Origin: Actinomycetospora sp. TBRC 11914
GTDB lineage: Bacteria > Actinomycetota > Actinomycetes > Mycobacteriales > Pseudonocardiaceae
DNA length: 64,000 nucleotides
Assembly (NCBI RefSeq): GCF_012933465.1
Contig: NZ_JABBND010000011.1
Location: 1-64,000 of the forward strand
Direction: 5' to 3'
Positions 1-64,000 of the stretch are shown piece after piece (within the stretch, counting starts at the first letter, position 1; every line of letters starts with the position of its first letter). Both the position numbers and the translations under genes were made by a program. The notes below the pieces were generated by a model. That model did not search any database and had not been told where the DNA came from. It saw only the letters and a program-made list of their open reading frames with translations.

Positions 1-405
1 CGAGACGTCGATCCCGGTGGAGGCGTTCTCGGTGGCCGAGCCCTTGAGCAGGTGCGGCATCCCGCACGCGAACTCCACCACCTCCTGCCCCCGCGCGACC
101 TCCCCCGCGGCGTCGGAGAGGACCTTGCCGTGCTCCGCGGTGAGGATCTCCGCGAGCTCGGAGGCCCGGGCGTTGAGCAGTTCCCGGAACCGGAACACGA
201 TCTGCGTGCGCCGGGTCAGCGAGGTGTCCCGCCAGCGCGGGAACGCGTCGCGGGCGGCGCCGACGACCGCCTCGACGTCGGCCTCGGTCGCGAACGCCAC
301 CTGGCGCCGCACCTCACCGGTGGCCGGGTCGGTGACGTCGCCGAGCCGCTCGCCGGTCGACTTCAGCACGGCGCCGCCGGCCCAGTGCTGCAGGGTCTCC
401 ATCAT
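1..405 (-). CDS. mmsA: Methylmalonate-semialdehyde dehydrogenase (CoA-acylating), N-terminal part
   Basis: Only the first 135 codons are in the window; the gene continues past the left edge. The protein begins MMETLQHWAGGAV and reads on as an aldehyde-dehydrogenase N-terminus (LNARASELAEILTAEHGK, then a GKVLSDAAGEV stretch) of the MmsA/IolA type. In inositol catabolism this enzyme converts malonate semialdehyde to acetyl-CoA and CO2; the same family acts in valine catabolism. I chose the ATG at 405 because it overlaps the TGA of the upstream gene (ATGA), as at most junctions of this operon; the next codon is also ATG. It is the last visible gene of the iol operon. The catalytic Cys lies outside the window. 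Confidence 0.85.
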   Translation of the reverse strand, partial: MMETLQHWAGGAVLKSTGERLGDVTDPATGEVRRQVAFATEADVEAVVGAARDAFPRWRDTSLTRRTQIVFRFRELLNARASELAEILTAEHGKVLSDAAGEVARGQEVVEFACGMPHLLKGSATENASTGIDVS

Positions 406-1307
406 CGGGGGGTCCTTCCGGGTGCGGGCTCGAGGACGGTGTCCGAGCCGAAGTGCTTGGCGACGAGGGCGGTGATCGAATCGCGGTCGGTGGTGACGAT
501 CTCGGTGGCGCGCTCCTCCCACCCGAAGACGCAGTGGGTGAGGGTGCCGTCGAAACCGGTGGCCGCGAGGGCGGCGAACACGGCGTCGAAGTCGACCTCG
601 CCGGCGCCCATCGGGGCGTGCTGGTGCACGCGGACCGTGGAGCCGGGCGGGTTGACGATGTAGCGCAGGCCGCCGGAGGCGGTGTGGTCGAGGGTGTCGG
701 CCAGGTGCACGTTGGTCAGGCGGGGACCGGCGTGGGCGATGATCCCGGCCGCGTCGTTGCCCTGGTGGAACGTGTGCGGGGTGCAGTAGAGGAACGACAC
801 CCAGTCCCGGTCGAGCCCCGCGACGAGGTCGACGGCCGCGTGGCCGTCCTCGACGAAGTCGTCGGGGTGGGGCTCGAGGACGAGACGGATGCCCTCGCGC
901 TCGAAGTCCGGCGCGAGCTCGTCGAACGAGCGCAGGAACATCGCCTCGGCGTACTCGGCGGCCTCGGGCCGACCGTTGAACTCGGTGTTCATGGTGTCCA
1001 CGCCGAGGTCGACGGCGATCTGGATGGCCCGCCGCCACGCGCGGACGGCGGCCTGCCGGGCGTCCTCGGAGGGCCCCGACCAGCGCAGCACCGGGAGCAC
1101 CGAGGAGATGCCGACCCCGGCGTCGGCCGCGCGGCGGCGCAGCGTCGCCACGGTCGCGGAGTCGACGCGCGGGTGGGCGAAGAACGGGACGAAGTCCTCC
1201 TTCGGGGAGAGCTCCATCCACTGGTAGCCGGCGCGGGCGACGGCGTCCGGCAGGTCGGTCACCGCGTGGGTGCGGTGGAACATCTGGGCGTCCAGGGCGA
1301 GCTTCAT
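402..1307 (-). CDS. IolH-like sugar phosphate isomerase/epimerase (TIM barrel)
   Basis: A 301-residue AP-endonuclease-2/xylose-isomerase-type barrel. It shows the usual metal-site segments MNTEFNGRPEA, LVLEPHPDDF and LTNVHLADTL, with acidic and His residues at strand ends. Family members isomerise or epimerise inosose and keto-inositol intermediates. Within the operon it lies between inositol dehydrogenase and the semialdehyde dehydrogenase, matching IolH of other actinobacteria, though the exact reaction cannot be read from sequence. The start at 1307 is fixed by the ATGA overlap with the upstream gene. A longer reading frame extends to 1532 but overlaps that gene heavily. Confidence 0.82.
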   Translation of the reverse strand: MKLALDAQMFHRTHAVTDLPDAVARAGYQWMELSPKEDFVPFFAHPRVDSATVATLRRRAADAGVGISSVLPVLRWSGPSEDARQAAVRAWRRAIQIAVDLGVDTMNTEFNGRPEAAEYAEAMFLRSFDELAPDFEREGIRLVLEPHPDDFVEDGHAAVDLVAGLDRDWVSFLYCTPHTFHQGNDAAGIIAHAGPRLTNVHLADTLDHTASGGLRYIVNPPGSTVRVHQHAPMGAGEVDFDAVFAALAATGFDGTLTHCVFGWEERATEIVTTDRDSITALVAKHFGSDTVLEPAPGRTPR

Positions 1308-2341
1308 GCCCGGACCTCCATTCCGGTCTCGATCCGCTCGCCCTTGACGACGGCGGCCACGCCGGCCTCGCAGACCGCCGCGGCGGCGTAGCCGTCCCAG
1401 CTGCCGGGCCCGTCGACGGCGTCGCCGCCGGTGGCGATCCCCCGGCGGGCCGCGTCGGCCCAGCGCTGCATCTGGTCGTCGTAGGCCTGCCCGAAGCGGG
1501 CGACGAAGTCGGGGGTGATCGTCCCGCCCCACGTGCCCACGCCTCCGCGGTCGGGGCTGACCCGCTTGGTGACGAGGTGCTGGTCCAGCCCGATCGTGGC
1601 CGAGCCGCGCTCGGCGACGACCTCGGTGCGCACCTCGTAGGCGATCCCGGTCCGCACGAAGATCTCGACGGTTACCAGGGCGCCGGACTCGGCCTCGAAC
1701 AGCACGAGCATGGGGTCGGAGACGCCGGCGGGTGCCTCGGCGGTGGGCCGGCCCTTGACCACGCTGACCGCGGCGATCTCCTCGCCGAGCAGGAAGCGCG
1801 CGGTGTCGGCCTCGTGGACCACCGAGTCGCGGATCATGAACTCGGAGTCGAAGAAGTCCGGCACCGCAGGGTTGCGGTGGGTGCAGTGCAGCATCAGCGG
1901 CGCGCCCAACTCACCGGAGGCGATCATCCGCTGCAGCGCGGCGTACTCGTGGTCGAAACGGCGCATGAAGCCGACCTGGACGAGCCGGCGGCCCAGCGCC
2001 GTCTCCCGGCGGTACACGGCGGCGGCCGTCGAGGCCTCGGTCGTCAGCGGCTTCTCGCACAGCACCGGCTTGCCGGCCTCGAGGCAGGCCAGCACCTGCG
2101 CCTCGTGGGCCGCCCCGGGGCTCGCGAGGACGACGGCGTCGACGTCGTCGGCCGCGATCGCCGCGGCCGGGTCGGCCACCACACGCGCGCCGACCGGGTC
2201 GCCGACGCGGTGGGCCTGCTCGTCCGCGAAGTCGCTGACCACGGTGACGCGGGCGCCGCGGGTGCGCCGGGACAGGCTCTCGACGTGGAACGAGCCCATC
2301 TTGCCGACGCCGAGGACGGCCACGCGCAGTTCGTCGGTCAC
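1304..2341 (-). CDS. iolG: Inositol 2-dehydrogenase family oxidoreductase (Gfo/Idh/MocA)
   Basis: 345 residues. An N-terminal Rossmann domain (VAVLGVGKMGSFH, residues 6-18) is followed by the family's CEKPL motif near residue 95, with the catalytic Lys, and a C-terminal alpha/beta substrate domain. Family members oxidise myo-inositol or related polyols to the 2-keto form with NAD. It starts 12 nt after the iolE stop, the only junction in this operon without an overlap, and overlaps the next gene by 4 nt. It could act on scyllo- or D-chiro-inositol instead of myo-inositol; the operon supports inositol in general. Confidence 0.85.
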   Translation of the reverse strand: MTDELRVAVLGVGKMGSFHVESLSRRTRGARVTVVSDFADEQAHRVGDPVGARVVADPAAAIAADDVDAVVLASPGAAHEAQVLACLEAGKPVLCEKPLTTEASTAAAVYRRETALGRRLVQVGFMRRFDHEYAALQRMIASGELGAPLMLHCTHRNPAVPDFFDSEFMIRDSVVHEADTARFLLGEEIAAVSVVKGRPTAEAPAGVSDPMLVLFEAESGALVTVEIFVRTGIAYEVRTEVVAERGSATIGLDQHLVTKRVSPDRGGVGTWGGTITPDFVARFGQAYDDQMQRWADAARRGIATGGDAVDGPGSWDGYAAAAVCEAGVAAVVKGERIETGMEVRA

Positions 2342-2353
2342 GGGGTGCCCCTC

Positions 2354-3268
2354 TCAGGCCGGCTGGCCGATGCGGACGGACGCGCCGCCGCACGAGGCCA
2401 GGTAGGTGTGGGTGCGCTGCGCGATCGGCAGCGGGTGGTCGGGCGGGCAGGGGTACATGTCCTGCTCGACGATGGCGTAGACGTCGAGACCCGCCTCGTC
2501 GACGGCGCCGAGCACCTCGGGCATCGAGGGCACCCCGTGCGGCGGCTCGACCATCGCGCCGAGGCGGACGGCGTCGGGGAACGGGATGTCCTCGGCCTCC
2601 ACGCGGGCGACGATCGCCGGGTCGACCTGCTTGAGGTGCAGGTAGCCGATCCGCTCCGGGTACTTCCGGATGATCGCGACGTTGTCGCCGCCGTAGTACG
2701 AGACGTGGCCGGTGTCCAGGCACAGGTTCACGTACCGCGGGTCGGTGGCCTCGACGAAGCGCTCGATCTCCTGCTGGTACCCGACGTGGGAGTCGGCGTG
2801 CGAGTGGAACTGGACCTGCAGGCCGTACTCCTCGAGGACCCGGCGACCGAGCCGGTCCATCCCGATCGTCAGGCGCTCCCAGCCGGCGGTGTCGAGGCGG
2901 CGGTCCTCCTTGGGGGCGCCGGTCTTGTGGTCGCGCCACGGCTCGGGGATGACGACGAGGTGCTCGCCGCCGACCGCGCGGGTCAGGGCGGCCACGTCGG
3001 TGACCTGCGACCACACGTGCTCCCAGGACTCCGGCTGGTGCAGGTGCTCGAACACGGTGCCGGCCGAGACCCGCAGGCCGTGCTCGCGCAGCGCGTCGGC
3101 GAGCCGCTGCGGGTCGGTGGGCAGGAAGCCGTAGGGGCCGAGCTCGATCACGTCGTAGCCGGCGGACGCGACCTCGGCGAGGAAGCGCTCGGGGGTGGTC
3201 TGCTCGGGGTCGTCGGGAAACCAGACGCCCCAGGAGTCGGGGGCGGACCCGATGCGGATGCTGCTCAT
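2354..3268 (-). CDS. iolE: Inosose dehydratase family protein (IolE)
   Basis: 304 residues, a TIM-barrel isomerase-fold protein with the IolE-typical opening IRIGSAPDSWGVWFPDD. Further on come VQFHSHADSHVGYQQEI, NLCLDTGHVSYYGGDN and the C-terminal CPPDHPLPIAQRTHTYL. IolE dehydrates 2-keto-myo-inositol to 3D-(3,5/4)-trihydroxycyclohexane-1,2-dione, the substrate of the adjacent iolD product. The start at 3268 overlaps the iolD stop by 4 nt (ATGA). A longer open frame running to 3883 lies inside iolD and is a shadow. Confidence 0.88.
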   Translation of the reverse strand: MSSIRIGSAPDSWGVWFPDDPEQTTPERFLAEVASAGYDVIELGPYGFLPTDPQRLADALREHGLRVSAGTVFEHLHQPESWEHVWSQVTDVAALTRAVGGEHLVVIPEPWRDHKTGAPKEDRRLDTAGWERLTIGMDRLGRRVLEEYGLQVQFHSHADSHVGYQQEIERFVEATDPRYVNLCLDTGHVSYYGGDNVAIIRKYPERIGYLHLKQVDPAIVARVEAEDIPFPDAVRLGAMVEPPHGVPSMPEVLGAVDEAGLDVYAIVEQDMYPCPPDHPLPIAQRTHTYLASCGGASVRIGQPA

Positions 3269-5190
3269 TCGGTCACCTCGGTGGGACGGTCGCTGGGCTG
3301 CAGGAAGGGGCGCTGGGTGGCCTTGTTCTGGTCGTAGGTCTTGCGGGCGCGCTGGGTGCTCTCGAGCGAGGCGACCTCGGCGACCGGGACGTCCCACCAC
3401 GAGCGGGAGTCCGGGGCGGGGACGAGCGGGTCGGTCTCGACGTGGACGACGACGCTCTCCTCGGCCGCCTTCGCCTCGCGCAGAGCGGCCGCGAACTCGT
3501 CGGGGGTGCGGGCGGGCAGCACCCGCACGCCGAGGGACGCCGCGTTGGCGGCGAGGTCGACGGGCAGGCGCTCGCCGTCGAGCCGGCCGTCCTCGCCGCG
3601 GTAGCGGTAGCGGGTGCCGAACCGTTGGGAGCCGAGCTCCTCCGACAACGCCCCGATGGAGGCGTAGCCGTGGTTCTGGACGAGGACGGTGATCACCTTG
3701 ACGTGCTCCTGGACCGCGGTGACCAGCTCGGTGGCCATCATCAGGTAGGAGCCGTCGCCGACCATGACGACGACGTCCCGGTCCGGGCAGGCCATGGCCA
3801 CCCCGACGCCGCCGGCGACCTCGTAGCCCATGCAGGAGTAGCCGTACTCGACGTGGTAGCCCTTGGGGTCGCGGGTCTGCCACAGCTTGTGCAGGTCACC
3901 GGGCATCGAGCCGGCCGCGCACACGACGACGTCGCGGGGATCGGTCAGCTCGTTGACCATCCCGATGACCTCGCCCTGGGTGAGCAGGCCGCCGGCGCCC
4001 GCGGCCGGGACCGCCGGGTGGTACGCGGCGTCCACCGTCGCGGCCCACTCGGCGTCGAGGCGGCGGTACTCCTCGATGTAGTCCGGGTCGGCCCGCCACC
4101 CGGCGAGCGCGGCGCGCAGGCCCTCGAGGGTCTCCCGCGCGTCGGCGACGACCGGGACCCCGGAGTGCTTGACCACGTCGAGCCCGGCGACGTTGACGTT
4201 GACGAACCGGACGCCGTCGCCCTGGAAGGCGGTGCGGCTCGCCGTCGTGAAGTCGGAGTAGCGGGTGCCGATCCCGATGACGACGTCGGCGTCGCGGGCG
4301 ATCGCGTTGGCCGCCGTGGTGCCGGTGGAGCCGATCGCGCCGAGACACTGCGGGTGGTCGAAGGGCAGCGTGCCCTTGCCGGCCTGGCTCTGCCCGACCG
4401 GGATGCCGGTGGCCTCGCAGAACGCGGCCAGCGCCGCCGTGGCCCCGGAGTAGTGCACCCCTCCCCCGGCGACCACCACCGGTCGGCGGGCGGAGCGGAT
4501 CACCGCGGCGGCCTCGGCGAGGCGGGCGCGCTCGGGCAGCGGGCGGGCCACGTGCCAGACCCGGTCCGCGAACAGCTCGAGCGGCCAGTCGTGGGCCTGG
4601 GCCTGCACGTCCTGTGGGAAGCAGACGGTGACCGCCCCCGTCTCGGCCGGGTCGGTGAGCACCCGCATCGCGGCGAGCATCGCCGCCGGCAGCTGCTCGG
4701 GACGCCAGACGCGGTCGAAGTACCGCGAGACCGGGCGGAAGCAGTCGTTGACGGTGACGTCGCCGGAGCCGGGCAGCTCGAGCTCCTGCAGCAGCGGCGA
4801 CGCCGACCGGTCCGCGAAGGTGTCCGCGGGCAGCAGCAGGACCGGGAGCCGGTTGATCGTGGCGAGCGCGGCGCCGGTGACCATGTTGGTCGCGCCCGGG
4901 CCGACGCTCGTCGAGACCGCCCAGGTCTGCAGGCGGTCCCGCATCCGGGTGTAGGCCGCGGCGGAGTGCACCATGGCCTGCTCGTTGCGCCCGAGGACGT
5001 AGGGCAGCAGGTCGGGGTCGGTGAGCTCGGCCTCGAGCAGCGCCTGCCCGATACCGGCGACGTTGCCGTGGCCGAAGATGCCGAAGCAGCCGGCGAAGAG
5101 CTTCCGGGAGACGCCGTCGCGCTCGGAGTACTGCGCGCCGAGGAAGCGGACGAGCGCCTGGGCGACGGTGAGCCTGATCGTGTCGGTCAT
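3265..5190 (-). CDS. iolD: 3D-(3,5/4)-trihydroxycyclohexane-1,2-dione acylhydrolase (ThDP-dependent)
   Basis: 641 residues, the normal length for IolD. It has the three domains of the acetolactate-synthase family. The N-terminal part carries the LFAGCFGIFGHGNVAGIG motif with the catalytic-Glu region after it. The C-terminal ThDP/Mg-binding motif begins MVGDGSYLMMATELV and continues to QNHGYASIGALSEELGSQR. The enzyme opens the inositol-derived ring hydrolytically to 5-deoxy-glucuronate. ATG at 5190 overlaps the iolB stop (ATGA) and its own stop overlaps iolE, so translation is probably coupled. Confidence 0.93.
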   Translation of the reverse strand: MTDTIRLTVAQALVRFLGAQYSERDGVSRKLFAGCFGIFGHGNVAGIGQALLEAELTDPDLLPYVLGRNEQAMVHSAAAYTRMRDRLQTWAVSTSVGPGATNMVTGAALATINRLPVLLLPADTFADRSASPLLQELELPGSGDVTVNDCFRPVSRYFDRVWRPEQLPAAMLAAMRVLTDPAETGAVTVCFPQDVQAQAHDWPLELFADRVWHVARPLPERARLAEAAAVIRSARRPVVVAGGGVHYSGATAALAAFCEATGIPVGQSQAGKGTLPFDHPQCLGAIGSTGTTAANAIARDADVVIGIGTRYSDFTTASRTAFQGDGVRFVNVNVAGLDVVKHSGVPVVADARETLEGLRAALAGWRADPDYIEEYRRLDAEWAATVDAAYHPAVPAAGAGGLLTQGEVIGMVNELTDPRDVVVCAAGSMPGDLHKLWQTRDPKGYHVEYGYSCMGYEVAGGVGVAMACPDRDVVVMVGDGSYLMMATELVTAVQEHVKVITVLVQNHGYASIGALSEELGSQRFGTRYRYRGEDGRLDGERLPVDLAANAASLGVRVLPARTPDEFAAALREAKAAEESVVVHVETDPLVPAPDSRSWWDVPVAEVASLESTQRARKTYDQNKATQRPFLQPSDRPTEVTE

Positions 5191-6065
5191 GACGAGCGCC
5201 CCAATCGGGGGTCCACCGGCTGGTCCGCCCACGTGCCGCGGATCCAGGCCTGGTCGGGGTGGTCGGTGATCTTCCAGGCGCGCTCGCCCGGGCCGGCCAT
5301 GACGTTGAGGTAGTACATGTCGTGGCCGGGGGCGGCGGTGCACGGTCCGTGCCAGCCCGAGGGGACGAGGACGGTGTCGCGGTCGCGGACCTCGACGAGC
5401 ACGTCGACCTCCCCCGCGGGCGAGGCGCTGGTCCGGTGGAACCCGAGGCCGGGCTCGCCGTGCGGGCCCGGGGTGATCTCGTAGTAGTAGATCTCCTCGA
5501 GCTCCGACTCGTGGGCCGAGGCCTCGTCGTGCTTGTGGGCCGGGTAGCTCGACCAGTTGCCGCCCGGGGTGATCACCTCGACGGCGATGAGGTTGCCGGC
5601 CTCGCACACGTCGGCCGCCCCGAAGTTGCGGACCTGGCGGGTGGCCTGTCCGGCGCCGCGGATCTCGACGGGGACGTCGGCCGCGGCCACGGAGCGGAAC
5701 GGCAGGACGCGCTCGGTGCGCGCCCCGGTGAGCGCGAGCCGGGCCGTCCCCTCGGTGGCCCGGAGCGTCGCGCGCGACCCCACCGGCAGGTAGGCGACGT
5801 CGGTGGGACCGGCGAAGACGTCGGGCCGGCCCGCCAGCGTGGACACCGCTCCCCCGACCTCGACGTGCGCGCCGCCGGACAGCGGGACGACGATCATCTC
5901 CTCGTCGCCGGTGTCGAGCGTGTGCTCGCCGCCGGCGGGCAGGGTCAGCGTGCGCAGGCTCGACCACGCCCAGCCCGCCGTCGCCGGCGTGATCTCCAGG
6001 TCGTACGGGCCGCGCGCCGCGGCGCCGGCGGGCAGGTGCAGGTCCTGCCGGAGCGAGGCGGTCAT
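5187..6065 (-). CDS. iolB: 5-deoxy-glucuronate isomerase
   Basis: 292 residues, a double-cupin protein. The C-terminal cupin shows the IolB metal-site pattern: GGNWSSYPAHKHDE, then ELEEIYYYEITP, and later LVPSGWHGPCTAAPGHDMYYLN. IolB isomerises 5-deoxy-glucuronate to 2-deoxy-5-keto-gluconate, the substrate of IolC. ATG at 6065 overlaps the stop of the aldolase gene upstream, and the stop overlaps iolD. Order and spacing make this a single transcript. Confidence 0.93.
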   Translation of the reverse strand: MTASLRQDLHLPAGAAARGPYDLEITPATAGWAWSSLRTLTLPAGGEHTLDTGDEEMIVVPLSGGAHVEVGGAVSTLAGRPDVFAGPTDVAYLPVGSRATLRATEGTARLALTGARTERVLPFRSVAAADVPVEIRGAGQATRQVRNFGAADVCEAGNLIAVEVITPGGNWSSYPAHKHDEASAHESELEEIYYYEITPGPHGEPGLGFHRTSASPAGEVDVLVEVRDRDTVLVPSGWHGPCTAAPGHDMYYLNVMAGPGERAWKITDHPDQAWIRGTWADQPVDPRLGRSS

Positions 6066-6958
6066 GCCGGCACCACCTCCGGACGGACCATCGACACCGC
6101 GGTGTCGACCGCACCCGCGACGTCGTCGTCGGCGGGGTAGAGCAGCGTGCGCCCGACGATGAGACCGCGCACGCCGGGGAGGGCGAGCGCCGCGCGCCAG
6201 GACGCGTAGGTCTCCTCCGGCGCCGTGGCGGGGTCGCCGCCGAGCAGCAGCGTCGGCAGCGTCGTCGCCGCCATCACGCGCGCCATGTCCTCGACGACGG
6301 GCAGCTTCATCCAGGTGTAGGCGCTGCCGGCCCCGAGGCCCTGGGCGATGTGCACCGAGCGGATCACGGCCTCGGGCGAGAGGTCGTTGACCACCTTGCC
6401 GTCCACGCGGCGCGAGATGAAGGGCTCGACCATCGCGACCAGCTGGGCCCGGTTGAGCTCGGTGACCGCCTCCGCGCAGGCCTCGAGGGTCGCGACGGTG
6501 GCCGGATCGTCGTAGTCGATGCGGGTGAGCATCTTGGCGCCGTCGAACCCGGCGTCGACGGTGCCGCGCACGTCGTAGCCGGTCATGCGGTCGTCCATCT
6601 CGAACGCGGCGCCGGCGAGGCCGCCCCGGTTCATGGAGGAGATGACGACCTTGTCCTCGAGGGCGCCGAGCAACAGGAGGTCCTCGAGGATGTCGGCGGT
6701 GGCGAGCACGCCGTCCACCCCCGGCCGCGCGAGGGCGGCGACGAGGCGGTCGAGCAGCTCGGGGCGGCTGGCCATCGCGTCGGCGCGGCCGCCGGCGGAG
6801 AGCGCGCCGCGGGCAGGGTGGTCGGCGGCGACGATCATCAGCCGGCCGTCCGCCGGGACGAACGGGCGCCGCGCGCGGGCGGCGAGCAGCTTGGTGACGC
6901 GGCCCGGGTCCGTCGCGCGGATCTCGCGGACCTCGTCGTGGCCGGCGGCGAAGCTCAC
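6062..6958 (-). CDS. Deoxy-5-keto-gluconate-phosphate aldolase-like (beta/alpha)8 protein
   Basis: 298 residues. The barrel shows RLMIVAADHPARGAL near the start, GAKMLTRIDYDD with a central Lys that could form a Schiff base, and GLIVGRTLLYP at the phosphate-binding end. This resembles the DeoC/LacD-like proteins found next to iolC in actinobacterial iol operons. There they are thought to fill the IolJ step, cleaving 2-deoxy-5-keto-gluconate-6-phosphate to DHAP and malonate semialdehyde. No separate iolJ is visible in the window. A GTG start at 6958 overlaps the iolC stop (GTGA). The role is inferred from position and fold. Confidence 0.75.
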   Translation of the reverse strand: MSFAAGHDEVREIRATDPGRVTKLLAARARRPFVPADGRLMIVAADHPARGALSAGGRADAMASRPELLDRLVAALARPGVDGVLATADILEDLLLLGALEDKVVISSMNRGGLAGAAFEMDDRMTGYDVRGTVDAGFDGAKMLTRIDYDDPATVATLEACAEAVTELNRAQLVAMVEPFISRRVDGKVVNDLSPEAVIRSVHIAQGLGAGSAYTWMKLPVVEDMARVMAATTLPTLLLGGDPATAPEETYASWRAALALPGVRGLIVGRTLLYPADDDVAGAVDTAVSMVRPEVVPA

Positions 6959-7923
6959 GGCAGGGTGCCCTTCTCGAGGAGGTGGTCGATCTCGGCGGGG
7001 GTCGGCATGGCGGTGGAGCACTCGAGGCGGGAGGCGACGATCGCGCCGGCGGCGTTGGCGCGGTGCAGCACCGTCGCGAGGTCCCAGCCGGCGAGCAGGC
7101 CGTGGGCCAGCGAGCCGCCGAAGCTGTCGCCGGCGCCGAGGCCGTTGAGCGGGGTGACGGGGATGGGCGGGGACTCCACCCGCTCGCCGGCACGGGTCTT
7201 GCCGAGGACGCCGCGCGGGCCCTGCTTGACGATCGCGACCTCGACCCCGGCCTCGATCAGGGCGTCGGCCGCGCGCTCGGGGTCGGTCTCGCCGACGGCG
7301 ACCTCGCACTCCTCGCGGTTGCCGACCGCGACGGTGACCTGGCCGAGGACCTTCTGCACCTCGCTCGTCGCGGCGGCCGCGTCGGGCCAGAACATCGGGC
7401 GGTAGTCGAGGTCGAGGACGACGTGACCCCGCCGCTGCCGCGCCTCCAGCACGTCGTGGTGGGTCTGGCGGCTCGGCTCCTCGGAGAGCCCGGTCACCGA
7501 GAGCCAGAGCAGGTCGGCGCCGCGGACGGCGTCGAGGTCGACGTCGGCGGTGTGGACCTGCAGGTCGGGGGCGGTCGGCCGCCGGTAGAACCACAGCGGG
7601 AAGTCGTCCGGCGGGAAGATCTCGCAGAACGTCACGGGCGTGAGGTGGTGCGGGTCGACGACGACGTGGACGTCGTCGACGCCGAGGCGGCGCAGCTCGC
7701 GGCGGACGTAGCGACCGAAGGGGTCGTCGCCGACGCCGGTGATGATCGCGGCGCGCCGCCCCAGGCGGGAGGCGGCGACGGCGACGTTGGCCGTGGTGCC
7801 GCCGAGGAACTTGCCGAACGACTCGACGTCCTCGAGCCCGACCCCGGTCTGCAGCGGGTAGATGTCGACTCCGCTGCGACCGAACGTCAGGACCTCGGGG
7901 GCCTGCGGTGCGGTCGTGGTCAT
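6955..7923 (-). CDS. iolC: 5-dehydro-2-deoxygluconokinase (PfkB family)
   Basis: 322 residues, a ribokinase-fold sugar kinase. Signature 1 is FGKFLGGTTANVAVAASRLG near residues 36-55. Signature 2, NGLGAGDSFGGSLAHGLLAG, carries the catalytic Asp and anion hole. IolC phosphorylates 2-deoxy-5-keto-gluconate. It is the first gene of the operon, starting just downstream of the divergent regulatory region, so expression of the whole iol set probably depends on its promoter. Confidence 0.9.
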   Translation of the reverse strand: MTTTAPQAPEVLTFGRSGVDIYPLQTGVGLEDVESFGKFLGGTTANVAVAASRLGRRAAIITGVGDDPFGRYVRRELRRLGVDDVHVVVDPHHLTPVTFCEIFPPDDFPLWFYRRPTAPDLQVHTADVDLDAVRGADLLWLSVTGLSEEPSRQTHHDVLEARQRRGHVVLDLDYRPMFWPDAAAATSEVQKVLGQVTVAVGNREECEVAVGETDPERAADALIEAGVEVAIVKQGPRGVLGKTRAGERVESPPIPVTPLNGLGAGDSFGGSLAHGLLAGWDLATVLHRANAAGAIVASRLECSTAMPTPAEIDHLLEKGTLP

Positions 7924-7981
7924 GGGTGCTCCGGCGGGAGGTGGGGGCTGGTCGCCGGGGATGTCGCGGCGATGTCGAGGA

Positions 7982-8050
7982 CGTTAAGAGGGTGTCCGGC
8001 GACACGTCAATACTTTGTCCTGACATACAGACGAACTGTCATACGGACAG
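7982..8050. promoter_or_regulatory. Divergent iolC/GntR control region with three inverted repeats
   Basis: Three GTC/GAC inverted repeats lie between the divergent genes: GTGTC-CGGC-GACAC (7992-8005), TGTC-CT-GACA (8016-8025) and CTGTC-ATACG-GACAG (8036-8050). Their centres are about 22 bp apart, two helical turns, so all face the same side of the DNA. Reading toward iolC, TTGACG (8010-8005) and TTAACG (7987-7982) are 17 bp apart and could be -35 and -10 boxes. The first repeat fills the spacer between them, a position suited to repression. The adjacent GntR protein is the obvious candidate to bind. Confidence 0.6.
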
Positions 8051-8072
8051 CCGCACCGCTACGCTGGCGGCC

Positions 8073-8819
8073 ATGACCACCGCCTCCGACGCCGTCGAGC
8101 TCGACGTGCAGCTCGACCGCTCGAGCCCGGTGCCCCTCTACCACCAGCTCGCCGTGGCCCTCGAGGCCGCCATCCAGGACGGGCGGCTGCGCCCGGGCGA
8201 CCGGCTCGAGAACGAGCTGGCCCTCACCGGCCGGCTCGGCCTGGCCCGCCCCACCGCCCGCCAGGCCATCCAGGAGCTGGTGCGCAAGGGCCTGCTGGTG
8301 CGCAAGCGCGGTGTCGGCACCCAGGTCGTCGGCGCCCCGGTCCGCCGCGACATGAAGTTCTCGAGTCTCCACGACGACTTGGCGCTCTCCGGCCGCGCGC
8401 CCTCCACCGAGCTGCTCGAGCGCACCACCGGCACCGCGGCCGAGCTCGGCGTCGACGACGCCCTCGACGCCGCCGAGGGCCTGGTGCGGCTGCGCCGGCT
8501 GCGCCGCGCGGACGGCGACCCGCTGGCGATCATGACGAACTACCTGCCCGACCGGTTCACCGTCACCGACGCCGACCTGGTCGAGCGCGGGCTCTACGCG
8601 ACGCTGCGCGCCCAGGGCGTGGCGTTCGCGATCGCCCACCAGACCATCGGGGCGCGGCTGCTGGAACCCGAGGAGGCCGCGCTGCTCGGCGAGGACGTGC
8701 CCGCCGCGGCGGTCACGATGGAACGCCTGGTCTACGACGACACCGGCCGGCTGGTCGAGCTCGGCCGCCACGTCTACCGCGCATCGCAGTACACGGTGCA
8801 GACCTCACTGGTCGTGTGA
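8073..8819 (+). CDS. GntR-family (HutC subfamily) transcriptional regulator of the iol operon
   Basis: 248 residues. The N-terminal winged helix (LYHQLAVALEAAIQDGRLRPGD, then LARPTARQAIQELVRKGLLVRKRGVGT) is followed by a UTRA-type ligand domain of about 165 residues. This is the HutC arrangement. The HutC domain typically binds a small effector such as a sugar or a pathway intermediate. It is divergent from iolC with the inverted repeats between them, so it most likely represses the iol operon and itself until an inositol intermediate is present. The start at 8073 gives the usual short N-terminus. Confidence 0.85.
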   Translation: MTTASDAVELDVQLDRSSPVPLYHQLAVALEAAIQDGRLRPGDRLENELALTGRLGLARPTARQAIQELVRKGLLVRKRGVGTQVVGAPVRRDMKFSSLHDDLALSGRAPSTELLERTTGTAAELGVDDALDAAEGLVRLRRLRRADGDPLAIMTNYLPDRFTVTDADLVERGLYATLRAQGVAFAIAHQTIGARLLEPEEAALLGEDVPAAAVTMERLVYDDTGRLVELGRHVYRASQYTVQTSLVV

Positions 8820-8926
8820 ACGGCCGGTTCCGAGGTCGAGCTTCGGCACACGGCGTCCTCGACCGCCGCGACCAGCTACGGCAAGCACGTGCCCAGACCA
8901 TCGCACGGCACGCGCCTCGCGGTACG

Positions 8927-9157
8927 TCAGCCCGACGGTTCCTGCCCCTGGGACCGCGTGCCCGGTTCGAGTATCTCTTCGAGCACTCCGATCACAGCGT
9001 TGCTCGCGGCGAGATGCACGGTCGCCTCGAGCTGCTCGGTCTCGCTGGTTGCTGCGTCGAGTTGTCCCTGCCAGCGTTCTTGTTCAGCTCGCGCGAGTTC
9101 GATCGCGTTGACGATCCGTGTTTCCAGGTGGCCGGACTGACCTGTGTCCTCACTCAT
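8927..9157 (-). CDS. Small hypothetical protein, mostly helical
   Basis: 76 residues (MSEDTGQSGHLETRIVNAIE...). The sequence is rich in Glu, Gln, Ala and Leu with heptad-like spacing, suggesting one or two long helices or a coiled coil, and the composition looks like a real protein. No domain is recognised. The ribosome-binding site is weak. It stands alone between the GntR gene and a large hypothetical gene, pointing the other way. It may be a fortuitous frame. Confidence 0.35.
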   Translation of the reverse strand: MSEDTGQSGHLETRIVNAIELARAEQERWQGQLDAATSETEQLEATVHLAASNAVIGVLEEILEPGTRSQGQEPSG

Positions 9158-9456
9158 GGCGCAGGGTTCCCTGCTGATCTCACGAGCACCCCCGCCACAC
9201 GTCGGGATGCTGAACCCGCGGCTGCAGATCAGGCGTCACCTCCGAGCGGGTGTTCACGGCCCACCACGACGGCTGATTGCTCGATCAGCGTGAGCACCTG
9301 GTGGCGCCCGTCGGAGGTCTGCGGGGGCCGCTACCGATAGCGCGGCACGAGTCCCTGGCGCTGTGCTTGTCACGACGAGGACGCTACGGGCGATAGACCC
9401 GACGGGACCGGTACCTCGCACCGACGACGGTCCTCGTGTGCTGATGATCGGCAACC
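9158..9456. other. Intergenic stretch without recognised gene
   Basis: About 300 nt between the small minus-strand frame and the hypothetical gene at 9457. I see no convincing frame on either strand, no clear promoter and no RNA gene. It presumably holds the promoter of the downstream gene. Confidence 0.4.
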
Positions 9457-10773
9457 ATGACAGCAGTGAGGGGTGGCGTGGTCGTTCACACGACATCTGC
9501 CGCGGACAGCGACGTGCCCAGAGGCGAGCCGAGCCCGGCCGAACGGTACGTCGAGGCGCTCGCCGCTCTCCCCGGAGCGGAACACGTCGCGGTGGTGGAC
9601 GTTGCAGGTGAACGGGTCCTGGGCGAGTGGGGCGGACCGCCGGGGTCGGCGGGTGCGGTGCTCGCTCGGGCCCGCCGGGCCGCGGACACGTCCCACCAGG
9701 GTCGCCGCGAGCTCGAGGACATCGTGTCGACCACCACTTCCGCATTCCACCTCTCGCGCCTGGTCCTGGCCGGTCCCGGACATCCGGAGTCGGTCTGGGT
9801 GTCGGTGCGGATCAATCGCGCGCAGGGAAACCTGACATGGTCTCGAGGGGCACTGACCGGCCTGAGCAGAACGACCGAACCCTCCCCGAGCCAACCGCCC
9901 CCACCGGCCGACGAGGTGCACCGTGCTCACCCCGGTACAGCTCACGACGCGCCCCCTGGCCCACTCCGGCGGGATGCCGCGCCGGCCCCGCACGCTGCGG
10001 CGGTCGTACCTCCGCCGCCCGCACCGCCGACCCCGGTGGTCCCGACGATGCCACCGACGGTTGTCCCGGCTCCGGTCCCGGTCGCCTCGAAGAGCCACGT
10101 CTCGCTGACCGCGATCTCCGTGCCGCCCGCCCGGCAGGCGGCGCCTGCCCCCGGAGCTCGGGCAAGCGCGAGGACCGACACGAGCACCCCGACCGCGGCG
10201 ACCGTGGCGACGACCACCTCCCAGACCGTGACCGGCCGAGCGAGCACAACGGAGTCGGACGCCGAGGGACCGAGGACGGCCGAGGCGATCGTCGAGAACA
10301 CGACCACCGTCGAGCTGCTGGCCCCGCATCTGGCCCTGCCCGTCGCACGGAGGTCGCCGGAGGGTCAGCTCGAGCCGGCGGTGCCCGGCCCGAACCAGCG
10401 GAGTTCGTTCGCTCCGGTCGTCACCGTGCCGCCGCCGCCTTCTCCGATCTCGGCCGACGGCACCGGCGAAGAGCCGGCCCCGATGCCCGCACCGATCATC
10501 GTCGCACCCCCGCTCGCCTCCGATCGGCGCCCGGTCGAGGGTGAACCCGACGCCGGACCCGACCTCGACGAGGCGGCCGAGGCGGAACCCCTCGACCATC
10601 CCCACTTCGAGCGCCCGCGCCCGACGCCCGGCGTCGCCCTGAGGCCCCCGCTCTCGAGCCCCACGGCTCCTGGGCCGACCGCAGCGGCGACCGTGGGACC
10701 AGACCCGACCGCGTCCGCGGGCGGGCCGTCGGTGCTCAGGCGGCTGATCCACGGCCTGCGCCGTCCGACCTGA
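9457..10773 (+). CDS. Hypothetical protein with folded N-terminus and long Pro-rich tail
   Basis: 438 residues. Residues 1 to about 135 have mixed alpha/beta character (RYVEALAALPGAEHVAVVDV, then an SRLVLAGPGHPESVWVSVRI segment), reminiscent in pattern of a roadblock-type fold, but I cannot confirm that. From about residue 140 to the end the protein is dominated by Pro, Ala, Thr and acidic residues without hydrophobic segments and is probably disordered. No membrane helix or signal peptide is evident. It ends 152 nt before the convergent P450 operon. The function is unknown. Confidence 0.6.
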   Translation: MTAVRGGVVVHTTSAADSDVPRGEPSPAERYVEALAALPGAEHVAVVDVAGERVLGEWGGPPGSAGAVLARARRAADTSHQGRRELEDIVSTTTSAFHLSRLVLAGPGHPESVWVSVRINRAQGNLTWSRGALTGLSRTTEPSPSQPPPPADEVHRAHPGTAHDAPPGPLRRDAAPAPHAAAVVPPPPAPPTPVVPTMPPTVVPAPVPVASKSHVSLTAISVPPARQAAPAPGARASARTDTSTPTAATVATTTSQTVTGRASTTESDAEGPRTAEAIVENTTTVELLAPHLALPVARRSPEGQLEPAVPGPNQRSSFAPVVTVPPPPSPISADGTGEEPAPMPAPIIVAPPLASDRRPVEGEPDAGPDLDEAAEAEPLDHPHFERPRPTPGVALRPPLSSPTAPGPTAAATVGPDPTASAGGPSVLRRLIHGLRRPT

Positions 10774-10925
10774 AGACGCTCGAAGCACGCCGGCAGTGGA
10801 GGACGCGTCGACGATGAAGCACGCACAGGCCACGCCGGCCCAGGTCGCGACGCTGCCGGCCAGCTCGCAGGAGTCCCAGCGGGCGATCAGGGACTGCGGG
10901 GCGAACCGGTTGTCCTTCGGCGGCC

Positions 10926-13900
10926 TCACACCACCGCGGTCTCGCCCCAGATGTCCTCGAGGTAGCGGTTCGACGCGCGGAGGCCAGCGAGCCAGGCGTT
11001 GCCGTCGGCCTCGCCCGCGCCGGTCTTCGCGCGGAACACCGCGACGAGGGCCGCGCGGACGCCGGGCGCCATCGTCGAGGCGTTGCCGCAGACGTAGACG
11101 ACCGCATCCTGCTGCATGGCCTCCCAGACCTCGTCGGCCGCGCCCTCGAGCGCGTGCTGGACGTAGCGGTAGCGGTACCCCGGCACCCGCGAGTACGCCG
11201 GGTACAGCGTGGCGACGCCGGCCTTGTCGAACGCGGCGAGCTCGTCGGCGTAGAGCAGGTCGTCCTCGGGGTCGCGGCAGCCGAAGAACATCAGCGAGCG
11301 GGCGATCGGCACGCCTTGGGCACGCAGCGACTCGCGCTCCTGCAGGAACCCGCGGAAGGGCGCCATGCCCGTCCCCGCCCCCACCATGATCATCGGCACG
11401 TGCGGGTTCGCCGGCGGCCGGAACGTGACGGCCGGGCTGCGCACGAAGGTGAACACCGTGCCGCCCTCGGGCACCTCCTCGAGGTGTCCCGAGCAGACAC
11501 CGCGATAGATCGAGCCGTCGCCGGCGCGGGCGGGGCCCTCGAGCACCCCGACGGTCAGCGCGACGTCCGCCGACACCTGCGGCGACGAGGAGATCGAGTA
11601 GAACCGGGGCCGCAGTGGCGGAAGCAGGTCGAGGAACTCCGCGAACGACAAGTTGCAGTCCGGATGCGCCTCGAGCAGCTCCAGCAGTGTGCGCCGGGGC
11701 TTGGCGATCTCCTCGCGGTAACGGGCCTTCGACTCGTCGTCGACGCCGGCGAGCCCCGCGAGCTCGTCGCGCTGCGGCCCTTCGGGCATCGACGCGGCCA
11801 TGGCCGCCAGTCCGGCGCGGCTCGCGACGTCCTGCAGCTCGACGCTGCCGGCGAGGATCCCGAGCAGAGGGTAGGGCTCGCCGCAGAGCAGGTGGGTCGG
11901 CGCGCTGCCCTTGGCGGTGATCGTGGCGAACTGGCCGCCGTCGAGGCCGAACCGCGCGATCACCCGGTTGACCGTGCCGATCGGGTTGCGGGGCAGCACA
12001 CCGAGGTGGTCGCCGGTCGCGTAGGTCGTCCCGGCCGGCAGCGTGATCTCGAGGTGGCGCACCGAGCGGCCCCCCGGCGAGCCCGCGTGGGCGGTGAGCT
12101 CGCGGTTCACACGCAGGGTCGCCGGCTGCCCCCGATAGGACTGCAGCACCGGGCTCGCCGTTCGCCGCTGCTCGAGCTGCACGGCGAGTCGCGGCCCGGC
12201 CCCTTCGGTCGCGGTCGCCGACGCGTCCAGCCCCAGTGCCGCGCCCAGGGCGTCCCACAGCCCGCCGTACCAGTCCGCGAACTGCGCGTCGAAGTCGCCG
12301 CGCTGGTCACCCTCCCCGCGCGGGTAGACCCGCGTACCGCCCTTGGCCTCCAGTCCGGCGTCCACTCGCGTCGGTACGGCCTGGTAGGTCGCGGCCCAAT
12401 CGCGGTTGCCGCAGCCGAAGACCGTGTACTTGACCCCGGCCGCCGACGCCGACTTCCCGTCGAGCCAGGTGCAGAACTTCCCGGCGTTGTCCGGCGGCTC
12501 CCCGTTGTAGGACGAGGTCACGACGACCACGGCGCCCTCGGTCGGGAGCTCCCCCACCGCCTCGTCGAGCGCCGCGGTGCGCGCGGTGTAACCGCGGTCA
12601 CCGGCGTCGCGGGCGATCCGCGCGGCGAGATCCTCGGCGGCGCCCAGGTTGGAGCCGAAGAGCACGAGCAGCGGGGTGCCGTGCCGGTCGGCGGGGGCGA
12701 CGGCCAGTGCGGGCGCGCGGGGCTCGGCGGCGACGGCGGCCGCCGGCCGCGGCGCCGATCCCCACGTGCGGCCCTCGCGGGGCCGGATGGTGATCGTGAG
12801 GCCGTCCGGCTTGATGGTGAGCGTCTCCTTGATCTTCAGCTGGTAGTCCGCGTGGTCGACGAGCTCGAAGCGCTGCAGGAGCATGCCGAGCACGAGGGTC
12901 GCCTCCTGCAGGGCGAACTGCCGGCCGATGCACGCCCGCTGCCCCGAGCCGAACGGCCGGTAGGCGTTGGGGGGCAGAGCGTCGAGGCGCTCGGAGGCCA
13001 CGTGATCCGGGTTGAACTCCCGCGCGTCCTCGCCCCAGACCTCCGGGAGCCGATGCAGCATCGGGGTGAGCGCCACGATCCCGGTGCCCGGGTCGAACGG
13101 GCCGTACCCGCCGACGGTCTCGCCCGCCGTCCTCGGCTGCCGGGTGAACGCCGGCGCGGTCGGCCAGAGCCGCAGGGTCTCGTCGAGGATCTGGCGGACG
13201 TAGCCGAGCTGACCGATCTGGGCAACGGTCGGCGCCACGCCCGGGTCGGTGCCCAGCACCCGGTCGACCTCCTCGTGGGCGCGGGCGACGACCTCGGGGT
13301 GCTTCAGCAGGTAGTAGACGGCGAACGACAGGAGCCCGCTCGTCGTCTCGTGCCCGGCGATGAGGAACGTGCCGCACTGCGCCACGATGTTGTGGTCGGG
13401 CAGCGTGTTCCCCTGCTTGTCGGTGCCGACGAGCATGTGGCCGAGCAGGTCGGTGCCGGGGTCGCCGGACGCCCGCCGTTCCTTGACGATCGCGTCGATC
13501 GTGTCGTCCATGTACTTCGCGTTGGCCAGGAAGCGGCGCTGGGCCCCCCGGCGGAGCTTGATCTGGACCGGGAGCATCTGCTGGCGCTTGAGGCTCTCGG
13601 TGAGCGTCGCCATCATCGCCTCGACGAACGGGTGCTGGGAGTCGCGGTAGAACGAGTTGAACCGGTACCCGAACCCGCAGAGCGCGATGGTGTCGAGGGT
13701 CAGCCGCGTCATGTCCGCGGCGACGTCGATCGGCTCGTCGTGGTTGAGGCGCTCCCACTTGAGCAGGAGCTGCTGGGCGATGTCGACCATCGGGTCGAGG
13801 TAGCCCTTCATCGCCCAGGTGCTGAAGCTCGGCAGCAGGATGTCGTGGGCGGACTTCCACAGCGGATCGGCGGTGTCGGCAGTGAAGAGGCCCGCGCTGG

Positions 13901-14174
13901 TGTGGGTCTGGCGCATCTCGCGCTGTCCGGTGCCGACGAGCTTGTCGAAGCGGGTGTCGTCGCACAGGTCCTGGACCATCTCGAGTCCGGAGACGACGTA
14001 CATCGCCCCGGCGGGGCTGTGGACCTGGAAGATCCGGCCGTACTGGTCCGCCAGCTCCATCACGCTCTGGACCAACCGCTTCGTGTCGATGTCACGGGCG
14101 TTGCCGACCACCGGCAGCGGCTTCGGACCCGGGATCTCGGAGAGCGGGTGAACGGGACGGTCGGTCGTGATCAC
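10926..14174 (-). CDS. Self-sufficient cytochrome P450 / NADPH-P450 reductase fusion (CYP102/BM3 type)
   Basis: 1082 residues, close to the length of BM3-type enzymes. The P450 domain (about 1-465) has the oxygen-activation motif AGHETTSG (residues 274-281), E-T-L-R (332-335) and the haem motif FGSGQRACIG with Cys415. A flavodoxin-like FMN domain follows (LLVLFGSNLGAAEDLA, about 500-640). Then come the FAD/NADPH domains (RFYSISSSPQ, later GAGTGMAPFRGFLQER and the C-terminal YLEDIWGE). Family members hydroxylate fatty acids subterminally with NADPH without separate redox partners. It is the last gene of a three-gene operon; ATG at 14174 overlaps the upstream membrane-protein stop. Confidence 0.95.
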   Translation of the reverse strand: MITTDRPVHPLSEIPGPKPLPVVGNARDIDTKRLVQSVMELADQYGRIFQVHSPAGAMYVVSGLEMVQDLCDDTRFDKLVGTGQREMRQTHTSAGLFTADTADPLWKSAHDILLPSFSTWAMKGYLDPMVDIAQQLLLKWERLNHDEPIDVAADMTRLTLDTIALCGFGYRFNSFYRDSQHPFVEAMMATLTESLKRQQMLPVQIKLRRGAQRRFLANAKYMDDTIDAIVKERRASGDPGTDLLGHMLVGTDKQGNTLPDHNIVAQCGTFLIAGHETTSGLLSFAVYYLLKHPEVVARAHEEVDRVLGTDPGVAPTVAQIGQLGYVRQILDETLRLWPTAPAFTRQPRTAGETVGGYGPFDPGTGIVALTPMLHRLPEVWGEDAREFNPDHVASERLDALPPNAYRPFGSGQRACIGRQFALQEATLVLGMLLQRFELVDHADYQLKIKETLTIKPDGLTITIRPREGRTWGSAPRPAAAVAAEPRAPALAVAPADRHGTPLLVLFGSNLGAAEDLAARIARDAGDRGYTARTAALDEAVGELPTEGAVVVVTSSYNGEPPDNAGKFCTWLDGKSASAAGVKYTVFGCGNRDWAATYQAVPTRVDAGLEAKGGTRVYPRGEGDQRGDFDAQFADWYGGLWDALGAALGLDASATATEGAGPRLAVQLEQRRTASPVLQSYRGQPATLRVNRELTAHAGSPGGRSVRHLEITLPAGTTYATGDHLGVLPRNPIGTVNRVIARFGLDGGQFATITAKGSAPTHLLCGEPYPLLGILAGSVELQDVASRAGLAAMAASMPEGPQRDELAGLAGVDDESKARYREEIAKPRRTLLELLEAHPDCNLSFAEFLDLLPPLRPRFYSISSSPQVSADVALTVGVLEGPARAGDGSIYRGVCSGHLEEVPEGGTVFTFVRSPAVTFRPPANPHVPMIMVGAGTGMAPFRGFLQERESLRAQGVPIARSLMFFGCRDPEDDLLYADELAAFDKAGVATLYPAYSRVPGYRYRYVQHALEGAADEVWEAMQQDAVVYVCGNASTMAPGVRAALVAVFRAKTGAGEADGNAWLAGLRASNRYLEDIWGETAVV

Positions 14175-14911
14175 GGTGTGCTCCTCGTGGTCTCGCTGGT
14201 GGCATCGCGGAGGGACCGCGGGTCCGTCGACGCGCCCGTGTCGACGGCAGGGGTGGCAGGGTCCGCGGCCTGCTCGCGGCGCTCATGGAGCACGAGGGCC
14301 ACCGAGATGAGCAGCACCCATGCGGGCAGGACGAGCAGGCTCGCCGGGTGGTAGGTCGCGGTGAGCAGCAGATAGGCCCCGCAGAGGTACGCGATCACCG
14401 AGGGGACCTTCCCCAGCACGCCCGCGCCGCGGAGCAACGTGGTCGTGGTCAGCGCGAACATCCCGGCCCCGCGGACGGAGAACACGAAGACCAGCCCGTA
14501 ACCGAGGGCAGCGAGGGCGCGGGCGGTGTCCGGGGAGACGACCGGCGCGTTCGCGATGACGCTCCCGAACGCGGGCGCCGCGACAGCGGCGGTCCCCGCG
14601 AACAGCATGCTGACGAACAGGGCGACGGAGAGCAGGTTCAGGCCGTTCGCCATGGCCGACGGCACGTGACCGATCGCGTCGAGGACAGACCGGACCGCGG
14701 TCGCGAACCAGAGGAAAGCGATACCGGCGAGCGGCACGAGGTAGAGCCCAACGGCGACGATCAGCGAGTCGCCGTTGCTCGCGTAGAACGCCGAGTACAC
14801 CGCGTCCGGGGCACCCAGGTGCGGCCCTCTGTCGATCAGCACGAGGGCGGCGACGAACAGGCCGGAGAAGACAACGCCCATCACCGCGGCCACCCGCGCC
14901 GAGGTTCTCAC
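14171..14911 (-). CDS. Multi-pass membrane protein, unknown function
   Basis: 246 residues with about six or seven hydrophobic segments (for example AAVMGVVFSGLFVAALVLI, then VGLYLVPLAGIAFLWFATAV, and near the end LVLPAWVLLISVALVLHE) and a charged C-terminal tail of about 45 residues. I do not recognise a named family. A GTG start at 14911 overlaps the stop of the small gene upstream (GTGA), and its own TGA overlaps the ATG of the P450-reductase gene, so the three are translationally coupled. It could help supply or sense a hydrophobic substrate of the P450; that is inference. Confidence 0.75.
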   Translation of the reverse strand: MRTSARVAAVMGVVFSGLFVAALVLIDRGPHLGAPDAVYSAFYASNGDSLIVAVGLYLVPLAGIAFLWFATAVRSVLDAIGHVPSAMANGLNLLSVALFVSMLFAGTAAVAAPAFGSVIANAPVVSPDTARALAALGYGLVFVFSVRGAGMFALTTTTLLRGAGVLGKVPSVIAYLCGAYLLLTATYHPASLLVLPAWVLLISVALVLHERREQAADPATPAVDTGASTDPRSLRDATSETTRSTP

Positions 14912-15132
14912 GGCGCCGACCCGCCCGCGCCGACGGGGGCCGGACCCGGACCAGGTTCGAGATCTTCCAGGATGCGGAGTAGGTCGAGTGTGGAGGAGAA
15001 ATGCTCGTGCCGGCCGGACTCGGTGACCACGGTGCCCTTCAGACGCCCGTCGGCGGTACGAAAGACATCGAGCAACAGACGCCTGTGCCGACCTCCTCCT
15101 CGTCGGCGCCGACCGTGGGGCGGCCCAGGCAT
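14908..15132 (-). CDS. Small hypothetical protein at head of the BM3-type P450 operon
   Basis: About 74 residues from the ATG at 15132; the frame is open to 15228, so the start is uncertain. The C-terminal half (DVFRTADGRLKGTVVTESGR followed by HEHFSSTLDLLRILEDL) has the compact beta-beta-helix pattern of many small actinobacterial hypothetical proteins. No catalytic motif or membrane segment is seen. The GTGA overlap with the membrane-protein gene argues that it is translated. Confidence 0.55.
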   Translation of the reverse strand: MPGPPHGRRRRGGGRHRRLLLDVFRTADGRLKGTVVTESGRHEHFSSTLDLLRILEDLEPGPGPAPVGAGGSAP

Positions 15133-15424
15133 CGAACACCTCGGCCGACCTTCCAGTCGGACTTCCGGTCGGCTCGCCGTCACCTCCGGCGGCGTCCAGC
15201 GAGCCCGCGCCGCCAGCACCCCTGCCATCGAGCCCTCGCTCTCCTCGTGACCCCCGTCACAGCGTGGAGCGGCGTGTCCGGCCTTGTCTACGGGCCATCA
15301 GCACGTGCCTGCACCGCCGCGACCGGTCCGGTCACGCGCGCCGCCGAAGCGGTTACCGGTCGTGGGCGCTGCGGCTCCGACCGACAGCACCGGCGTTTCG
15401 ATGCATGGACGCGTCATGCCCCGG

Positions 15425-15652
15425 TCAGTCGCTCAGCCGCGCGGCGCGCGCTGCCGTGATCGGACCGAGGTCCCCGGTGCACATCGGTTCCTCGACCAGA
15501 TCGCCGTCGTGGACGGGGATCAGCACGGCGTCGATGCTGTAGTCCTCCACCCCGGCGAGCAGCATTTCGCCGGGACACCCTCGGTGTCGGCGATCCGACC
15601 GGCTGGTCGTCTCTCGGCGTCGGTGGTCGGCCCGATGGACGGTCGAGGTCAT
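15425..15652 (-). CDS. Small hypothetical protein coupled to a membrane-anchored helical protein
   Basis: 75 residues. The first third is Arg-rich; the rest (GEMLLAGVEDYSIDAVLIPV, then HDGDLVEEPMCTGDLGPITA) looks like a folded protein. The ATG at 15652 overlaps the TGA of the upstream gene (ATGA), the best argument that it is real. Function is unknown. About 290 nt on its downstream side, toward 15132, hold no other gene that I can support. Confidence 0.45.
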   Translation of the reverse strand: MTSTVHRADHRRRETTSRSDRRHRGCPGEMLLAGVEDYSIDAVLIPVHDGDLVEEPMCTGDLGPITAARAARLSD

Positions 15653-16068
15653 TCAACGGTAGTGAGGTGCTGCCGAAGCTTGTCGGCCGCCTCCGCGTCC
15701 TTGGCCGCCAAGGTTCCGTAGGCGAGCTTCGCGTCGGCGATTGCGTGTACTCGATCCGCCAGTGCTTGTACCAACTGCCCACGAGCAGCCCTGGCCTCGT
15801 CCTGAGCTGTCTTCGCCGACGAGGCCGAAACCTGGATGCCGAAGTAGGCGCCCACCATTGCTGCGATCGGACTCGCCACGATCCCCAGAGCGGACGCGCC
15901 GTCCGGGCCGCGCCAGAATAGAGCAACGATGAGAAACGCGAGTATGACAGCGCCCAATCCGCTACCGAGGGCGACAAGACTCCATCTGTACCTCGAATCA
16001 GACTCGTGATCGTCGTCGCCACCCTGCCGCTGCGTCCCGGTGCCGACCTCACCGTCCGAGCCTGCCAT
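15649..16068 (-). CDS. Small membrane protein with two TM helices and a helical C-terminal domain
   Basis: 139 residues. A hydrophilic Gly/Asp/Gln-rich N-terminus of about 30 residues is followed by two hydrophobic helices (SLVALGSGLGAVILAFLIVA and ALGIVASPIAAMVGAYFGIQ). Then comes an Ala/Gln/Asp-rich amphipathic stretch of about 65 residues that is probably a coiled coil. A strong AGGAGG lies just upstream of the ATG at 16068. The following gene overlaps by 4 nt. The layout suggests a membrane anchor with a cytoplasmic oligomerisation domain; no function is recognised. Confidence 0.7.
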   Translation of the reverse strand: MAGSDGEVGTGTQRQGGDDDHESDSRYRWSLVALGSGLGAVILAFLIVALFWRGPDGASALGIVASPIAAMVGAYFGIQVSASSAKTAQDEARAARGQLVQALADRVHAIADAKLAYGTLAAKDAEAADKLRQHLTTVE

Positions 16069-16308
16069 GATTCCTCCTGTCTGACGCGAGGGGATACACT
16101 TGTTTCTTGGCGACAATGAGTACAGGCTGCATGGTGAGAATGCGAGGGCCGACAACGAGGCGTCCGGCGCGCAGATTTCTCGAGATCGAGCAGAACGAGT
16201 TGCGGGCGCCGATCTGTTCCGTGGTGGTTCCGCGTCCCGTGCCGCAAGCCCCACAGAGACTCGCTGACTACGCCCACCGCAGTCACTCGGAACGGACCCT
16301 GGCCGGTC

Positions 16309-16617
16309 TCAGAGTTCGCGCTCCCGGGTGGTCTCCACGACCCGTCCTTGCGGCCCGAAGATGACCTTCCCTTCGACCTGACCCCAGATGCCCCGCATCG
16401 TGTCGAGGTGGGCTTCGGCCTGCTGGGGACTGTCGTACTCCATGTCGATCAGGACGAGGTTGGGATCGTCCGCGCCGCGCATGACGTGGTAGCGCCGAAC
16501 ACCGAGCTTTCGCCGGAACTCGTCCCCGTCGGTGCCGTCCGCGTTGAGGTCGCTGTCGAAGGCCTGCAGCCAACGCTCGTAGTCCGCTACGCGGTGTTCG
16601 ATGAGCAAGCGGGCCAT
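16309..16617 (-). CDS. Small ferredoxin-like-fold protein (ABM/Dabb-type), possible cyclase or monooxygenase
   Basis: 102 residues from the ATG at 16617. The sequence ARLLIEHRVADYERWLQAFD, then VRRYHVMRGADDPNLVLIDM and an AEAHLDTMRGIW helix, fits the dimeric alpha/beta-barrel superfamily, which includes small monooxygenases and cyclases. No specific reaction can be assigned. It stands alone, with a 240-nt gap to the small membrane protein and about 480 nt without a gene upstream. Confidence 0.65.
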   Translation of the reverse strand: MARLLIEHRVADYERWLQAFDSDLNADGTDGDEFRRKLGVRRYHVMRGADDPNLVLIDMEYDSPQQAEAHLDTMRGIWGQVEGKVIFGPQGRVVETTREREL

Positions 16618-17101
16618 GGCGGTTCCCCTGTGTCCACGCTGCGCCTCCACTCGGACGGAGGCGTCCCCGACGTCGAGTCTCGCTCTGAGTCGCCGCCCAA
16701 CCCAGGCACTTCACTCTGTCAGACCAACAGGGGTCCGGCCCCGACCACCACCGCACTCCCGGCCCTCGCGCTCACCGGGTCCCCTCTCCTGAGTTCGGTG
16801 CCCTGGTCCAGGGCGAAGCGCCTGGTCGCCGAAGGCCGTCCTTCCACTCGCTGATCACGTCCCTCGCCGTCGCGCTGCTCTGACCCCCAGGTCTGGGAGA
16901 CGGCCCTTCTGACGCGCCCACCGCAAGGCCCCTGGTCGCGGTCCGCCTGGTGGAGCCGGGGGCAGGCCCGGCGCGCCGGGGTGGGGTGCCCCGCCGGGCG
17001 GCCCTACGAGCAGCGCCGCGAGCTGCTCCGGGCGACCTGTCCGACGCCGCGGGGGCCGCCCGCATGCCCGTCCGACGGCGTGAGACTCTCGACGGCCGGC
17101 G
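16618..17101. other. Gene-poor stretch upstream of the shikimate module
   Basis: About 480 nt in which all open frames are Arg/Pro/Ala-rich shadows with no believable protein sequence. I see no clear terminator, RNA gene or repeat. It separates the small orphan gene at 16309 from the end of the quinate/shikimate operon. Confidence 0.4.
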
Positions 17102-18979
17102 TCAGGGCATCCCCAGCCGGTGCTGGCGCTGGGCGGCCATCCGGATCGGGGCATCCACCGAGCCGTGCCCCGGGTACTCGCCGGTGCGCTGGACGACCTC
17201 GAAGAACACCCGTGAACCCAGGACCGCGGTCGCGAGATGGAAGTACTCGCCGTGGGCGTCGCGGTCGTGGAGCGCGCCGACCTCGCGGAGTCCCGCGAGC
17301 AGGGCCGGGTCGAGGTCGAGCCGGGCGTCGAGGTCGTCGTAGTAGTTGTCCGGGATCGTCACCAGGGGTGCCCCGGCGGCGCGTAGCGCCCGACCGGTGG
17401 TGACGATGTCGTCGGTGGCGAACGCGATCCATTGTGGGTCGGGCACACCCGGGGCCCACTCCCCGCGGCGCAGCACCGCCACCGACAGCGCGAGGCGCAC
17501 GCGGCGGGACGGATCGACGACGGTGCGACTGCGCATCAGCCCGAACGGGGCGGCGAACTCGTTGCTCGTCTCCTCCGCCAGCCCGAGGACCGCGCGGTAG
17601 AAGAGGAAAGCCTCGTCGGCATGGTCGAACGGTTGACTGAGCCCGACGTGGTCGACCCGGGTGATGCCCGTCGTGGCCCCCGGGTCGACCCCGGTGGGGA
17701 GGAAGTCGCTCATCCACTCGCCCCCGGTCCGGGCGAAGAAGACCGACGTGCCGTCCGGGGCGGCGACCGCCGCCATGTCCGTCTCGGCCGGACCCCAGAC
17801 CCGGGGAAGCACCGGCGCCCGCAGCGCCTCGGCCCGTGCCACCGATGCGTCCGGGTCCTCGGAGGAGACCGCGAACGCCCCGACGACGGCCTGCCCGGGT
17901 CCGCCGGTGAGCAGGGTGGCCGCGTTGAGCAGCACGGTGGCGTCGCCCTGCTGCCAACGCTGGACGGGCTTGGAGCGGTGCTGGCCGGTGTGGGTGAAGC
18001 CCAGGGTCGTCAGGGCGTGGCCGAGCACCGGACCCGAGACGGCATCGACGCCGATCTCGGCGAAGGCGTGCCCGGTCAGGGCCGGGGCCCGCGTCGGGAC
18101 GGTGAGCGTGACGCCGTCGGGCGCGGCGGCCGTGGGTGTCCTCCCGAGCTCCTCCTCGAGGTGGATCACCGAACGCATCGCGTCGACGGCCGTCCGGGCC
18201 GGGTCGGACTGCCGGTAGACGTCGTTGAAGACCTCCAACGACAACGGCCCCCGATAGCCGGCGGCGAGCACCTGCCCCAGGAAGCCCGCGAGGTCGAAGG
18301 CTCCCTGGCCGGGGAAGAGGCGGTGGTGGCGGCTCCACTCCAGGACGTTCATCGCGAGGTGCGGGGCGTCGGCGAGCTGCAGGAAGAACAGGCGGTCGGC
18401 GGGGACGGCGGCGAACTTCGACGGGTCCGAGCCGCGGGACAGGACGTGGAAGCTGTCGAGGCAGAGGCCGAGGGACGGATGACCGGCCCGGCTCACGATC
18501 GCCCACGAGTGGTCCCAGGTCGACACGTGCCGGCCCCAGGCGAGCGCCTCGTAGGCGATCCGCAGGCCCCGGTTCCCGGCCCGCTCGGCCAGGGTGTGGA
18601 GCTGCTCGGCGGCGAGGTCGTCGTCGTCGATCGCGTCCGGGGACGTGGACGAGCACATCAGCATCGTGTCGGCGCCCAGACTCTCCATGACGTCGAACCT
18701 GCGCTCCGCCCGGCGCAGGACGCGCGCGAACGCCTCCGGCGGGAGGGCCTCGGCGTCCCGGAAGGGCTGGTAGAGCTCGACGGCCAGGCCGAGGTCGGCG
18801 CACCGGACGCGGAGCTCGGCGGGCGGGAAGGGCGCGGCGACGAGGTCGTTCTCGAAGATCTCCACGCCGTCGAAACCCGCCCCGGAGGCGGCCGAGAGCT
18901 TGTCGGTCAGGGTGCCGGACAGGCAGACCGTCGCGATGGACCGCCGGAGCGCCCCTCCGTCGGCGTCCGCCCCGCTCAT
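17102..18979 (-). CDS. qsuB: 3-dehydroshikimate dehydratase fused to a 4-hydroxyphenylpyruvate-dioxygenase-like domain
   Basis: 625 residues. Residues 1-290 form an isomerase-fold barrel (FDGVEIFENDLV, YEALAWGRHVSTWDHSW, LCLDSFHVLSRGSD, LSLEVFNDVYRQ) typical of metal-dependent 3-dehydroshikimate dehydratase. The rest is a two-module vicinal-oxygen-chelate domain (TRVDHVGLSQPFD, a C-terminal EYFHLATAVLGSRVFFEVVQ) related to HPPD. Both length and two-domain layout match QsuB of Corynebacterium. It makes protocatechuate from 3-dehydroshikimate. The ATG at 18979 overlaps the aroE-type stop (ATGA). The role of the C-terminal domain is less clear. Confidence 0.88.
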   Translation of the reverse strand: MSGADADGGALRRSIATVCLSGTLTDKLSAASGAGFDGVEIFENDLVAAPFPPAELRVRCADLGLAVELYQPFRDAEALPPEAFARVLRRAERRFDVMESLGADTMLMCSSTSPDAIDDDDLAAEQLHTLAERAGNRGLRIAYEALAWGRHVSTWDHSWAIVSRAGHPSLGLCLDSFHVLSRGSDPSKFAAVPADRLFFLQLADAPHLAMNVLEWSRHHRLFPGQGAFDLAGFLGQVLAAGYRGPLSLEVFNDVYRQSDPARTAVDAMRSVIHLEEELGRTPTAAAPDGVTLTVPTRAPALTGHAFAEIGVDAVSGPVLGHALTTLGFTHTGQHRSKPVQRWQQGDATVLLNAATLLTGGPGQAVVGAFAVSSEDPDASVARAEALRAPVLPRVWGPAETDMAAVAAPDGTSVFFARTGGEWMSDFLPTGVDPGATTGITRVDHVGLSQPFDHADEAFLFYRAVLGLAEETSNEFAAPFGLMRSRTVVDPSRRVRLALSVAVLRRGEWAPGVPDPQWIAFATDDIVTTGRALRAAGAPLVTIPDNYYDDLDARLDLDPALLAGLREVGALHDRDAHGEYFHLATAVLGSRVFFEVVQRTGEYPGHGSVDAPIRMAAQRQHRLGMP

Positions 18980-19848
18980 GCGATCCGCTCGGTAGGTGCA
19001 CCGTCGACCAGCTCGGCGAGGTGGGCCAGCATGCGGTCGGTGTCGGGCTGCCGGCCGGTGAACAGGGTGAACGCGTGGGCGGCCTGGAACACCGCCATGG
19101 CCCCGCCGTCGAGGGTGCGGCACCCGCGTCGCCGGGCCTCCCGGAGCAGGGCGGTCTCCAGCGGCCGGTAGACGACCTCGGCGACCCAGAGGTGCGGGTG
19201 GAGCAGCTCGGCCGGCAGCGGGAGGCCCGGGTGCGCCGCCATCCCGATCGGGGTCGCGTGGACGAGCCCGTCGGCGGCGTCCACCAGCTCCGGGAGCCGC
19301 TCCAGATCGGCGGCCACCGCCCGGTCGGGCCCGAGGGCCTGAGCGGCCGCGGCCGCGCGCCCGGGGTCGACGTCGAGGACGGTGAGCCTGCCGACCCCGA
19401 GCTCGAGCAGGGCGTGGGCCACCGCGATCCCGGCTCCGCCGGCGCCGAGCTGGACGACGTGGTCCCGGGGCACGGTCGGCAGACCGAGGCGGAAGCCCGC
19501 CGCGAAGCCCGACTTGTCGGTGTTGTGCCCGATCGCGCGCGCGCCGTCGAAGACGACGGTGTTCACCGCCCCGAGCGCCTCGGCGTCCGCCGACAGCGCG
19601 TCGAGGTGGGGGATGACCAGCTGCTTGCACGGGTGGGTCACGTTCAGCCCGGAGAAGCCCTCGCGGCGGGCCTGCGCCACGATCGCGCCGACGTCGCCGG
19701 GCGCCACGCCGAGCCGGGTGATGTCGAACCGCCGGTAGGAGTACTGCAGCCCGTGGGCTGCGCCCTCGCGCTCGTGCAGGGCGGGGCTCAGCGACGGCCC
19801 GATCCCGGCGCCGACGAGGCCGGCGACGTGGCGCTCGCGGGCCGTCAC
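18976..19848 (-). CDS. Shikimate/quinate 5-dehydrogenase
   Basis: 290 residues. The substrate loop GAGIGPSLSPALHEREG is followed by the NVTHPCKQ motif with the catalytic Lys, HNTDKSGF with the catalytic Asp, the nucleotide fold VQLGAGGAGIAVAHALLELG, and VHATPIGMAAHPGLPLP. The GTG start at 19848 overlaps the transporter stop. Placement between a shikimate-type transporter and dehydroshikimate dehydratase argues for catabolic use, oxidising quinate or shikimate (QsuD-like), rather than aromatic amino-acid biosynthesis. The cofactor preference is not certain. Confidence 0.88.
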   Translation of the reverse strand: MTARERHVAGLVGAGIGPSLSPALHEREGAAHGLQYSYRRFDITRLGVAPGDVGAIVAQARREGFSGLNVTHPCKQLVIPHLDALSADAEALGAVNTVVFDGARAIGHNTDKSGFAAGFRLGLPTVPRDHVVQLGAGGAGIAVAHALLELGVGRLTVLDVDPGRAAAAAQALGPDRAVAADLERLPELVDAADGLVHATPIGMAAHPGLPLPAELLHPHLWVAEVVYRPLETALLREARRRGCRTLDGGAMAVFQAAHAFTLFTGRQPDTDRMLAHLAELVDGAPTERIA

Positions 19849-21200
19849 GCGGCGGCCAGCACGGCGGCGTGGGCGGGCTTCGTGCCGAGCTCGTGCATCG
19901 GGACGCGGTAGGTCTCCCGGCCGAGCAGGGCGCACCCGGCGGCGACGATCGTGCAGACGGCGGTGAACACCGCGACCGGGACCCAGCCACCGGCACCGGG
20001 CCCGGCGAGCGCGGTCGCGATGGTGGGGGCGAACCCGGCCAGGGCGAAACCGATCTGGGTGCCGATGGCCATGCCCGAGCAGCGGACCCGGGTGGAGAAC
20101 ATCTCGCCGTAGAGCGAGGGCCACACCCCGTTGGCGGCGCTGTAGACCACGCCGACCAGGGCGATGCCGACGACGAAGATGAGGGTGTAGTTGCCGCTCG
20201 AGATCGCGCCGAGGTAGGCGAAGGTCAGGGCGCCGGAACCCAGCGCGCCACCGATGAACACCGGCTTGCGGCCGACCCTGTCGGCGAGCGCGGCCCACAG
20301 CGGGATCGCGGCCAGCGCGACGACGTTCGCGACGACCCCGACGGCGAGCACCGTCGCCTTGTCCAGCCCGACCGGCCCCGTGGCGTACGAGAGCGCGTAG
20401 ACGCTGGTGATGGTGCTGACGACCGCGACCAGGGCGCAGCCCACGACGCGGGCGACGTCGAGGCCGTTCTCCCGGAACAGGGCCGCGATCGGGAGCTTCG
20501 CGACCTCCCGGGTCTCGGCCGCCTCGGCGAAGGCGGGCGTCTCGGGCATGGCGCGGCGGACCCAGATGCCGACCCCGACGACGACGGCGCTCAGCAGGAA
20601 CGGAATGCGCCAGCCCCAGGTCATCAGGGCCTGCGCCGGCAGGTCGGCCAGCGGGATGAAGATCAGCGTGGCGACGATGAGGCCGGCCTGCGTGCCGCTG
20701 AGGGTGAAGCTGGTGAAGAAGGCGCGCCGGCCCGCCGGGGCGTGCTCGAGGGTCATCGAGTTCGCCCCGCTCTGCTCGCCGCCGGCCGAGAAGCCCTGGA
20801 GCAGGCGCAGGACGACCAGCGCGATCGGGGCGACGATCCCGACCCGGTCGTAGGTCGGCAGGCATCCGACCAGGAACGTCGCGGTGCCCATGAGCACCAG
20901 GCTCATCATCATGACCCGCTGGCGTCCGAACCGGTCGCCGTAGTGCCCGAGGACCGCGGCGCCGATCGGCCGCGCGATGTACCCGACGCCGAAGGTGGCC
21001 AGCGCCGCGAGGCTGGCGAGGGTCGGGTTCCCGGACGGGAAGAAGATCTTGCCGAACACGAGCGCCGCGGCGGTGCCGTAGATGAAGAAGTCGTAGTACT
21101 CCACGACGCTGCCGATCCATCCGGCGAAGGCCGCCTTGCGCGGGGTTCTCGTGCCGGAGGGCTCGCCGTCGCGGGGCGGGTCGACCACGTCGTCGCTCAT
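19845..21200 (-). CDS. MHS-family MFS transporter, probable shikimate/quinate importer
   Basis: 451 residues with 12 predicted helices. The opening WIGSVVEYYDFFIYGTAAAL and the loop ARPIGAAVLGHYGDRFGRQR are hallmarks of the metabolite:H+ symporter subfamily, which includes ShiA. It probably brings quinate or shikimate into the cell for the two enzymes encoded downstream. I chose the ATG at 21200 because a GGAG lies 6 nt upstream; the ATG at 21206, two codons earlier, abuts this GGAG and has no usable spacing. Confidence 0.85.
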   Translation of the reverse strand: MSDDVVDPPRDGEPSGTRTPRKAAFAGWIGSVVEYYDFFIYGTAAALVFGKIFFPSGNPTLASLAALATFGVGYIARPIGAAVLGHYGDRFGRQRVMMMSLVLMGTATFLVGCLPTYDRVGIVAPIALVVLRLLQGFSAGGEQSGANSMTLEHAPAGRRAFFTSFTLSGTQAGLIVATLIFIPLADLPAQALMTWGWRIPFLLSAVVVGVGIWVRRAMPETPAFAEAAETREVAKLPIAALFRENGLDVARVVGCALVAVVSTITSVYALSYATGPVGLDKATVLAVGVVANVVALAAIPLWAALADRVGRKPVFIGGALGSGALTFAYLGAISSGNYTLIFVVGIALVGVVYSAANGVWPSLYGEMFSTRVRCSGMAIGTQIGFALAGFAPTIATALAGPGAGGWVPVAVFTAVCTIVAAGCALLGRETYRVPMHELGTKPAHAAVLAAA

Positions 21201-21218
21201 ATTCATCTCCAGGGCGCT

Positions 21219-21242
21219 TATGTACGAACTGGTACGTTCATA
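21219..21242. promoter_or_regulatory. Candidate TetR operator between transporter and regulator
   Basis: A 24-bp imperfect palindrome of form TATGnACGnACnnGTnCGTnCATA, matching its own reverse complement at 18 of 24 positions. It sits 19 nt upstream of the transporter start and 94 nt upstream of the divergent TetR gene. Position and symmetry fit an operator repressing the quinate/shikimate operon. It lies close to where the transporter promoter must be. Confidence 0.6.
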
Positions 21243-21336
21243 CAGGGAGTGCGGTAGAGATCACAAGAGGTCGGCCCCGGCGAGGTCGGCGGTGTCTACG
21301 ATCGGGACCGTCGAGGCCGGCCAGGCGAGGAGTCCG

Positions 21337-22020
21337 ATGTCAGCGTCCGAGGCGGTCGAGGGCGACGAACGACGGCGCGACGCCGAGCGCACCAAGTCCG
21401 AGCTGCTCGCCGTCGCCACCGAGGAGTTCGCCCGCCGCGGGCTCAGCGGAGCTCGCGTCGACGAGATCGCCGCCCGCACCCGGACCACCAAGCGGATGAT
21501 CTACTACTACTACGGGGGCAAGGAGCAGCTCTACACCGCGGTCCTGGAGAAGGCCTACGGGGAGATCCGGGCCGCCGAGCAGGCCGTCGACGTCACGCAC
21601 ATGGATCCCGTCGCGGCGATCCGCCAGCTGGCCGAGCTGACCTTCGACCACCACGAGGCGCACCCGTCGTTCGTCCGCCTGGTGAGCATCGAGAACACCC
21701 ACGACGCCGTGCACATCGCCCGCTCGCCGACCCTGTCGAACCTCGCCGCCCCGGCCCTCGACGTGATCGGTCAGATCCTCGACGCGGGGCGCGCGTCGGG
21801 CGTGTTCACCGGCGATGCCGACGCCCTCGACGTCCACATGCTGATCAGTTCCTTCTGCATCTTCCGGATCGCCAACCGCCACACCTTCGGCGCGCTGTTC
21901 GGCCGCGACCTCGCCGACCCGGCCCTGCGCGGGCACTACCGCGCGATGGTCGGTGACCTGGTCGTCGCCTACCTCACCTCGGGAGCTCGCGCTCGGCCGC
22001 CAGGGCCCGCGGGTGGATGA
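21337..22020 (+). CDS. TetR-family regulator, probably of the quinate/shikimate operon
   Basis: 227 residues. The N-terminal DNA-binding domain (LLAVATEEFARRGLSGARVD, then RTTKRMIYYYYGGKEQLY) is followed by a helical ligand-binding domain of about 150 residues (FVRLVSIENTHDAVHIARSP), a pattern seen in regulators of aromatic catabolism. The start at 21337 has GAGGAG upstream. It is divergent from the MHS transporter with a palindrome between them. The last 47 nt overlap the convergent gene's 3' end. Confidence 0.85.
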   Translation: MSASEAVEGDERRRDAERTKSELLAVATEEFARRGLSGARVDEIAARTRTTKRMIYYYYGGKEQLYTAVLEKAYGEIRAAEQAVDVTHMDPVAAIRQLAELTFDHHEAHPSFVRLVSIENTHDAVHIARSPTLSNLAAPALDVIGQILDAGRASGVFTGDADALDVHMLISSFCIFRIANRHTFGALFGRDLADPALRGHYRAMVGDLVVAYLTSGARARPPGPAGG

Positions 22021-22765
22021 GGAGGCGGTCGAGCCCGGCCCGGCACCGGGTGAGGAACTCGACGTCGTCGACGGGGGCCGGCGCGTCACCGGACCCGGTG
22101 GCAGGTGACCCGATGACGAGCGGGACCTGGGGTGGCAGCGTGGCGAGCAGGCTGGTGGCCGGCCCCATGTCGACGTCGAGCTCGCCGGCCGCCACGCGGA
22201 CGTAGCCGAGCGCGTCGCCGAGCTCGGCGATCAGGTCGGCCACCTCGTCCGGGTCCGCGACACGGGGCCACACGTCGACCACCACGCCGCCGCGGGTCCC
22301 CCGGACGATCTCGGCGGCCTCCCGGGCGTCACCCGCTGCCGTGCCGGGCATCGGCACGAGCAACGGCCGCACCCCGCGTCGCGCCGCGGCCTCGTCCAGC
22401 GCCGCGAAGCGGGCACGGTTCTCCTCGACGCCGCCCTCGGCCGCGCGCGCCGTGACGAACTGGCACCCGAGACGTGAGCCGAGGTCCAGCACGCGGTACT
22501 GCGGGCCGGCGACGTCGGTGGGGCCGTCGCGCAGCGCCAGATCCACCCGGCCGACGTCCAGCGCGGTGACCCGCGAGGCCAGGAGGGCGTCGACCAGCGT
22601 GGCGAGCACCGGCGAACCGGCGCCCTTGTCCCACAGCGACTCGACCGAGGCGATCGACGCGACGTGGAAGCCGATCGAGTCCAGCCCGGCCGCCCGCGCG
22701 GCGGCGACGCCGGCGACCGGGTCGCTCGAGGACAGGACCGACTGGTGCACGGCGACGCGGTTCAC
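21974..22765 (-). CDS. Sugar-phosphate-isomerase-like TIM barrel protein, unknown substrate
   Basis: 263 residues. The sequence RVAVHQSVLSSSDPVAGVAA, then GLDSIGFHVASIASVESLWD and the late GDALGYVRVAAGELDVD, suggests an AP-endonuclease-2-like barrel. However, the classic metal-binding Glu/Asp/His pattern is weak, so activity is uncertain. Its 3' end overlaps the convergent TetR gene by 47 nt, which argues against strong co-expression of both. No operon partner. Confidence 0.6.
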   Translation of the reverse strand: MNRVAVHQSVLSSSDPVAGVAAARAAGLDSIGFHVASIASVESLWDKGAGSPVLATLVDALLASRVTALDVGRVDLALRDGPTDVAGPQYRVLDLGSRLGCQFVTARAAEGGVEENRARFAALDEAAARRGVRPLLVPMPGTAAGDAREAAEIVRGTRGGVVVDVWPRVADPDEVADLIAELGDALGYVRVAAGELDVDMGPATSLLATLPPQVPLVIGSPATGSGDAPAPVDDVEFLTRCRAGLDRLLIHPRALAAERELPR

Positions 22766-22859
22766 CGGGCCATCGTCCCGGACAGCGCCCGGGTCGGTCG
22801 TGCCGGACCTGGAGCGTCACCTGCTGCCGGCCCTGCGACCGCGCTACCGATCGATGTCG

Positions 22860-23876
22860 TCAGCGGGCGTGCGCCTCGATGAGGTGGGGTCCGGAGGGCA
22901 GCGGCGTGGTGCCGTGCAGCCGGAAGCCCGTGGCGTCGAGCAGGCCGGCGAACTCGCTCCTCGTGCGCTCCCGGCCGCCCGCGTAGACGAGCATGATCAG
23001 GTCGAGCAGCGCGCCCGGGACGAGATCGGGGTCGTCGGTCGTGTGGTCGGGCAGGACGATCTCGACGATGACCAGCCGGGCGTGCGGGCTCATCGCCGCT
23101 CGGCACCGCGCGAGGACCGTGCGGCAGCGGTCGTCGTCCCAGTCGTGCAGCACGCTCTTGAGCAGGTAGACGTCGCCGCCGTCGGGTACCTGCGCGAAGA
23201 AGTCGCCCTCGACGATCCGGCACCGGTCGTCGAGACCGTGCTCGGCCAGGTACGGCCCGGCGAGGCGGGCCACGGGGGTCCGTTCGTACAGCACGCCGGA
23301 GAGTGCGGGATGGGCCTGCAGCACCGCCGTCAGGACCGTGCCGATCCCGCCACCGACGTCGACGACGATGCCGGCCTCGTCGAACAACGGTGCCGCGGCC
23401 AGGTCCTGGGCGACGAGCAGGGATCGAGCGCGCATGCGGGCCGAGCCGCGGGCCTCGGCGTCGGGATGGGCCGTGTAGTGGTCGAAGAGCGGCTGTCCGT
23501 ACAGCGCCTCGAACCCGGGCTGGCCGGTGCGCACCGTGTGCAGCAGTTCGCCGAAGGCGTGGTACATCTCCGTCCCGAAGTCGACGACGATCGCGCGGGT
23601 GTCACCCGGCGCGTCCCGACGCAGGCAGGCCGCCGCGTCGTTCAGCGCGAAGGCGCCGTCGTCGGTCTCCGTGAAGACTCCGCTGGTGACCAGTGCGCGC
23701 ACGACACGTGCCAGTTCGTCGGCGCGGGCACCGACCGCGCCGGCGAGGGCGTGCGCGTCGAGCGGGCCCGCCGCCAGGGCGTCGGCGACCCCGAGCTCGG
23801 CGGCGACGTACAGCGCCTGCGACAGCTGGTAACCCTGCGCCATCCTGACGACCGTCTGCTGCACCGATGGGCCCAT
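22860..23876 (-). CDS. SAM-dependent O-methyltransferase (Methyltransf_2 type)
   Basis: 338 residues. A winged-helix dimerisation domain (residues 10-90, YQLSQALYVAAELGVADALA) precedes a Rossmann methyltransferase domain with the SAM motif VVDVGGGIGTVLTAVL, the second-shell segment RIVEGDFFAQVPDGGDVYLL, and LKSVLHDWDDDRC with the His seen in this O-methyltransferase group. Members methylate hydroxyl groups on polyketides and phenolics. It stands alone, so the substrate is unknown. The 214 nt upstream of its start, to 24090, hold no gene. Confidence 0.85.
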   Translation of the reverse strand: MGPSVQQTVVRMAQGYQLSQALYVAAELGVADALAAGPLDAHALAGAVGARADELARVVRALVTSGVFTETDDGAFALNDAAACLRRDAPGDTRAIVVDFGTEMYHAFGELLHTVRTGQPGFEALYGQPLFDHYTAHPDAEARGSARMRARSLLVAQDLAAAPLFDEAGIVVDVGGGIGTVLTAVLQAHPALSGVLYERTPVARLAGPYLAEHGLDDRCRIVEGDFFAQVPDGGDVYLLKSVLHDWDDDRCRTVLARCRAAMSPHARLVIVEIVLPDHTTDDPDLVPGALLDLIMLVYAGGRERTRSEFAGLLDATGFRLHGTTPLPSGPHLIEAHAR

Positions 23877-24090
23877 CGCGCGGACGCTACGAGGGACGGC
23901 GCGGAGCCGGAACGAGCCGTGCAGCGTCGTGCCGGAAGCGCAGCGGCTCCGTCATCCCGCCGTCGCCTCGCTGGTCCGCCTGGACGGGGCGACCACGGGC
24001 GAGGTGCTCGGGAGACGCTTGGTCACACCGCGGGCCCGTACGTCGTCCTGCCTCTCGGAGGACCCCACCCGCCGTCGGGAAGGAGCGAGG

Positions 24091-25059
24091 ATGCGCGCCA
24101 TCCGCGTCGAGGAGTTCGGCGGACCCGAGGTGCTCGAGGAGGTTCGCCTGCCCGACCCGGTCCCGGCCGCGGGTCAGGCCGTCGTCGACGTCGGGTTCGC
24201 GAGCGTCACGTTCCTCGACACCCAGCTCCGGGCCGGGCGGCCACCGCGGGCCGCCATGACGCCGAAGCTGCCGATGGTGCCCGGGACCGGCGTCGGGGGT
24301 GTGGTGGGCGCGCTCGGCGCGGGCACCGACCCGACGCTGCGGGGACGTCGGGTGGTGGCGGCCCTGCCCGGTCGCGGCGGCTACGCGGAACGAGCGGTCG
24401 TCGACGCGTCCGGGCTCGTCGCGGTGCCCGACGCGCTCGGGCTCGACGTGGCTACCGCCCTGCTCGCCGACGGGCGCACCGCCCGGGCGCTGCTCGAGAC
24501 CCTCCGCGCCGTGGTCCCGCTCCCGGGCCGGACGGTGCTCGTCGCGCCCGCGGCCGGCGGAGTCGGGAGCCTGCTCGTGAGTCTGCTCGCGCGCGACGGC
24601 GCCCGGGTCGTCGCCGCCGCCGGCGGACCGGTCAAGCTCGACGTGGCCCGCGCGCGTGGCGCCGCCCTGGGCGTCGACTACCGCGACGAGGGATGGCCGA
24701 CCACGCTCCACTCGCAGGTCGGTCAGGTCGACGTCCTCCTCGACGGCGTCGGCGGCGGGATCGGGGACGCCGCCGTCGCGCTGGTCCGGCAGGACGGCAT
24801 CGTGGCCCGCTTCGGCGCCGCCGGCGGTCGCCCGGGCGCGGCCCCGTCCGACCTCGGGCGACCTGACCTGCGGACGATCGGCCTGGGCACCCTCGACGCC
24901 GCGCGTGAGGCCCGGCTGGTCGCCGAGGCCCTCGCCGACGCCGCGGGCGGGGGCGTCCGGCCGGAGCTCGGCCGGACCTGGCCGCTCGCCCGCGCCGCCG
25001 ACGCCCACCGGGCCATCGAGGGGCGAGCGACGATCGGCAAGACCCTGCTGGCCGTCTGA
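24091..25059 (+). CDS. Zinc-independent medium-chain (quinone) oxidoreductase
   Basis: 322 residues of the QOR branch of the MDR superfamily: a GroES-like N-terminal domain (IRVEEFGGPEVLEEVRLPDP) and a nucleotide domain (VLVAPAAGGVGSLLVSLLAR, GDGxR-like segment, LDGVGGGIGDAAVAL). The catalytic-zinc Cys/His ligands are absent. Such enzymes reduce quinones or enones with NADPH. AGGAG at 24081-24085 supports the start. It is a single gene, convergent with the sigma-factor gene. Confidence 0.85.
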   Translation: MRAIRVEEFGGPEVLEEVRLPDPVPAAGQAVVDVGFASVTFLDTQLRAGRPPRAAMTPKLPMVPGTGVGGVVGALGAGTDPTLRGRRVVAALPGRGGYAERAVVDASGLVAVPDALGLDVATALLADGRTARALLETLRAVVPLPGRTVLVAPAAGGVGSLLVSLLARDGARVVAAAGGPVKLDVARARGAALGVDYRDEGWPTTLHSQVGQVDVLLDGVGGGIGDAAVALVRQDGIVARFGAAGGRPGAAPSDLGRPDLRTIGLGTLDAAREARLVAEALADAAGGGVRPELGRTWPLARAADAHRAIEGRATIGKTLLAV

Positions 25060-25096
25060 GCCCGGACACCCGCGGTGGTCGTCGGCGAAGCACCGC

Positions 25097-25984
25097 TCAC
25101 GACCTGCCCGCCAGGTGTGCGAGCTTGTCCGGGTTGCGCACCGTGTAGATGGCGGTGATGGCGCCGTCGCGCGCGTCGAGGGTGACCAGCGAGGTGTCCG
25201 CGCCGAGGGTGATCTCGAGGCCCGTCCGCCCGTTGACCGGCACGAACGACGTCGGCCCGACCGGGAAGCGCCGGACGAGTCCGGACAGGAACGCCGTCAC
25301 GTTCCGGCGCCCGGTCACCGGGCGCAACGCGGCGCGGACCTTTCCGCCGCCGTCGTTGTAGGCGACGACGTCGGCGCTGAGCATCCCGGTTAGCCCCTCG
25401 AGATCCCCGGTCCGCGCGGCCTCGAGGAAGCGCTCGAGCAGCCGGCGGTGCTCCGCGGGGCTCGGCGGCGCACCGCCGCCGCGGTCGGCGGCGAGCCGGG
25501 CCTGCGCCCGGTGCTGCATCTGGCGGCAGGCCGCCGCGCTCGCCCCGAGGATCTCGCCGATCCGGTCGTAGGGCATCGCGAAGGCCTCGCGCAGCACCAT
25601 GACGGCCCGCTCGGGCGGGGAGAGCCGCTCCATCAGGTGCAGGGTCGCGTAGGCCACGGTGTCGTCGAGCTCGGCGGTCTCCGCGGGCCCCAGCTCGCCG
25701 GTCGCCACGGGCTCGGGCAGCCACGGGCCCGGGTACGCCTCGCGACGGGCGCGGGCAGAGGTGAGGGCGTCGATCGCGAGCCGGGACACCGCGGTGACGA
25801 GGAAGGCCCGCGGGGAGCGGACCGCTGCGTGGTCGGCCCGCATCCACTTCTCGTAGGCGTCCGCCACCACGTCCTCGGCGTCCCACATGCTGCCGAGCAG
25901 GCGGTAGGCCAACCCCAGCAGCGCCGGCCGGTGGGACTGGAACTCCGCCGTCGGATCGAGCCGCTCCTCCCTGGGCGCGGTCAC
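25097..25984 (-). CDS. ECF41-type RNA polymerase sigma factor with C-terminal SnoaL-like domain
   Basis: 295 residues. Sigma region 2 (FQSHRPALLGLAYRLLGSMW, DAEDVVADAYEKW) and region 4 (LSPPERAVMVLREAFAMPYD, IGEILGASAAACRQMQHRA) are followed by about 120 residues of SnoaL-like domain containing the VAYNDGGGKVRAA motif of the ECF41 group. These have no classical anti-sigma factor; the C-terminal extension modulates activity. A GTG start at 25984 overlaps the epimerase stop. ECF41 genes commonly sit beside an oxidoreductase, epimerase or carboxymuconolactone decarboxylase target, as here. Confidence 0.88.
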   Translation of the reverse strand: MTAPREERLDPTAEFQSHRPALLGLAYRLLGSMWDAEDVVADAYEKWMRADHAAVRSPRAFLVTAVSRLAIDALTSARARREAYPGPWLPEPVATGELGPAETAELDDTVAYATLHLMERLSPPERAVMVLREAFAMPYDRIGEILGASAAACRQMQHRAQARLAADRGGGAPPSPAEHRRLLERFLEAARTGDLEGLTGMLSADVVAYNDGGGKVRAALRPVTGRRNVTAFLSGLVRRFPVGPTSFVPVNGRTGLEITLGADTSLVTLDARDGAITAIYTVRNPDKLAHLAGRS

Positions 25985-26931
25985 GCGACGGACCGGCGGC
26001 CGGCGAGCTCGGCGGCGAACCCCTCGCGCCAGGAGGGGAAGCGGGGTCGCCAATCCAGGTCCAGCCGGGCGCGGGCGTTGTCCGCGCCGCGCAGCTGCGT
26101 CATGAACGCCCGGCCCATGGCCCCGGCCGCGAGCGAGACCAGCCAGGACGGCACCACCGACGGCGCCGGCGCGTCGAGCAGCCGGGCGAGCTCGGGGACC
26201 CACTCCGAGACCGGTGCCGGGTCGTCGTCGACGATGTTCAGGACGCCCGGCGGCCGGCGACGGTCGAGCGTGGCGACGACGGCGCTCGCGGCGTCGTCGA
26301 CGTGGGTGAACGAGAAGACCGCGCGGCCATCCCGGACGAGCGGCATCTTCCCGGCCCGCACCGCGGCCACCGTCGATCCGTCGGCCGCGTATGGGGTGCC
26401 TGGCCCGTAGAGGTGCCCGAACCGCAGCACCGTGCCGTTCATCGCCCGGGTCCGCTGCTCGAGCTCCTCGAGCGCCTCCAGCGCCGGCCGGAAGGAGCGC
26501 GGCGGGTCCGCCCAGAAGGGATCGTCCTCGACGGCGGGTCCGGTGCCGTCGGGGTCGTAGGCGAAGGCGAGGCCCTCGGCGACGACCCGCCGCGCGCCGA
26601 CGTCCTGGGCGGCCCCCAGCAGATGCCGCGTGCCCTCGCGACGCAGCCGGTTCGTCGTCGCGAAGTCCCGGGCGAATCGTCGCGGCCGGAGCTCGCCCGG
26701 GATCGCGGTCATCAGGTTGACCACGGCATCGGGTCCCGCCGCGAGCACCGCGCTCCGGAGCGCCACGCGGTCCAGCGCGTCGGCCGCCACCACCCTCGCC
26801 CCGGTGCCGGCGAGCACTCCCCGCGGGTCGCCGCGCCGCGACAGCGCCGTCACGTCGTGCCCGACGGCCGTCAGCAACGGCACCACGGCCCGTCCGATCA
26901 CGCCGGTCGCTCCGGCCACCAGCACGCGCAT
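25981..26931 (-). CDS. NAD(P)-dependent epimerase/dehydratase (ECF41-associated)
   Basis: 316 residues from the ATG at 26931, preceded by GGGAGACC. The Rossmann motif is VLVAGATGVIGRAVVPLL. A later GHLYGPGTPYAADGS segment is typical of the extended SDR family, but I do not see a clear YxxxK. The pairing with an ECF41 sigma factor matches the known ECF41-COE arrangement, in which this gene is often the sigma factor's own target. The substrate is unknown. A longer frame to 26973 has no better start. Confidence 0.82.
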   Translation of the reverse strand: MRVLVAGATGVIGRAVVPLLTAVGHDVTALSRRGDPRGVLAGTGARVVAADALDRVALRSAVLAAGPDAVVNLMTAIPGELRPRRFARDFATTNRLRREGTRHLLGAAQDVGARRVVAEGLAFAYDPDGTGPAVEDDPFWADPPRSFRPALEALEELEQRTRAMNGTVLRFGHLYGPGTPYAADGSTVAAVRAGKMPLVRDGRAVFSFTHVDDAASAVVATLDRRRPPGVLNIVDDDPAPVSEWVPELARLLDAPAPSVVPSWLVSLAAGAMGRAFMTQLRGADNARARLDLDWRPRFPSWREGFAAELAGRRSVA

Positions 26932-27012
26932 CAGGGTCTCCCTCCCCCGTGGCCCCGGCTCGTCCGCGGTCACACCCTCCTCGGACGACGCAGCCGCTGG
27001 GAACGTGACAGC

Positions 27013-27576
27013 TCAGCTCGCGAGGATGGCGTCGACGACCGGCGCCATGGTGGCCACCACCTCCGCGGCCGGTGCCGTGGCGAGCGGCGGCAGCTCGAGG
27101 ACGTAGCGCGCGAGGGCGGTGCCCAGCATGAACGAGCCCAAGGCCGCGGCCCGCGCCTCGACGCCCGGATCCTCCGCGTCGGCGAGGTGGCGCACCATCA
27201 CCAGCACCTGGTCGGCGAACGTCTCGCGGACCCGGGCCGCCGCCTCCGAGCTGGTGGACGCCGACCGCAGCAGGACGGTGAGCACCTCGCCGGTCTCCGG
27301 GTCGTCCCACAGCGCCACGAAGCGCCGCGCGAGCGCGGTTCCCCGCTCGGCCTGCGGGACCTGCGAGAGGTCCGGGAGCGCCAGGTCCACGGCGGTGGCG
27401 GCCCGGAAGAGGTCGTCCTTGCTGCCGTAGTAGCGGATCACCATCGACGGATCGACCCCGGCGTCCGCGGCGACCGCCCGCACGGTGGTCCGCTCGTACC
27501 CGTGGGCCGCGAAGGCCCGTCGGGCGGCGGCGAGCACCGCCTCGCGCGCCGCGCGGGACCTCGTCGTGAACGCCAC
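27013..27576 (-). CDS. TetR-family regulator, divergent from FAD monooxygenase
   Basis: 187 residues with a GTG start (VAFTTRSRAAREAVLAAARR). The HTH segment TTVRAVAADAGVDPSMVIRY is followed by a YYGSKDDLF motif and a helical effector domain. The divergent gene is a flavin monooxygenase, and the 90 nt between them carry two copies of a perfect CCAAC/GTTGG inverted repeat. The regulator therefore probably represses the monooxygenase and itself. Confidence 0.87.
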   Translation of the reverse strand: MAFTTRSRAAREAVLAAARRAFAAHGYERTTVRAVAADAGVDPSMVIRYYGSKDDLFRAATAVDLALPDLSQVPQAERGTALARRFVALWDDPETGEVLTVLLRSASTSSEAAARVRETFADQVLVMVRHLADAEDPGVEARAAALGSFMLGTALARYVLELPPLATAPAAEVVATMAPVVDAILAS

Positions 27577-27588
27577 CGCGGCAATCTA

Positions 27589-27646
27589 CCAACAAGCGTT
27601 GGCAAACCGTGCCGCGCCGTCTAGCGTTGTTGCCAACAAGCGTTGG
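27589..27646. promoter_or_regulatory. Tandem operator: two CCAACAAGCGTTGG palindromes
   Basis: The 14-bp sequence CCAACAAGCGTTGG (arms CCAAC/GTTGG) occurs at 27589-27602 and again at 27633-27646. The following CAAAC is also repeated. Centres are 44 bp apart, about four helical turns. The first copy lies 13 nt upstream of the TetR start and the second 21 nt upstream of the monooxygenase start. One site per divergent gene is a natural layout for autoregulation plus target repression. Confidence 0.7.
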
Positions 27647-27666
27647 CAAACGATGGGTGGCAGACG

Positions 27667-28869
27667 ATGGACGACACGACGACGACGTCGGTGCTGGTCG
27701 CGGGGGCCGGGCCGGTGGGCCTGGCACTGGCGGTGCGCCTGGCCGCGGCCGGTGTCCCGCACCTGGTGATCGAGCGGGCGGCGGCGCCTGCGACGACCTC
27801 GCGCGCCGCCGTCGTCCACGCCCGCACGCTCGAGGTCCTCGACGCCCTCGACGTCGCGGATGCGCTGGTGGCACGGGGTGTGGTGGTGCCGCACTTCGCG
27901 GTCCGCGACCGCGACCGGACCCTGCTGCGGGTCGACTTCACCGGACTCCCGACCCGCTACCCGTACACCCTGATGGTCCCCCAGGACGTCACCGAGCAGG
28001 TCCTCACCGAGACCCTCGAGGCACGGGGCGGCGCGGTGCGCCACGGCCACACGCTGACCGGGTACGACGTCGACGGGGACGGCCGGGTCGTCGCCCGGGT
28101 CGACGGCCCGGACGGTCGCCTCACGGTGCGGGCCGACCACCTCGTCGGCGCCGACGGGATGCACTCCCACGTCCGGGCGCTGGCCGGCATCGACTTCACC
28201 GGAGCCGCCTACGCCCAGTCGTTCGTCCTCGCCGACGTCGTGCTCGAGGCCGACCTGCCGACCGACGAGGTCCAGCTGTTCTTCTCCCCGCACGGCCTGG
28301 TCGTCGTCGCGCCGCTGCCGCTCGGCCGCCGACGGATCGTGGCCACCGTGGACACCGCGCCGGAACACCCCGGGCCGGAGGAGATCGCCTCGCTGCTCGC
28401 CGACCGCGGCCCTCGCTCCGGCGTCCGGGTGCGCGAGCTGGTGTGGAGCTCGCGGTTCCGGGTGCACCACCGTCTCGCCCGGCACTACCGGCGGGGCCCG
28501 GTCCTGCTGGCCGGGGACGCGGCCCACGTGCACAGCCCGGCCGGCGGGCAGGGGATGAACACCGGCATCCAGGACGCCGTCGACCTCGGTGCCCGGCTCG
28601 CCGCGGTGCACGACGGCGAGGACCCGGCTCTCCTGGACGGCTACGAGCGGGATCGCCGGCCGGTCGCGCGGCAGGTCGTGGCGGTCACCGACCGCATGAC
28701 CCGCGCGGCGACCCTGTCGGGCGTCCCGGCCCGGATGCGCAACGTCGTCCTGCGCGGACTGGACGGGCTGCCGCCGGCGCGGCGGGCGGCGGCGATGAAC
28801 CTCTCGGAGCTCGCGACGCCCCTGCCCTTCGGAAGCGACGGCACCGCGGTCGCGGTCGGGTCGCCATGA
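27667..28869 (+). CDS. FAD-dependent aromatic-ring monooxygenase (PHBH family)
   Basis: 400 residues. The dinucleotide motif VLVAGAGPVGLALAVRLAAA (about residues 8-27), the middle DHLVGADGMHSHVR motif and the second FAD motif GPVLLAGDAAHVHSPAGGQG with NTGIQDA identify the group A flavoprotein monooxygenases. These hydroxylate phenolic rings or polyketides. I placed the start at ATG 27667, since an earlier TTG lies inside the operator. Probably regulated by the divergent TetR. Confidence 0.87.
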   Translation: MDDTTTTSVLVAGAGPVGLALAVRLAAAGVPHLVIERAAAPATTSRAAVVHARTLEVLDALDVADALVARGVVVPHFAVRDRDRTLLRVDFTGLPTRYPYTLMVPQDVTEQVLTETLEARGGAVRHGHTLTGYDVDGDGRVVARVDGPDGRLTVRADHLVGADGMHSHVRALAGIDFTGAAYAQSFVLADVVLEADLPTDEVQLFFSPHGLVVVAPLPLGRRRIVATVDTAPEHPGPEEIASLLADRGPRSGVRVRELVWSSRFRVHHRLARHYRRGPVLLAGDAAHVHSPAGGQGMNTGIQDAVDLGARLAAVHDGEDPALLDGYERDRRPVARQVVAVTDRMTRAATLSGVPARMRNVVLRGLDGLPPARRAAAMNLSELATPLPFGSDGTAVAVGSP

Positions 28870-28926
28870 CCGTCGCCGATCGGGCGGGACGTCGCGATCG
28901 GCGTCGTGATCGGGGACGCTGATCCG

Positions 28927-29532
28927 GTGCGCATCGAGGTCGTGGTGTTCGAGGGGTTCGACGATCTGGACGCCTTCGCTCCCCACGAGGTCCTGCACCA
29001 CGCCGCCGCGGGCCGGCCGGACTGGGAGGTGCGTCTGGTCGGTGTGGACGGTCCGGCGACGGTCACCAGCGCGCGCGGGGTGGTGGTGAGCGTGGCCGAG
29101 GGGCTCGGCGAGCCGGACGGCGTCATCGTCCCCGGCGGTCCGTGGCGCGACCCCGACACCGGCGTCGGCGCCGAGATCGCCCGCGGTGTGCTCGCCGGGC
29201 GTCTCACCGCGCTCACCACGCGGACGCGGTGGATCGCCTCGGTGTGCACCGGCGCGATGCTGCTCGCCGCGGCCGGTCTGACCACGGGACGACCCGCGGT
29301 GACCCACCACGCCGCGCTCGACGCCCTCGCCGCCACCGGGGCCCTGGTCCGCCCGGGACGCCGCGTCGTCGACGACGGCGACGTGATCACCGCCGGCGGG
29401 ATCACCAGCGGTCTCGACCTCGCCCTGCACCTCGTCGCGCGCGAGCTCGGTCCGGCGACGGCGCGGGACGTCGCGGCCCTGATCGAGTACGTGCCGCAGA
29501 TCGACCTCGACGACACCGGGCCACCCTCCTGA
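28927..29532 (+). CDS. DJ-1/PfpI (GATase-1-like) family protein
   Basis: About 201 residues from the GTG at 28927 (VRIEVVVFEGFDDLDAF, the usual family start); another GTG at 28906 is possible. The nucleophile elbow is IASVCTGAMLLAAAGL, with the family Cys, and an early acidic residue (VVFEGF) matches the Cys-activating Glu. Family members include glyoxalases, isonitrile hydratases and regulators' sensor domains. It follows the FAD monooxygenase by 57 nt and probably shares its transcript. The substrate is unknown. Confidence 0.8.
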   Translation: MRIEVVVFEGFDDLDAFAPHEVLHHAAAGRPDWEVRLVGVDGPATVTSARGVVVSVAEGLGEPDGVIVPGGPWRDPDTGVGAEIARGVLAGRLTALTTRTRWIASVCTGAMLLAAAGLTTGRPAVTHHAALDALAATGALVRPGRRVVDDGDVITAGGITSGLDLALHLVARELGPATARDVAALIEYVPQIDLDDTGPPS

Positions 29533-29588
29533 GCCTGGTCGCGGGATGCGCGGGTCACGAGGTCGGCCGGGCCGCACCGGGCCTCGCG

Positions 29589-30041
29589 TCAGGCGAGCGC
29601 CTCCGCGGCGCGTGCGACCCCCGGCCGCGGGCCCCCGGCGCCGGGCGCCACGAGGACGTCCTTCTCCGTGCGGACACGAGCCGAGGGGTCGCGCTCGGCC
29701 TCGGGCGACGGCGGCCCGGGACGGCGAGGGAGCCGCTCCTCCGCGGCGACCAGCGCGTGGTAGGCGTCCCAGTACGCGCGGGTGGCCAGGTACGCGCACG
29801 CGGTGCGGACGGCACACAGACCCGGGTGCTCGACGCCGGGAGACGCCCACGGACCGGGCGTCAGGAGGGCGACCTCGCGGCGCAGGCGCGCTTCGAGAGC
29901 ACCCGAGGTGACCTCGGGATGCGGGGTCCGGAGGTCGTTGAGCAACTGCAGTCCCCGCGGGATCGCGGCGGCCAGCGTGGGCAGGCCGCCACCGTTCGGC
30001 CTCGCGCCGGTCTCGATCCCCGGGTTCTCGGGCTGCGACAT
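29589..30041 (-). CDS. Hypothetical protein
   Basis: 150 residues from ATG 30041 (MSQPENPGIETG...), with GAGGAG about 10 nt upstream; the frame is open to 30083. The middle (RGLQLLNDLRTPHPEVTSGA, then CAVRTACAYLATRAYWDAYH) is helical, and the final 40 residues are Pro/Arg/Glu-rich. No motif is recognised. It is divergent from the UbiX/UbiD operon, with a CTA-N7-TAG motif between them, so it may share control with that operon. Confidence 0.6.
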   Translation of the reverse strand: MSQPENPGIETGARPNGGGLPTLAAAIPRGLQLLNDLRTPHPEVTSGALEARLRREVALLTPGPWASPGVEHPGLCAVRTACAYLATRAYWDAYHALVAAEERLPRRPGPPSPEAERDPSARVRTEKDVLVAPGAGGPRPGVARAAEALA

Positions 30042-30114
30042 CGACAGAGCCTCCTCGCTCTCCGCGGGGCGACACGTCGGCACACTCGGTTGACGGCCAC
30101 TCCGGTACCCCCTA

Positions 30115-30131
30115 ATCTACAGACTTTAGAT
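30115..30131. promoter_or_regulatory. CTA-N7-TAG motif, copy 1 (upstream of ubiX)
   Basis: ATCTA-N7-TAGAT, the most symmetrical of the six copies, 70 nt upstream of the ubiX start and 73 nt upstream of the divergent hypothetical gene. Read on the minus strand it is TCTAAAGTCTGTAG. Symmetry and position suggest an operator rather than a promoter box. Confidence 0.6.
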
Positions 30132-30201
30132 AACAGGTCAATGGTCGACTCCGCCATCGGCCGTCGCCGACACGCGCACGGCATCCGCCCGAGGAGCTCG
30201 C

Positions 30202-30789
30202 ATGCCAACCACGGGAGCGAGCCGGACCGATACCCGCCGGCTGGTCGTCGGGGTGTCGGGCTCCAGCGCGCCCCAGCTCGCCCATGCGCTCCTCCGCGCG
30301 ACCAGCGTGCTCGAGCGGGTCGAGACGCACCTGGTCGTCAGCGAGGGGGCGGGCGAGTCCATCAAGCACGAGATGGGGCTCTCGGTCGGCGACTTCGAGC
30401 GCCTGGCCGACGTGGTGCACGACCCCCGTGATCTCGCGGCCCCGATCTCGTCCGGCTCGTTCCGCACCGCCGGGATGACGGTGGTGCCGTGCTCGATGAA
30501 GACCCTCGCGGCGGTCGCCACCGGGTTCACCGGGGACCTGGTCGCCCGGGCGGCGGACGTGTGCCTCAAGGAGCGCCGCCGGCTGGTCCTGGTCACGCGG
30601 GAGACCCCGCTCAACCTCGTCCACATCCGCAACATGGAGACGGTGACCCTGGCCGGGGCGACCGTGCTGCCGCCGGTCCCGGCCTTCTACCACCGGCCCG
30701 AGTCCATCGACGACCTGCTCGACCAGACCGTCGGCAAGGTCCTCGACCAGTTCGACATCGAGCACGACCTGTTCCGGCGGTGGGCGTGA
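30202..30789 (+). CDS. ubiX: UbiX-family flavin prenyltransferase
   Basis: 195 residues. The N-terminal RRLVVGVSGSSAPQLAHALL, the middle AGMTVVPCSMKTLAAVATGF, and LVLVTRETPLNLVHIRNMET with the TVLPPVPAFYHRP segment are diagnostic for UbiX. UbiX prenylates reduced FMN to make prenyl-FMN, the cofactor of UbiD decarboxylases; the partner UbiD gene is two genes downstream. GAGGAG precedes the ATG. The short basic N-terminal extension (residues 1-12) is unremarkable. The operon corresponds to vdc-type aromatic acid decarboxylase clusters. Confidence 0.92.
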   Translation: MPTTGASRTDTRRLVVGVSGSSAPQLAHALLRATSVLERVETHLVVSEGAGESIKHEMGLSVGDFERLADVVHDPRDLAAPISSGSFRTAGMTVVPCSMKTLAAVATGFTGDLVARAADVCLKERRRLVLVTRETPLNLVHIRNMETVTLAGATVLPPVPAFYHRPESIDDLLDQTVGKVLDQFDIEHDLFRRWA

Positions 30790-31247
30790 AGGTCCCCGAC
30801 GAGGTGATCGAGGCGGTGGCGGGCGTCCCCGTCGTCGGCGAGCACGACCTGGTCCTCCCCCTCGTCACGGTGGGCCCGCACGGGCATCCCCACGTGTGCC
30901 TCCTCGGTCGCGCCGAGCTCGAGGCCGAACCGGACGCGGTCCACGCGGTCGTCGCGGGCTCCCGCACGCAGGCCAACCTCCGGGAGCGCGGGCAGGCCGG
31001 GCTCGTCGTCCTCACGCCCTTCGCCGCGATCGACCTCGCGCTCGACGTCGTCGCGCTCGGCGAGGACCCCCGGTGGCTGCCGGTGAGCTTCGCGGTGGCC
31101 TCCGCGGACGTCGTGGCCGTCGGGCCGGAGTGGGGGGCACCGCTGGAACCGGCCCGGTTCCTGGTCACCGACCAGGTCGTCGCCGCGGAGGACTGGCCGC
31201 GGGCACAGCGGGTGCTCGCGGCACTGCGAGAGGGGAAGCGAACGTGA
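30786..31247 (+). CDS. Flavin-binding split-barrel (PNPOx-like) protein between UbiX and UbiD
   Basis: 153 residues with a GTG start overlapping the ubiX stop (GTGA), and its stop overlapping the ubiD GTG. The alternating hydrophobic strands (LVLPLVTVGPHGHPHVCLLG, then GLVVLTPFAAIDLALDVVAL) fit the pyridoxamine-5'-phosphate-oxidase-like FMN-binding split barrel. Small accessory genes accompany many UbiD operons (vdcD, for example), but this fold differs. It may bind, deliver or oxidise the prenyl-FMN cofactor, or act on the product; both ideas are inference. Confidence 0.7.
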   Translation: MKVPDEVIEAVAGVPVVGEHDLVLPLVTVGPHGHPHVCLLGRAELEAEPDAVHAVVAGSRTQANLRERGQAGLVVLTPFAAIDLALDVVALGEDPRWLPVSFAVASADVVAVGPEWGAPLEPARFLVTDQVVAAEDWPRAQRVLAALREGKRT

Positions 31248-32734
31248 CAGTTGCGCGTGCGTCGGGCACCGGTCTCCACCACCTGCGCTCGATCGACGAG
31301 TACCTCGCGGCGCTCGCGGCGCACGACGACGTCCTGGAGATCGACGACCCCGTCGACCTCCACCTCGAGGCCGCGGCCGGCATCCGGTACGCCTTCGAGC
31401 ACGACCTCCCGGCGCTGGTCTACAGCAACCTGGTCGGCCACCCGGGGTACCGCCTCATGGGTGGGCTGGCGCCCTACTCCTCCGACCCCCGGCACCGCTA
31501 CGCCCGGGTCGCCGTCGCGCTCGGACTGCCGTGGGAGACCCACCCCCTCGAGATCGTGGACCGCATGGCCGCGATCGACGCCGAGAAGGATCTGGTGCCG
31601 CCGGTCGTCGTCCCCGACCGGAGCGGCCGGGTCCTGCTGCCCGAGGTCGACCTGTTCGCGATCCCCTCACCGCGGCTGCACGAGGGCGACGGGGGCGACT
31701 ACCTCAACTCGATCGGGACGATGATCGCCCGCACGCCCGACGGTTCCTGGACGAACTGGCACGTCTGCCGGGTGATGCGGCTCGACGCCCGACGGCTGAC
31801 GATCTGGACCCGTCCCTTCCAGCACTTCGGGATGATCTACTCGAAGTGGCGCAAGCTCGGTGAGCCGATGCCGTTCGCCCTCGCGCTCACCCCCGAGCCG
31901 GCGGCGACCGTCCTGTCCGGGCTGCGTGCGCCCGACTTCGTCGACGAGGCCGCGTTCCTCGGCGGCTGGTTCGGCGAGCCCCTGGAGGTCACGCGCGCCC
32001 ACTCGGTCGACCTGGACGTGCCGGCCACCGCGCAGGTCGTGATCGAGGGGTACGTCCAGCCCGAGGACCGGGCCGCCGAGGGCCCCTTCGGCGAGTTCCA
32101 CGGCTACCTCATCCCCGGCGAGCAGGACCACGAGCTCGTCGGGGAGGTCACCGCGATCTCGGCGGTGCCGCGGCCCCTCCTCGGCGCCGTCCCGGCTGGG
32201 AAGCCGGTCGACGACGACCACACCCTCAACCAGCTCGGCCAGTCCGTCCTGCAGCGCCGCGCGCTGCGCGACGCCGGGCTCCCCGTGGACCAGGTCTGGC
32301 TCAACCCCGAGGGGGCCAACCACTTCGCGGTGGTCACCGTCCGGCCGGGGTGGTCCTCGGAGGTGGCGGGAGGCTCCGCCGAGCTCGTCCGGACCATCGC
32401 CGAGACCATGCTGACGCGGTGTGCGGCGACCGCGATCCTGACGCGCGTCCTCGTCGTGGAGAACGACGTCGACCCCACCGCACTGCGCGACGTCCTGTGG
32501 GCCCTCGCCACCCGTGTCCGTCCCGGGAGCGACCACGTCGTCAAGAGCCGCGTGATCTTCAACCTCTCGCCGATCTTCACCCCGGAGGAGCGCGCGGCCC
32601 ACCACGGTCCGCTGACCTTCCACAACGGGTTGATCGAGGACGCGGCCACCCCGGCGATCCCGTCGACCTTCGAGTCGGTCTACCCGGAAGCGGTCAAGCA
32701 GCGCATCGCGACGCTGTTGGCGAAGCACCTCTGA
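31244..32734 (+). CDS. UbiD-family prenyl-FMN-dependent decarboxylase
   Basis: 496 residues, typical length. Key blocks are LEIDDPVDLHLEAAAGIRYA, GDYLNSIGTMIARTPDGSW (metal-site segment), WNWH-like TNWHVCRVMRL, FALALTPEPAATVLSGL, and EGPFGEFHGYLIPGEQDHE carrying one of the conserved Glu residues. UbiD enzymes reversibly (de)carboxylate aromatic or unsaturated acids using prenyl-FMN made by UbiX. The GTG start overlaps the preceding stop. Substrate class (phenolic acid, protocatechuate-like) is suggested only by analogy to vdc clusters. Confidence 0.92.
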   Translation: MTVARASGTGLHHLRSIDEYLAALAAHDDVLEIDDPVDLHLEAAAGIRYAFEHDLPALVYSNLVGHPGYRLMGGLAPYSSDPRHRYARVAVALGLPWETHPLEIVDRMAAIDAEKDLVPPVVVPDRSGRVLLPEVDLFAIPSPRLHEGDGGDYLNSIGTMIARTPDGSWTNWHVCRVMRLDARRLTIWTRPFQHFGMIYSKWRKLGEPMPFALALTPEPAATVLSGLRAPDFVDEAAFLGGWFGEPLEVTRAHSVDLDVPATAQVVIEGYVQPEDRAAEGPFGEFHGYLIPGEQDHELVGEVTAISAVPRPLLGAVPAGKPVDDDHTLNQLGQSVLQRRALRDAGLPVDQVWLNPEGANHFAVVTVRPGWSSEVAGGSAELVRTIAETMLTRCAATAILTRVLVVENDVDPTALRDVLWALATRVRPGSDHVVKSRVIFNLSPIFTPEERAAHHGPLTFHNGLIEDAATPAIPSTFESVYPEAVKQRIATLLAKHL

Positions 32735-32919
32735 AACGGGCCGAAATTCGGTGGCATGACCTCGGAAGTGTCGCCGGGCGAGATCGGTCGGTTCGGAGGA
32801 TCTCGGGCCGGGTATCACGAACTCGAAACGGAGCGTGCGAGGTCGGGACACGACCCGGAGCCCCCGGATTCGACGACCTCGCGACAATCGTTCCGCTCCC
32901 TCGCCAGAGAGGCAATTCC

Positions 32920-33177
32920 ATGGAAGCCACTGCCCGTATCCGTGCCGGCATCACGGCCATCGTGCTCGCCCTCGTGGTGGCCGGGGTGGGCCTGGTCAGC
33001 AGCGGCTCCGGGGGCTCGACCACCAGCTCGCAGGGCCTGGGGTGGCCGATCTTCGTGGGAGCCGTCCTGCTCGTCCTCGGGGTGGCGGCGCTGGTGTCCG
33101 GGCTCCGGAACCGCCGGCACGAGCGGCGGACCGCGAGCTCGATCCCCGGCCTGGAGGACGAGCGCACGAAGGACTGA
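32920..33177 (+). CDS. Small membrane protein with two TM helices
   Basis: 85 residues. A short N-terminus is followed by a hydrophobic helix (ITAIVLALVVAGVGLVSSGS), a Ser/Gly loop, a second helix (WPIFVGAVLLVLGVAALVSG) and a charged tail. AGAGAGG lies 8 nt upstream of the ATG. No known function. It comes 185 nt after ubiD and may be its last, loosely linked partner; a terminator hairpin follows. Confidence 0.65.
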   Translation: MEATARIRAGITAIVLALVVAGVGLVSSGSGGSTTSSQGLGWPIFVGAVLLVLGVAALVSGLRNRRHERRTASSIPGLEDERTKD

Positions 33178-33184
33178 ACCGCGC

Positions 33185-33216
33185 GTGGCCGACCCGGCGT
33201 GAGCCGGGCCGGCCAC
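33185..33216. terminator. Bidirectional terminator hairpin
   Basis: A 14-bp stem with a single mismatch (arms 33185-33198 and 33203-33216) and a GTGA loop sits between the stops of two convergent genes, the small membrane protein and the P450. No U-tract is seen, as is common in actinomycetes. Confidence 0.7.
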
Positions 33217-33222
33217 CGCCGG

Positions 33223-34494
33223 TCACGCCGCGGGAGCCTGCGCCTCCGCCGTGAACTCCAGGGGCAGCACCGCGACCCCACGCACCTGACTGGCGTGCGA
33301 GATCGGCGGGTTGTCCGCCTCGAGGCGGTAGTCCGGGATCCGCTGATGGATCTCCGCGAGGGCGATGGCGAGCTCCACCCGGGCCAGGTGGGAGCCCAGG
33401 CACCGGTGCGGTCCGGCGCCGAACGAGAGGTGCCGGTTCGGCGACCGGTCGAGCTGCAGCTCGGTCGGTGCGTCGAACTGTGACGGGTCGCGGTTGACGC
33501 CGGAGAGGATCACGACCATCTGGTCGCCCTCCTTCAGGTGCACGCCGCCGAGGTCGACGTCCTTCGTGGCGCGGCGGCCCATCGAGATCGCCGCCTCGAT
33601 GCGCAGCAGCTCCTCGACCGCCTGCGGGATCGACTCCGGGTCGTCGATGATGCGCTGCCGCTGCTCCGGACGCTCCGCGAGGTACATCATGCTCCAGGCG
33701 AGCGTCCCCTGGACGGTGTGCAGACCGGCGATGAGCAGCAGGAAGAACATGCTGAAGAGCTCGGGGTCGGTGAGCAGCCGTTCCTCACAGTCGATCTCGA
33801 TGGGCGTGTTCATGACGGCCGAGGTGACGTCCTGCTCGGGGTCGAGCGTCTCGGCGCGCCGCTTCGCGACCACCTCGCCGAAGTACCCGTAGAGCCGCTG
33901 TCCGGCCTCAGCCTTGGCCGCATCGGACTCCTCATCGGTGGCACCTGGCTTGCCGACGAGGATGGTGTCGACGCTCTCGGTGAACATCGGGGCGTCCTCG
34001 ACCGGCCACCCCATCAGCGCGAGGAACATCTGGGTGGGCAGCTCGTGCGCGAACTCGGAGATGAACTCGCAGCGGCCCCGACCGGCGAACCCGTCGAGGA
34101 GCTTCCCCGTGAGCTCGCGGATCTTCGGCTCCAGCTCGCGCATCCGCTTCGGGTTGAACAGCGGCTGGAGCGCGTGGCGGAACGCGGTGTGCTGCGGCGG
34201 GTCGATCTCGAGCGGGATGAACCGGTCGGTCCCCTGCTGGAGCAGGTTGTTGGGGAAGCTCGAGAAGGTCTGCGCGTCACGGAGCACCGCGTGGGCCTCC
34301 TCGTAGCCCGTGACGATCCAGTGGCCGCCGTGGGCCGTCGAGTAGACGACCGGCCCCTTCGCCCGCAGCGCCGACACCTTCTCGGGCACCTGGTCGACGG
34401 GGCCGGCGTTCGACTGGTCGTGGATGTCGAAGTCGACGACGAGGTGCTCAGGGACCTGGTCGACGGTCGTCGCCATCGTGTACCGCTTCGACAC
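33223..34494 (-). CDS. Cytochrome P450 with atypical I-helix (AGLHTV)
   Basis: 423 residues from a GTG at 34494 with AGAGGAG 6 nt upstream; the frame is open further, but this start has the best ribosome site. The haem motif is FGAGPHRCLG with Cys365, and E295-L-L-R298 is present. The I-helix oxygen-activation motif, usually AG-x-D/E-T, reads AGLHT (residues 256-260), with His in place of the acid. Partner ferredoxin and reductase genes are absent from the window. A CTA-N7-TAG motif lies about 160 nt upstream. Confidence 0.9.
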   Translation of the reverse strand: MSKRYTMATTVDQVPEHLVVDFDIHDQSNAGPVDQVPEKVSALRAKGPVVYSTAHGGHWIVTGYEEAHAVLRDAQTFSSFPNNLLQQGTDRFIPLEIDPPQHTAFRHALQPLFNPKRMRELEPKIRELTGKLLDGFAGRGRCEFISEFAHELPTQMFLALMGWPVEDAPMFTESVDTILVGKPGATDEESDAAKAEAGQRLYGYFGEVVAKRRAETLDPEQDVTSAVMNTPIEIDCEERLLTDPELFSMFFLLLIAGLHTVQGTLAWSMMYLAERPEQRQRIIDDPESIPQAVEELLRIEAAISMGRRATKDVDLGGVHLKEGDQMVVILSGVNRDPSQFDAPTELQLDRSPNRHLSFGAGPHRCLGSHLARVELAIALAEIHQRIPDYRLEADNPPISHASQVRGVAVLPLEFTAEAQAPAA

Positions 34495-34650
34495 GAGAAC
34501 TCCTCTCGGCAGAGCGATCCCGCTCGCGTGGACGTGGTCCGATGCCGGGGCCGCCGGGGCGGCCGCATCGCGCGTGGTGGACGTGGCGCGGAGCGCGGGG
34601 CTCCCCGCCACAGCTCACGGTGAGCCCTCCGACCCTCACTGTGAGCGAAA

Positions 34651-34663
34651 CTATAGTCGTTAG
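34651..34663. promoter_or_regulatory. CTA-N7-TAG motif, copy 2 (upstream of P450)
   Basis: CTATAGTCGTTAG on the plus strand, TCTAACGACTATAG on the other, about 157 nt upstream of the P450 GTG start. It is flanked by AT-rich bases on both sides. Confidence 0.55.
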
Positions 34664-34856
34664 ATAAAGCGTGTCAACGGTCACTCGGACCGCCTCGATC
34701 CACGGCGGCCACCGGCATGCCAACCGGCCGCACGTGCCCGCGTGGAGGCAGGGTCACGAGCGGCCTCCACGGTGAGGGGACGGACGGAGCAGCGACCGCC
34801 GGAGTGGCTCAGAGGCTCCGACCCCCTCCAACGAGGCGGGCCGCCGAGCGATGCGC

Positions 34857-34869
34857 CTAAATCTGTTAG
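34857..34869. promoter_or_regulatory. CTA-N7-TAG motif, copy 3
   Basis: CCTAAATCTGTTAG within the same intergenic region, about 150 nt upstream of the small protein at 35016. On the opposite strand it reads CTAACAGATTTAG, almost identical to copy 4 (CTAACAGGTTTAG). Confidence 0.55.
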
Positions 34870-34928
34870 TCCTCTCGGCGCCGGAGCCGGGGCCTGGGTG
34901 TGATCACGCCGTAGTTACTCCACACGGC

Positions 34929-34964
34929 GTATACCGAATCGTTACCTAGAGTTTTAAGGTATAC
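34929..34964. repeat. Inverted repeat GTATACC-N22-GGTATAC
   Basis: Perfect 7-bp arms at 34929-34935 and 34958-34964 separated by 22 nt, about 50 nt upstream of the gene at 35016. The spacer itself contains the smaller inverted pair TACCT/AGGTA. It could be an operator for an additional regulator. Confidence 0.4.
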
Positions 34965-35015
34965 GTCTCGGCCATGGCGGCCGACGATTCTTGATCGACG
35001 ACGAGGCGGTCTGCG

Positions 35016-35303
35016 ATGTTCGATCATCGCCCCACACCGGCACGATCTCGGGCTCCGCGACGCCCGTCCCCGGCCGTTCGGGACGAGCACCCGCGACCGG
35101 CGGCCCGTTGCGGGATCTGCGGTCAACGGCTCCACCGCTGCTTCACCGCGGGAGGAGCGGAGGTGCTCGTGGACCCGATGCCGCGATTCGGCGGCGACCT
35201 CCTGGTCAACCCGCACAATGCGCTGATCGTCGCGGTGCTGCCGCCCGGCCGGCGTCGCGACGTCGCGTACTGCGCCCACCGCGCCGTCTGCCCAGCCATG
35301 TGA
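35016..35303 (+). CDS. Small Cys-containing protein, possible metal-binding
   Basis: 95 residues. The first 30 are Arg/Pro-rich; then comes RCGICGQRLHRCFTAGGAEV with a CxxC plus a further Cys, and the C-terminus ends YCAHRAVCPAM with two more Cys. The Cys spacing suggests a small zinc-binding fold. No family is recognised. Its stop codon lies inside a 20-bp hairpin that probably terminates transcription from both sides. Confidence 0.6.
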   Translation: MFDHRPTPARSRAPRRPSPAVRDEHPRPAARCGICGQRLHRCFTAGGAEVLVDPMPRFGGDLLVNPHNALIVAVLPPGRRRDVAYCAHRAVCPAM

Positions 35304-35342
35304 ACGGATGTGGTCGCCTGGACGACCACATCCGTTCACATG
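35297..35342. terminator. Perfect 20-bp-stem hairpin between convergent reading frames
   Basis: Arms 35297-35316 and 35323-35342 are perfectly complementary with a 6-nt CCTGGA loop. Each arm contains the GCC-ATG-TGA end of one convergent gene, so the structure is symmetrical down to the stop codons. It probably served as the shared terminator of the small Cys protein and an intact CoA-transferase gene, now broken. Confidence 0.7.
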
Positions 35343-35632
35343 GCGCCGGAGGCGACCAGCGCGGCGATGTCGGCGGGGTCCCACCCGGCCTCGGCGAGCA
35401 CCTCCGCGCCGTGCTCGCCGAGCCGGGGCGCGCCGCGGACCGGGAGTGCGCCGGCCCCGTCGACGATCACCGGCAGCCGCGGCAGCACCATGCGGCCCTC
35501 GCTCGGGTGCTCCACCGGCTCGAAGAGCCCGACGGCGGCGAGGTGCGGGTCGGCGAGCAGGTCGTCCGCGGTCAGGACCGGCTGGGCGGGGATGCCGGCG
35601 GTCCCGAGCGCGGCGAGCCACTCGTCGGACCA
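35336..35632 (-). pseudogene. C-terminal fragment of a family III CoA-transferase
   Basis: Reading on the minus strand from about 35632 to the TGA at 35336 gives DEWLAALGTAGIPAQPVLTA, then LLADPHLAAVGLFEPVEHPS and a REGAPRLGEHGAEVL-like end. This is the last 95-100 residues of a CaiB/BaiF-type CoA-transferase. No start codon or N-terminal part precedes it on this strand. The matching N-terminal sequence lies immediately next to it on the other strand. Confidence 0.75.
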
Positions 35633-36068
35633 GCACGTTCATGGGGCCCTACGCGACGATACTGCTGGCCCGGATGGGCGCCGACGTGATCAAGGTCGAA
35701 TCGCCCGACGGCGACGTCGTCCGCCACATCGGCCCGGGACGCCACCTCGCGATGGGCCCGATCTTCCTGGCGGCCAACCACGACAAGCGCAGCATCGCGC
35801 TCGACCTCAAGCACCCCGACGGCCGGCGCGCGCTGGACTCGCTGATCGGGACCGCGGACGTCATCGTCACCAAACCTGCGGCCCGCGGCCCTCGACCGCC
35901 TCGGGCTCACGGCCTAGTAGGTGCTGCTCGCGGCCCACACCCGACTGGTGTTCGCGACGCTGCCCGGGTTCGGCAGCGCCGGGCCGTACCGCGACCGGGC
36001 GGCCTGCGACGGCGTCATCCAGGCCGCCAGCGGTCTGGCCGCGGTCCAGGGCGGGACGGGGGAGCCCG
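35633..36068 (+). pseudogene. N-terminal fragment of a family III CoA-transferase, frameshifted and with stops
   Basis: The plus strand reads FMGPYATILLARMGADVIKV, then GPIFLAANHDKRSIALDLKH and SLIGTADVIVTK, the classic CoA-transferase N-terminal half. At about 35872 an extra A shifts the frame (expected TNLRPAALDRLGLT), after which two TAG codons in a row occur near 35915. The sequence then continues as RLVFATLPGFGSAGPYRDRA and AASGLAAVQGGTGEPG, where it breaks off. Together with the inverted C-terminal piece this looks like a single gene broken by inversion and then decaying. Confidence 0.8.
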
Positions 36069-36353
36069 GAGGTTCTGCCCTCCCGGACGACCAGGCTCGA
36101 CTGGGTCCGGGAGTGCTCCGTGCTCGGCACCCCGGACCCGCGCTGGGGCGAGGCCCTCGTTGCCGTCCTCGTGGGCGACCCGCCGTCCGACCCGACGGCG
36201 GCGGCCCGGGTCGCCGAGCAGCACTGCCGCGAGCACCTGGCCGACTACAAGGTGCCCCGCCGGTTCGTGTTCCGCGCCGCTCTCCCGAAGAGCCCCACCG
36301 GGAAGATCCTCCGTCGGGCCCTGCGCGAGGAGCTCACGCGTACCAATATCTAA
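36069..36353 (+). pseudogene. C-terminal fragment of an acyl-CoA ligase
   Basis: Starting around 36069-36105 the frame reads VRECSVLGTPDPRWGEALVA, later LADYKVPRRFVFRAALPKSP and TGKILRRALREEL before the TAA at 36351-36353. This is the final domain of an AMP-forming acyl-CoA synthetase, including the catalytic Lys of the PxxxTGK motif. The N-terminal 350-400 residues are missing, and it is joined directly to the CoA-transferase remnant. Its stop codon overlaps CTA-N7-TAG copy 4. Confidence 0.8.
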
Positions 36354-36362
36354 CAGGTTTAG
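36350..36362. promoter_or_regulatory. CTA-N7-TAG motif, copy 4 (upstream of SDR)
   Basis: TATCTAACAGGTTTAGTAT, 82 nt upstream of the SDR start, with extra symmetric AT bases on both flanks. It begins at the stop codon of the ligase remnant. Confidence 0.6.
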
Positions 36363-36443
36363 TATCCGCAGGTCGGAGCCCTTGTGGGCACGTCAGAGCG
36401 AGCGCTAGCGTCGGCGGGATCGCAGCGGACGGAAGGAGCGGAC

Positions 36444-37268
36444 ATGGGGCGTCTCGAGGACAAGGTCGTCTTCATCACGGGGGCAGCGCGCGGGCAGGGA
36501 CGCTCGCACGCGGTGCGGATGGCCGAAGAGGGCGCCTCGATCATCGCCGTCGACATCTGTGACCAGATCCCGACCGTGTTCTACCCGATGGCGACCCGGG
36601 ACGACCTCGACGAGACCGCGAACCTGGTCGAGAAGGCGGGCGGGCGCATCGTCACCCGCGTCGCGGACGTCCGCGACCGCAACGCCCTGCAGGGCGCGTT
36701 CGACGACGGGCTCGCCGAGTTCGGCCACGTCGACGTCGTGCTCCCGAACGCCGGGATCATGCCCGTCATCAACGAGGGCGAGCAGGAGCAGGCCTGGCAC
36801 GACGGCATCGCGACCCTGCTCACCGGGGTCTGGCAGACCATCGAGGTGGCCCTCCCCTCGATGCTGGAGCGCGGGCAGGGCGGCTCGATCCAGATCACCA
36901 GCTCCGCGGCGGGCCTGTCCAGCATGGCGCTGAACACCATCCCCGGCCAGGCGGCCTACGTCGCGGCCAAGCACGGCGTGGTCGGGCTGATGCGGCTCTA
37001 CGCCTCCCAGCTCGCGCCGCACTCCATCCGCGTCAACACCGTCCACCCCACCGGGGTGAACACCCCGATGGTGGCCAACGAGCAGTACGGCAAGTTCGCG
37101 ATGGAGTTCCCCGAGATCGCCGGGAGCCCGAAGTACCAGAACCCGATGCCGGTGCCGCTGATCGACCCCGTCGACGTCAGCAACGCGATGGTCTACCTCG
37201 CCTCCGACGAGGGCCGGTACGTCACCGGCGTGACCTTCCCGGTGGACGCGGGCTACCTGAACCGGTAG
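36444..37268 (+). CDS. Mycofactocin-coupled SDR family oxidoreductase (carveol-dehydrogenase-like)
   Basis: 274 residues. The N-terminal MGRLEDKVVFITGAARGQGR followed by SHAVRMAEEGASIIAVDICD is the hallmark of the mycofactocin-associated SDR group. An insert after the first Rossmann strands (IPTVFYPMATRDDLDETANL) is also typical. The catalytic Ser (ITSSAAG) and YVAAK are present. Such enzymes hold NAD tightly and pass electrons to mycofactocin, oxidising secondary alcohols such as terpenoids. GGAAGGAG precedes the ATG. Mycofactocin biosynthesis genes are not in the window. Confidence 0.9.
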   Translation: MGRLEDKVVFITGAARGQGRSHAVRMAEEGASIIAVDICDQIPTVFYPMATRDDLDETANLVEKAGGRIVTRVADVRDRNALQGAFDDGLAEFGHVDVVLPNAGIMPVINEGEQEQAWHDGIATLLTGVWQTIEVALPSMLERGQGGSIQITSSAAGLSSMALNTIPGQAAYVAAKHGVVGLMRLYASQLAPHSIRVNTVHPTGVNTPMVANEQYGKFAMEFPEIAGSPKYQNPMPVPLIDPVDVSNAMVYLASDEGRYVTGVTFPVDAGYLNR

Positions 37269-37357
37269 CGCTCCCCCGTGCGGGGCCCGGTTTGCTGCTC
37301 GAGGACCGTCGGGTAGACATCGACGTCTGCGCTTCCGTCGTCGTCGTGGGGGTCCCG

Positions 37358-38113
37358 ATGTGGTGGAACACCCTGATCGGCCAGGGCCTGGAACACGTCG
37401 GGCGAGCAACGGTCGGGCTGACCGGGTTGCGGCACCGCTCGGTCGGGGTCGACGAGGCCGTCGACGATCCCGGCTCGGGCCCGGTGGTCCTGATCGGCGG
37501 GTTCGGGGAGACGGCGCCCTGCCTGGCACCCATGACCAATTGGCTCACGCGGGTCGGCTACGACGCGAGGGCGTACACGCTGGGCGCCGGCATGGGCTGT
37601 TCGCAGCGCACGACGGTGTCCCTGGTGCGGCGCGTGCGTGCTCTCGCGGAAGAAGCCGGTGAACCGGTACGCGTCGTGGGGCACAGCCGGGGGGGACAGC
37701 TGGCCCGCGCGGTCGGCGCGGAAGCGCCGGAGTCGGTGTCCCACGTCGTCACCATCGGGACGCCGCTCGACATGAGCGGCACGACGCCGGCCATGGCCGC
37801 GATGCTGTGGGGGTTCGCGGCCGCCGGCACCATGGGAGTGCCCGGGCTGTACCGCCTGGGCTGCCTCACCGTCGGGGCGTGCTGCGCCGGCTTCCGCGAG
37901 GCGTTGCGGGCTCCGTGGCCTGCCCAGGTCGCGCTGACGAGCATCTACAGCCCGACCGACGCCGCGGTGTCCTGGCGGGCGTGCCATGTCCCGGGAGCCC
38001 GTAACGTCGAGGTGGCGTCCGGCCACGTCGCCCAGCTCACCGCCGCGCAGGTCCAGCGTGCGGTCGCGGCAGCGCTCGTCGCTGCGCCGGCCCCGGGCAC
38101 GGCGGCCGCCTGA
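37358..38113 (+). CDS. Alpha/beta hydrolase, lipase-like
   Basis: 251 residues from ATG 37358. Key features are the oxyanion segment VVLIGGFGETAPCLAPMTNW, the nucleophile elbow VVGHSRGGQLARAVG, SIYSPTDAAVSWRAC with the probable acid, and a late GHVAQL with the probable His. The layout resembles PGAP1/triacylglycerol-lipase-like proteins acting on esters. It follows the SDR by about 90 nt and may be co-transcribed. The substrate is unknown. Confidence 0.75.
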   Translation: MWWNTLIGQGLEHVGRATVGLTGLRHRSVGVDEAVDDPGSGPVVLIGGFGETAPCLAPMTNWLTRVGYDARAYTLGAGMGCSQRTTVSLVRRVRALAEEAGEPVRVVGHSRGGQLARAVGAEAPESVSHVVTIGTPLDMSGTTPAMAAMLWGFAAAGTMGVPGLYRLGCLTVGACCAGFREALRAPWPAQVALTSIYSPTDAAVSWRACHVPGARNVEVASGHVAQLTAAQVQRAVAAALVAAPAPGTAAA

Positions 38114-38252
38114 GGGATTCCTCAGGGAAGCGCTGAGCAGCCCCGGGTCTTCGGGAAATCCTTCGTCGTCGATCCTTCTCCGCCGACCCCGTTGATCCGC
38201 GGTCGATCTCTCGACGGCGGATTCGTCGTCGGTCGGCCCGTCCCGACGCTAT

Positions 38253-38265
38253 CTAAATCTTGTAG
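38253..38265. promoter_or_regulatory. CTA-N7-TAG motif, copy 5 (overlaps a possible -10 box)
   Basis: CTATCTAAATCTTGTAG ends 9 nt before the GTG at 38275. The trailing TAGTCT (38263-38268) would place a transcription start at the GTG itself, suggesting a leaderless mRNA whose promoter is covered by the motif. Confidence 0.55.
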
Positions 38266-38274
38266 TCTGAACTC

Positions 38275-38559
38275 GTGCCGCCCTGGTCACCATGGGATCG
38301 AGTTCGCGCGGTGGCCGTGGACGAGTCCGCCGGCCCCGATCGACTGCTGGCAGCACTGGCCGCGGTGGACGCCGCGCACGAGCACATCGACCGGACGGAG
38401 GCCGACCTCCTGCGGCGAGCCCGGGCGGCGGGACTCACGTGGCGGGAGATCGCGCACGCCATGGGGCTCGGGTCGCCCCAGGCGGCCTCCCAACGTGCCC
38501 ATCGGCGCAGCGGTCACGGCCTCGCCCGGCCGGCGGTCGACGTGCCGGACGTCGGCTGA
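38275..38559 (+). CDS. Small helix-turn-helix-like protein
   Basis: 94 residues with a GTG start; GTG 38311 is an alternative. The middle is helical (DRLLAALAAVDAAHEHIDRT) and LLRRARAAGLTWREIAHAMG, then LGSPQAASQRAHRR, has the form of an HTH with a recognition helix. No effector domain is visible. It could be a DNA-binding regulator using the CTA-N7-TAG site that covers its own promoter, but size and fold are also seen in non-regulatory proteins. Confidence 0.6.
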   Translation: MPPWSPWDRVRAVAVDESAGPDRLLAALAAVDAAHEHIDRTEADLLRRARAAGLTWREIAHAMGLGSPQAASQRAHRRSGHGLARPAVDVPDVG

Positions 38560-38575
38560 CCGTCCCGGCGCGGGT

Positions 38576-40003
38576 TCAGCTGCGCAGGACCGGTGTGGAC
38601 GACTCCGGGCCGAGGGCGAGCACCTCCGCGAAACCCTCCTGCAGGCATCGCAGGAAGAGGTCCGGGTCGGCGATCGAGCGGGTATCGATGTTGATGCCGA
38701 CGTTGCAGACCCCGTCGTAGGTGACCATGGCGATCATGGCGGCGCACCCCGGGAGCGGCCCGAAGCCGTAGGTCCGCTCGATCCGGCTCCCGGCGAGGTA
38801 GGACTCGCGTTGCAGCCCCGGCACGTTGCTGGCCTGGAGGTCGTTGCTCTTGGCCAGTGATCCCGACAGCTGCGCGATCACCGGCGCGGGCAGCCGAGCC
38901 ATGACCGGCGAGAGGAGTCCGATGACGTCGACGGCGGGCTCGTCACGGGCCGCACGCACGATCTTCGCCACCTCGCCGATGCGCTTGGCGGCGTCGACGG
39001 TCGCGACCGGGCCCGGGATCTGGATCGTCGCGATCTTGTTGCCGCCGCCCTGGTCCTTGTCGGTGCGCAGCGAGACCGGCACCGTCGTCGGGATCGCGTC
39101 GACGGTGTCCTCGCCCAGTGCCTCGTGATACCGGCGGAACCCACCGAAGAGCGCGGCGAGGTAGGCGTCGTTGAGCGTGCCGCCGACCGACTTGGCGGCA
39201 GCCTTGAGCTCGGCGAGCCGGACGTCCAGCAGTGCCAACCGCCAGCTGTTGGAGCGCCGGGCCAGCACCGGCGAACCCGAGGCCTCGCACGGCGCGAGCA
39301 CGCGGTAGAGCGAGCCGGCGTAGTCCACTGCCGAGCGCACCGAGCCCACCGGGTCGGCGAGCAGCTCCGACGCCCCCTTCGCCACTCCGCGCAGGAGGCC
39401 GGGGACGGAGGCGACGTCATCGCGCACCATGTTCCGCAGCGCGTCCCAGGACGTCAGCGAGTGCAGGGGGGTCACCGGCGGGTGCGGCTTGTCGGGGTTG
39501 TGCTCGCGCCGGTCGGAGTGCAGCCGGTCGAGGAGCTGGATCAGCCCCATGCCGTCGGTCGTCGAGTGGTGCATCTTCAGGTAGAAGATCGCCCGCCCGT
39601 CGGGGAGACCGTCGAACAGCACGGCCTCCCACGGCGGCCGGTTGCGGTCGAGGGGCGACATCGACAGCTGGGCCATCGCCTCCAGCGCCTCGTGCCAACC
39701 CCCGCCCTCGGGGATCCGCTGCCGTCGCACGTGGTAGCGCAGGTCGAACAACGGATCATCGCTCCACTGCGGTGCTCCGAGCCCGAACGGTGCTTCCACC
39801 ACCTTCTGGCGGAAGCGCGGGACGATCTCGAGGGCCCACCTCATGGCGGCGAGGAAGCGGTCCCAGTCCGGGACGCTGTCGAGCTCCTCGATCATCATCG
39901 TCGTCATGATGAGCTCCGGATCGACCTCGGCCCGCCACATCGCTGCTTCGAACGGCGTCATGCGCTGTCCGGCCGCCCATGCCGTCGATCCCACCGTCGC
40001 CAC
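38576..40003 (-). CDS. WS/DGAT-family acyltransferase
   Basis: 475 residues from GTG 40003, preceded by GAGGC; GTG 39994 also fits. The active-site motif MHHSTTDGMG has His145, His146 and Asp150 of HHxxxDG, and the family opening MTPFEAAMWRAEVDP lies at residue 15. A C-terminal NVPG segment (DLQASNVPG) and NVGINIDTRSIADPD are present. These enzymes esterify fatty alcohols or diacylglycerol with acyl-CoA, making wax or triacylglycerol storage. Divergent from the esterase operon; a CTA-N7-TAG copy lies between them. Confidence 0.9.
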   Translation of the reverse strand: MATVGSTAWAAGQRMTPFEAAMWRAEVDPELIMTTMMIEELDSVPDWDRFLAAMRWALEIVPRFRQKVVEAPFGLGAPQWSDDPLFDLRYHVRRQRIPEGGGWHEALEAMAQLSMSPLDRNRPPWEAVLFDGLPDGRAIFYLKMHHSTTDGMGLIQLLDRLHSDRREHNPDKPHPPVTPLHSLTSWDALRNMVRDDVASVPGLLRGVAKGASELLADPVGSVRSAVDYAGSLYRVLAPCEASGSPVLARRSNSWRLALLDVRLAELKAAAKSVGGTLNDAYLAALFGGFRRYHEALGEDTVDAIPTTVPVSLRTDKDQGGGNKIATIQIPGPVATVDAAKRIGEVAKIVRAARDEPAVDVIGLLSPVMARLPAPVIAQLSGSLAKSNDLQASNVPGLQRESYLAGSRIERTYGFGPLPGCAAMIAMVTYDGVCNVGINIDTRSIADPDLFLRCLQEGFAEVLALGPESSTPVLRS

Positions 40004-40043
40004 CCCGCCTCGTCGAGCCTGACCGCGCTGATGACACCTTAAT

Positions 40044-40056
40044 CTAAATGGTGTAG
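40044..40056. promoter_or_regulatory. CTA-N7-TAG motif, copy 6 (between WS/DGAT and esterase operon)
   Basis: TAATCTAAATGGTGTAG in the 85-nt gap between the divergent genes, 33 nt from the esterase start and 41 nt from the acyltransferase start. One site could control both transcripts. Confidence 0.6.
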
Positions 40057-40088
40057 GCAGTGGGTGTCCACAACCGGAGGAGCCGACG

Positions 40089-41078
40089 ATGGCAACCGAC
40101 CCCGCCCCGCTCGTCATCGATCGACGCGGTCCGGCCAGCCTGCGCTCCCGGTTGCTCTACGGCGCCCTCGTCCCGCTGATGCGCCGGCCGCTGGCCGTGC
40201 TGCAGACGGCGCCGTTCGGGCCCGAGCTCATCGCCCGCGCCGCACGGATCGACGAGTGGGCGGCGCGGCTGCCCCCGCCCCGCGGGACCCGGGTCACGCC
40301 CGCCGTGTTCGGCGATTCCCGCGGGGAGTGGGTGCTCGGGCGCGGGGTCCACGCGAGCGACACCGCGATCCTCTACCTCCACGGCGGCGGGTGGTTCTTC
40401 GGTGGCCTGCACACCCACCGCTCGATGGTGTCGCGGCTGTCCTCCGCGTCGGGCGCGGTCGCGCTCTCGGTGGCGTACCGGATGGTCCCCGAGGTCACGC
40501 TCGACCGGGAGGTGGACGACTGCGTGACGGCCTTCCTCGGCCTGCTCGACTACGGGTTCGCCCCCGAGAACATCGCGATCATCGGGGACTCCGCCGGCGG
40601 TCACCTCGCGTTCGCGACGGCCCTGCGGCTCCGCGACTCGGGCCACCCGGTGCCCGGCACCGTGGTGAGCCTGTCCGGCTGCCTCGACTTCGATCTCGCC
40701 GCGAAGTGGCGCCACGAGAACGCGGGCCGGGACCCGCTGCGGGCGATGGCCGCGCTCGAGGTCCTCATGCACGGGGTCCTGGGCGATCTCGACCCCCGGG
40801 ATCCGGTGGTCTCCCCGCTCCACGCGGACCTCACGGGTCTGCCTGCGTCCCTGCTCGTGGCGGGGTCGACCGAGTCGGTGTACCTGGACTCCGAGGTCAT
40901 GGCGCAGCGGCTCTCCGAGGCCGGGGTGCCCGCGATCCTGCAGGTCTGGGACCGGCAGCTCCACGTGTTCCAGAGCCTCGTGCCGCTGGTGCCCGAAGCG
41001 GCCCGCTCGATCGCGGCCGTCGGCGAGCACCTGCGCGCCACACTCGGCCTGCGTCACGCCGACGACCTGGCCTCCTGA
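40089..41078 (+). CDS. HSL-family alpha/beta hydrolase (esterase)
   Basis: 329 residues. The oxyanion-hole motif HGGGW (residues 98-102) and the nucleophile GDSAGG with Ser168 mark the hormone-sensitive-lipase group. A late DPRDPVVSPLH segment holds the probable Asp, and RQLHVFQSL the His. Members hydrolyse short-chain or steroid/terpenoid esters. GGAGGAGCC precedes the ATG. First gene of a six-gene operon running to 45049. Confidence 0.88.
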   Translation: MATDPAPLVIDRRGPASLRSRLLYGALVPLMRRPLAVLQTAPFGPELIARAARIDEWAARLPPPRGTRVTPAVFGDSRGEWVLGRGVHASDTAILYLHGGGWFFGGLHTHRSMVSRLSSASGAVALSVAYRMVPEVTLDREVDDCVTAFLGLLDYGFAPENIAIIGDSAGGHLAFATALRLRDSGHPVPGTVVSLSGCLDFDLAAKWRHENAGRDPLRAMAALEVLMHGVLGDLDPRDPVVSPLHADLTGLPASLLVAGSTESVYLDSEVMAQRLSEAGVPAILQVWDRQLHVFQSLVPLVPEAARSIAAVGEHLRATLGLRHADDLAS

Positions 41079-41096
41079 CGAGACGACGGAGAACCG

Positions 41097-41852
41097 ATGA
41101 CCGCACAGCCCGTCACCGACACGACGATCCCCGACGACCTGCCGGGCGCGGTCGAGCGTCACGGGCGGATCGTCGCCGCGAACGACCAGAAGGCGATCCT
41201 CGCCGATTTCCGGTCCGACCGGATCGGCCAGCTCGTCGGATCGGCCTCGCTCCCGCCCGACCTCGTCTCGAGCGAGGTGCTCGACCTCGTCCGGGACCCG
41301 GACGGACTGTTCTCCGCCTGGATCCGCTACACCGCGGCGAGCGGCGTTCGGACGGTGCTCCGGTCGCGCTGGATCCACGCGGACGGGGGCTGGCGCGTCA
41401 ACAGCGTGCGCAACGTCCCGGCGACGCCGCCGCGGACCGGCACCGAGGGCCCCGACACCTCGGAGGTGGACCGGCCGTTCTGGGAGGGGCTCGCGGCCGG
41501 GGAGCTGCGCGTGCAGCAGTGCGCCTCGTGCGGCACCTTCGTCTGGTCGCCCCGGGTGCTCTGCCCGTCCTGCCATGGCGACGACCTGCGCTGGCCCGCC
41601 GTCGAGCCGCGCGGCACCGTCTACAGCTGGACGCGGACCTGGCAGCCGTTCCACCCGTCGCTGGCCGGCCACCTCCCCTTCGTGGTGGTGCTCGCCGAGA
41701 TCCCCTCGGCCGGTGGACGCCGTCTGCTCGGTGTCCTGGACACCGGCGACACCACCGACGGCGCCGACATCGCCGTGGGGCGCCCGGTCGAGGCGGTCAT
41801 CGATCGGCCCGACGGCGAGGGCTGGCCCGTCCTGCGCTGGCGCCTCGCCTGA
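41097..41852 (+). CDS. SnoaL-like / DUF35 OB-fold fusion, probable partner of thiolase-like protein
   Basis: 251 residues. Residues 15-108 resemble a SnoaL/NTF2-like domain (VAANDQKAILADFRSD...RVNSVRNVP). The C-terminal half is a DUF35 protein, with rubredoxin-like zinc ribbon Cys142-x2-Cys145 and Cys156-x2-Cys159 (QQCASCGTFVWSPRVLCPSC), then an OB-fold (GTVYSWTRTWQPFHPSLAG). DUF35 proteins work with thiolase-superfamily partners; in steroid side-chain degradation the Ltp2/ChsH2-DUF35 pair does a retro-aldol cleavage. Here the partner is the next gene. Confidence 0.85.
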   Translation: MTAQPVTDTTIPDDLPGAVERHGRIVAANDQKAILADFRSDRIGQLVGSASLPPDLVSSEVLDLVRDPDGLFSAWIRYTAASGVRTVLRSRWIHADGGWRVNSVRNVPATPPRTGTEGPDTSEVDRPFWEGLAAGELRVQQCASCGTFVWSPRVLCPSCHGDDLRWPAVEPRGTVYSWTRTWQPFHPSLAGHLPFVVVLAEIPSAGGRRLLGVLDTGDTTDGADIAVGRPVEAVIDRPDGEGWPVLRWRLA

Positions 41853-41893
41853 CCGCCACCGACCCCGAACGACCCGACCGGAGAGGCCCGAGC

Positions 41894-43069
41894 ATGTCCG
41901 GACCCTGTTCGTGGCGCGGCACGACCGCCGCCGTGGGCATCGCCAACACCCCGTTCCTCAAGCACGGCGCGAGCTCGCGCGGCTCGATGTCGCTGACCCT
42001 CGACGCGATCCTGGCGGCCGCCGCGGACGCCGGCATCGACCCGCACGACATCGACGGGTTCGCGTCGTACGCGAACGACCGCAGTGAGGGCCTCGCCGTC
42101 GGCGCCGCCCTCGGCGTCCGCGAGATCCGCTGGTCGACGATGGTGTGGGGCGGTGGGGGCGGCGGCCTCGCCGCGGCCGTCAACGCCGCCGCGATCGCGG
42201 TCGCCACCGGCCAGGCCACCTGCGTCGCGGTCTACCGCGGGATCGCCGAGATCGACGTCGGGCGCCAGAGCTACAGCGAGGGGCACATCAGCTCCCTCTA
42301 CAGCGCCAACGGGATCTTCACGCCGGCCCAGATCTGCGCGATGCGGACCCAGCGCATGATCGAGGTGGACGGTGTCCCGGCCTCGGCCCTCGAGGCCCTG
42401 GTCGCCGCGGGCTACCACCACGCCCGCAACAACCCCGACGCGGCCGGGCGCGACCGGGAGATGGACCACGAGAGCTACCTCGACGCCCGCCCGATCAGCG
42501 ACCCGCTGCGGCTCTTCGACTGCTCGCGCGAGAACGACGCCGCCGGCGCGGTCATCATCACCACCGCCGAGCGCGCCCGCGATCTGCGCCACCCACCGGC
42601 CTACGTCCTCTCCGGCGTGCAGGGCGGCGCGCAGGGCTGGACCGAGTCGGTCGAGAACGAGAACCCGTACGGCACCGCCGGGTTCCACCCCGCGCTCGTC
42701 GCCCGGCTGTGGGACGACGCCGGGGTCAAGCCGAACGACGTCGACGTCGTGCAGGTCTACGAGAACTTCTCCGGACCCGCGGTCGCCTCGTTGATCGACC
42801 TCGGGCTGTGCCCGCCCGGCCCCGACGCCGGCGCGTTCATGACGCTCGAGAACCTCATCGCGCCCGACGGTGCCCTGCCGATCAACACCGCGGGCGGGAA
42901 CATCGCCGAAGGCTTCGTCCACGGCATCGGGCTCGCCGTCGAGGCGGTCCGCCAGATCCGCGGTACCTCCCCGAACCAGGTCCCGCAGGCCCGCCACTCC
43001 CTGCTGCTCGGTGGCCCGCAGGCCCCGCTGGTGAGCGCGACCCTCTTCGGCTCCACTCCCACCCCCTGA
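41894..43069 (+). CDS. Thiolase-superfamily protein lacking the usual catalytic Cys (Ltp2-like aldolase)
   Basis: 391 residues, thiolase fold. Where thiolases have the nucleophilic Cys the sequence is MVWGGGGGGLAAAVNAAAIA, with Gly instead. The C-terminal GHP motif is replaced by NTAGGNIAEGFVHGIGLAVE. Absence of the Cys, plus the adjacent DUF35 gene, fits the non-thiolase retro-aldolases of the SCP2/Ltp group, which shorten branched CoA side chains. DVVQVYENFSGPAVASLIDL is also typical of that group. It starts at ATG 41894. Substrate not known. Confidence 0.85.
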   Translation: MSGPCSWRGTTAAVGIANTPFLKHGASSRGSMSLTLDAILAAAADAGIDPHDIDGFASYANDRSEGLAVGAALGVREIRWSTMVWGGGGGGLAAAVNAAAIAVATGQATCVAVYRGIAEIDVGRQSYSEGHISSLYSANGIFTPAQICAMRTQRMIEVDGVPASALEALVAAGYHHARNNPDAAGRDREMDHESYLDARPISDPLRLFDCSRENDAAGAVIITTAERARDLRHPPAYVLSGVQGGAQGWTESVENENPYGTAGFHPALVARLWDDAGVKPNDVDVVQVYENFSGPAVASLIDLGLCPPGPDAGAFMTLENLIAPDGALPINTAGGNIAEGFVHGIGLAVEAVRQIRGTSPNQVPQARHSLLLGGPQAPLVSATLFGSTPTP

Positions 43070-43087
43070 CGCTGGAGGCCCCTCCCC

Positions 43088-44584
43088 GTGACCACGACCG
43101 TGGACACCCCGACCGACCTGGACCGCACCCGCTTCTTCATCGACGGGGCCTGGGCGACCCCGCACGGCTCCGAGACGCACCGCTCGGTCGAGGCCGCGAC
43201 CGGCGAGTTGCTCGGCACCGCCGCGCTCGGCGACGCCGCCGACATCGACGCCGCCGTAGGGGCGGCCCGGACGGCGCTGGACCACGGGCCCTGGGGCCAC
43301 ACCTCCCCCGCCGAGCGCGCCGAGGTCATGCGCGCGTTCGCCGGGGCGCTCGCGAAGCGCGCCACGGACACCAGCACGCTCGTGTCGCGGGAGAACGGCA
43401 TGCCGATCGGCATGTCGCAGGCCGTCAACGGCGGCGCGCCGGTGCTGCTGCTGAAGCAGTACGCGAAGGTCGCCACGAGCCTCGACCTCGAGACCGTGCG
43501 CCCGAGCCACTCCGGCGCGACGATCGTGCGCCGCGAGCCGGTCGGCGTCGTCGGGGCGATCACGCCGTGGAACTACCCGCTGTCCCTGGCGATGATGAAG
43601 ATCGCGCCCGCCCTCGCCGCCGGGTGCACGATCGTGCTCAAGCCCTCGCCGGAGACCGCGCTCGACAGTTACGTCCTCGCCGACGCCGCCCTCGAGGCCG
43701 GCCTGCCGCCCGGCGTGCTGAACATCGTCCTCGGTGGCCGGGACGCGGGCGCCGCGCTCGTCGGCCACCCCGGCGTCGACAAGGTCGCCTTCACCGGGTC
43801 GACGGAGGCCGGGCGCATCATCGGCGCCGAGTGCGGCCGCCTCGTGCGCCGCTGCACCCTCGAGCTCGGCGGCAAGTCGGCGGCCATCGTGTGCGAGGAC
43901 GCCGACCTCGACGTCTTCCGCCGGGGCCTCGCCGGGGCGTCCTTCATGAACAACTCCCAGACGTGCACCACGCAGTCGCGGATCCTCGCGCCCTGGTCCC
44001 GCTACGAGGAGGTCGTCGACGCCGTCGCGACGTACGCCTCCGAGCTGACCGTGGGCAACCCCCTCGACCCTTCCGTCGCGTGCGGCCCGATGGCCAGCGA
44101 GACCCACCTCGAGCGCGTCCTGGGCTACGTGGAGGCCGGCCGGGAGTCCCGGGCGCGGCTGGTCACCGGCGGTGGCCGCCCCGCTGGCCTCGACCACGGC
44201 TGGTTCGTCGAGCCGACCGTGTTCGCCGACGTCGACAACCAGGACACGCTCGCCCGGGAGGAGGTCTTCGGGCCGGTCCTCGCCGTCATGCCCTACACCG
44301 ACGAGGACGACGCCGTCCGGATCGCCAACGACAGCGAGTACGGGCTGGCCGGGTCGGTGTGGACCGCGGACGAGGAGCACGGCATCGAACTGGCGAGCCG
44401 GATCCGCACCGGCACCGTCGGTGTGAACTACTACGAGCTCGACCTCGGGGCACCCTTCGGCGGCATGAAGTCCTCGGGCATCGGCCGCGAGCTCGGCTCC
44501 GAGGCCGTCGACAACTACCTCGAGTACCAGTCCGTCTACGTCAGCGCCGACGCCATGGCCCGGCGCCGGGAGGAGCAGGCATGA
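43088..44584 (+). CDS. Aldehyde dehydrogenase (NAD(P)+)
   Basis: 498 residues with a GTG start; GGAGG lies 9 nt upstream. Motifs: PWNYPLSLAMMKIAPALAAG, CTLELGGKSAAIVCEDADLD with the catalytic Glu, NNSQTCTTQSRIL with the catalytic Cys, EEVFGPVLAVMPY, and the C-terminal FGGMKSSGIGRELG. It would oxidise an aldehyde, plausibly the one released by the retro-aldolase encoded just upstream; that linkage is inference. The following gene overlaps by 4 nt. Confidence 0.92.
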   Translation: MTTTVDTPTDLDRTRFFIDGAWATPHGSETHRSVEAATGELLGTAALGDAADIDAAVGAARTALDHGPWGHTSPAERAEVMRAFAGALAKRATDTSTLVSRENGMPIGMSQAVNGGAPVLLLKQYAKVATSLDLETVRPSHSGATIVRREPVGVVGAITPWNYPLSLAMMKIAPALAAGCTIVLKPSPETALDSYVLADAALEAGLPPGVLNIVLGGRDAGAALVGHPGVDKVAFTGSTEAGRIIGAECGRLVRRCTLELGGKSAAIVCEDADLDVFRRGLAGASFMNNSQTCTTQSRILAPWSRYEEVVDAVATYASELTVGNPLDPSVACGPMASETHLERVLGYVEAGRESRARLVTGGGRPAGLDHGWFVEPTVFADVDNQDTLAREEVFGPVLAVMPYTDEDDAVRIANDSEYGLAGSVWTADEEHGIELASRIRTGTVGVNYYELDLGAPFGGMKSSGIGRELGSEAVDNYLEYQSVYVSADAMARRREEQA

Positions 44585-44883
44585 CCCAGGAGGTGGCTCT
44601 GGTCGCGCGCTTCCGGGCGGCGCCGGGGCGGCGCGACGAGCTCGTCGAGGCCTGTCGGGGCGCCGTCGCAAGTGCGGCGGGCGAGGAAGGGACACTCGAG
44701 TACCGGCTGCACACCGACGCGTCCGACCCCGACACCGTGGTGTTCTACGAGCGCTACCGCGACCAGGGCGCGTTCGACGCCCACAAGGACTCCGAGGCGC
44801 TGGCGACGTTCATGGGCTCGATCGGGAGCCTGCTGGGCGGGAAGCCGGTGCTGACCTTCCTGTCGCCGGTGACGGAGGCCTGA
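44581..44883 (+). CDS. Antibiotic-biosynthesis-monooxygenase (ABM) domain protein
   Basis: 100 residues: VALVARFRAAPGRRDELVEA, EEGTLEYRLHTDASDPDTVV, FYERYRDQGAFDAHKDSEAL. This is the dimeric ferredoxin-like fold of putative quinol monooxygenases (YgiN/ActVA-Orf6 type). ATG overlaps the aldehyde dehydrogenase stop (ATGA). A likely role is oxidation of a quinol-type intermediate or quinone detoxification, not provable here. Confidence 0.85.
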   Translation: MTQEVALVARFRAAPGRRDELVEACRGAVASAAGEEGTLEYRLHTDASDPDTVVFYERYRDQGAFDAHKDSEALATFMGSIGSLLGGKPVLTFLSPVTEA

Positions 44884-44884
44884 C

Positions 44885-45049
44885 GTGGACCCCGTGACGG
44901 CCGACGCGGTCGTGATGTTCTACGCGCTGATCGGGGTGCTCGTGGTCGCCGGTGTCGTCGCCGCGGTGGTGCTCACGGTGCGCCACCGGCGAGGGGGATC
45001 CGACCGCGACCGGCCCGTGGGCGAACGGGGTCACGGCCGGGCGCCCTGA
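44885..45049 (+). CDS. 54-residue single-TM protein
   Basis: A GTG at 44885 one base after the ABM gene's stop opens a 54-codon frame. Residues 9-33 form one hydrophobic helix (AVVMFYALIGVLVVAGVVAA), followed by a basic-rich tail RHRRGGSDRDRP. This is a positive-inside pattern, so the tail is probably cytoplasmic. It is too short for automatic length cut-offs but well formed, directly in the operon, and followed by a terminator hairpin. Confidence 0.55.
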   Translation: MDPVTADAVVMFYALIGVLVVAGVVAAVVLTVRHRRGGSDRDRPVGERGHGRAP

Positions 45050-45057
45050 TGCGCCCG

Positions 45058-45087
45058 GGGCACCGCGATCAACTGGTCGCGGTGCCC
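45058..45087. terminator. Bidirectional terminator hairpin
   Basis: An 11-bp perfect stem (GGGCACCGCGA at 45058-45068 with its complement at 45077-45087) and an 8-nt loop, between the convergent small-TM and kinase-like genes. The right arm lies in the last codons of the latter. Confidence 0.7.
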
Positions 45088-46277
45088 TCGACCGCTGCGA
45101 AACAGTCGAGGTCGATCACCATGGCGCTCATCCGCTCGAGGTTGGCCAGAGAGACCTCGTCGGGCTGCATCGCCGGCTGGAGCCGTCCCGCGCCGATGGT
45201 GTACAGCCAGAAGATCAGCCCGTGGAACACCTGTTGGCGGTAGGCCAGGAACGCCTCGTCGAAGGTGAGGTCCGGGCCGCCGTGGGCGTGGAGGCGATCG
45301 AGGTAGAGCTCGAGCAGGTCGCGCTCCCAGGCCCGCCGGTCTTCGATCGTGAGGTTGGAGCTCATCGCGTAGGCGACGTCCATCGCCCAGGTCCCGCGGG
45401 AGAGGAGCTGCCAGTCGAACAGGCCCATCCCGCCGTCGGGTGTCAGGTACCAGTTCCGCGAGTGCACGTCGGAGTGCAGCAACGTCTCCGGGGCCGACCC
45501 GTGCAGCGCCAGAGCCGCCATCGCCGTGCCGAAGACGTCGTCGCGGTGACGTCGGAACTCGGCGGGGAACACGGCGGCGGCGCGGTCGAACCCGACAGCG
45601 CTGCGCGTCGGGAAGTCGATGGCCTTGTTGACGTCGGCCTGCCAGCGCTCGGCGTCCTTGATGACCGCCAGGTCACCGCGGAAGCGGGGACTCTCCCACA
45701 GCGCGCCGTGCGTCGTGGCCAGCAGCGTGATCATGGACTCGGCACGCCCGCGGTCGACAGAGTTCAGGGTCGGATCGCCGAACGTCACGCCCTTGGTGGT
45801 GGCGACGTCCTCCATGAGGAACACCGAGCGCCCGGAACGGGGGTCGGCGGCACTGTAGTAGCCGACCGGGGCCTCGACGTCGAGGACCGGGCGAATCCGG
45901 TCGTAGAACAACGCCTCGCAGGTCAGCGCGTCGATCGGGACCGTGACGGCTCGGGACAGGAATCTGGGGGTCGACTTCGTGAACACCGACTCGGGGAGCC
46001 CGGCCTTCGTCCCGACGTCGTTGTACCCGACCCGCAGGACGCGCCGGGTGGTGGACCCGTCGCTGCCGCCCGTGCCCGCCACGTCGGTGACCCACGCCCC
46101 CGGCTGGTCTCGGCAGAGCGCCGCGGTGAGCCACTCAGGGGTGAGCGCCTCGATCGAGGGCGGGATCTCGGCCAGCGTCGTGGGACGCGGGCGCCGGATC
46201 CGCTCACCCAGGACGTGGCCGCCGATGCGCCCGAGCTGGGCGGCGACCGCCAGTTTGGTGCCGAGCTGACCGCTCAT
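45069..46277 (-). CDS. Aminoglycoside-phosphotransferase/EcKinase-like protein
   Basis: 402 residues. The kinase-like fold shows KSTPRF-type lysine segment (VFTKSTPRFLSRAV), the catalytic-loop motif LLHSDVHSRNWYLTPDGG (H-x-D-x4-N) and GLFDWQLLSRG in place of DFG. It resembles the ecdysteroid-kinase-like phosphotransferases common in actinobacterial steroid/xenobiotic clusters, with unknown small-molecule substrates. It is the last gene of the operon starting at 48073. Confidence 0.82.
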   Translation of the reverse strand: MSGQLGTKLAVAAQLGRIGGHVLGERIRRPRPTTLAEIPPSIEALTPEWLTAALCRDQPGAWVTDVAGTGGSDGSTTRRVLRVGYNDVGTKAGLPESVFTKSTPRFLSRAVTVPIDALTCEALFYDRIRPVLDVEAPVGYYSAADPRSGRSVFLMEDVATTKGVTFGDPTLNSVDRGRAESMITLLATTHGALWESPRFRGDLAVIKDAERWQADVNKAIDFPTRSAVGFDRAAAVFPAEFRRHRDDVFGTAMAALALHGSAPETLLHSDVHSRNWYLTPDGGMGLFDWQLLSRGTWAMDVAYAMSSNLTIEDRRAWERDLLELYLDRLHAHGGPDLTFDEAFLAYRQQVFHGLIFWLYTIGAGRLQPAMQPDEVSLANLERMSAMVIDLDCFAAVEGTATS

Positions 46278-46319
46278 CTGTCGTCGGACTCCTGTCGGGA
46301 AGCGGGGGCGGCTGGTGGG

Positions 46320-46619
46320 TCAGACCAGCAGGAAGAGAACGATCGTCACGGCGGCGACGACGAGCAGGGCCGCGCCGGCACCGAGACGCAGACTTCGCCG
46401 GGCCTGGCGCAGTTCCATGAAGTTGCCCATCACCGCGGTGACCTTGACGAAGGCCACCGCGAGCACGAGGACGCCAGCGACCCGGATGCCCATCCCGCCC
46501 ACATCGTGCCCGCGACCGAGCCACAGCGAGATCAGCGTCAGGACGACGAGGGCCGCCCAGGTCAGGAACGGTGCGTCGCGCAGCGAGAACCGGGCGGCGG
46601 AAGGGGTCCGCGGATTCAT
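46320..46619 (-). CDS. Cytochrome c oxidase subunit IV family protein
   Basis: 99 residues with three hydrophobic helices (FLTWAALVVLTLISLWLG, IRVAGVLVLAVAFVKVTAVM, then GAGAALLVVAAVTIVLFLLV) and the VKVTAVMGNFMELR-type loop of the prokaryotic COX4 family. GAGGAG is 8 nt upstream. Genes for the catalytic subunits I and II are not nearby. Confidence 0.8.
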   Translation of the reverse strand: MNPRTPSAARFSLRDAPFLTWAALVVLTLISLWLGRGHDVGGMGIRVAGVLVLAVAFVKVTAVMGNFMELRQARRSLRLGAGAALLVVAAVTIVLFLLV

Positions 46620-46632
46620 GACGTGGCTCCTC

Positions 46633-47247
46633 TCAGACGACGAGGTAGAGGATCGCGAACAGGACCAGCCAGAGCAGATCGACGAAGTGCCAGTACGCCG
46701 CGCCCGACTCGCTGTTCCGCCGGAGGAGCCGCGACGGCGCCGCTCGTCGGCCGAGCTCGCGTCCCGTGGCGAGGTACAGGTAGCCGAGGACGACGAGGCC
46801 GATCAGCACGTGCATCAGGTGGACGCCGGTCACCGTGAAGTACAGGTAGAAGAACTGGTTCTCGACCGGGACGTGCCCCGCCCGGAGCACCGACGTCCAC
46901 TCGAACGCCTTGTCGACCACGAACCAGGCCCCCATCAGCCCGGTCACCAGCAGCATGCGTCGCGCCGCCCGGAGCGCCCCGGACCTGATGAACCGCAGGG
47001 CGTAGGCCATCGACATCGACGACGTCAGCAGGACCAGGGTGTTCAGGGCGCCCCAGCCGACGGCCAGCTCACGGCTGGAGTGCGCGAACGTCACGGGGTC
47101 GCTCGCGCGCTCGACCATGAAGACGCCGAAGATCGCGCCGAAGAACAGGAAGTCGATCAGCAGGAAGACCCAGATCCCGACCTCGCCCGGGATCCGCCCG
47201 CGGGAGCTGACGAGCTCGCGGACGGGTGACGCGGTCACGGTGCTCAC
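46633..47247 (-). CDS. Cytochrome c oxidase subunit III (NorE-like)
   Basis: 204 residues, GTG start at 47247 with GGAGG upstream. Five TM helices: GEVGIWVFLLIDFLFFGAIF, WGALNTLVLLTSSMSMAYAL, later YFTVTGVHLMHVLIGLVVLG with the conserved TGxHxxHV, and SGAAYWHFVDLLWLVLFAIL. This is heme-copper-oxidase subunit III, closest in length and style to NorE-type proteins associated with nitric-oxide reductase. No catalytic subunit is encoded here. Confidence 0.87.
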   Translation of the reverse strand: MSTVTASPVRELVSSRGRIPGEVGIWVFLLIDFLFFGAIFGVFMVERASDPVTFAHSSRELAVGWGALNTLVLLTSSMSMAYALRFIRSGALRAARRMLLVTGLMGAWFVVDKAFEWTSVLRAGHVPVENQFFYLYFTVTGVHLMHVLIGLVVLGYLYLATGRELGRRAAPSRLLRRNSESGAAYWHFVDLLWLVLFAILYLVV

Positions 47248-47257
47248 GGGTCCTCCT

Positions 47258-48073
47258 TCAGATCGCAGCCGGGACGGGGCGGACGTGGTCGAGGTCGGTG
47301 GACCCGTCGTCGGCCGGGACCTCGTCCTCGTCGATCTGGGCCCGGTAGACCTGGACGCCGTTCGCCTCGTCGAGGCGCACCTGGGCGTTGAGCGCCTTCC
47401 AGGTCAGGACGGTCATGAGGACGACCCAGACGAAGAACGTGCCGAAGGGCCACCAGAGCGCGAGGAACCCGTTGTAGGCGAACGGGCCGTTCTTGAAGAA
47501 CAGGATCATGATGGCGGGGGCGATGGCGAACGACTCGACCAGCGTGTACCAGCCGGCCCAGCGCGGCAGCAGCCGGTGCTCTCCGGGGTTCCAGAGGATC
47601 CCGACGCCGAGGGCGGCGAGCCACACCGAGAAGGGCGCGACGTCGAAGAGGAAGAAGAACCACCCCAGGTGGTTCAGGGCCTGGATGATCGGGGCGGGGA
47701 GGCTCCCGGCGTCGAACGCCGCGACCCCCCACGGGATGTAGACGATCACGAAGATGCAGACCGAGGCCGCGACCGCGACGAGCTGGGTGTAGGTCAGGAC
47801 CGGGAACCGCGCCTCGGTCTTGCGGGTCCACATGGCCATCGAGACCGCCCACGGCCCCATGAGGGCAGCGGCGATGATCATGCAGACGAACCCGAGCTGG
47901 AAGCTGACCCGATGCTCCACGAACATGGCCGCGACGGCGTCGGGGGTCATCATCGGGCTCGGGGCGGGGATCCACTTCAGACAGGCGAACCACCCGACGA
48001 GGAACAGCACCGTCATCGTCGGTCCGGCGAGCAGGCACAGACGGTGCGACGACAGGGCGAGACGTTGCTCCAC
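47258..48073 (-). CDS. Multi-pass membrane protein heading the orphan oxidase-subunit operon
   Basis: 271 residues from GTG 48073, with GGGAGGAA 5 nt upstream. About six TM helices (LAGPTMTVLFLVGWFACLKW, LGFVCMIIAAALMGPWAVSM, VCIFVIVYIPWGVAAFDAGS, LGWFFFLFDVAPFSVWLAAL). There are many Trp, Phe and His-poor helices, and no haem-binding His pattern is obvious. I do not recognise a family. Its coupling with subunits III and IV suggests a membrane complex. Confidence 0.75.
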   Translation of the reverse strand: MEQRLALSSHRLCLLAGPTMTVLFLVGWFACLKWIPAPSPMMTPDAVAAMFVEHRVSFQLGFVCMIIAAALMGPWAVSMAMWTRKTEARFPVLTYTQLVAVAASVCIFVIVYIPWGVAAFDAGSLPAPIIQALNHLGWFFFLFDVAPFSVWLAALGVGILWNPGEHRLLPRWAGWYTLVESFAIAPAIMILFFKNGPFAYNGFLALWWPFGTFFVWVVLMTVLTWKALNAQVRLDEANGVQVYRAQIDEDEVPADDGSTDLDHVRPVPAAI

Positions 48074-48159
48074 GAGTTCCTCCCATCCGCCGGTCCGGCC
48101 GGCAGTCGTGTGGCGCTGATCACCGAGCACGGTGTGATGCCGACGACGCTAGCCAGAAA

Positions 48160-48191
48160 TGACGCAGCGCGTCAACTGGGACAGTGCGTCA
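48160..48191. promoter_or_regulatory. Candidate TetR operator with repeated GCGTCA
   Basis: A perfect palindrome TGACGC-AGC-GCGTCA at 48160-48174 and a third GCGTCA half-site at 48186-48191 lie between the divergent TetR and oxidase-subunit operons, 87 nt upstream of the latter's first gene. Confidence 0.6.
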
Positions 48192-48219
48192 GAAGTGGCA
48201 CCGTCGCTAGACTCAGGGC

Positions 48220-48864
48220 ATGAGCGCCCTGCGCGAGCGGAAGAAGGCGGCGCTGCGCGGAACGATCGTGCGGTGTGCGGTGGAGCTCTTCGTGGAGCGC
48301 GGGTACGACGCGGTGAGCATGGAGGACATCGCCACGACGGCGATGTGCTCCCGGAGCACGCTGAACCGGTACTTCGGGACGAAGGAGGACGTCCTCTTCG
48401 ACTCGACCACCGAGATCACCGAGCACCTGCGCGAGCAGCTGCGCCACACCGACGGCCCCGACCGGTGGGCCCTGGCCCGGGATGCGGTGACCGCGCACCT
48501 GGCCGAGTTCTTCGAGAACGTCGAGTCGGACCTGCGCGTGGACATCATGCAGCTCTGGTTCAGCGAGCCCGCCCTGCTCCGCCGGTATCTCTCGATCGTC
48601 TACGAATGGGAGACCATCCTGCGGGAGTTCTTCTCGGCCGGGTTGCCGCGCAGCCCGGGCACCCGCCTGCGCGTCGAACTGCTGGCCACCGCGATGTCCT
48701 CGGCCCTGCGGGCGGCCACGACCACCGCCCTCGACTTCGACGGTGACGCCGCGGTACTGACCGCCGAGGCCTTCGAGTACCTCGAGCACGGTCTTCCCAC
48801 CCTCCCCGGGGACGTCGATGTGTCCCCGGGTGCCGGCCGGGCGGATCCCCGATTCGCCGTCTGA
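48220..48864 (+). CDS. TetR-family regulator, divergent from orphan oxidase-subunit operon
   Basis: 214 residues: TIVRCAVELFVERGYDAVSM, EDIATTAMCSRSTLNRYFGT, KEDVLFDST mark the DNA-binding domain; the rest is a helical ligand domain (FFENVESDLRVDIMQLWFSE). Start ATG 48220. The adjacent palindrome and divergent arrangement suggest repression of the membrane-protein operon. Ligand unknown. Confidence 0.87.
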   Translation: MSALRERKKAALRGTIVRCAVELFVERGYDAVSMEDIATTAMCSRSTLNRYFGTKEDVLFDSTTEITEHLREQLRHTDGPDRWALARDAVTAHLAEFFENVESDLRVDIMQLWFSEPALLRRYLSIVYEWETILREFFSAGLPRSPGTRLRVELLATAMSSALRAATTTALDFDGDAAVLTAEAFEYLEHGLPTLPGDVDVSPGAGRADPRFAV

Positions 48865-48874
48865 CCCGGCGCGG

Positions 48875-49039
48875 TCAGTACACCGGGCGCTTCCTCCGGC
48901 AGGCGCGGAGACTCAGCCCGTCGGCCTTCGCGTACGTCGCGAGACTGGAGGGATACCGAGTCCCATCGCGGTACCGCTTCCAGCCCAGGAAGCCCAGTGC
49001 CCCGGCGACGATCACTGCACCTTTCCCCGTCCAGCTCAT
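48875..49039 (-). CDS. 54-residue small protein coupled to Rieske oxygenase
   Basis: MSWTGKGAVIVAGALGFLGW is a short hydrophobic N-terminal segment, then a basic tail (KRYRDGTRYPSSL...LRACRRKRPVY). It could be a small membrane-associated protein. The ATG at 49039 overlaps the Rieske gene's TGA (ATGA), supporting translation. No family recognised. Confidence 0.5.
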   Translation of the reverse strand: MSWTGKGAVIVAGALGFLGWKRYRDGTRYPSSLATYAKADGLSLRACRRKRPVY

Positions 49040-50178
49040 GCCTGGCTCCCTTCCACACGGTCGAGATCGTCGGGGGTCGAGACCTTCTTCACCCGGATGC
49101 CGGCGCCCTGGCCGTTGTGCCGCACGCTCGTCCCGTCGAGGGCGCTCCGGGAATCGATCCGGCCGTCCCACATCCGGCGGAAGGCCACTGTCGCGCGGTC
49201 GTACGACGAGTAGGGCGGACGCTCCGGCTCGTGGCGGTGCATCATCACCGCGGCTTCCTGCCGGGCCAGGGTCCAGCTGCCGAACTCCATCGCGTGATCG
49301 AGCACGTAGTGGAACACCGAGTCCACCAGCGGAATCTTCAGCCGGGGCATCAGCATCATCTCCATGACGTAGAAGCTGTTCTCCTCGACCGGCGTGAACG
49401 AGTAGAGCGCGGAGCCCGTCACGCCCGGTCGCCCGCTGAGGCGGACGGTGTAGAGCGTCGCCCCGTACGAATCGGTGACGAGGTCGCCCGTGACGGGCGC
49501 GACGATGTTGCCGATCTCCCGTTTGCGCACCCGCCGCAGCACGTTGGCGAACGACCACCAGGGCCGCGCGTCATGGATCTTGTGCTCGGCACGGATCATG
49601 GTCGGGGTCTCGTCGTGCATCACCGACTCGCCCCAGCCTCCCGTGTCGTGCACGAGGGGGAAGTGGGCGCCGTCGGAGTTGTTCTCGCAGAAGTGCTTGG
49701 CAGGATACGGCAGCAGCCAGCGGTGCTTGGTGAAGTGGACGTCGTCCTCGGAGACGCCGAGCTGGCCGAGCAGGTCGGGGAAGGCGATGTCGGGTTCGTC
49801 GGCGCCGTTCCACAGGAACACCCCGCCGTGGCGCTCGATGATCTGGTAGGTCGGCAGGCAGACGCCGCTGCGGGGCTTGCCCGGCCCGCCGAGAGCGGTC
49901 AGACGACCCTCGTCATCGTAACGCCAGCCATGGAACGGGCACTGGATCCGGTTGTCGACGACCTCGCCGCCGACCCCGAGGTTGGCGCCGAGATGCGCGC
50001 AGACGGCCGACATGCAGTGCAGCCGCCCGTCGGACTCGCGCCAGAGCACGACATCGCGTTCGAGCAGCCGGGCCGGGATGACCTGCCCCGGCTCGACGTC
50101 CGACGACCACGCCACGATCCACCAGGAGCGGGGATACGCCGGGTTGAGTGCGACGAACTTCTGCGCAGTGCCTACCAC
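49036..50178 (-). CDS. Rieske-type ring-hydroxylating oxygenase, catalytic subunit
   Basis: 380 residues, GTG start at 50178 with GGAGG upstream. The Rieske centre is C-A-H (CAHLGANLGVGG) and CPFHGW, i.e. C-x-H and C-x2-H. The mononuclear iron site is ENNSDGAHFPLVH, with H-x4-H and the preceding Asp. This layout (KshA/3-ketosteroid hydroxylase-like, without separate beta subunit) fits monooxygenases of steroids or terpenoids. The reductase partner is absent from the window. Divergent TetR nearby. Confidence 0.9.
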   Translation of the reverse strand: MVGTAQKFVALNPAYPRSWWIVAWSSDVEPGQVIPARLLERDVVLWRESDGRLHCMSAVCAHLGANLGVGGEVVDNRIQCPFHGWRYDDEGRLTALGGPGKPRSGVCLPTYQIIERHGGVFLWNGADEPDIAFPDLLGQLGVSEDDVHFTKHRWLLPYPAKHFCENNSDGAHFPLVHDTGGWGESVMHDETPTMIRAEHKIHDARPWWSFANVLRRVRKREIGNIVAPVTGDLVTDSYGATLYTVRLSGRPGVTGSALYSFTPVEENSFYVMEMMLMPRLKIPLVDSVFHYVLDHAMEFGSWTLARQEAAVMMHRHEPERPPYSSYDRATVAFRRMWDGRIDSRSALDGTSVRHNGQGAGIRVKKVSTPDDLDRVEGSQA

Positions 50179-50195
50179 GGCGGCCTCCGTACAGT

Positions 50196-50252
50196 AGTGA
50201 TCACTTCTCTGTGGGACGGAACAGTACGAGCCTCTTTCGGCTTGTAGCAAGC
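50196..50252. promoter_or_regulatory. Divergent Rieske/TetR control region with small palindromes
   Basis: AGTGATCACT (50196-50205) is a perfect palindrome 18 nt upstream of the Rieske start, and GCTTG-TAG-CAAGC (50240-50252) is a perfect inverted repeat farther upstream. Either could be the TetR operator. Confidence 0.45.
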
Positions 50253-50340
50253 ATCTACTACCTTCGTGCCCGTGACGACACCGTTCGTTAGGCTGGCCGA
50301 GCGGCGTGGACCACCGCGTCGGATCGAGTCGAGAGACGCC

Positions 50341-51138
50341 GTGACCAGCCCGAACACCCACCCGCGCGCCCGACGTTCCAGCGCCGAGATCCGCGCTGTC
50401 CTGTTGGACTCGGCGAGCCACGCGTTCGCCGAACAGGGGTTCGCGAACACCACCACGCGGCGCATCGCGCAACGCGCCGGGACCTCCGAGGCGGTGCTGT
50501 TCCGGCACTTCGACACCAAGGCGGACCTGTTCGCCGCCGCTGTGATCGAGCCCTTCTCGGCGTTCATCACCCGCTTCTCGAACCGCTGGACCTTCGTCGA
50601 GGAGCTCCGTCCCGCGGAGCAACCGGTCCGGGAGTTCGTCAGCGAGCTCTACCCGGTGATCCGCGAGCAGCGCGACGTCATCCTCACGCTCACGGCGGCC
50701 TACCAGCACGAGCCGGGACTCGAGGACGACGGCACCATGGCCGTGCTGCTCGACCGCATCGAGACCGTCGCGATCCGCGAGATGTCGGCGCGCGGCTGGG
50801 CCCACCTCGACCTGCCGATCGCCGTCCGCCTGGCCTTCGCCATGGTGGTCGGAGCGGGCCTGTTCAAGGAGTGGATCTACGCCAACTCCGATGCCGTGGA
50901 CGACCAGGCGATCATGGACCAGATGGTGACCGTGCTGCTCGACGGCTTCCGGGGTGACGAGCACACACGGCGCCCGACGGCGGCGGTCCGTGACGACCCG
51001 GATCGGGGCAGGGCCGACTTCGACGGCGCCGAGGCGGCGGTACTTCTCCGGACGGCGGCTGAATGGACCTCGCGCCGGAACGTGGCGATCGACGACCTGT
51101 CCTGGGAGGACGGGCGCCTCCGGGTCTACTACAGCTGA
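50341..51138 (+). CDS. TetR-family regulator, divergent from Rieske oxygenase
   Basis: 265 residues from GTG 50341; the frame is open to 50266, so an earlier start is possible. HTH: LLDSASHAFAEQGFANTTTR, RIAQRAGTSEAVLFRHFDTK. Helical domain follows, and the last 50 residues form an extra tail with a SWEDGRLRVYY end. Likely repressor of the Rieske gene. Confidence 0.83.
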   Translation: MTSPNTHPRARRSSAEIRAVLLDSASHAFAEQGFANTTTRRIAQRAGTSEAVLFRHFDTKADLFAAAVIEPFSAFITRFSNRWTFVEELRPAEQPVREFVSELYPVIREQRDVILTLTAAYQHEPGLEDDGTMAVLLDRIETVAIREMSARGWAHLDLPIAVRLAFAMVVGAGLFKEWIYANSDAVDDQAIMDQMVTVLLDGFRGDEHTRRPTAAVRDDPDRGRADFDGAEAAVLLRTAAEWTSRRNVAIDDLSWEDGRLRVYYS

Positions 51139-52458
51139 TCGCCACCCTGCCCGAGCCGGTCACGGATGAGGTGCTTCTCGACCTTGCCGGAGGCGTTCCG
51201 GGGCAACTCGCTCACGCACACCACCCGCGCCGGCCGCTTGTAGGACGCCAGCCGCCCGTCGGCCCATGAGCGGAGCTCCTCGACGGTCGGCGCCGTCGAC
51301 GCCCGGGGGACGATCACCGCGACCGGCGTCTCCCCCCACCTCGGATCGGGGACGCCGACGATCGCGACCTCGGCGATGTCGGGGTGGGCCGCGAGGGCGT
51401 TCTCCACCTCGGCGCTGTAGACGTTCTCGCCCCCGGAGATGATCATGTCCTTCTCCGGTCCACGACGTAGAGGAAGCCGTCCTCGTCCTCGCGCACCAGG
51501 TCCCCGGAGTGGAACCAGCCGCCCGCGAAGGCCTCCCGTGTCGCCTCCGGGTGGTCCCAGTACCCGACCATCACGTTCGCTCCGCGGTAGACGATCTCCC
51601 CGACCTCGCCGCGCGGCACGTCGTTCATGTCCTCGTCGACGATCCGCACGGCGTTGGCCGGGACCGGACGGCCGATCGACCCGACCTTCCGCGCGGCATC
51701 GGCACCACGAAGGATGCACGTCGTCGGGGACATCTCGGTCTGCCCGAAGCTCGCCACGTTCGCGGCGCGGGGGAACGCCGCGGCCATCTTCTCGAGCAAC
51801 GTGACACTGGCCGGCGCCGCGCCCCAGCACATCAGTCGCAGGGTCGAGGCCCGGTCGACGTCCGGCTCCTCGACGACGGCCTGCCACTGCGCCGGAACGA
51901 GAAAGAGGTGGGTGATCCGCTCGCGGGCGATCTCCTCGATGAGTCCGCAGGCGTCGAACGCGCCGCTCGGCATGATCACGGTGCGGCACCCCGTCGCCAG
52001 GAGGGGGGCGATCGTCCCGATGGCCGCGATCTGGAACAGCGGGGTGGCGCAGAGCAGGGCGTCGTCGTCGTCGAACAACTGCCACTCGCGGGTCAGGGTG
52101 GTCGTCTGTACTGCCATGTTCCGGTAGGACAGAACCGCGCCCTCGGGGTGGCCGGTCGTTCCCGAGGTGTACATGATCAGGGCGGGATCCCGCTCCGAGG
52201 AGTCGACCGGTGTGAATAGGCCTGACCCGGTCGCCGCCAGGGCGTCGTAAGAATGGTCGCCGTCCTCGAGATCACCGAGGTCGTGCCCCACGCGGACCGT
52301 CACCGCAAGCCCGGACAACGAGCCGGACGCGGCCCGGCCCACGTCGCGCCGTTCGTCGTCGACGACGATCGCGACGGCGCCGCTGTCCGTCACGAGGAAC
52401 GCGACCTCCTCCGCGGCGAGCCGGAAGTTCACGGGCACGGCGATCGCCCCGAGGGGCG
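51129..52458 (-). pseudogene. Acyl-CoA ligase, N-terminally truncated and frameshifted
   Basis: Homology begins near 52458 (GAIAVPVNFRLAAEEVAFLV), so about the first 60-80 residues of an AMP-forming ligase are missing; no start codon suits. ALIMYTSGTTGHPEGAVLSY is the AMP motif. Around 51455 one base is lost: the frame GFLYVVDRRRT stops, while the next frame continues KDMIISGGENVYSAEVENAL to the end, including the NASGK motif. Both lesions suggest a pseudogene, but the frameshift could be a sequencing error. It overlaps the TetR 3' end by 10 nt. Confidence 0.8.
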
Positions 52459-52579
52459 GTGACGGCGAAGGCCTCCGTGGCCGGCGGGATCAGACCGGAT
52501 CGGTGTCGGTGGCCCTGGCCACCAGAGCCGCGACCGCACCGGGCGGGCGACAGGCGTCCTTGGCCGAGGACGTTTTTCT

Positions 52580-52718
52580 AGCACCTGCTCGAAGGCGACG
52601 GCAACGACTGCCGACGCTGGTCGAGCATGTGCGGCAATTTTCGACGAGGTGCTCGACTTTGACTCGTTCAAAGCCGCCGTCAGGTGCTATCTTCTGGGCA
52701 TTTTCGAGCATCTGCTCG
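52580..52718. promoter_or_regulatory. Cluster of CGAGCANNTGCTCG-type operators upstream of BVMO
   Basis: A perfect palindrome CGAGCA-TC-TGCTCG at 52705-52718 and partial copies at 52580-52591 (AGCACCTGCTCG), 52621-52634 (TCGAGCATGTGCGG) and 52646-52655 (GAGGTGCTCG). The perfect one is 22 nt upstream of the BVMO start. The repeated half-site fits cooperative binding by the TetR encoded just downstream. Confidence 0.6.
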
Positions 52719-52740
52719 GTCCACGTGGGGTGGAGGTGCT

Positions 52741-54708
52741 GTGTCGCCCGACCGTCGACCCGCCCAGCCCGTCGACCGGACGGTGCCCGACGAAGCCCTC
52801 GAGGCCGCCGTCGCCGCCGGCAACATCCCGACCCTCCTGCTGGTGCTCGCGCACCTCACCGGGGACGACGGCTGGCTGGGCGAGGGCTATCGGCCGACGC
52901 GCACGGTGGCCCTGCACGACAACGACTCCGGCGGTCTGTCCGAGCGGGTGCAGGCCGAGATCCGCACGGCGACGGTGGAGTCGCTCCGTGCCGTCCGCGA
53001 CGGCCGGCTGCCGGTGCCGGCACCACCCGACGACGACCACCTCGTCGCGATGCTGAGCTTCTCGCTGGGCGAGACCATCCCTGACGAGTACGGGCCCTCG
53101 ATGGCCGAGGAGGCCGGCTTCCGGACCCCGCCCCAGATCGCATGGGCCGACGGCAGACCGGTGTCCGCCGACCACCACGAGGTCCTGATCGTCGGTGCCG
53201 GAGCATCGGGTCTCGCGACGGCGATCGGGCTGCGCGATCTGGGCGTCGCCGTCTCCGTGGTCGAGCGGTCCGACGGCGTCGGTGGTGTGTGGCAGGAGAA
53301 CACCTACCCGGGGGCCGGTGTGGACACGCCGGCGCACCTCTACTCGCTCTCGTTCGCCCCGAACCGTTCCTGGTCGCGCTACTACGCCAAGCAGCCCGAG
53401 GTCCGCGCCTACCTCGAGGACATGAGCGCCGAGCACGGTCTCGACGAGGTCATCGCGTTCGGCACCGAGGTGACCCGGGCCCGATGGGACGACGCCGCTC
53501 AGCGCTGGGCGGTGACGCTGCGGGACGCCGACGGCGAGCGGACCGTCACCCCCAGCGTCGTCGTGAGCTGCGTCGGCAACCTCAACCAGGCCGCGATCCC
53601 CGATCTCCCGGGGCGGGACGAGTTCGCGGGGCCGTCCTTCCATTCTTCCCGATGGCCTGCCGGCCTCGACGTCACCGGCCAGCGGGTCACGGTGATCGGC
53701 ACCGGCGCGACGGCGATGCAGATCGTGCCCGCCGTCGCCGACGACGCCGCCGAGGTGACGGTCTTCCAGCGCACCCCGCAGTGGGTGGTGCCGAACCCGA
53801 ACTACCTGCGCACCGTCCCCGACGGCGTCCGCCTGCTGATGGAACGCACGCCGTACTACGCGTCCTTCTACCGACTCCGGCTCGTCTGGCAGTTCCAGGA
53901 CAAGCTGCTGGCCACCCTGCGCCGCGACCCGGACTGGCCCCACCCGGAGCGCGCCGTCAGCGCGGCCAACGACAAGCACCGGGCCTTCATCACCGCCGCG
54001 ATCGAGGAACGACTCGGTGATGACGCGGAGCGGCTCCGCGACCGCGTCATCCCCTCCTATCCGCCGTACTTCAAGCGCATCCTCATGGACAACGAGTGGT
54101 TCGACACCATCCGGCGTGACGACGTGGACCTGGTGACCGAGCCTGTCGTCGCCGTCGATCCGGACGCGGTGGTCACGTCGTCGGGCGCCCGCCACGAGAC
54201 CGACGTCGTGGTCTACGCGACCGGGTTCCACAGCCACCGGCTGCTGTACCCGATGGACATCGTCGGGCGTCGCGGCGAGTCCCTGCGCGACCGGTGGGGT
54301 GACGACGACGCGGACGCCCACCTGGGCATCTCGGTGCCCGGTTTCCCGAACTTCTTCGTCCTCGGTGGACCCCACACGACGCTGGCCCACGGCGGGAGCG
54401 CGATCTTCGCCTCGGAGTGCGCCCGCGCCCACGTCCTCGGGCTCCTCACCACGATGATCGAGCAGGACGTGGCCTCGATCGAGGTCCGCGACGAGGTGGC
54501 CGAGTGCTACGCCGCCCGCGTCGACGCCGAGCACGAGCAGCTGATCTGGACCCACGAGGGCGCCGGGACCTGGTACCGCAACGAGAAGGGACGCGTGGTC
54601 AACGCGATGCCCTGGCGCTCGGTGGACTACTGGGCGATGACGCGCGATCACGGACTGGACGCCTTCCACGTCCGGCGCCGTCCCGTCACGGGCCGCGGGC
54701 CGTCGTGA
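52741..54708 (+). CDS. Baeyer-Villiger flavin monooxygenase (HapE-like)
   Basis: 655 residues, GTG start with GGAGG 4-8 nt upstream. An N-terminal extension of about 145 residues, typical of 4-hydroxyacetophenone-type BVMOs, precedes the FAD motif LIVGAGASGLATAIGLRDLG (152-157 GAGASG). Then GVWQENTYPGAGVDTPAHLY, the BVMO fingerprint FAGPSFHSSRWP (F-x-G-x3-H-x3-W-P) and the NADPH motif VTVIGTGATAMQIVPAVAD. Converts ketones to esters. The TetR follows with a GTGA overlap. Confidence 0.92.
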   Translation: MSPDRRPAQPVDRTVPDEALEAAVAAGNIPTLLLVLAHLTGDDGWLGEGYRPTRTVALHDNDSGGLSERVQAEIRTATVESLRAVRDGRLPVPAPPDDDHLVAMLSFSLGETIPDEYGPSMAEEAGFRTPPQIAWADGRPVSADHHEVLIVGAGASGLATAIGLRDLGVAVSVVERSDGVGGVWQENTYPGAGVDTPAHLYSLSFAPNRSWSRYYAKQPEVRAYLEDMSAEHGLDEVIAFGTEVTRARWDDAAQRWAVTLRDADGERTVTPSVVVSCVGNLNQAAIPDLPGRDEFAGPSFHSSRWPAGLDVTGQRVTVIGTGATAMQIVPAVADDAAEVTVFQRTPQWVVPNPNYLRTVPDGVRLLMERTPYYASFYRLRLVWQFQDKLLATLRRDPDWPHPERAVSAANDKHRAFITAAIEERLGDDAERLRDRVIPSYPPYFKRILMDNEWFDTIRRDDVDLVTEPVVAVDPDAVVTSSGARHETDVVVYATGFHSHRLLYPMDIVGRRGESLRDRWGDDDADAHLGISVPGFPNFFVLGGPHTTLAHGGSAIFASECARAHVLGLLTTMIEQDVASIEVRDEVAECYAARVDAEHEQLIWTHEGAGTWYRNEKGRVVNAMPWRSVDYWAMTRDHGLDAFHVRRRPVTGRGPS

Positions 54709-55427
54709 CCGGCCCGGCGGCGCCGACGAGGTCGGAGACACGCAAGTCGGATCGGACGCGGCAGCGAATCCTCGACGCGGCCGCGGACGTCCTCAACCGG
54801 CGGGGGTTCGACGGTGCTCGCCTCACCGAGATCGCCGAGCTCGCCCACGTGCGTGTGCCGACGGTCTACTACTACTTCGACACCCGGGAGGCCCTCCTCG
54901 AGGAGGTCGTCATGATCGGGGTCCAGCTGGCGATGTCCAACGTCCGGGCCCGGCTGGACCAGCTCGCCCCCGGTATCGGGCCGCTCGAGCGGGTCTGCAC
55001 CGCGTTCGGCGCCCACCTGGAGATGGTCCTGACCGCCTCCCGGTACACCGCCGCCGCGATGCGGACCCTGGGATCGCTGCCTCCGGATGTCCGCGAGCGG
55101 CAGCTCCGGCAGCAGCGTGGGTACGGCGACCTGTGGCGGGGCCTGATCGCCGAGGCCGTCGAATCCGGCCACGTCGACCCGAGGCTCGATGCCCGCGCAG
55201 CGCGGATGTTCCTGCTCGGTGCGATGAACTGGGCGCCGGAGTGGTGGGACCCGGATCGCGGATCGCTGTCTGAGATCGTGGAGACGGCCCAGCTCCTCGT
55301 CCGGAACGCCCTCTCGCCGCACGGCCCGTCCGGGCGTGCGGAACCCGCGCCGGCTCTCGCCCCTGCCTTCCGCCCGCCCTCGGCGTCGTCGTCCGCGTTG
55401 ACCACTGATCGGGAGGGCCCGAGATGA
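54705..55427 (+). CDS. TetR-family regulator cotranscribed with BVMO
   Basis: 240 residues, GTG at 54705 overlapping the BVMO stop. HTH: RILDAAADVLNRRGFDGARL, EIAELAHVRVPTVYYYFDTR. The helical domain is followed by an Ala/Pro/Ser tail (EPAPALAPAFRPPSASSS). Stop overlaps the ligase ATG. Probably controls the operon through the palindromes upstream of the BVMO gene. Confidence 0.87.
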   Translation: MTGPAAPTRSETRKSDRTRQRILDAAADVLNRRGFDGARLTEIAELAHVRVPTVYYYFDTREALLEEVVMIGVQLAMSNVRARLDQLAPGIGPLERVCTAFGAHLEMVLTASRYTAAAMRTLGSLPPDVRERQLRQQRGYGDLWRGLIAEAVESGHVDPRLDARAARMFLLGAMNWAPEWWDPDRGSLSEIVETAQLLVRNALSPHGPSGRAEPAPALAPAFRPPSASSSALTTDREGPR

Positions 55428-56934
55428 CCGACGTCGTTCCCGGCGTCCGTTGCGCGGACCGGTTCAGGACCCGCGACGAGGTGATGGCGCGTGCCCGTCG
55501 CGTCGCACGAGGCGTCGGTGAGCTCGGGATTCGTCCCGGGGACGCCGTCGCGGTCGTCCTGCGCAACGAGATCGAGAACGTCGAGATCACCCTGGGGATC
55601 GCGCACGCCGGCGCGGTGCCCGTATCGGTGAACTGGCACCTCAAGGAGCAGGAGCTCGGCTACCTGCTGCGGGACTCGCGGGCCGCCCTCGTCTTCGCCC
55701 ACACCGACCTGCTCCCCCGGGTCCTCGCGACCGGGACCGCGGCCCCCGTCGTGGAGGTCCCGACGACGCCGGCGCTGCGCCGGGCCTACGGGCCCGTCGA
55801 GAGCGCCGCCGCCCGGGGCGACCACGAGCTCGAGACGTGGCTCGCGGCCCAGGACGACGAGGAACCCGCGTCGTCGGTGCCGCAGCTCGGGCTGCTCTAT
55901 AGCTCCGGCACCACCGGCACCCCCAAGGGCATCCTGCGGGAGCCGGCCACCCCGGAGCAGTCGGCGCTGCTCGGCGCGCGCATCCTCGACGCCTTCGGAC
56001 TGGAGGGCGGCACGTCGACCCTGGTCCCGGCGCCGCTCTACCACGCGGCCCCGAACGCCCACGTGCTGTTCGGCCTCACCGCCGACTGCGAGATCACGCT
56101 CATGCCCCGCTTCTCGGCCGCGGGGTTCCTGGAGGCCGTCGAGCGTCACGCGATCGTCCACGCCCAGGTCGTCCCCACGATGCTCGTCCGGTTGCTCCAG
56201 CTCCCGGAGCAGGAACGTCTCGCCCACGACGTCTCGAGCCTGCGGTGCGTCGTGCACGCCGCCGGGCCCTGCCCGCCGGAGGTCAAGCACGCGGTGATCG
56301 ACTGGTGGGGCCCGATCCTGCACGGTACTACGGGGGCACCGAGGTCGGCACCGTCGTGGCGTGCGACAGCGAGGAGTGGCTCGCGCACCCCGGCACGGTG
56401 GGACGCGCGATCGACGGGTGCGACATCCGGATCGTCCGGGAGGACGGGACCGAGGCACCCACCGGGGTATCCGGAGAGATCTTCATCGACCCGGGCACGG
56501 CGTGGCCGGGTTCGCGGTACGTCGGCGCAGCCACCGGGACCGGGCCACGCACGCGGGACGGCTACATCAGCATCGGCGACGGGGGCTGGCTCGACGACGA
56601 CGGCTACCTCTACCTGTCCGACCGGACCGCCGACATGGTGATCTCGGCCGGGGTGAACATCTACCCCGTCGAGATCGAGCACTGCCTGACCGGCCTGCCC
56701 GGCGTCCGTGACGCCGCCGCCTTCGGGATCCCCGACCCCGATCTCGGCGAGCGTCTCGTCCTGCACGTGGACACCGACCCCGACGGCGGGCCGTCCACCG
56801 AGGAGGTCAGCGAGTTCCTGCGCGAACGGCTCGCCGGGTACAAGGTCCCGCAGCTCGTCGTGATCGACCACGAGCTGCCCCGCGAGGAGTCCGGCAAGCT
56901 CTTCAAGCGCCGAATCCGCGAGACGTACCGGTGA
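55424..56934 (+). pseudogene. Acyl-CoA ligase with a single-base frameshift
   Basis: ATG 55424 (ATGA overlap with the TetR stop). The frame reads normally through LGLLYSSGTTGTPKGILREP to GPILH near 56321, where one base is missing (expected GPILHxYYGGTEVG). The next frame continues YYGGTEVGTVVACDSEEWLA, DMVISAGVNIYPVEIEHCLT and the catalytic-Lys end EESGKLFKRR. Everything else is intact, so this is either a recent mutation or a sequencing/assembly error; the intact product would be an AMP-forming acyl-CoA ligase of about 500 residues. Confidence 0.8.
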
Positions 56935-56941
56935 GATCCGG

Positions 56942-58087
56942 TCAGTCCCCGAGGTCCGCGGCCAGCTCGCGGTGCAGGTGCTGGCAGGACTGCTCGTTCC
57001 GGCCGTAGAGGAAGGTGCCGTGGGGGTGGGCCTCGGCGTTGCGCTGGATGGTGCGCTCCATCGGCCAGTCCTCGTCGGTGGCGGCCTGCTCGAGGATCTC
57101 CCAGCTGCGGTGCATGCGTGCCTCGACGCGCTCGTCGCGCTTCTCCGGCCGGACCAGGAACCGGATCTGCGTGGTCGAGCGGCCCGGGGTGTGCAGGTCG
57201 GGCCAGACCGTCCAGAACTCCACGTGGTCCGGCGTCGAGATGACCATGGAGTTGGGGTAGAGCACCAGGTTGCTGCCCATGTACCGGAAGCTGGCGTCCA
57301 CCTCCTCGCCGGCGCGCGCCTTCTCCCCCATCCGCGTCCGGGGGCTGAACGACTGCCCGTGCCGTCCGTACCGCCGCCACACGCTGGTGTTCGTCTCGAT
57401 GAGCTTCCCGACGCCGTGCGGGTGCAGGAACATCGGGTGCAGGACGTCGATCGCGCCGTCGAGCACGATCTTCCAGTTGATGTCGAGGGTGAACGACCGG
57501 TCGAGGAAGATCTCGGCGCCGTCGAGCCCGTACGGCGCGAGCTGGGCGTCGACCTCCGGGCCGAGCCAGTCGTCGATGTCCCAGTCCTGCCGGCCGGACA
57601 GGTCCGCGAACAGGAAGCCGTGGCGCTCCTCGACGCGGATCGCGTGCAGCCCGTGCCGCTCCTTGTCGACGTGGGTGTAGAAGTCGTCGTAGGGCACGCC
57701 GCGCAGCCGGCCGTCGTCGCGGCCGTAGCTCCAGCCGTGGTAGCGGCAGCTGAAGATGCGCTTCGTCCCGCGGGCCTCGGACTCGACCTGTCCGCCGCGG
57801 TGCCGGCAGATGTTGAGGTAGCCGCCGATTCCGCCGCCGGCCTTGCGCACCACGATCAGCGGGACGCCGAGGACCTCCCGGGTGAGGAAGCCGCCCCGCA
57901 GCGGCAGCTCCGACGCATGACCGATGATCACGGGCAGCCGGGTCATCAGCTCCCGTTCCGCCGCGGCCCGCTCCTCGCTCACGAAGTGCGAGATCGGCAC
58001 GCGCAGGTCGGTGTCGGACATCTCCGTGGTGCCGGCCCGCAGGTGCTCGGCGAGCAGGTCGGCGACGTCGTCGTTCATCAGGCTCAT
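56942..58087 (-). CDS. Rieske-type ring-hydroxylating oxygenase, alpha subunit
   Basis: 381 residues. Rieske motif: CRHRGGQVE with later SCRYHGWSYG (C-x-H, C-x2-H). Iron site: GAIDVLHPMFLHPHG (D-x2-H-x4-H). C-terminal domain as in vanillate/phenylpropionate-type oxygenases. The start 58087 overlaps the ligase stop by 4 nt. No beta subunit, ferredoxin or reductase is seen in the window. Third gene of a CoA-transferase - ligase - oxygenase operon. Confidence 0.9.
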   Translation of the reverse strand: MSLMNDDVADLLAEHLRAGTTEMSDTDLRVPISHFVSEERAAAERELMTRLPVIIGHASELPLRGGFLTREVLGVPLIVVRKAGGGIGGYLNICRHRGGQVESEARGTKRIFSCRYHGWSYGRDDGRLRGVPYDDFYTHVDKERHGLHAIRVEERHGFLFADLSGRQDWDIDDWLGPEVDAQLAPYGLDGAEIFLDRSFTLDINWKIVLDGAIDVLHPMFLHPHGVGKLIETNTSVWRRYGRHGQSFSPRTRMGEKARAGEEVDASFRYMGSNLVLYPNSMVISTPDHVEFWTVWPDLHTPGRSTTQIRFLVRPEKRDERVEARMHRSWEILEQAATDEDWPMERTIQRNAEAHPHGTFLYGRNEQSCQHLHRELAADLGD

Positions 58088-59640
58088 GGGGTGGCACTCC
58101 GGGGTCGCGACAGCGGTACCGCCTCCGGCGGCACCTCGGGGAAGGAAGCCCGGATCTCCCGCTTGAGCAGCTTGCCGCCCAACGTGCGCGGGAGCGGGGC
58201 GCCGGTACCGACGATCCACTTCGGCCGGCGGTAGTCGGCGAGGACGGTGCTGACGTGGGCGCCGAGCTCGGCCACGTCGACCCGCGACAGGTCCGGGACC
58301 ACGAGCATCGGCACCTCGCCCCAGCGCGGGTGGGGGACGCCGACGACGGCGCACTCCTCCAGCCCCGGGCGTCCGGCCAGCACCGTCTCGATCTCGGCGG
58401 GGTACACGTTCAGCCCGCCCGAGATGAGCATGTCCTTGGCCCGGTCGACCAGCGTGAGGAAGCCGTCGTCGTCGAGCCGGCCGATGTCGCCGGTGTGCAG
58501 CCACCCGTCGGCGAGCGTCTCGGCGGTCGCCTCCGGCCGGCCCCAGTAGCCGGTCATCACCGACGGGCCGCGGAGCAGGACCTGGCCCGCCTCGCCGACC
58601 GGGACGTCGGCGTCCTCGGCGTCGACGATGCGCATCTCGTGGTGCATCACCACGCGCCCGACCGAGCCCACGTGGTCGGCCGCCTCGTCCTCGTAGAGCA
58701 GCGTGGCGTAGCCGCCGGCGAACTCGGTCTGGCCGTATCCCTGCCGCATCCCGACGCCGAGGCGCTGCCACGCGCGGATGACCTCGAGCGGCATCGGGGC
58801 GCCCGCGCCGATCCCCGCCCGCAGCGCGGACAGGTCGGCGTCCGCGAGCCCGGGCAGCGCGAGCACGCCCTCCCACACCACCGGGACGGCCGAGCAGACG
58901 GTGATCCGCTCGCGCTCGAGGAGCTCGAGGACCCGGGGCGGGTCGAAGGTGCCCTGCACGATCGCGGGCGCGCCGGTGGTCACCGACTCGCGCAGGTAGC
59001 TCGACGTCCCGCCGGTGAACGCCATCGGGATGATGATCAGGACGCGGTCCTGCCAGGTCAGGGCGTCGGCGACGGCGCGGACGGTCGCGTTGGCGATGAT
59101 CGCCCGGTGCGGGAGCATCGCGCCCTTGGGCACCCCGGTGGTGCCCGAGGTGTAGGCCAGCAGCGCGGTCTCCTCGGGATCCGTGCGGCGCTCCGGCGGG
59201 CGTTCGCCGGCCAGGCGCAGGTCGTCGAGGGGGGTGGCGCCCTCGACGGGCTCGGTGGTGAGCACCGTGAGGTCGGGCATCGTCGCGCGCACCCGGGACA
59301 GGAGCGGCACGAGCGCGGGCTCGGTCACGACCATGCGGGCCCCGGCGTCGCGGACCGGGTGCTCCATCTCGCCCGGCGTGAAGCGGATGTTCAGCAGCTC
59401 CACGACGGCCCCGACGCGGAAGGCGGCGTGCAGCGCCTCGACGAACTGGATGCGGTTCGTCATGAGGACGCCGAGCACGTCGCCCGGGCGCAGGCCCGCG
59501 CGGTGGAGGCCGGCGGCCAGCTCGTCGGTGGCGCGGTCGAGGCCGGCCCAGGTGTACTCGCGCTCGGCGAAGCGCACGGCGAGCGCGTCGGGACGGCGCC
59601 GGGCCCAGAACCGCAGCAGGTCCGAGAAGTGCCCGGTCAC
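58084..59640 (-). CDS. AMP-forming acyl-CoA ligase
   Basis: 518 residues; GTG 59640 overlaps the CoA-transferase stop (GTGA). AMP motif LLAYTSGTTGVPKGAMLPHR; then RQGYGQTEFAGGYATLLYED, DGWLHTGDIGRLDDDGFLTL, DMLISGGLNVYPAEIETVLA, and the C-terminal catalytic Lys in LPRTLGGKLLKREIR. N-terminus FSDLLRFWARRRPDALAVRF aligns with the divergent ligase's. Activates an unknown carboxylic acid. Operon partner of the CoA-transferase. Confidence 0.92.
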   Translation of the reverse strand: MTGHFSDLLRFWARRRPDALAVRFAEREYTWAGLDRATDELAAGLHRAGLRPGDVLGVLMTNRIQFVEALHAAFRVGAVVELLNIRFTPGEMEHPVRDAGARMVVTEPALVPLLSRVRATMPDLTVLTTEPVEGATPLDDLRLAGERPPERRTDPEETALLAYTSGTTGVPKGAMLPHRAIIANATVRAVADALTWQDRVLIIIPMAFTGGTSSYLRESVTTGAPAIVQGTFDPPRVLELLERERITVCSAVPVVWEGVLALPGLADADLSALRAGIGAGAPMPLEVIRAWQRLGVGMRQGYGQTEFAGGYATLLYEDEAADHVGSVGRVVMHHEMRIVDAEDADVPVGEAGQVLLRGPSVMTGYWGRPEATAETLADGWLHTGDIGRLDDDGFLTLVDRAKDMLISGGLNVYPAEIETVLAGRPGLEECAVVGVPHPRWGEVPMLVVPDLSRVDVAELGAHVSTVLADYRRPKWIVGTGAPLPRTLGGKLLKREIRASFPEVPPEAVPLSRPRSATP

Positions 59641-60800
59641 GACAGCCCTCCCAGGACCTCGTCGGTGTGTGCCCCGAGCTCCGGCGCGAGGGCCGGGCGG
59701 AACTCCTCGCCGACCACGTGGACGGGGCTCGCGGCGAACCGCAGCCCGTCGACCTCGTAGGTGGTGGCGCGGGCCGTGAAGTGGGGGTCGGCGAGCAGCT
59801 CGGTGACGCTGTTGACCGGACCGCCGGCGATGTCGTGGGCCAGGAAGAGGTCGGTCCACTCGGCCCGGGTGCGGGTGCGGAAGAGCGCGTCGAGCTCGCG
59901 CCAGACGTGCTGGGCCCGGGCGTCGGCCCCGTCGTCGACGGTGTCGAGGTCGATCTCGAGCAGGTCGGGGCGGTCCACGGCCGTGCAGAACGCCCGCCAG
60001 AACTTCTCCGTGTGGGAGCCGAACACGATCGCCCCGTCGTCCTTGGTCGCGTAGGCGTCGAGCAGCGGCCAGTCCGGCAGCCGTCCGTCGGCGGTCCAGC
60101 CCGGCCGTGGCTCGGTGCGGTGGACGTTGAGGGCCGCGTCGATCCGGTCCGGCACCCACGCGGTCGCCACGTCGACGCTGCTGAGCTGCAGCCGGACCCC
60201 CTCGCCGGTCCGACCGGCCCGGATCACCGCGGCGAGGACCGCCATCGCGCCGTACGCGCCCAGGGCGTACATCGCCTGGGGCGTCTCGGCCGAGCCACCC
60301 ATCACCCCGGGCGGGGAGGGACGGTCGGTGTCGACGGTGCGCAGCCCGGCGTACGCGTCGAACCACATCCCGCCGGTGGCCAGGTCGCGGTACGGCCCCT
60401 CCGCGCCGGTCCCGGAGACCTCGCAGAGCACGACCGACGGCCGGACACCGCGCAGCACGTCCCACCCGAGGCCGAGACGCTCGAGGTACCCGTGCCGGGT
60501 GCCCTCCACGACGGCGTCGGCGGTGGCGACGAGACGCAGGAAGTCCCGCCGTCCGTCGTCCGTCCGCAGATCCAGCGCGACGCTGCGCTTGCCCCGGTTC
60601 CAGCGGAGGTGCATGAAGCCGGGCCCGTCCGGTCCGTCCACGGCCCGCGCCCCGTTCGCCCGCACCCCGTCGCCCCGGCCCGGCGTCTCGACCTTGACGA
60701 CGTCGGCGCCGAGATCGGCCAGGTGCCCGCCCACGGACGACGGGGCGAGCTGCGCGACCTCGAGGACGCGGACGCCCTCGAGGAGCGAGTAGCCGGCCAT
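59637..60800 (-). CDS. Family III CoA-transferase (CaiB/BaiF)
   Basis: 387 residues from ATG 60800 with GAGGAGGG upstream; the frame is open to 60854. Motifs: VRVLEVAQLAPSSVGGHLAD, LGADVVKVETPGRGDGVRAN, HLRWNRGKRSVALDLRTDDG, and FGSHTEKFWRAFCTAVDRPD. The catalytic Asp region is DAYAGLRTVDTDRP. Transfers CoA between carboxylic acids. First gene of the operon, divergent from another acyl-CoA ligase. Confidence 0.9.
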   Translation of the reverse strand: MAGYSLLEGVRVLEVAQLAPSSVGGHLADLGADVVKVETPGRGDGVRANGARAVDGPDGPGFMHLRWNRGKRSVALDLRTDDGRRDFLRLVATADAVVEGTRHGYLERLGLGWDVLRGVRPSVVLCEVSGTGAEGPYRDLATGGMWFDAYAGLRTVDTDRPSPPGVMGGSAETPQAMYALGAYGAMAVLAAVIRAGRTGEGVRLQLSSVDVATAWVPDRIDAALNVHRTEPRPGWTADGRLPDWPLLDAYATKDDGAIVFGSHTEKFWRAFCTAVDRPDLLEIDLDTVDDGADARAQHVWRELDALFRTRTRAEWTDLFLAHDIAGGPVNSVTELLADPHFTARATTYEVDGLRFAASPVHVVGEEFRPALAPELGAHTDEVLGGLS

Positions 60801-60836
60801 CAGCGCCCTCCTCGTCCCTGCTCCACCCCCGCACCA

Positions 60837-60961
60837 TGACACGTGAGACAGCAAGCGTCAACCGTCTCATCACTCGGGCACTGAGCTGCCAATTTTTCAC
60901 CCGCAGCCGCCCCGGCCGCCGTCGCTGGCGATACGGTTGACGCTGACTGTCTCACGTGTCA
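60837..60961. promoter_or_regulatory. Divergent promoter region with two inverted 29-bp copies of one element
   Basis: The 29 bp at 60837-60865 and 60933-60961 are inverted copies differing at 2 positions. Each contains TGACACGTGAGACAG and, read toward the gene it faces, a TTGACG that could be a -35 box. Between them is a 67-nt spacer. Each copy lies 37-54 nt from its gene start, so both divergent operons appear to carry the same control element. Confidence 0.75.
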
Positions 60962-61014
60962 CCGTGACTCGACACGGCGCCGTCGAGGGCACCGTCCGAG
61001 CCCCCGGAGCCCCC

Positions 61015-62562
61015 GTGAACCTCGCCGACCTCGTCCGGTTCTGGGGCCACTGGCGTCCCGAGGGCGAGGCCCTCCTCTGCGGCGACCTCCGCCAGACCTG
61101 GGCCGAGCTCGACGCGGTCAGCGACGCCGTGGCCGCCGGCCTGGCCGCGCGCGGGGTCGGCCACGGCGAACGGGTGGGCGCGCTCCTGGGCAACCGTCCG
61201 GAACTGGCCCACCTCGTCCTGGCGACCCTCAAGCTGGGGGCCGTCAGCGTCCCCCTCAACGTCCGCCTCACCGCGGCGGAGCTGGCGCCGCTCGTCCTCG
61301 ACGCGGACTGCCGGGTGGTCGTCACCGAGGACGCCCTGGCCTCCGGCCTGGAGGTCGCGGCGGCCGCCGCGGACATCGACGTGCTGTCGGTGGGGGGCTC
61401 CGACCTGCCGTCGTGGACCGAGCTCCTCGCCGCCGGCGGCACGCCGCCAGCGGTGGAGATCGCCGACGACGACGCCGCCTTCCTCTGCTACACCTCGGGC
61501 ACCACGGGCATCCAGAAGGGCGCCGTGCTGACCCACCGCAGCGTGCTCGCCCCGGCGCAGGCCAAGGTCGTCTCCGAGGGGCTCTCCTGGCGCGACCGGA
61601 TCCTCGTCGCCGTCCCGCTGGTCTACACCGGCGCCGTCATCTCCTGCTTCATGCAGTTCACCGTCTACGCCGGCGGCGCGATGGTGCTGGAGCGGGACTT
61701 CGACCCGGACCGCTACCTGGACACCATCGAGCGGCACCGCATCTCGGCGCTGACGACCGTCCCGGTCCTCTGGGAGCGGATGGCCGCGTCGCCGGACTTC
61801 GCCGCGCGCGACCTCTCCTCGCTGGTCTCCGCCGCCGTCGGCGGGGCTCCCGTCCGCCTCGACCTGCTCGAGCGCTACCGCGAGCGCGGAGTCTCGCTGG
61901 TGCAGGTCTACGGGATGACCGAGGCGTCCGGGCTCATCAGCGCGCTGCGGGCGGAGGACGCCGGCGACCATCCCGGCTGCGCCGGGAAGGCGATCCTGGG
62001 CACCCGGATCCGGATCGCCGGCCCCGAGGACGAGACCCTGGCGCCCGACGAGGTCGGCGAGATCCTCGTCCGGGGCGACCACGTCATGCGGGAGTACTGG
62101 CGCAATCCGTCGGCGACGGCCGCGACGATGCTCCCGGGCGGGTGGCTGCGCTCCGGCGACCTCGGGAGCACCGACGAGCGCGGCTACCTCAAGGTCGTCG
62201 ACCGCACCAAGGACATGCTGATCTCGGGCGGGATCAACGTCTACCCGGCCGAGATCGAGCGGGTGCTGGCCGGGGTCGACGGGGTGGCGGAGCTCGCCGT
62301 CATCGGCGTGCCGGACCAGCGCTGGGGCGAGGTACCGCTCGTCGTCGTGACGTGCACCGACGAGCCCACGACGACGCTCGCGCGGCTCGCCGAGCGGGCC
62401 CGCACCGGCCTCGCCGGGTTCAAGCGCCCGCGGTTCGCCGTCGCGGGCACCGAGCCGCTCCCGCGGACGTTCTCGGGCAAGATCGCCAAGCCCGAGCTGC
62501 GCAAGACCTACCCCACCGTCCCGCCCGAGGCCGCCGCCCTCGACGTCGCCACCCGCCGCTGA
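61015..62562 (+). CDS. AMP-forming acyl-CoA ligase
   Basis: 515 residues. I chose GTG 61015 (GGAG 5 nt upstream), giving VNLADLVRFWGHWRPEG, which lines up with the divergent ligase's start; the frame is open to 60937. AMP motif FLCYTSGTTGIQKGAVLTHR; later QVYGMTEASGLISALRAEDA, DMLISGGINVYPAEIERVLA, and LPRTFSGKIAKPELRK with the catalytic Lys. Not in the same operon as the CoA-transferase but sharing its control element. Substrate unknown. Confidence 0.9.
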   Translation: MNLADLVRFWGHWRPEGEALLCGDLRQTWAELDAVSDAVAAGLAARGVGHGERVGALLGNRPELAHLVLATLKLGAVSVPLNVRLTAAELAPLVLDADCRVVVTEDALASGLEVAAAAADIDVLSVGGSDLPSWTELLAAGGTPPAVEIADDDAAFLCYTSGTTGIQKGAVLTHRSVLAPAQAKVVSEGLSWRDRILVAVPLVYTGAVISCFMQFTVYAGGAMVLERDFDPDRYLDTIERHRISALTTVPVLWERMAASPDFAARDLSSLVSAAVGGAPVRLDLLERYRERGVSLVQVYGMTEASGLISALRAEDAGDHPGCAGKAILGTRIRIAGPEDETLAPDEVGEILVRGDHVMREYWRNPSATAATMLPGGWLRSGDLGSTDERGYLKVVDRTKDMLISGGINVYPAEIERVLAGVDGVAELAVIGVPDQRWGEVPLVVVTCTDEPTTTLARLAERARTGLAGFKRPRFAVAGTEPLPRTFSGKIAKPELRKTYPTVPPEAAALDVATRR

Positions 62563-62574
62563 GGGGGCCGGCGG

Positions 62575-63171
62575 TCACGACACCAGGGCCGGGACCACGA
62601 AGTCCGCGACGAGCCGGCGGATGCGCTTCTCGTCGTCGGGGGTGTCCTGGAGCTGGACGATGAACATGATCTCCAGCCGGGAGATCCACTCGCACAGCCC
62701 GTCGAGGTCGACGTCCCCGCGGATCTCGCCCGCCTCCTGCGCCGCGACGAGGATCGGCTCCCAGAACTCCCGGGTGAGCTCGATCGAGAGCCCGGTCGGC
62801 CCCAGGAGGCTGTTCGCGAGCGCCATCTGCTCGGGCGAGACCAGGGCGCGGATCAGCGGATCGCGGTGACCGACCCGGACGTTGCGGCTGATCCCCTCCA
62901 CCATCCGGTCGGTCAGGGAGCCGAGCGCCATGATCCGGTCGCGGTTGCGCGCCAGGTTCTGCCGCGCCCGGCGGCGGACCAGGGCGATCAACAGGCTCTC
63001 CCGGTCCGAGAAGGTCCGGTACAGCGTCGCCCGGGAGATCGCGGCGGCCGAGGCGACGTCCTCCATCGTGGTCTTCGCGATCCCGTAGTAGGTGAAGCAG
63101 GAGTCCGCCGCGTCCAGGATCCGCTCCTCGGCGGAGGCCCGGCGAGGCGCCGGGGTGGGTCGCGCGGGCAC
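62575..63171 (-). CDS. TetR-family regulator
   Basis: 198 residues with GTG start. HTH: RILDAADSCFTYYGIAKTTM, EDVASAAAISRATLYRTFSD; then a helical domain. It is convergent with the ligase at 61015 and likely binds the 29-bp elements at 60.8-61.0 kb, since it is the nearest regulator. That link is inference. Confidence 0.85.
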   Translation of the reverse strand: MPARPTPAPRRASAEERILDAADSCFTYYGIAKTTMEDVASAAAISRATLYRTFSDRESLLIALVRRRARQNLARNRDRIMALGSLTDRMVEGISRNVRVGHRDPLIRALVSPEQMALANSLLGPTGLSIELTREFWEPILVAAQEAGEIRGDVDLDGLCEWISRLEIMFIVQLQDTPDDEKRIRRLVADFVVPALVS

Positions 63172-63262
63172 GCATCGACCCTATCCGAGCGTCCTCACCG
63201 CCAGCGGTCGTCGATGCCGGACGCGCTCGTCACCTGGCGGGGAGCCGTCGACGGGATTTAAC

Positions 63263-63275
63263 CTAAAGGCTGTCG
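63263..63275. promoter_or_regulatory. Degenerate copy of the CTA-N7-TAG motif
   Basis: CCTAAAGGCTGTCG, matching the six-copy consensus at all defined positions except TAG to TCG. About 30 nt upstream of the molybdopterin oxidoreductase start, in a short AT-rich patch. Confidence 0.35.
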
Positions 63276-63306
63276 GTACAAGCGGAACCTGCCGGGGGGA
63301 ACCGTG

Positions 63307-64000
63307 GTGGTGCACCGGGACGTGCGTCGGATCTGCCCGCTCTGCGAGGCCACCTGCGGGCTGCTCGTCGACCTCGACAAGGACGGCCCCGTCGCCCTGC
63401 GGCCGAACCCGGACGACGTGTTCAGCGCCGGGCACGCCTGCGCGAAGGGGCTCGGGCTCGCCGCCACCGACCGCGACCCCGACCGGCTGCGCACCCCGAT
63501 GGTCCGGGAGGGCGGGCGTCTCCGGGCGGCGACCTGGGCGGAGGCGTTCGCCGCGGTGGCCCGGCGCCTGCCGCCGCTGGTCGCGCAGGACCGCCGGGCC
63601 GCGGCGGTCTACACCGGCAACCCGGCGGCCCACCACCTCGACCACACCTTCTACCTGCCCGCCTTCCTCGGTGCGCTCGGCACGCCCAATCTCTTCTCCC
63701 CCGCCAGCCTCGACACGCTGCCGAAGAACCTGGCGACGATGCTGCTCTACGGGACCGGTCTCGGCGTGGCGCTGCCCGACCTCGACCGCACCGACCTCGT
63801 CCTGCTGCTCGGGACCAACCCGCTGGTCTCGAACGGCAGCACGGTCTGCATGCCGGGCTTCGGGGACCGGCTCGCGGCGCTGCGTGCGCGCGGCGGTCGG
63901 GTCGTCGTGGCGGACCCGGCGAGGACCCGCACCGCCGAGGTCGCGGACCTCCACCTCCCGGTGCGCCCGAACAGCGACGCCCACCTGCTGCTCGGGATGC
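63307..64000 (+). CDS. Molybdopterin oxidoreductase, N-terminal part
   Basis: The first 231 codons; the gene runs off the right edge. Three GTG codons in a row (63304, 63307, 63310) are possible starts; 63307 has the best spacing from GGGGGA at 63295-63300. A [4Fe-4S] motif ICPLCEATCGLLV (C-x2-C-x3-C) with a fourth Cys in GHACAKGLG is followed by TWAEAFAAVARRLPP and LVLLLGTNPLVSNGS, the formate-dehydrogenase/nitrate-reductase-like superfamily. Substrate cannot be told from this portion. Confidence 0.85.
   Translation, partial: MVHRDVRRICPLCEATCGLLVDLDKDGPVALRPNPDDVFSAGHACAKGLGLAATDRDPDRLRTPMVREGGRLRAATWAEAFAAVARRLPPLVAQDRRAAAVYTGNPAAHHLDHTFYLPAFLGALGTPNLFSPASLDTLPKNLATMLLYGTGLGVALPDLDRTDLVLLLGTNPLVSNGSTVCMPGFGDRLAALRARGGRVVVADPARTRTAEVADLHLPVRPNSDAHLLLGM

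Follow-up and report, generated by a model that had tools for sequence, protein, structure and literature searches.

A CTA-N7-TAG motif in Actinomycetospora as the probable operator of a tetracycline-repressor-subfamily regulator

Judged from sequence, six copies of a CTA-N7-TAG motif in DNA of the soil actinobacterium Actinomycetospora sp. TBRC 11914 are probably operators for a repressor of the TetR family, tetracycline-repressor subfamily, most likely the protein encoded at C3:78885-79520. The window analyzed here is the whole stretch of 64,000 nucleotides at the start of contig C3; the regulon is likely larger than the six copies, and its regulator likely lies outside the window. The chances seem to us evenly balanced that this repressor acts as master switch for an Mce-linked oxidative pathway not described before, through a distributed regulon with ∼17 operators, and that the operators of its subfamily follow a code: inside a nearly constant CTA-N7-TAG frame, position 2 would depend on whether residue 28 is Arg, and position 3 on residue 38.

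Motif copies in the window and across the genome

The initial annotation had reported six intergenic copies of the motif, and these proved real: YCTAAMNNNNNTAG occurred six times in the window, within one base of the claimed places, whereas 100 shuffles gave a mean of 0.05 and at most one. There were five matches to YCTAAMNNNTNTAG (shuffle mean 0.00), and the CTA-N7-TAG frame recurred in the window only once beyond the six copies, at 9384. By crude ORF calls, intact genes were free of the six copies; the copy at 40043 is inside an over-extended ORF call, with a likely gene start at 40021. The description of the copies as AT-rich islands held for five of them (54-bp stretches, 48-59% GC) but not for the copy at 34856 (70% GC), and the inverted-repeat core is present but imperfect, with 4 to 7 of 9 dyad positions matching. 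Two further places in the window, 34943-34961 and 63260-63278, fit the site matrix but not the pattern first described.

In full, the element spans 17-19 bp as an imperfect dyad close to AYCTAAANNNTTTAGRT, and C3 has 17 strong places for it. It is not mainly intragenic: crude ORF calls exclude 15 of these places, and the remaining two are upstream of likely gene starts. Neither is the motif scattered across the genome: 10 of its 11 copies are on C3, one contig of 63 that spans 215 kb or 3.3% of the genome. A matrix trained on the six window sites alone gave 14 more matches (12 separate places; two of the 14 inside crude ORF calls) on C3 to the right of the window, with a shuffle mean of 0.52. 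Fair-scoring sites outside C3 (C56, 21.1; C45, 17.9) were inside called ORFs and were rejected. Genome-wide counts of a loose pattern were uninformative, and we therefore used only the placing of matches and the matrix with shuffles. In the first such count, 21 of 78 rows were on C3, and the reversed control gave 350+323 matches versus 40+38 for the pattern; in a separate count, the reversed control again outnumbered the pattern in all four genomes covered. A later count showed a clear excess only in G000 (14 places versus 3 reversed), with some excess in genomes outside the regulator clade (G118, 18 versus 10; G016, 6 versus 2).

The candidate regulator, its relatives and its residues

The gene at C3:78885-79520, ∼15 kb to the right of the window, encodes a 211-aa TetR-family protein with a TetR_N helix-turn-helix domain (PF00440, E=2.2e-11, 43.8 bits versus a cut-off of 24). 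An AlphaFold2 model is all-helical, with 10 helices and a mean pLDDT of 84.5. The nearest solved sequences are tetracycline repressors (classes D and B, including 1qpi), and alignment with TetR class D (E=2.7e-16) covers residues 9-202 of 211. Among 25 genomes tested, we found close homologues (E <= 6.4e-45) in G000, G043, G041, G273, G044 and G354, all six of which carry sites; the best match in the other 19 was 1.2e-20, and nine had no match at 1e-12.

We then scored regions of other genomes with the six-site matrix. Where the region had been picked by TetR homology, not by motif, matches numbered 8 in G273 (shuffle mean 0.18; three inside crude ORF calls), 9 in G354 (0.93; two inside), 6 in G064 (0.08) and 4 in G256 (0.77). 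Where it had been picked after motif matches had appeared there, we counted 8 in G044 (0.32; two inside) and 4 in P. eucalypti (0.42). The site clusters adjoin related catabolic genes, and because related enzymes are preceded by sites in other genomes too, the earlier suggestion of one regulator for all sites is supported as the simplest reading. A MerR gene next to the sites in P. eucalypti was rejected as a candidate; it had no BLAST match among called C3 genes.

A clade member in G206 had no site within the 20 kb taken, and the clade loci in G253 and G026 were weak, with 8 and 19 of 100 shuffles, respectively, reaching the count. Matches beyond shuffles were also seen at control TetRs below the clade gap, in G175 and G054. 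Isolated strong sites occurred in G018 and G038, which have no close C3:78885 homologue and carry these sites beside other TetRs. Such sites also occurred in G019 and G020, which are outside the genomes screened for the regulator. A site precedes the regulator's own gene in eight of 17 clade cases, and upstream scores of at least 12 were also reached by 12 of 24 non-clade TetRs. For the C3:78885 regulator in G000, the 300 bp upstream were free of sites, and a site scoring 15.7 was seen only downstream.

It is possible, though we think it unlikely, that the operators are instead those of TetRs of a second (A1) type, either one alone or several of the three paralogues encoded on C3 at 62575, 85931 and 98469. 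Each adjoins a site: a predicted operator at 63260-63278 (no strand assigned) is in the divergent gap between the first of these genes (62575-63171, minus strand) and a plus-strand gene at 63304 that is molybdopterin oxidoreductase-like by eye, and the other two have neighboring sites at 85905 and 99119. The highest-scoring foreign site (29.4, in G273) is upstream of an A1-type TetR, and G273, G354 and G044 all carry close A1 homologues. However, G137, G144, G298 and G158 encode A1-type TetRs (E 1.1e-44 to 2.5e-36), yet matches at those loci were near background. Conversely, G256, G078, G359 and G026 have sites, yet are missing from the list of genomes with an A1 match at E <= 1e-25 (37 of 397), for which only eight first-look candidates were scored per genome and the same 397 genomes are assumed for both draws. 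The best solved relative of the A1 type is UidR, not a tetracycline repressor. The A1-type TetRs had first been taken as the regulators; we demoted them because they are found at loci with near-background motif counts, and the motif is found in genomes without a listed close A1 homologue.

Residues of the C3:78885 protein also bear on the assignment. In TetR on tetO, Arg28 reads G+2 and Gln38 reads A+3, whereas Pro39, Thr40, Tyr42 and Trp43 make van der Waals base contacts only. Pro, Ser and Tyr of the latter set are retained, while Arg28 and Gln38 are missing in all eight proteins aligned; the C3:78885 protein has Pro and Thr at TetR positions 28 and 38, and its predicted operator differs from tetO at the same two positions. 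A symmetric upstream operator was found for 19 of 43 relatives (shuffle mean 0.2). C at -2 in both halves accompanied Arg28 in 14 of 14 cases and its absence in 0 of 5, with one genus supplying 10 of the 14 and a motif search having fetched two of the five. Those five have A or T at -2; among clade sites that fall below the symmetry cut, three show C at -2 in a single half. Residue 28 thus covaries with operator position 2 across the subfamily, as the TetR-tetO structure predicts.

Promoters and genes at the sites

Three sigma-70-like promoters were found in 29900-40300, all on the minus strand, and all three overlap motif copies (0.2 expected): TTGACC-N16-TAGATT at 30114-30141, TTGACA-N16-TATAGT (11/12) at 34650-34677 and TGGACA-N18-TAGATT at 40041-40070. 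That the motif is itself a promoter element for an alternative sigma factor, and not an operator, appears improbable. The sites do overlap -10-like hexamers, and TAGTCT-N6-GTG at 38250 resembles a leaderless start; however, the element tends to two-fold symmetry and is often in divergent gaps, its distance from called genes varies (roughly 4-205 bp), and an ordinary -35 box is present at three copies. Coincidence, or a repeat with no regulatory role, can be dismissed almost entirely even for a short motif picked post hoc by a reader, given six copies versus 0.05 expected, flanks that showed no common sequence when compared, and a matrix trained only here that exceeds shuffles at TetR-chosen loci elsewhere.

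We assign no strand to the predicted operators in the window. Operator 1 (30114-30132) overlaps the first promoter, in the gap between the gene of a 164-aa protein downstream of that promoter (29589-30083, minus; no Pfam match) and ubiX (30202-30789, plus), which encodes a UbiX-family flavin prenyltransferase (NF004685, above cut-off). A 153-aa protein (30786-31247, plus; no Pfam or NCBIfam match) separates UbiX from a UbiD-like decarboxylase (31244-32734, plus; TIGR00148, E=8.1e-55, 186 bits, below the cut-off of 245). Operator 2 (34648-34666) is upstream of a cytochrome P450 (33223-34494, minus, start assumed; nearest solved sequences CYP125MRCA and P450cam), toward which the second promoter points. 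Operator 3 (34854-34872) is the weakest of the six, and the predicted operator at 34943-34961, unnamed in the initial annotation, is 55 bp before a small Cys-containing protein (35016-35303, plus; no Pfam match). Operator 4 (36347-36365) is upstream of a mycofactocin-coupled SDR (36444-37268, plus; TIGR03971, above cut-off), the orthologue of which also has an upstream site in A. endophytica (L088:9948) and in G273. In operator 5 (38250-38268), TAGTCT is followed after 6 nt by the GTG of a gene for a 94-aa protein, HTH-like by eye (38275-38559, plus; no Pfam or NCBIfam match), possibly a leaderless start. Operator 6 (40041-40059) is in the divergent gap between a wax ester synthase/DGAT (38576-40021, minus; TIGR02946, above cut-off), toward which the third promoter points, and an alpha/beta-hydrolase (esterase; 40089-41078, plus; PF07859, with hormone-sensitive-lipase models below cut-offs).

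The predicted targets resemble an accessory pathway of oxidation and CoA steps linked to Mce. We found no match of the catabolic island to a described pathway, and the Rieske oxygenase as a query among plasmids returned eight records, all proteobacterial and below 60% identity.

Known operators and the proposed switch

The motif shares its CTA-N7-TAG frame with tetO. The predicted system is like TetR/tetO in subfamily by sequence, in this geometry and in having operators that overlap promoters, and the C3:78885 group retains Pro39-Ser/Thr40-Leu41-Tyr42 and His44. Unlike tetO, in which the inner half-site is TC, the sites here mostly have AA, in keeping with the loss of Arg28 and Gln38. TetR/tetO controls one divergent efflux gene, whereas many predicted operators are scattered over a catabolic island here. 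With KstR and KstR2, repressors of actinobacterial steroid catabolism, the predicted system shares the TetR family and a large distributed catabolic regulon including Mce, P450 and CoA-dependent steps. The full KstR consensus was in none of the 17 sites and its core AACNNGTT in one, and KstR did not appear in the list of 58 solved sequences for the C3:78885 protein. MftR is also of the TetR family, and a mycofactocin-coupled SDR is a predicted target here; its operator, given as T-N2-GGCA-N5-TGCC-N2-A in PMC8728441, was in none of the 17 sites. An MftR-like TetR at window position 48220 was rejected (61 bits in the MftR model, where the cut-off is 225; MftR operator mismatched). AesR of Corynebacterium glutamicum has the same geometry in half of its consensus, CGACTA-N7-TAGTCG (PMC13413800), but it is of the MarR family, and this full half was in none of the 17 sites. 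Mostly among titles and abstract openings, the literature yielded no such regulator or operator, with AesR alone similar in geometry.

We envisage that a dimer of the C3:78885 repressor would bind the dyad in the promoter spacer and -10 region and block RNA polymerase until a metabolite of the pathway releases it; this could be a CoA thioester or the substrate that is imported. An imported degradation pathway would probably be kept off in this way until its food appears. Upon release, ∼17 predicted operators would open together, giving access to P450, ferredoxin, ferredoxin reductase, Rieske oxygenase, the mycofactocin SDR and other SDRs, and also to aldehyde dehydrogenase, CoA ligase, acyl-CoA dehydrogenases, enoyl-CoA hydratase, UbiX/UbiD, WS/DGAT and the esterase. 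The substrate may be hydrophobic, perhaps an alicyclic or terpenoid-like compound.

Overall, an unnamed motif becomes a testable regulator-operator pair, and the catabolic island gains a computable regulon that links UbiX/UbiD, P450, Rieske oxygenase and mycofactocin SDR, which would not be grouped by position alone. If the residue-base covariation holds more widely, it could allow operators of the subfamily to be predicted from protein sequence.

Copies of the predicted operator and their recurrence

An initial annotation had taken six intergenic copies of a CTA-N7-TAG motif to define a candidate regulon under one regulator. A pattern search found all six in place (within the predicted operators starting at 30114, 34648, 34854, 36347, 38250 and 40041), YCTAAMNNNNNTAG occurring 6 times in the window vs 0.05 in shuffled sequence. 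They also proved concentrated in a scan of the genome (6.52 Mb, 63 contigs): 10 of 11 copies of YCTAAMNNNNNTAG lie on contig C3 (NZ_JABBND010000011.1; the window is its first 64 kb), and the reversed pattern occurs 3 times. For a strict pattern, C3 carries 8/8 genome copies; a search of 17 other genomes of the genus gave one copy in total. A seventh CTA-N7-TAG copy, CTACGGGCGATAG, is present at 9384-9396 and scores below 9 in the matrix.

A symmetric matrix trained on ten sites of C3 and four of Pseudonocardia eucalypti described the element as a 17-19 bp dyad, about AYCTAAANNNTTTAGRT. On C3, 17 separate places scored ≥18, ten of them training sites, vs one place when the contig was read backwards; two of the 17, at 34943 and 63260, are additional places in the window. 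Fifteen of the 17 lie outside crude ORF calls, and the other two (40041 and 109877) are within over-extended calls, upstream of likely starts. To the right of the window, predicted sites precede acyl-CoA dehydrogenase genes assigned by Pfam (71949, and 107408 with an aldehyde dehydrogenase identified by eye), a Rieske oxygenase assigned by PDB matches (83640), an enoyl-CoA hydratase (Pfam) with an SDR (by eye) (173945), and a ferredoxin reductase (174776) and a ferredoxin at 176290 (176633), both by Pfam. Those at 85905, 99119 and 109877 precede, by eye, an SDR and ferredoxin group, an SDR and a CoA ligase.

We then applied a matrix trained on the six window sites alone to other sequence, comparing matches with the shuffle mean. 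It gave 14 vs 0.52 on C3 right of the window (12 separate places), 0 vs 0.02 in 1-30000 and 1 vs 0.07 in 40100-64000. Among loci of other genomes picked by TetR homology, G273 gave 8 vs 0.18 and G354 9 vs 0.93; G137 (4 vs 1.95), G144 (2 vs 0.70 and 2 vs 1.03), G298 (2 vs 0.57) and G158 (1 vs 0.98) were at or near background. Stretches of G044 (8 vs 0.32 on contig C340, 1 vs 0.07 on C699) and P. eucalypti (4 vs 0.42) are less independent, having been picked after motif matches were seen there. Matches inside crude ORFs numbered 2/14 on C3, 3/8 in G273, 2/9 in G354, 2/8 on C340 and 0/4 in P. eucalypti. Homologues of C3 enzymes stand downstream of many sites in other genomes, and the orthologue of the SDR at 36444 has an upstream site in A. 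endophytica (18.6) and G273 (18.8). With a looser symmetric pattern, a clear genome-wide excess was seen in the source genome only (14 places vs 3 in the reversed control), not in other clade genomes. In A. endophytica, a strong site (25.6; L149:6924, contig C13) is followed 50 bp later by a small membrane protein that by eye resembles window 32921-33178, before which the matrix scan found no site.

Candidate regulators

Judged by sequence, the TetR-family protein at C3:78885-79520 fits better as regulator than three paralogous A1-type TetRs (C3:62575, 85931 and 98469), each of which adjoins a site; A1-type TetRs are present also at loci with near-background motif matches. G273, G354 and G044 carry close homologues of the three paralogues. 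Across 25 genomes, homologues of C3:78885-79520 at E ≤ 6.4e-45 were found in six: G000 (the source), G043 (probably A. endophytica), G041, G273, G044 and G354; sites had been seen in all six. In the other 19 the best match was 1.2e-20, and nine had none at 1e-12; contrary to this pattern, two of the 19 (G018 and G038) carry isolated strong palindromes beside other TetRs.

A clade profile of eight proteins was run over 397 genomes of the order, with seven candidates scored per genome. It found at least 14 places in at least 10 genomes at E ≤ 3.8e-62, the next place among those scored being 3.6e-38; seven of the ten genomes provided new regulator loci. Six-site matches vs shuffle mean were 6 vs 0.08 (G064), 4 vs 0.77 (G256), 2 vs 0.10 (G359) and 2 vs 0.07 (G078), counts reached by 0/100 shuffles. 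G253 (2 vs 0.49, reached by 8/100) and G026 (1 vs 0.20, 19/100) were weaker, and G206 had 0 vs 0.17. Of six lower-scoring TetR loci used as controls, G175 (2 vs 0.13) and G054 (4 vs 0.05) exceeded all shuffles; G206b (1 vs 0.32, 26/100), G059, G359b and G166 (0 each) did not. An upstream score ≥12 was found for 8/17 clade regulators vs 12/24 non-clade TetRs, the latter 12 having their own related palindromes, and in the source genome no site lies directly upstream of C3:78885-79520 itself. A further TetR, at 48220-48864, has an MftR-type C-terminal domain (PF17754), scores far under the MftR equivalog cut-off and adjoins cytochrome-oxidase-like genes.

Correspondence with TetR and tetO

Among solved sequences, class D and class B tetracycline repressors come nearest to C3:78885-79520, one of these being operator complex 1qpi. 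tetO, given as CTATCA-N-TGATAG (PMC4575469), shares the CTA-N7-TAG frame; the C3 motif keeps CTA/TAG but differs at positions 2 and 3. Contacts described for the TetR-tetO complex include hydrogen bonds from Arg28 and Gln38 to G+2 and A+3, and van der Waals base contacts by Pro39, Thr40, Tyr42 and Trp43 (PMC7102968). In the clade, Pro-Ser-Leu-Tyr-x-His is invariant in 8/8 aligned proteins, and Arg28 and Gln38 are missing from all eight (Pro in six, Lys in one and Glu in one at the place of Arg28). Contacts kept and lost match operator positions kept and changed, and on this comparison C3:78885-79520 would read the motif.

We examined covariation in 43 relatives (17 clade, 26 other). A symmetric YTA-N7-TAR operator (6/9 or more) lay upstream in 19, vs a shuffle mean of 0.2 and maximum of 2. 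Of these 19, all 14 with Arg28, 10 from one genus, carried C at -2 in each half-site; the five without Arg28 (three Pro and two Ser, both Ser cases fetched by motif search) had A or T. The sole Gln38 case among the 19 has a tetO-like TC. C at -2 is also seen in one half of three more clade sites that fall short of the symmetry cut, and in 5/34 half-sites of the 17 C3 sites. Elsewhere in the genus, tetracycline-repressor-like genes with Arg28 are preceded by a second operator type, about CYCTAAC-N3-GTTAGRG (L229-L231, L233-L238 and L241).

Promoters and predicted pathway

A consensus scan found three sigma-70-like promoters in 29900-40300 vs 0.2 expected, each coinciding with a motif copy. At 34650, the copy occupies the whole spacer between TTGACA and TATAGT, where a repressor on the dyad would block polymerase. 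Within the operator region at 38250-38275, the HTH-like gene may have a leaderless start, TAGTCT being followed by six bases and GTG. An inverted repeat at 35297-35342 (20-bp arms, 6-base loop, no T tract), where the small Cys-protein gene ends, is possibly a terminator or processing hairpin. By eye, 35345-36340 holds decayed gene pieces, each interrupted: parts of a CoA-transferase-like protein that vary in frame and strand, together with the final portion of a CoA-ligase-like one.

No named regulator combining this operator and protein was found in openly licensed literature. The candidate, of the same subfamily as TetR by sequence, would work the same way, but with a different operator word and a distributed regulon. 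The C3 Rieske oxygenase was found at E ≤ 1e-60 in 1/18 genomes of the genus, and the C3 island therefore looks accessory. C3:86532-98145 resembles an Mce import operon by eye, with BLAST matches among similar G044 genes, and other C3 genes look like P450s, Rieske oxygenases, CoA ligases, CoA transferases, acyl-CoA dehydrogenases and thiolases. Together these genes suggest a pathway that degrades a hydrophobic compound, perhaps alicyclic or terpenoid-like, and its product might be stored or released through the WS/DGAT and esterase.
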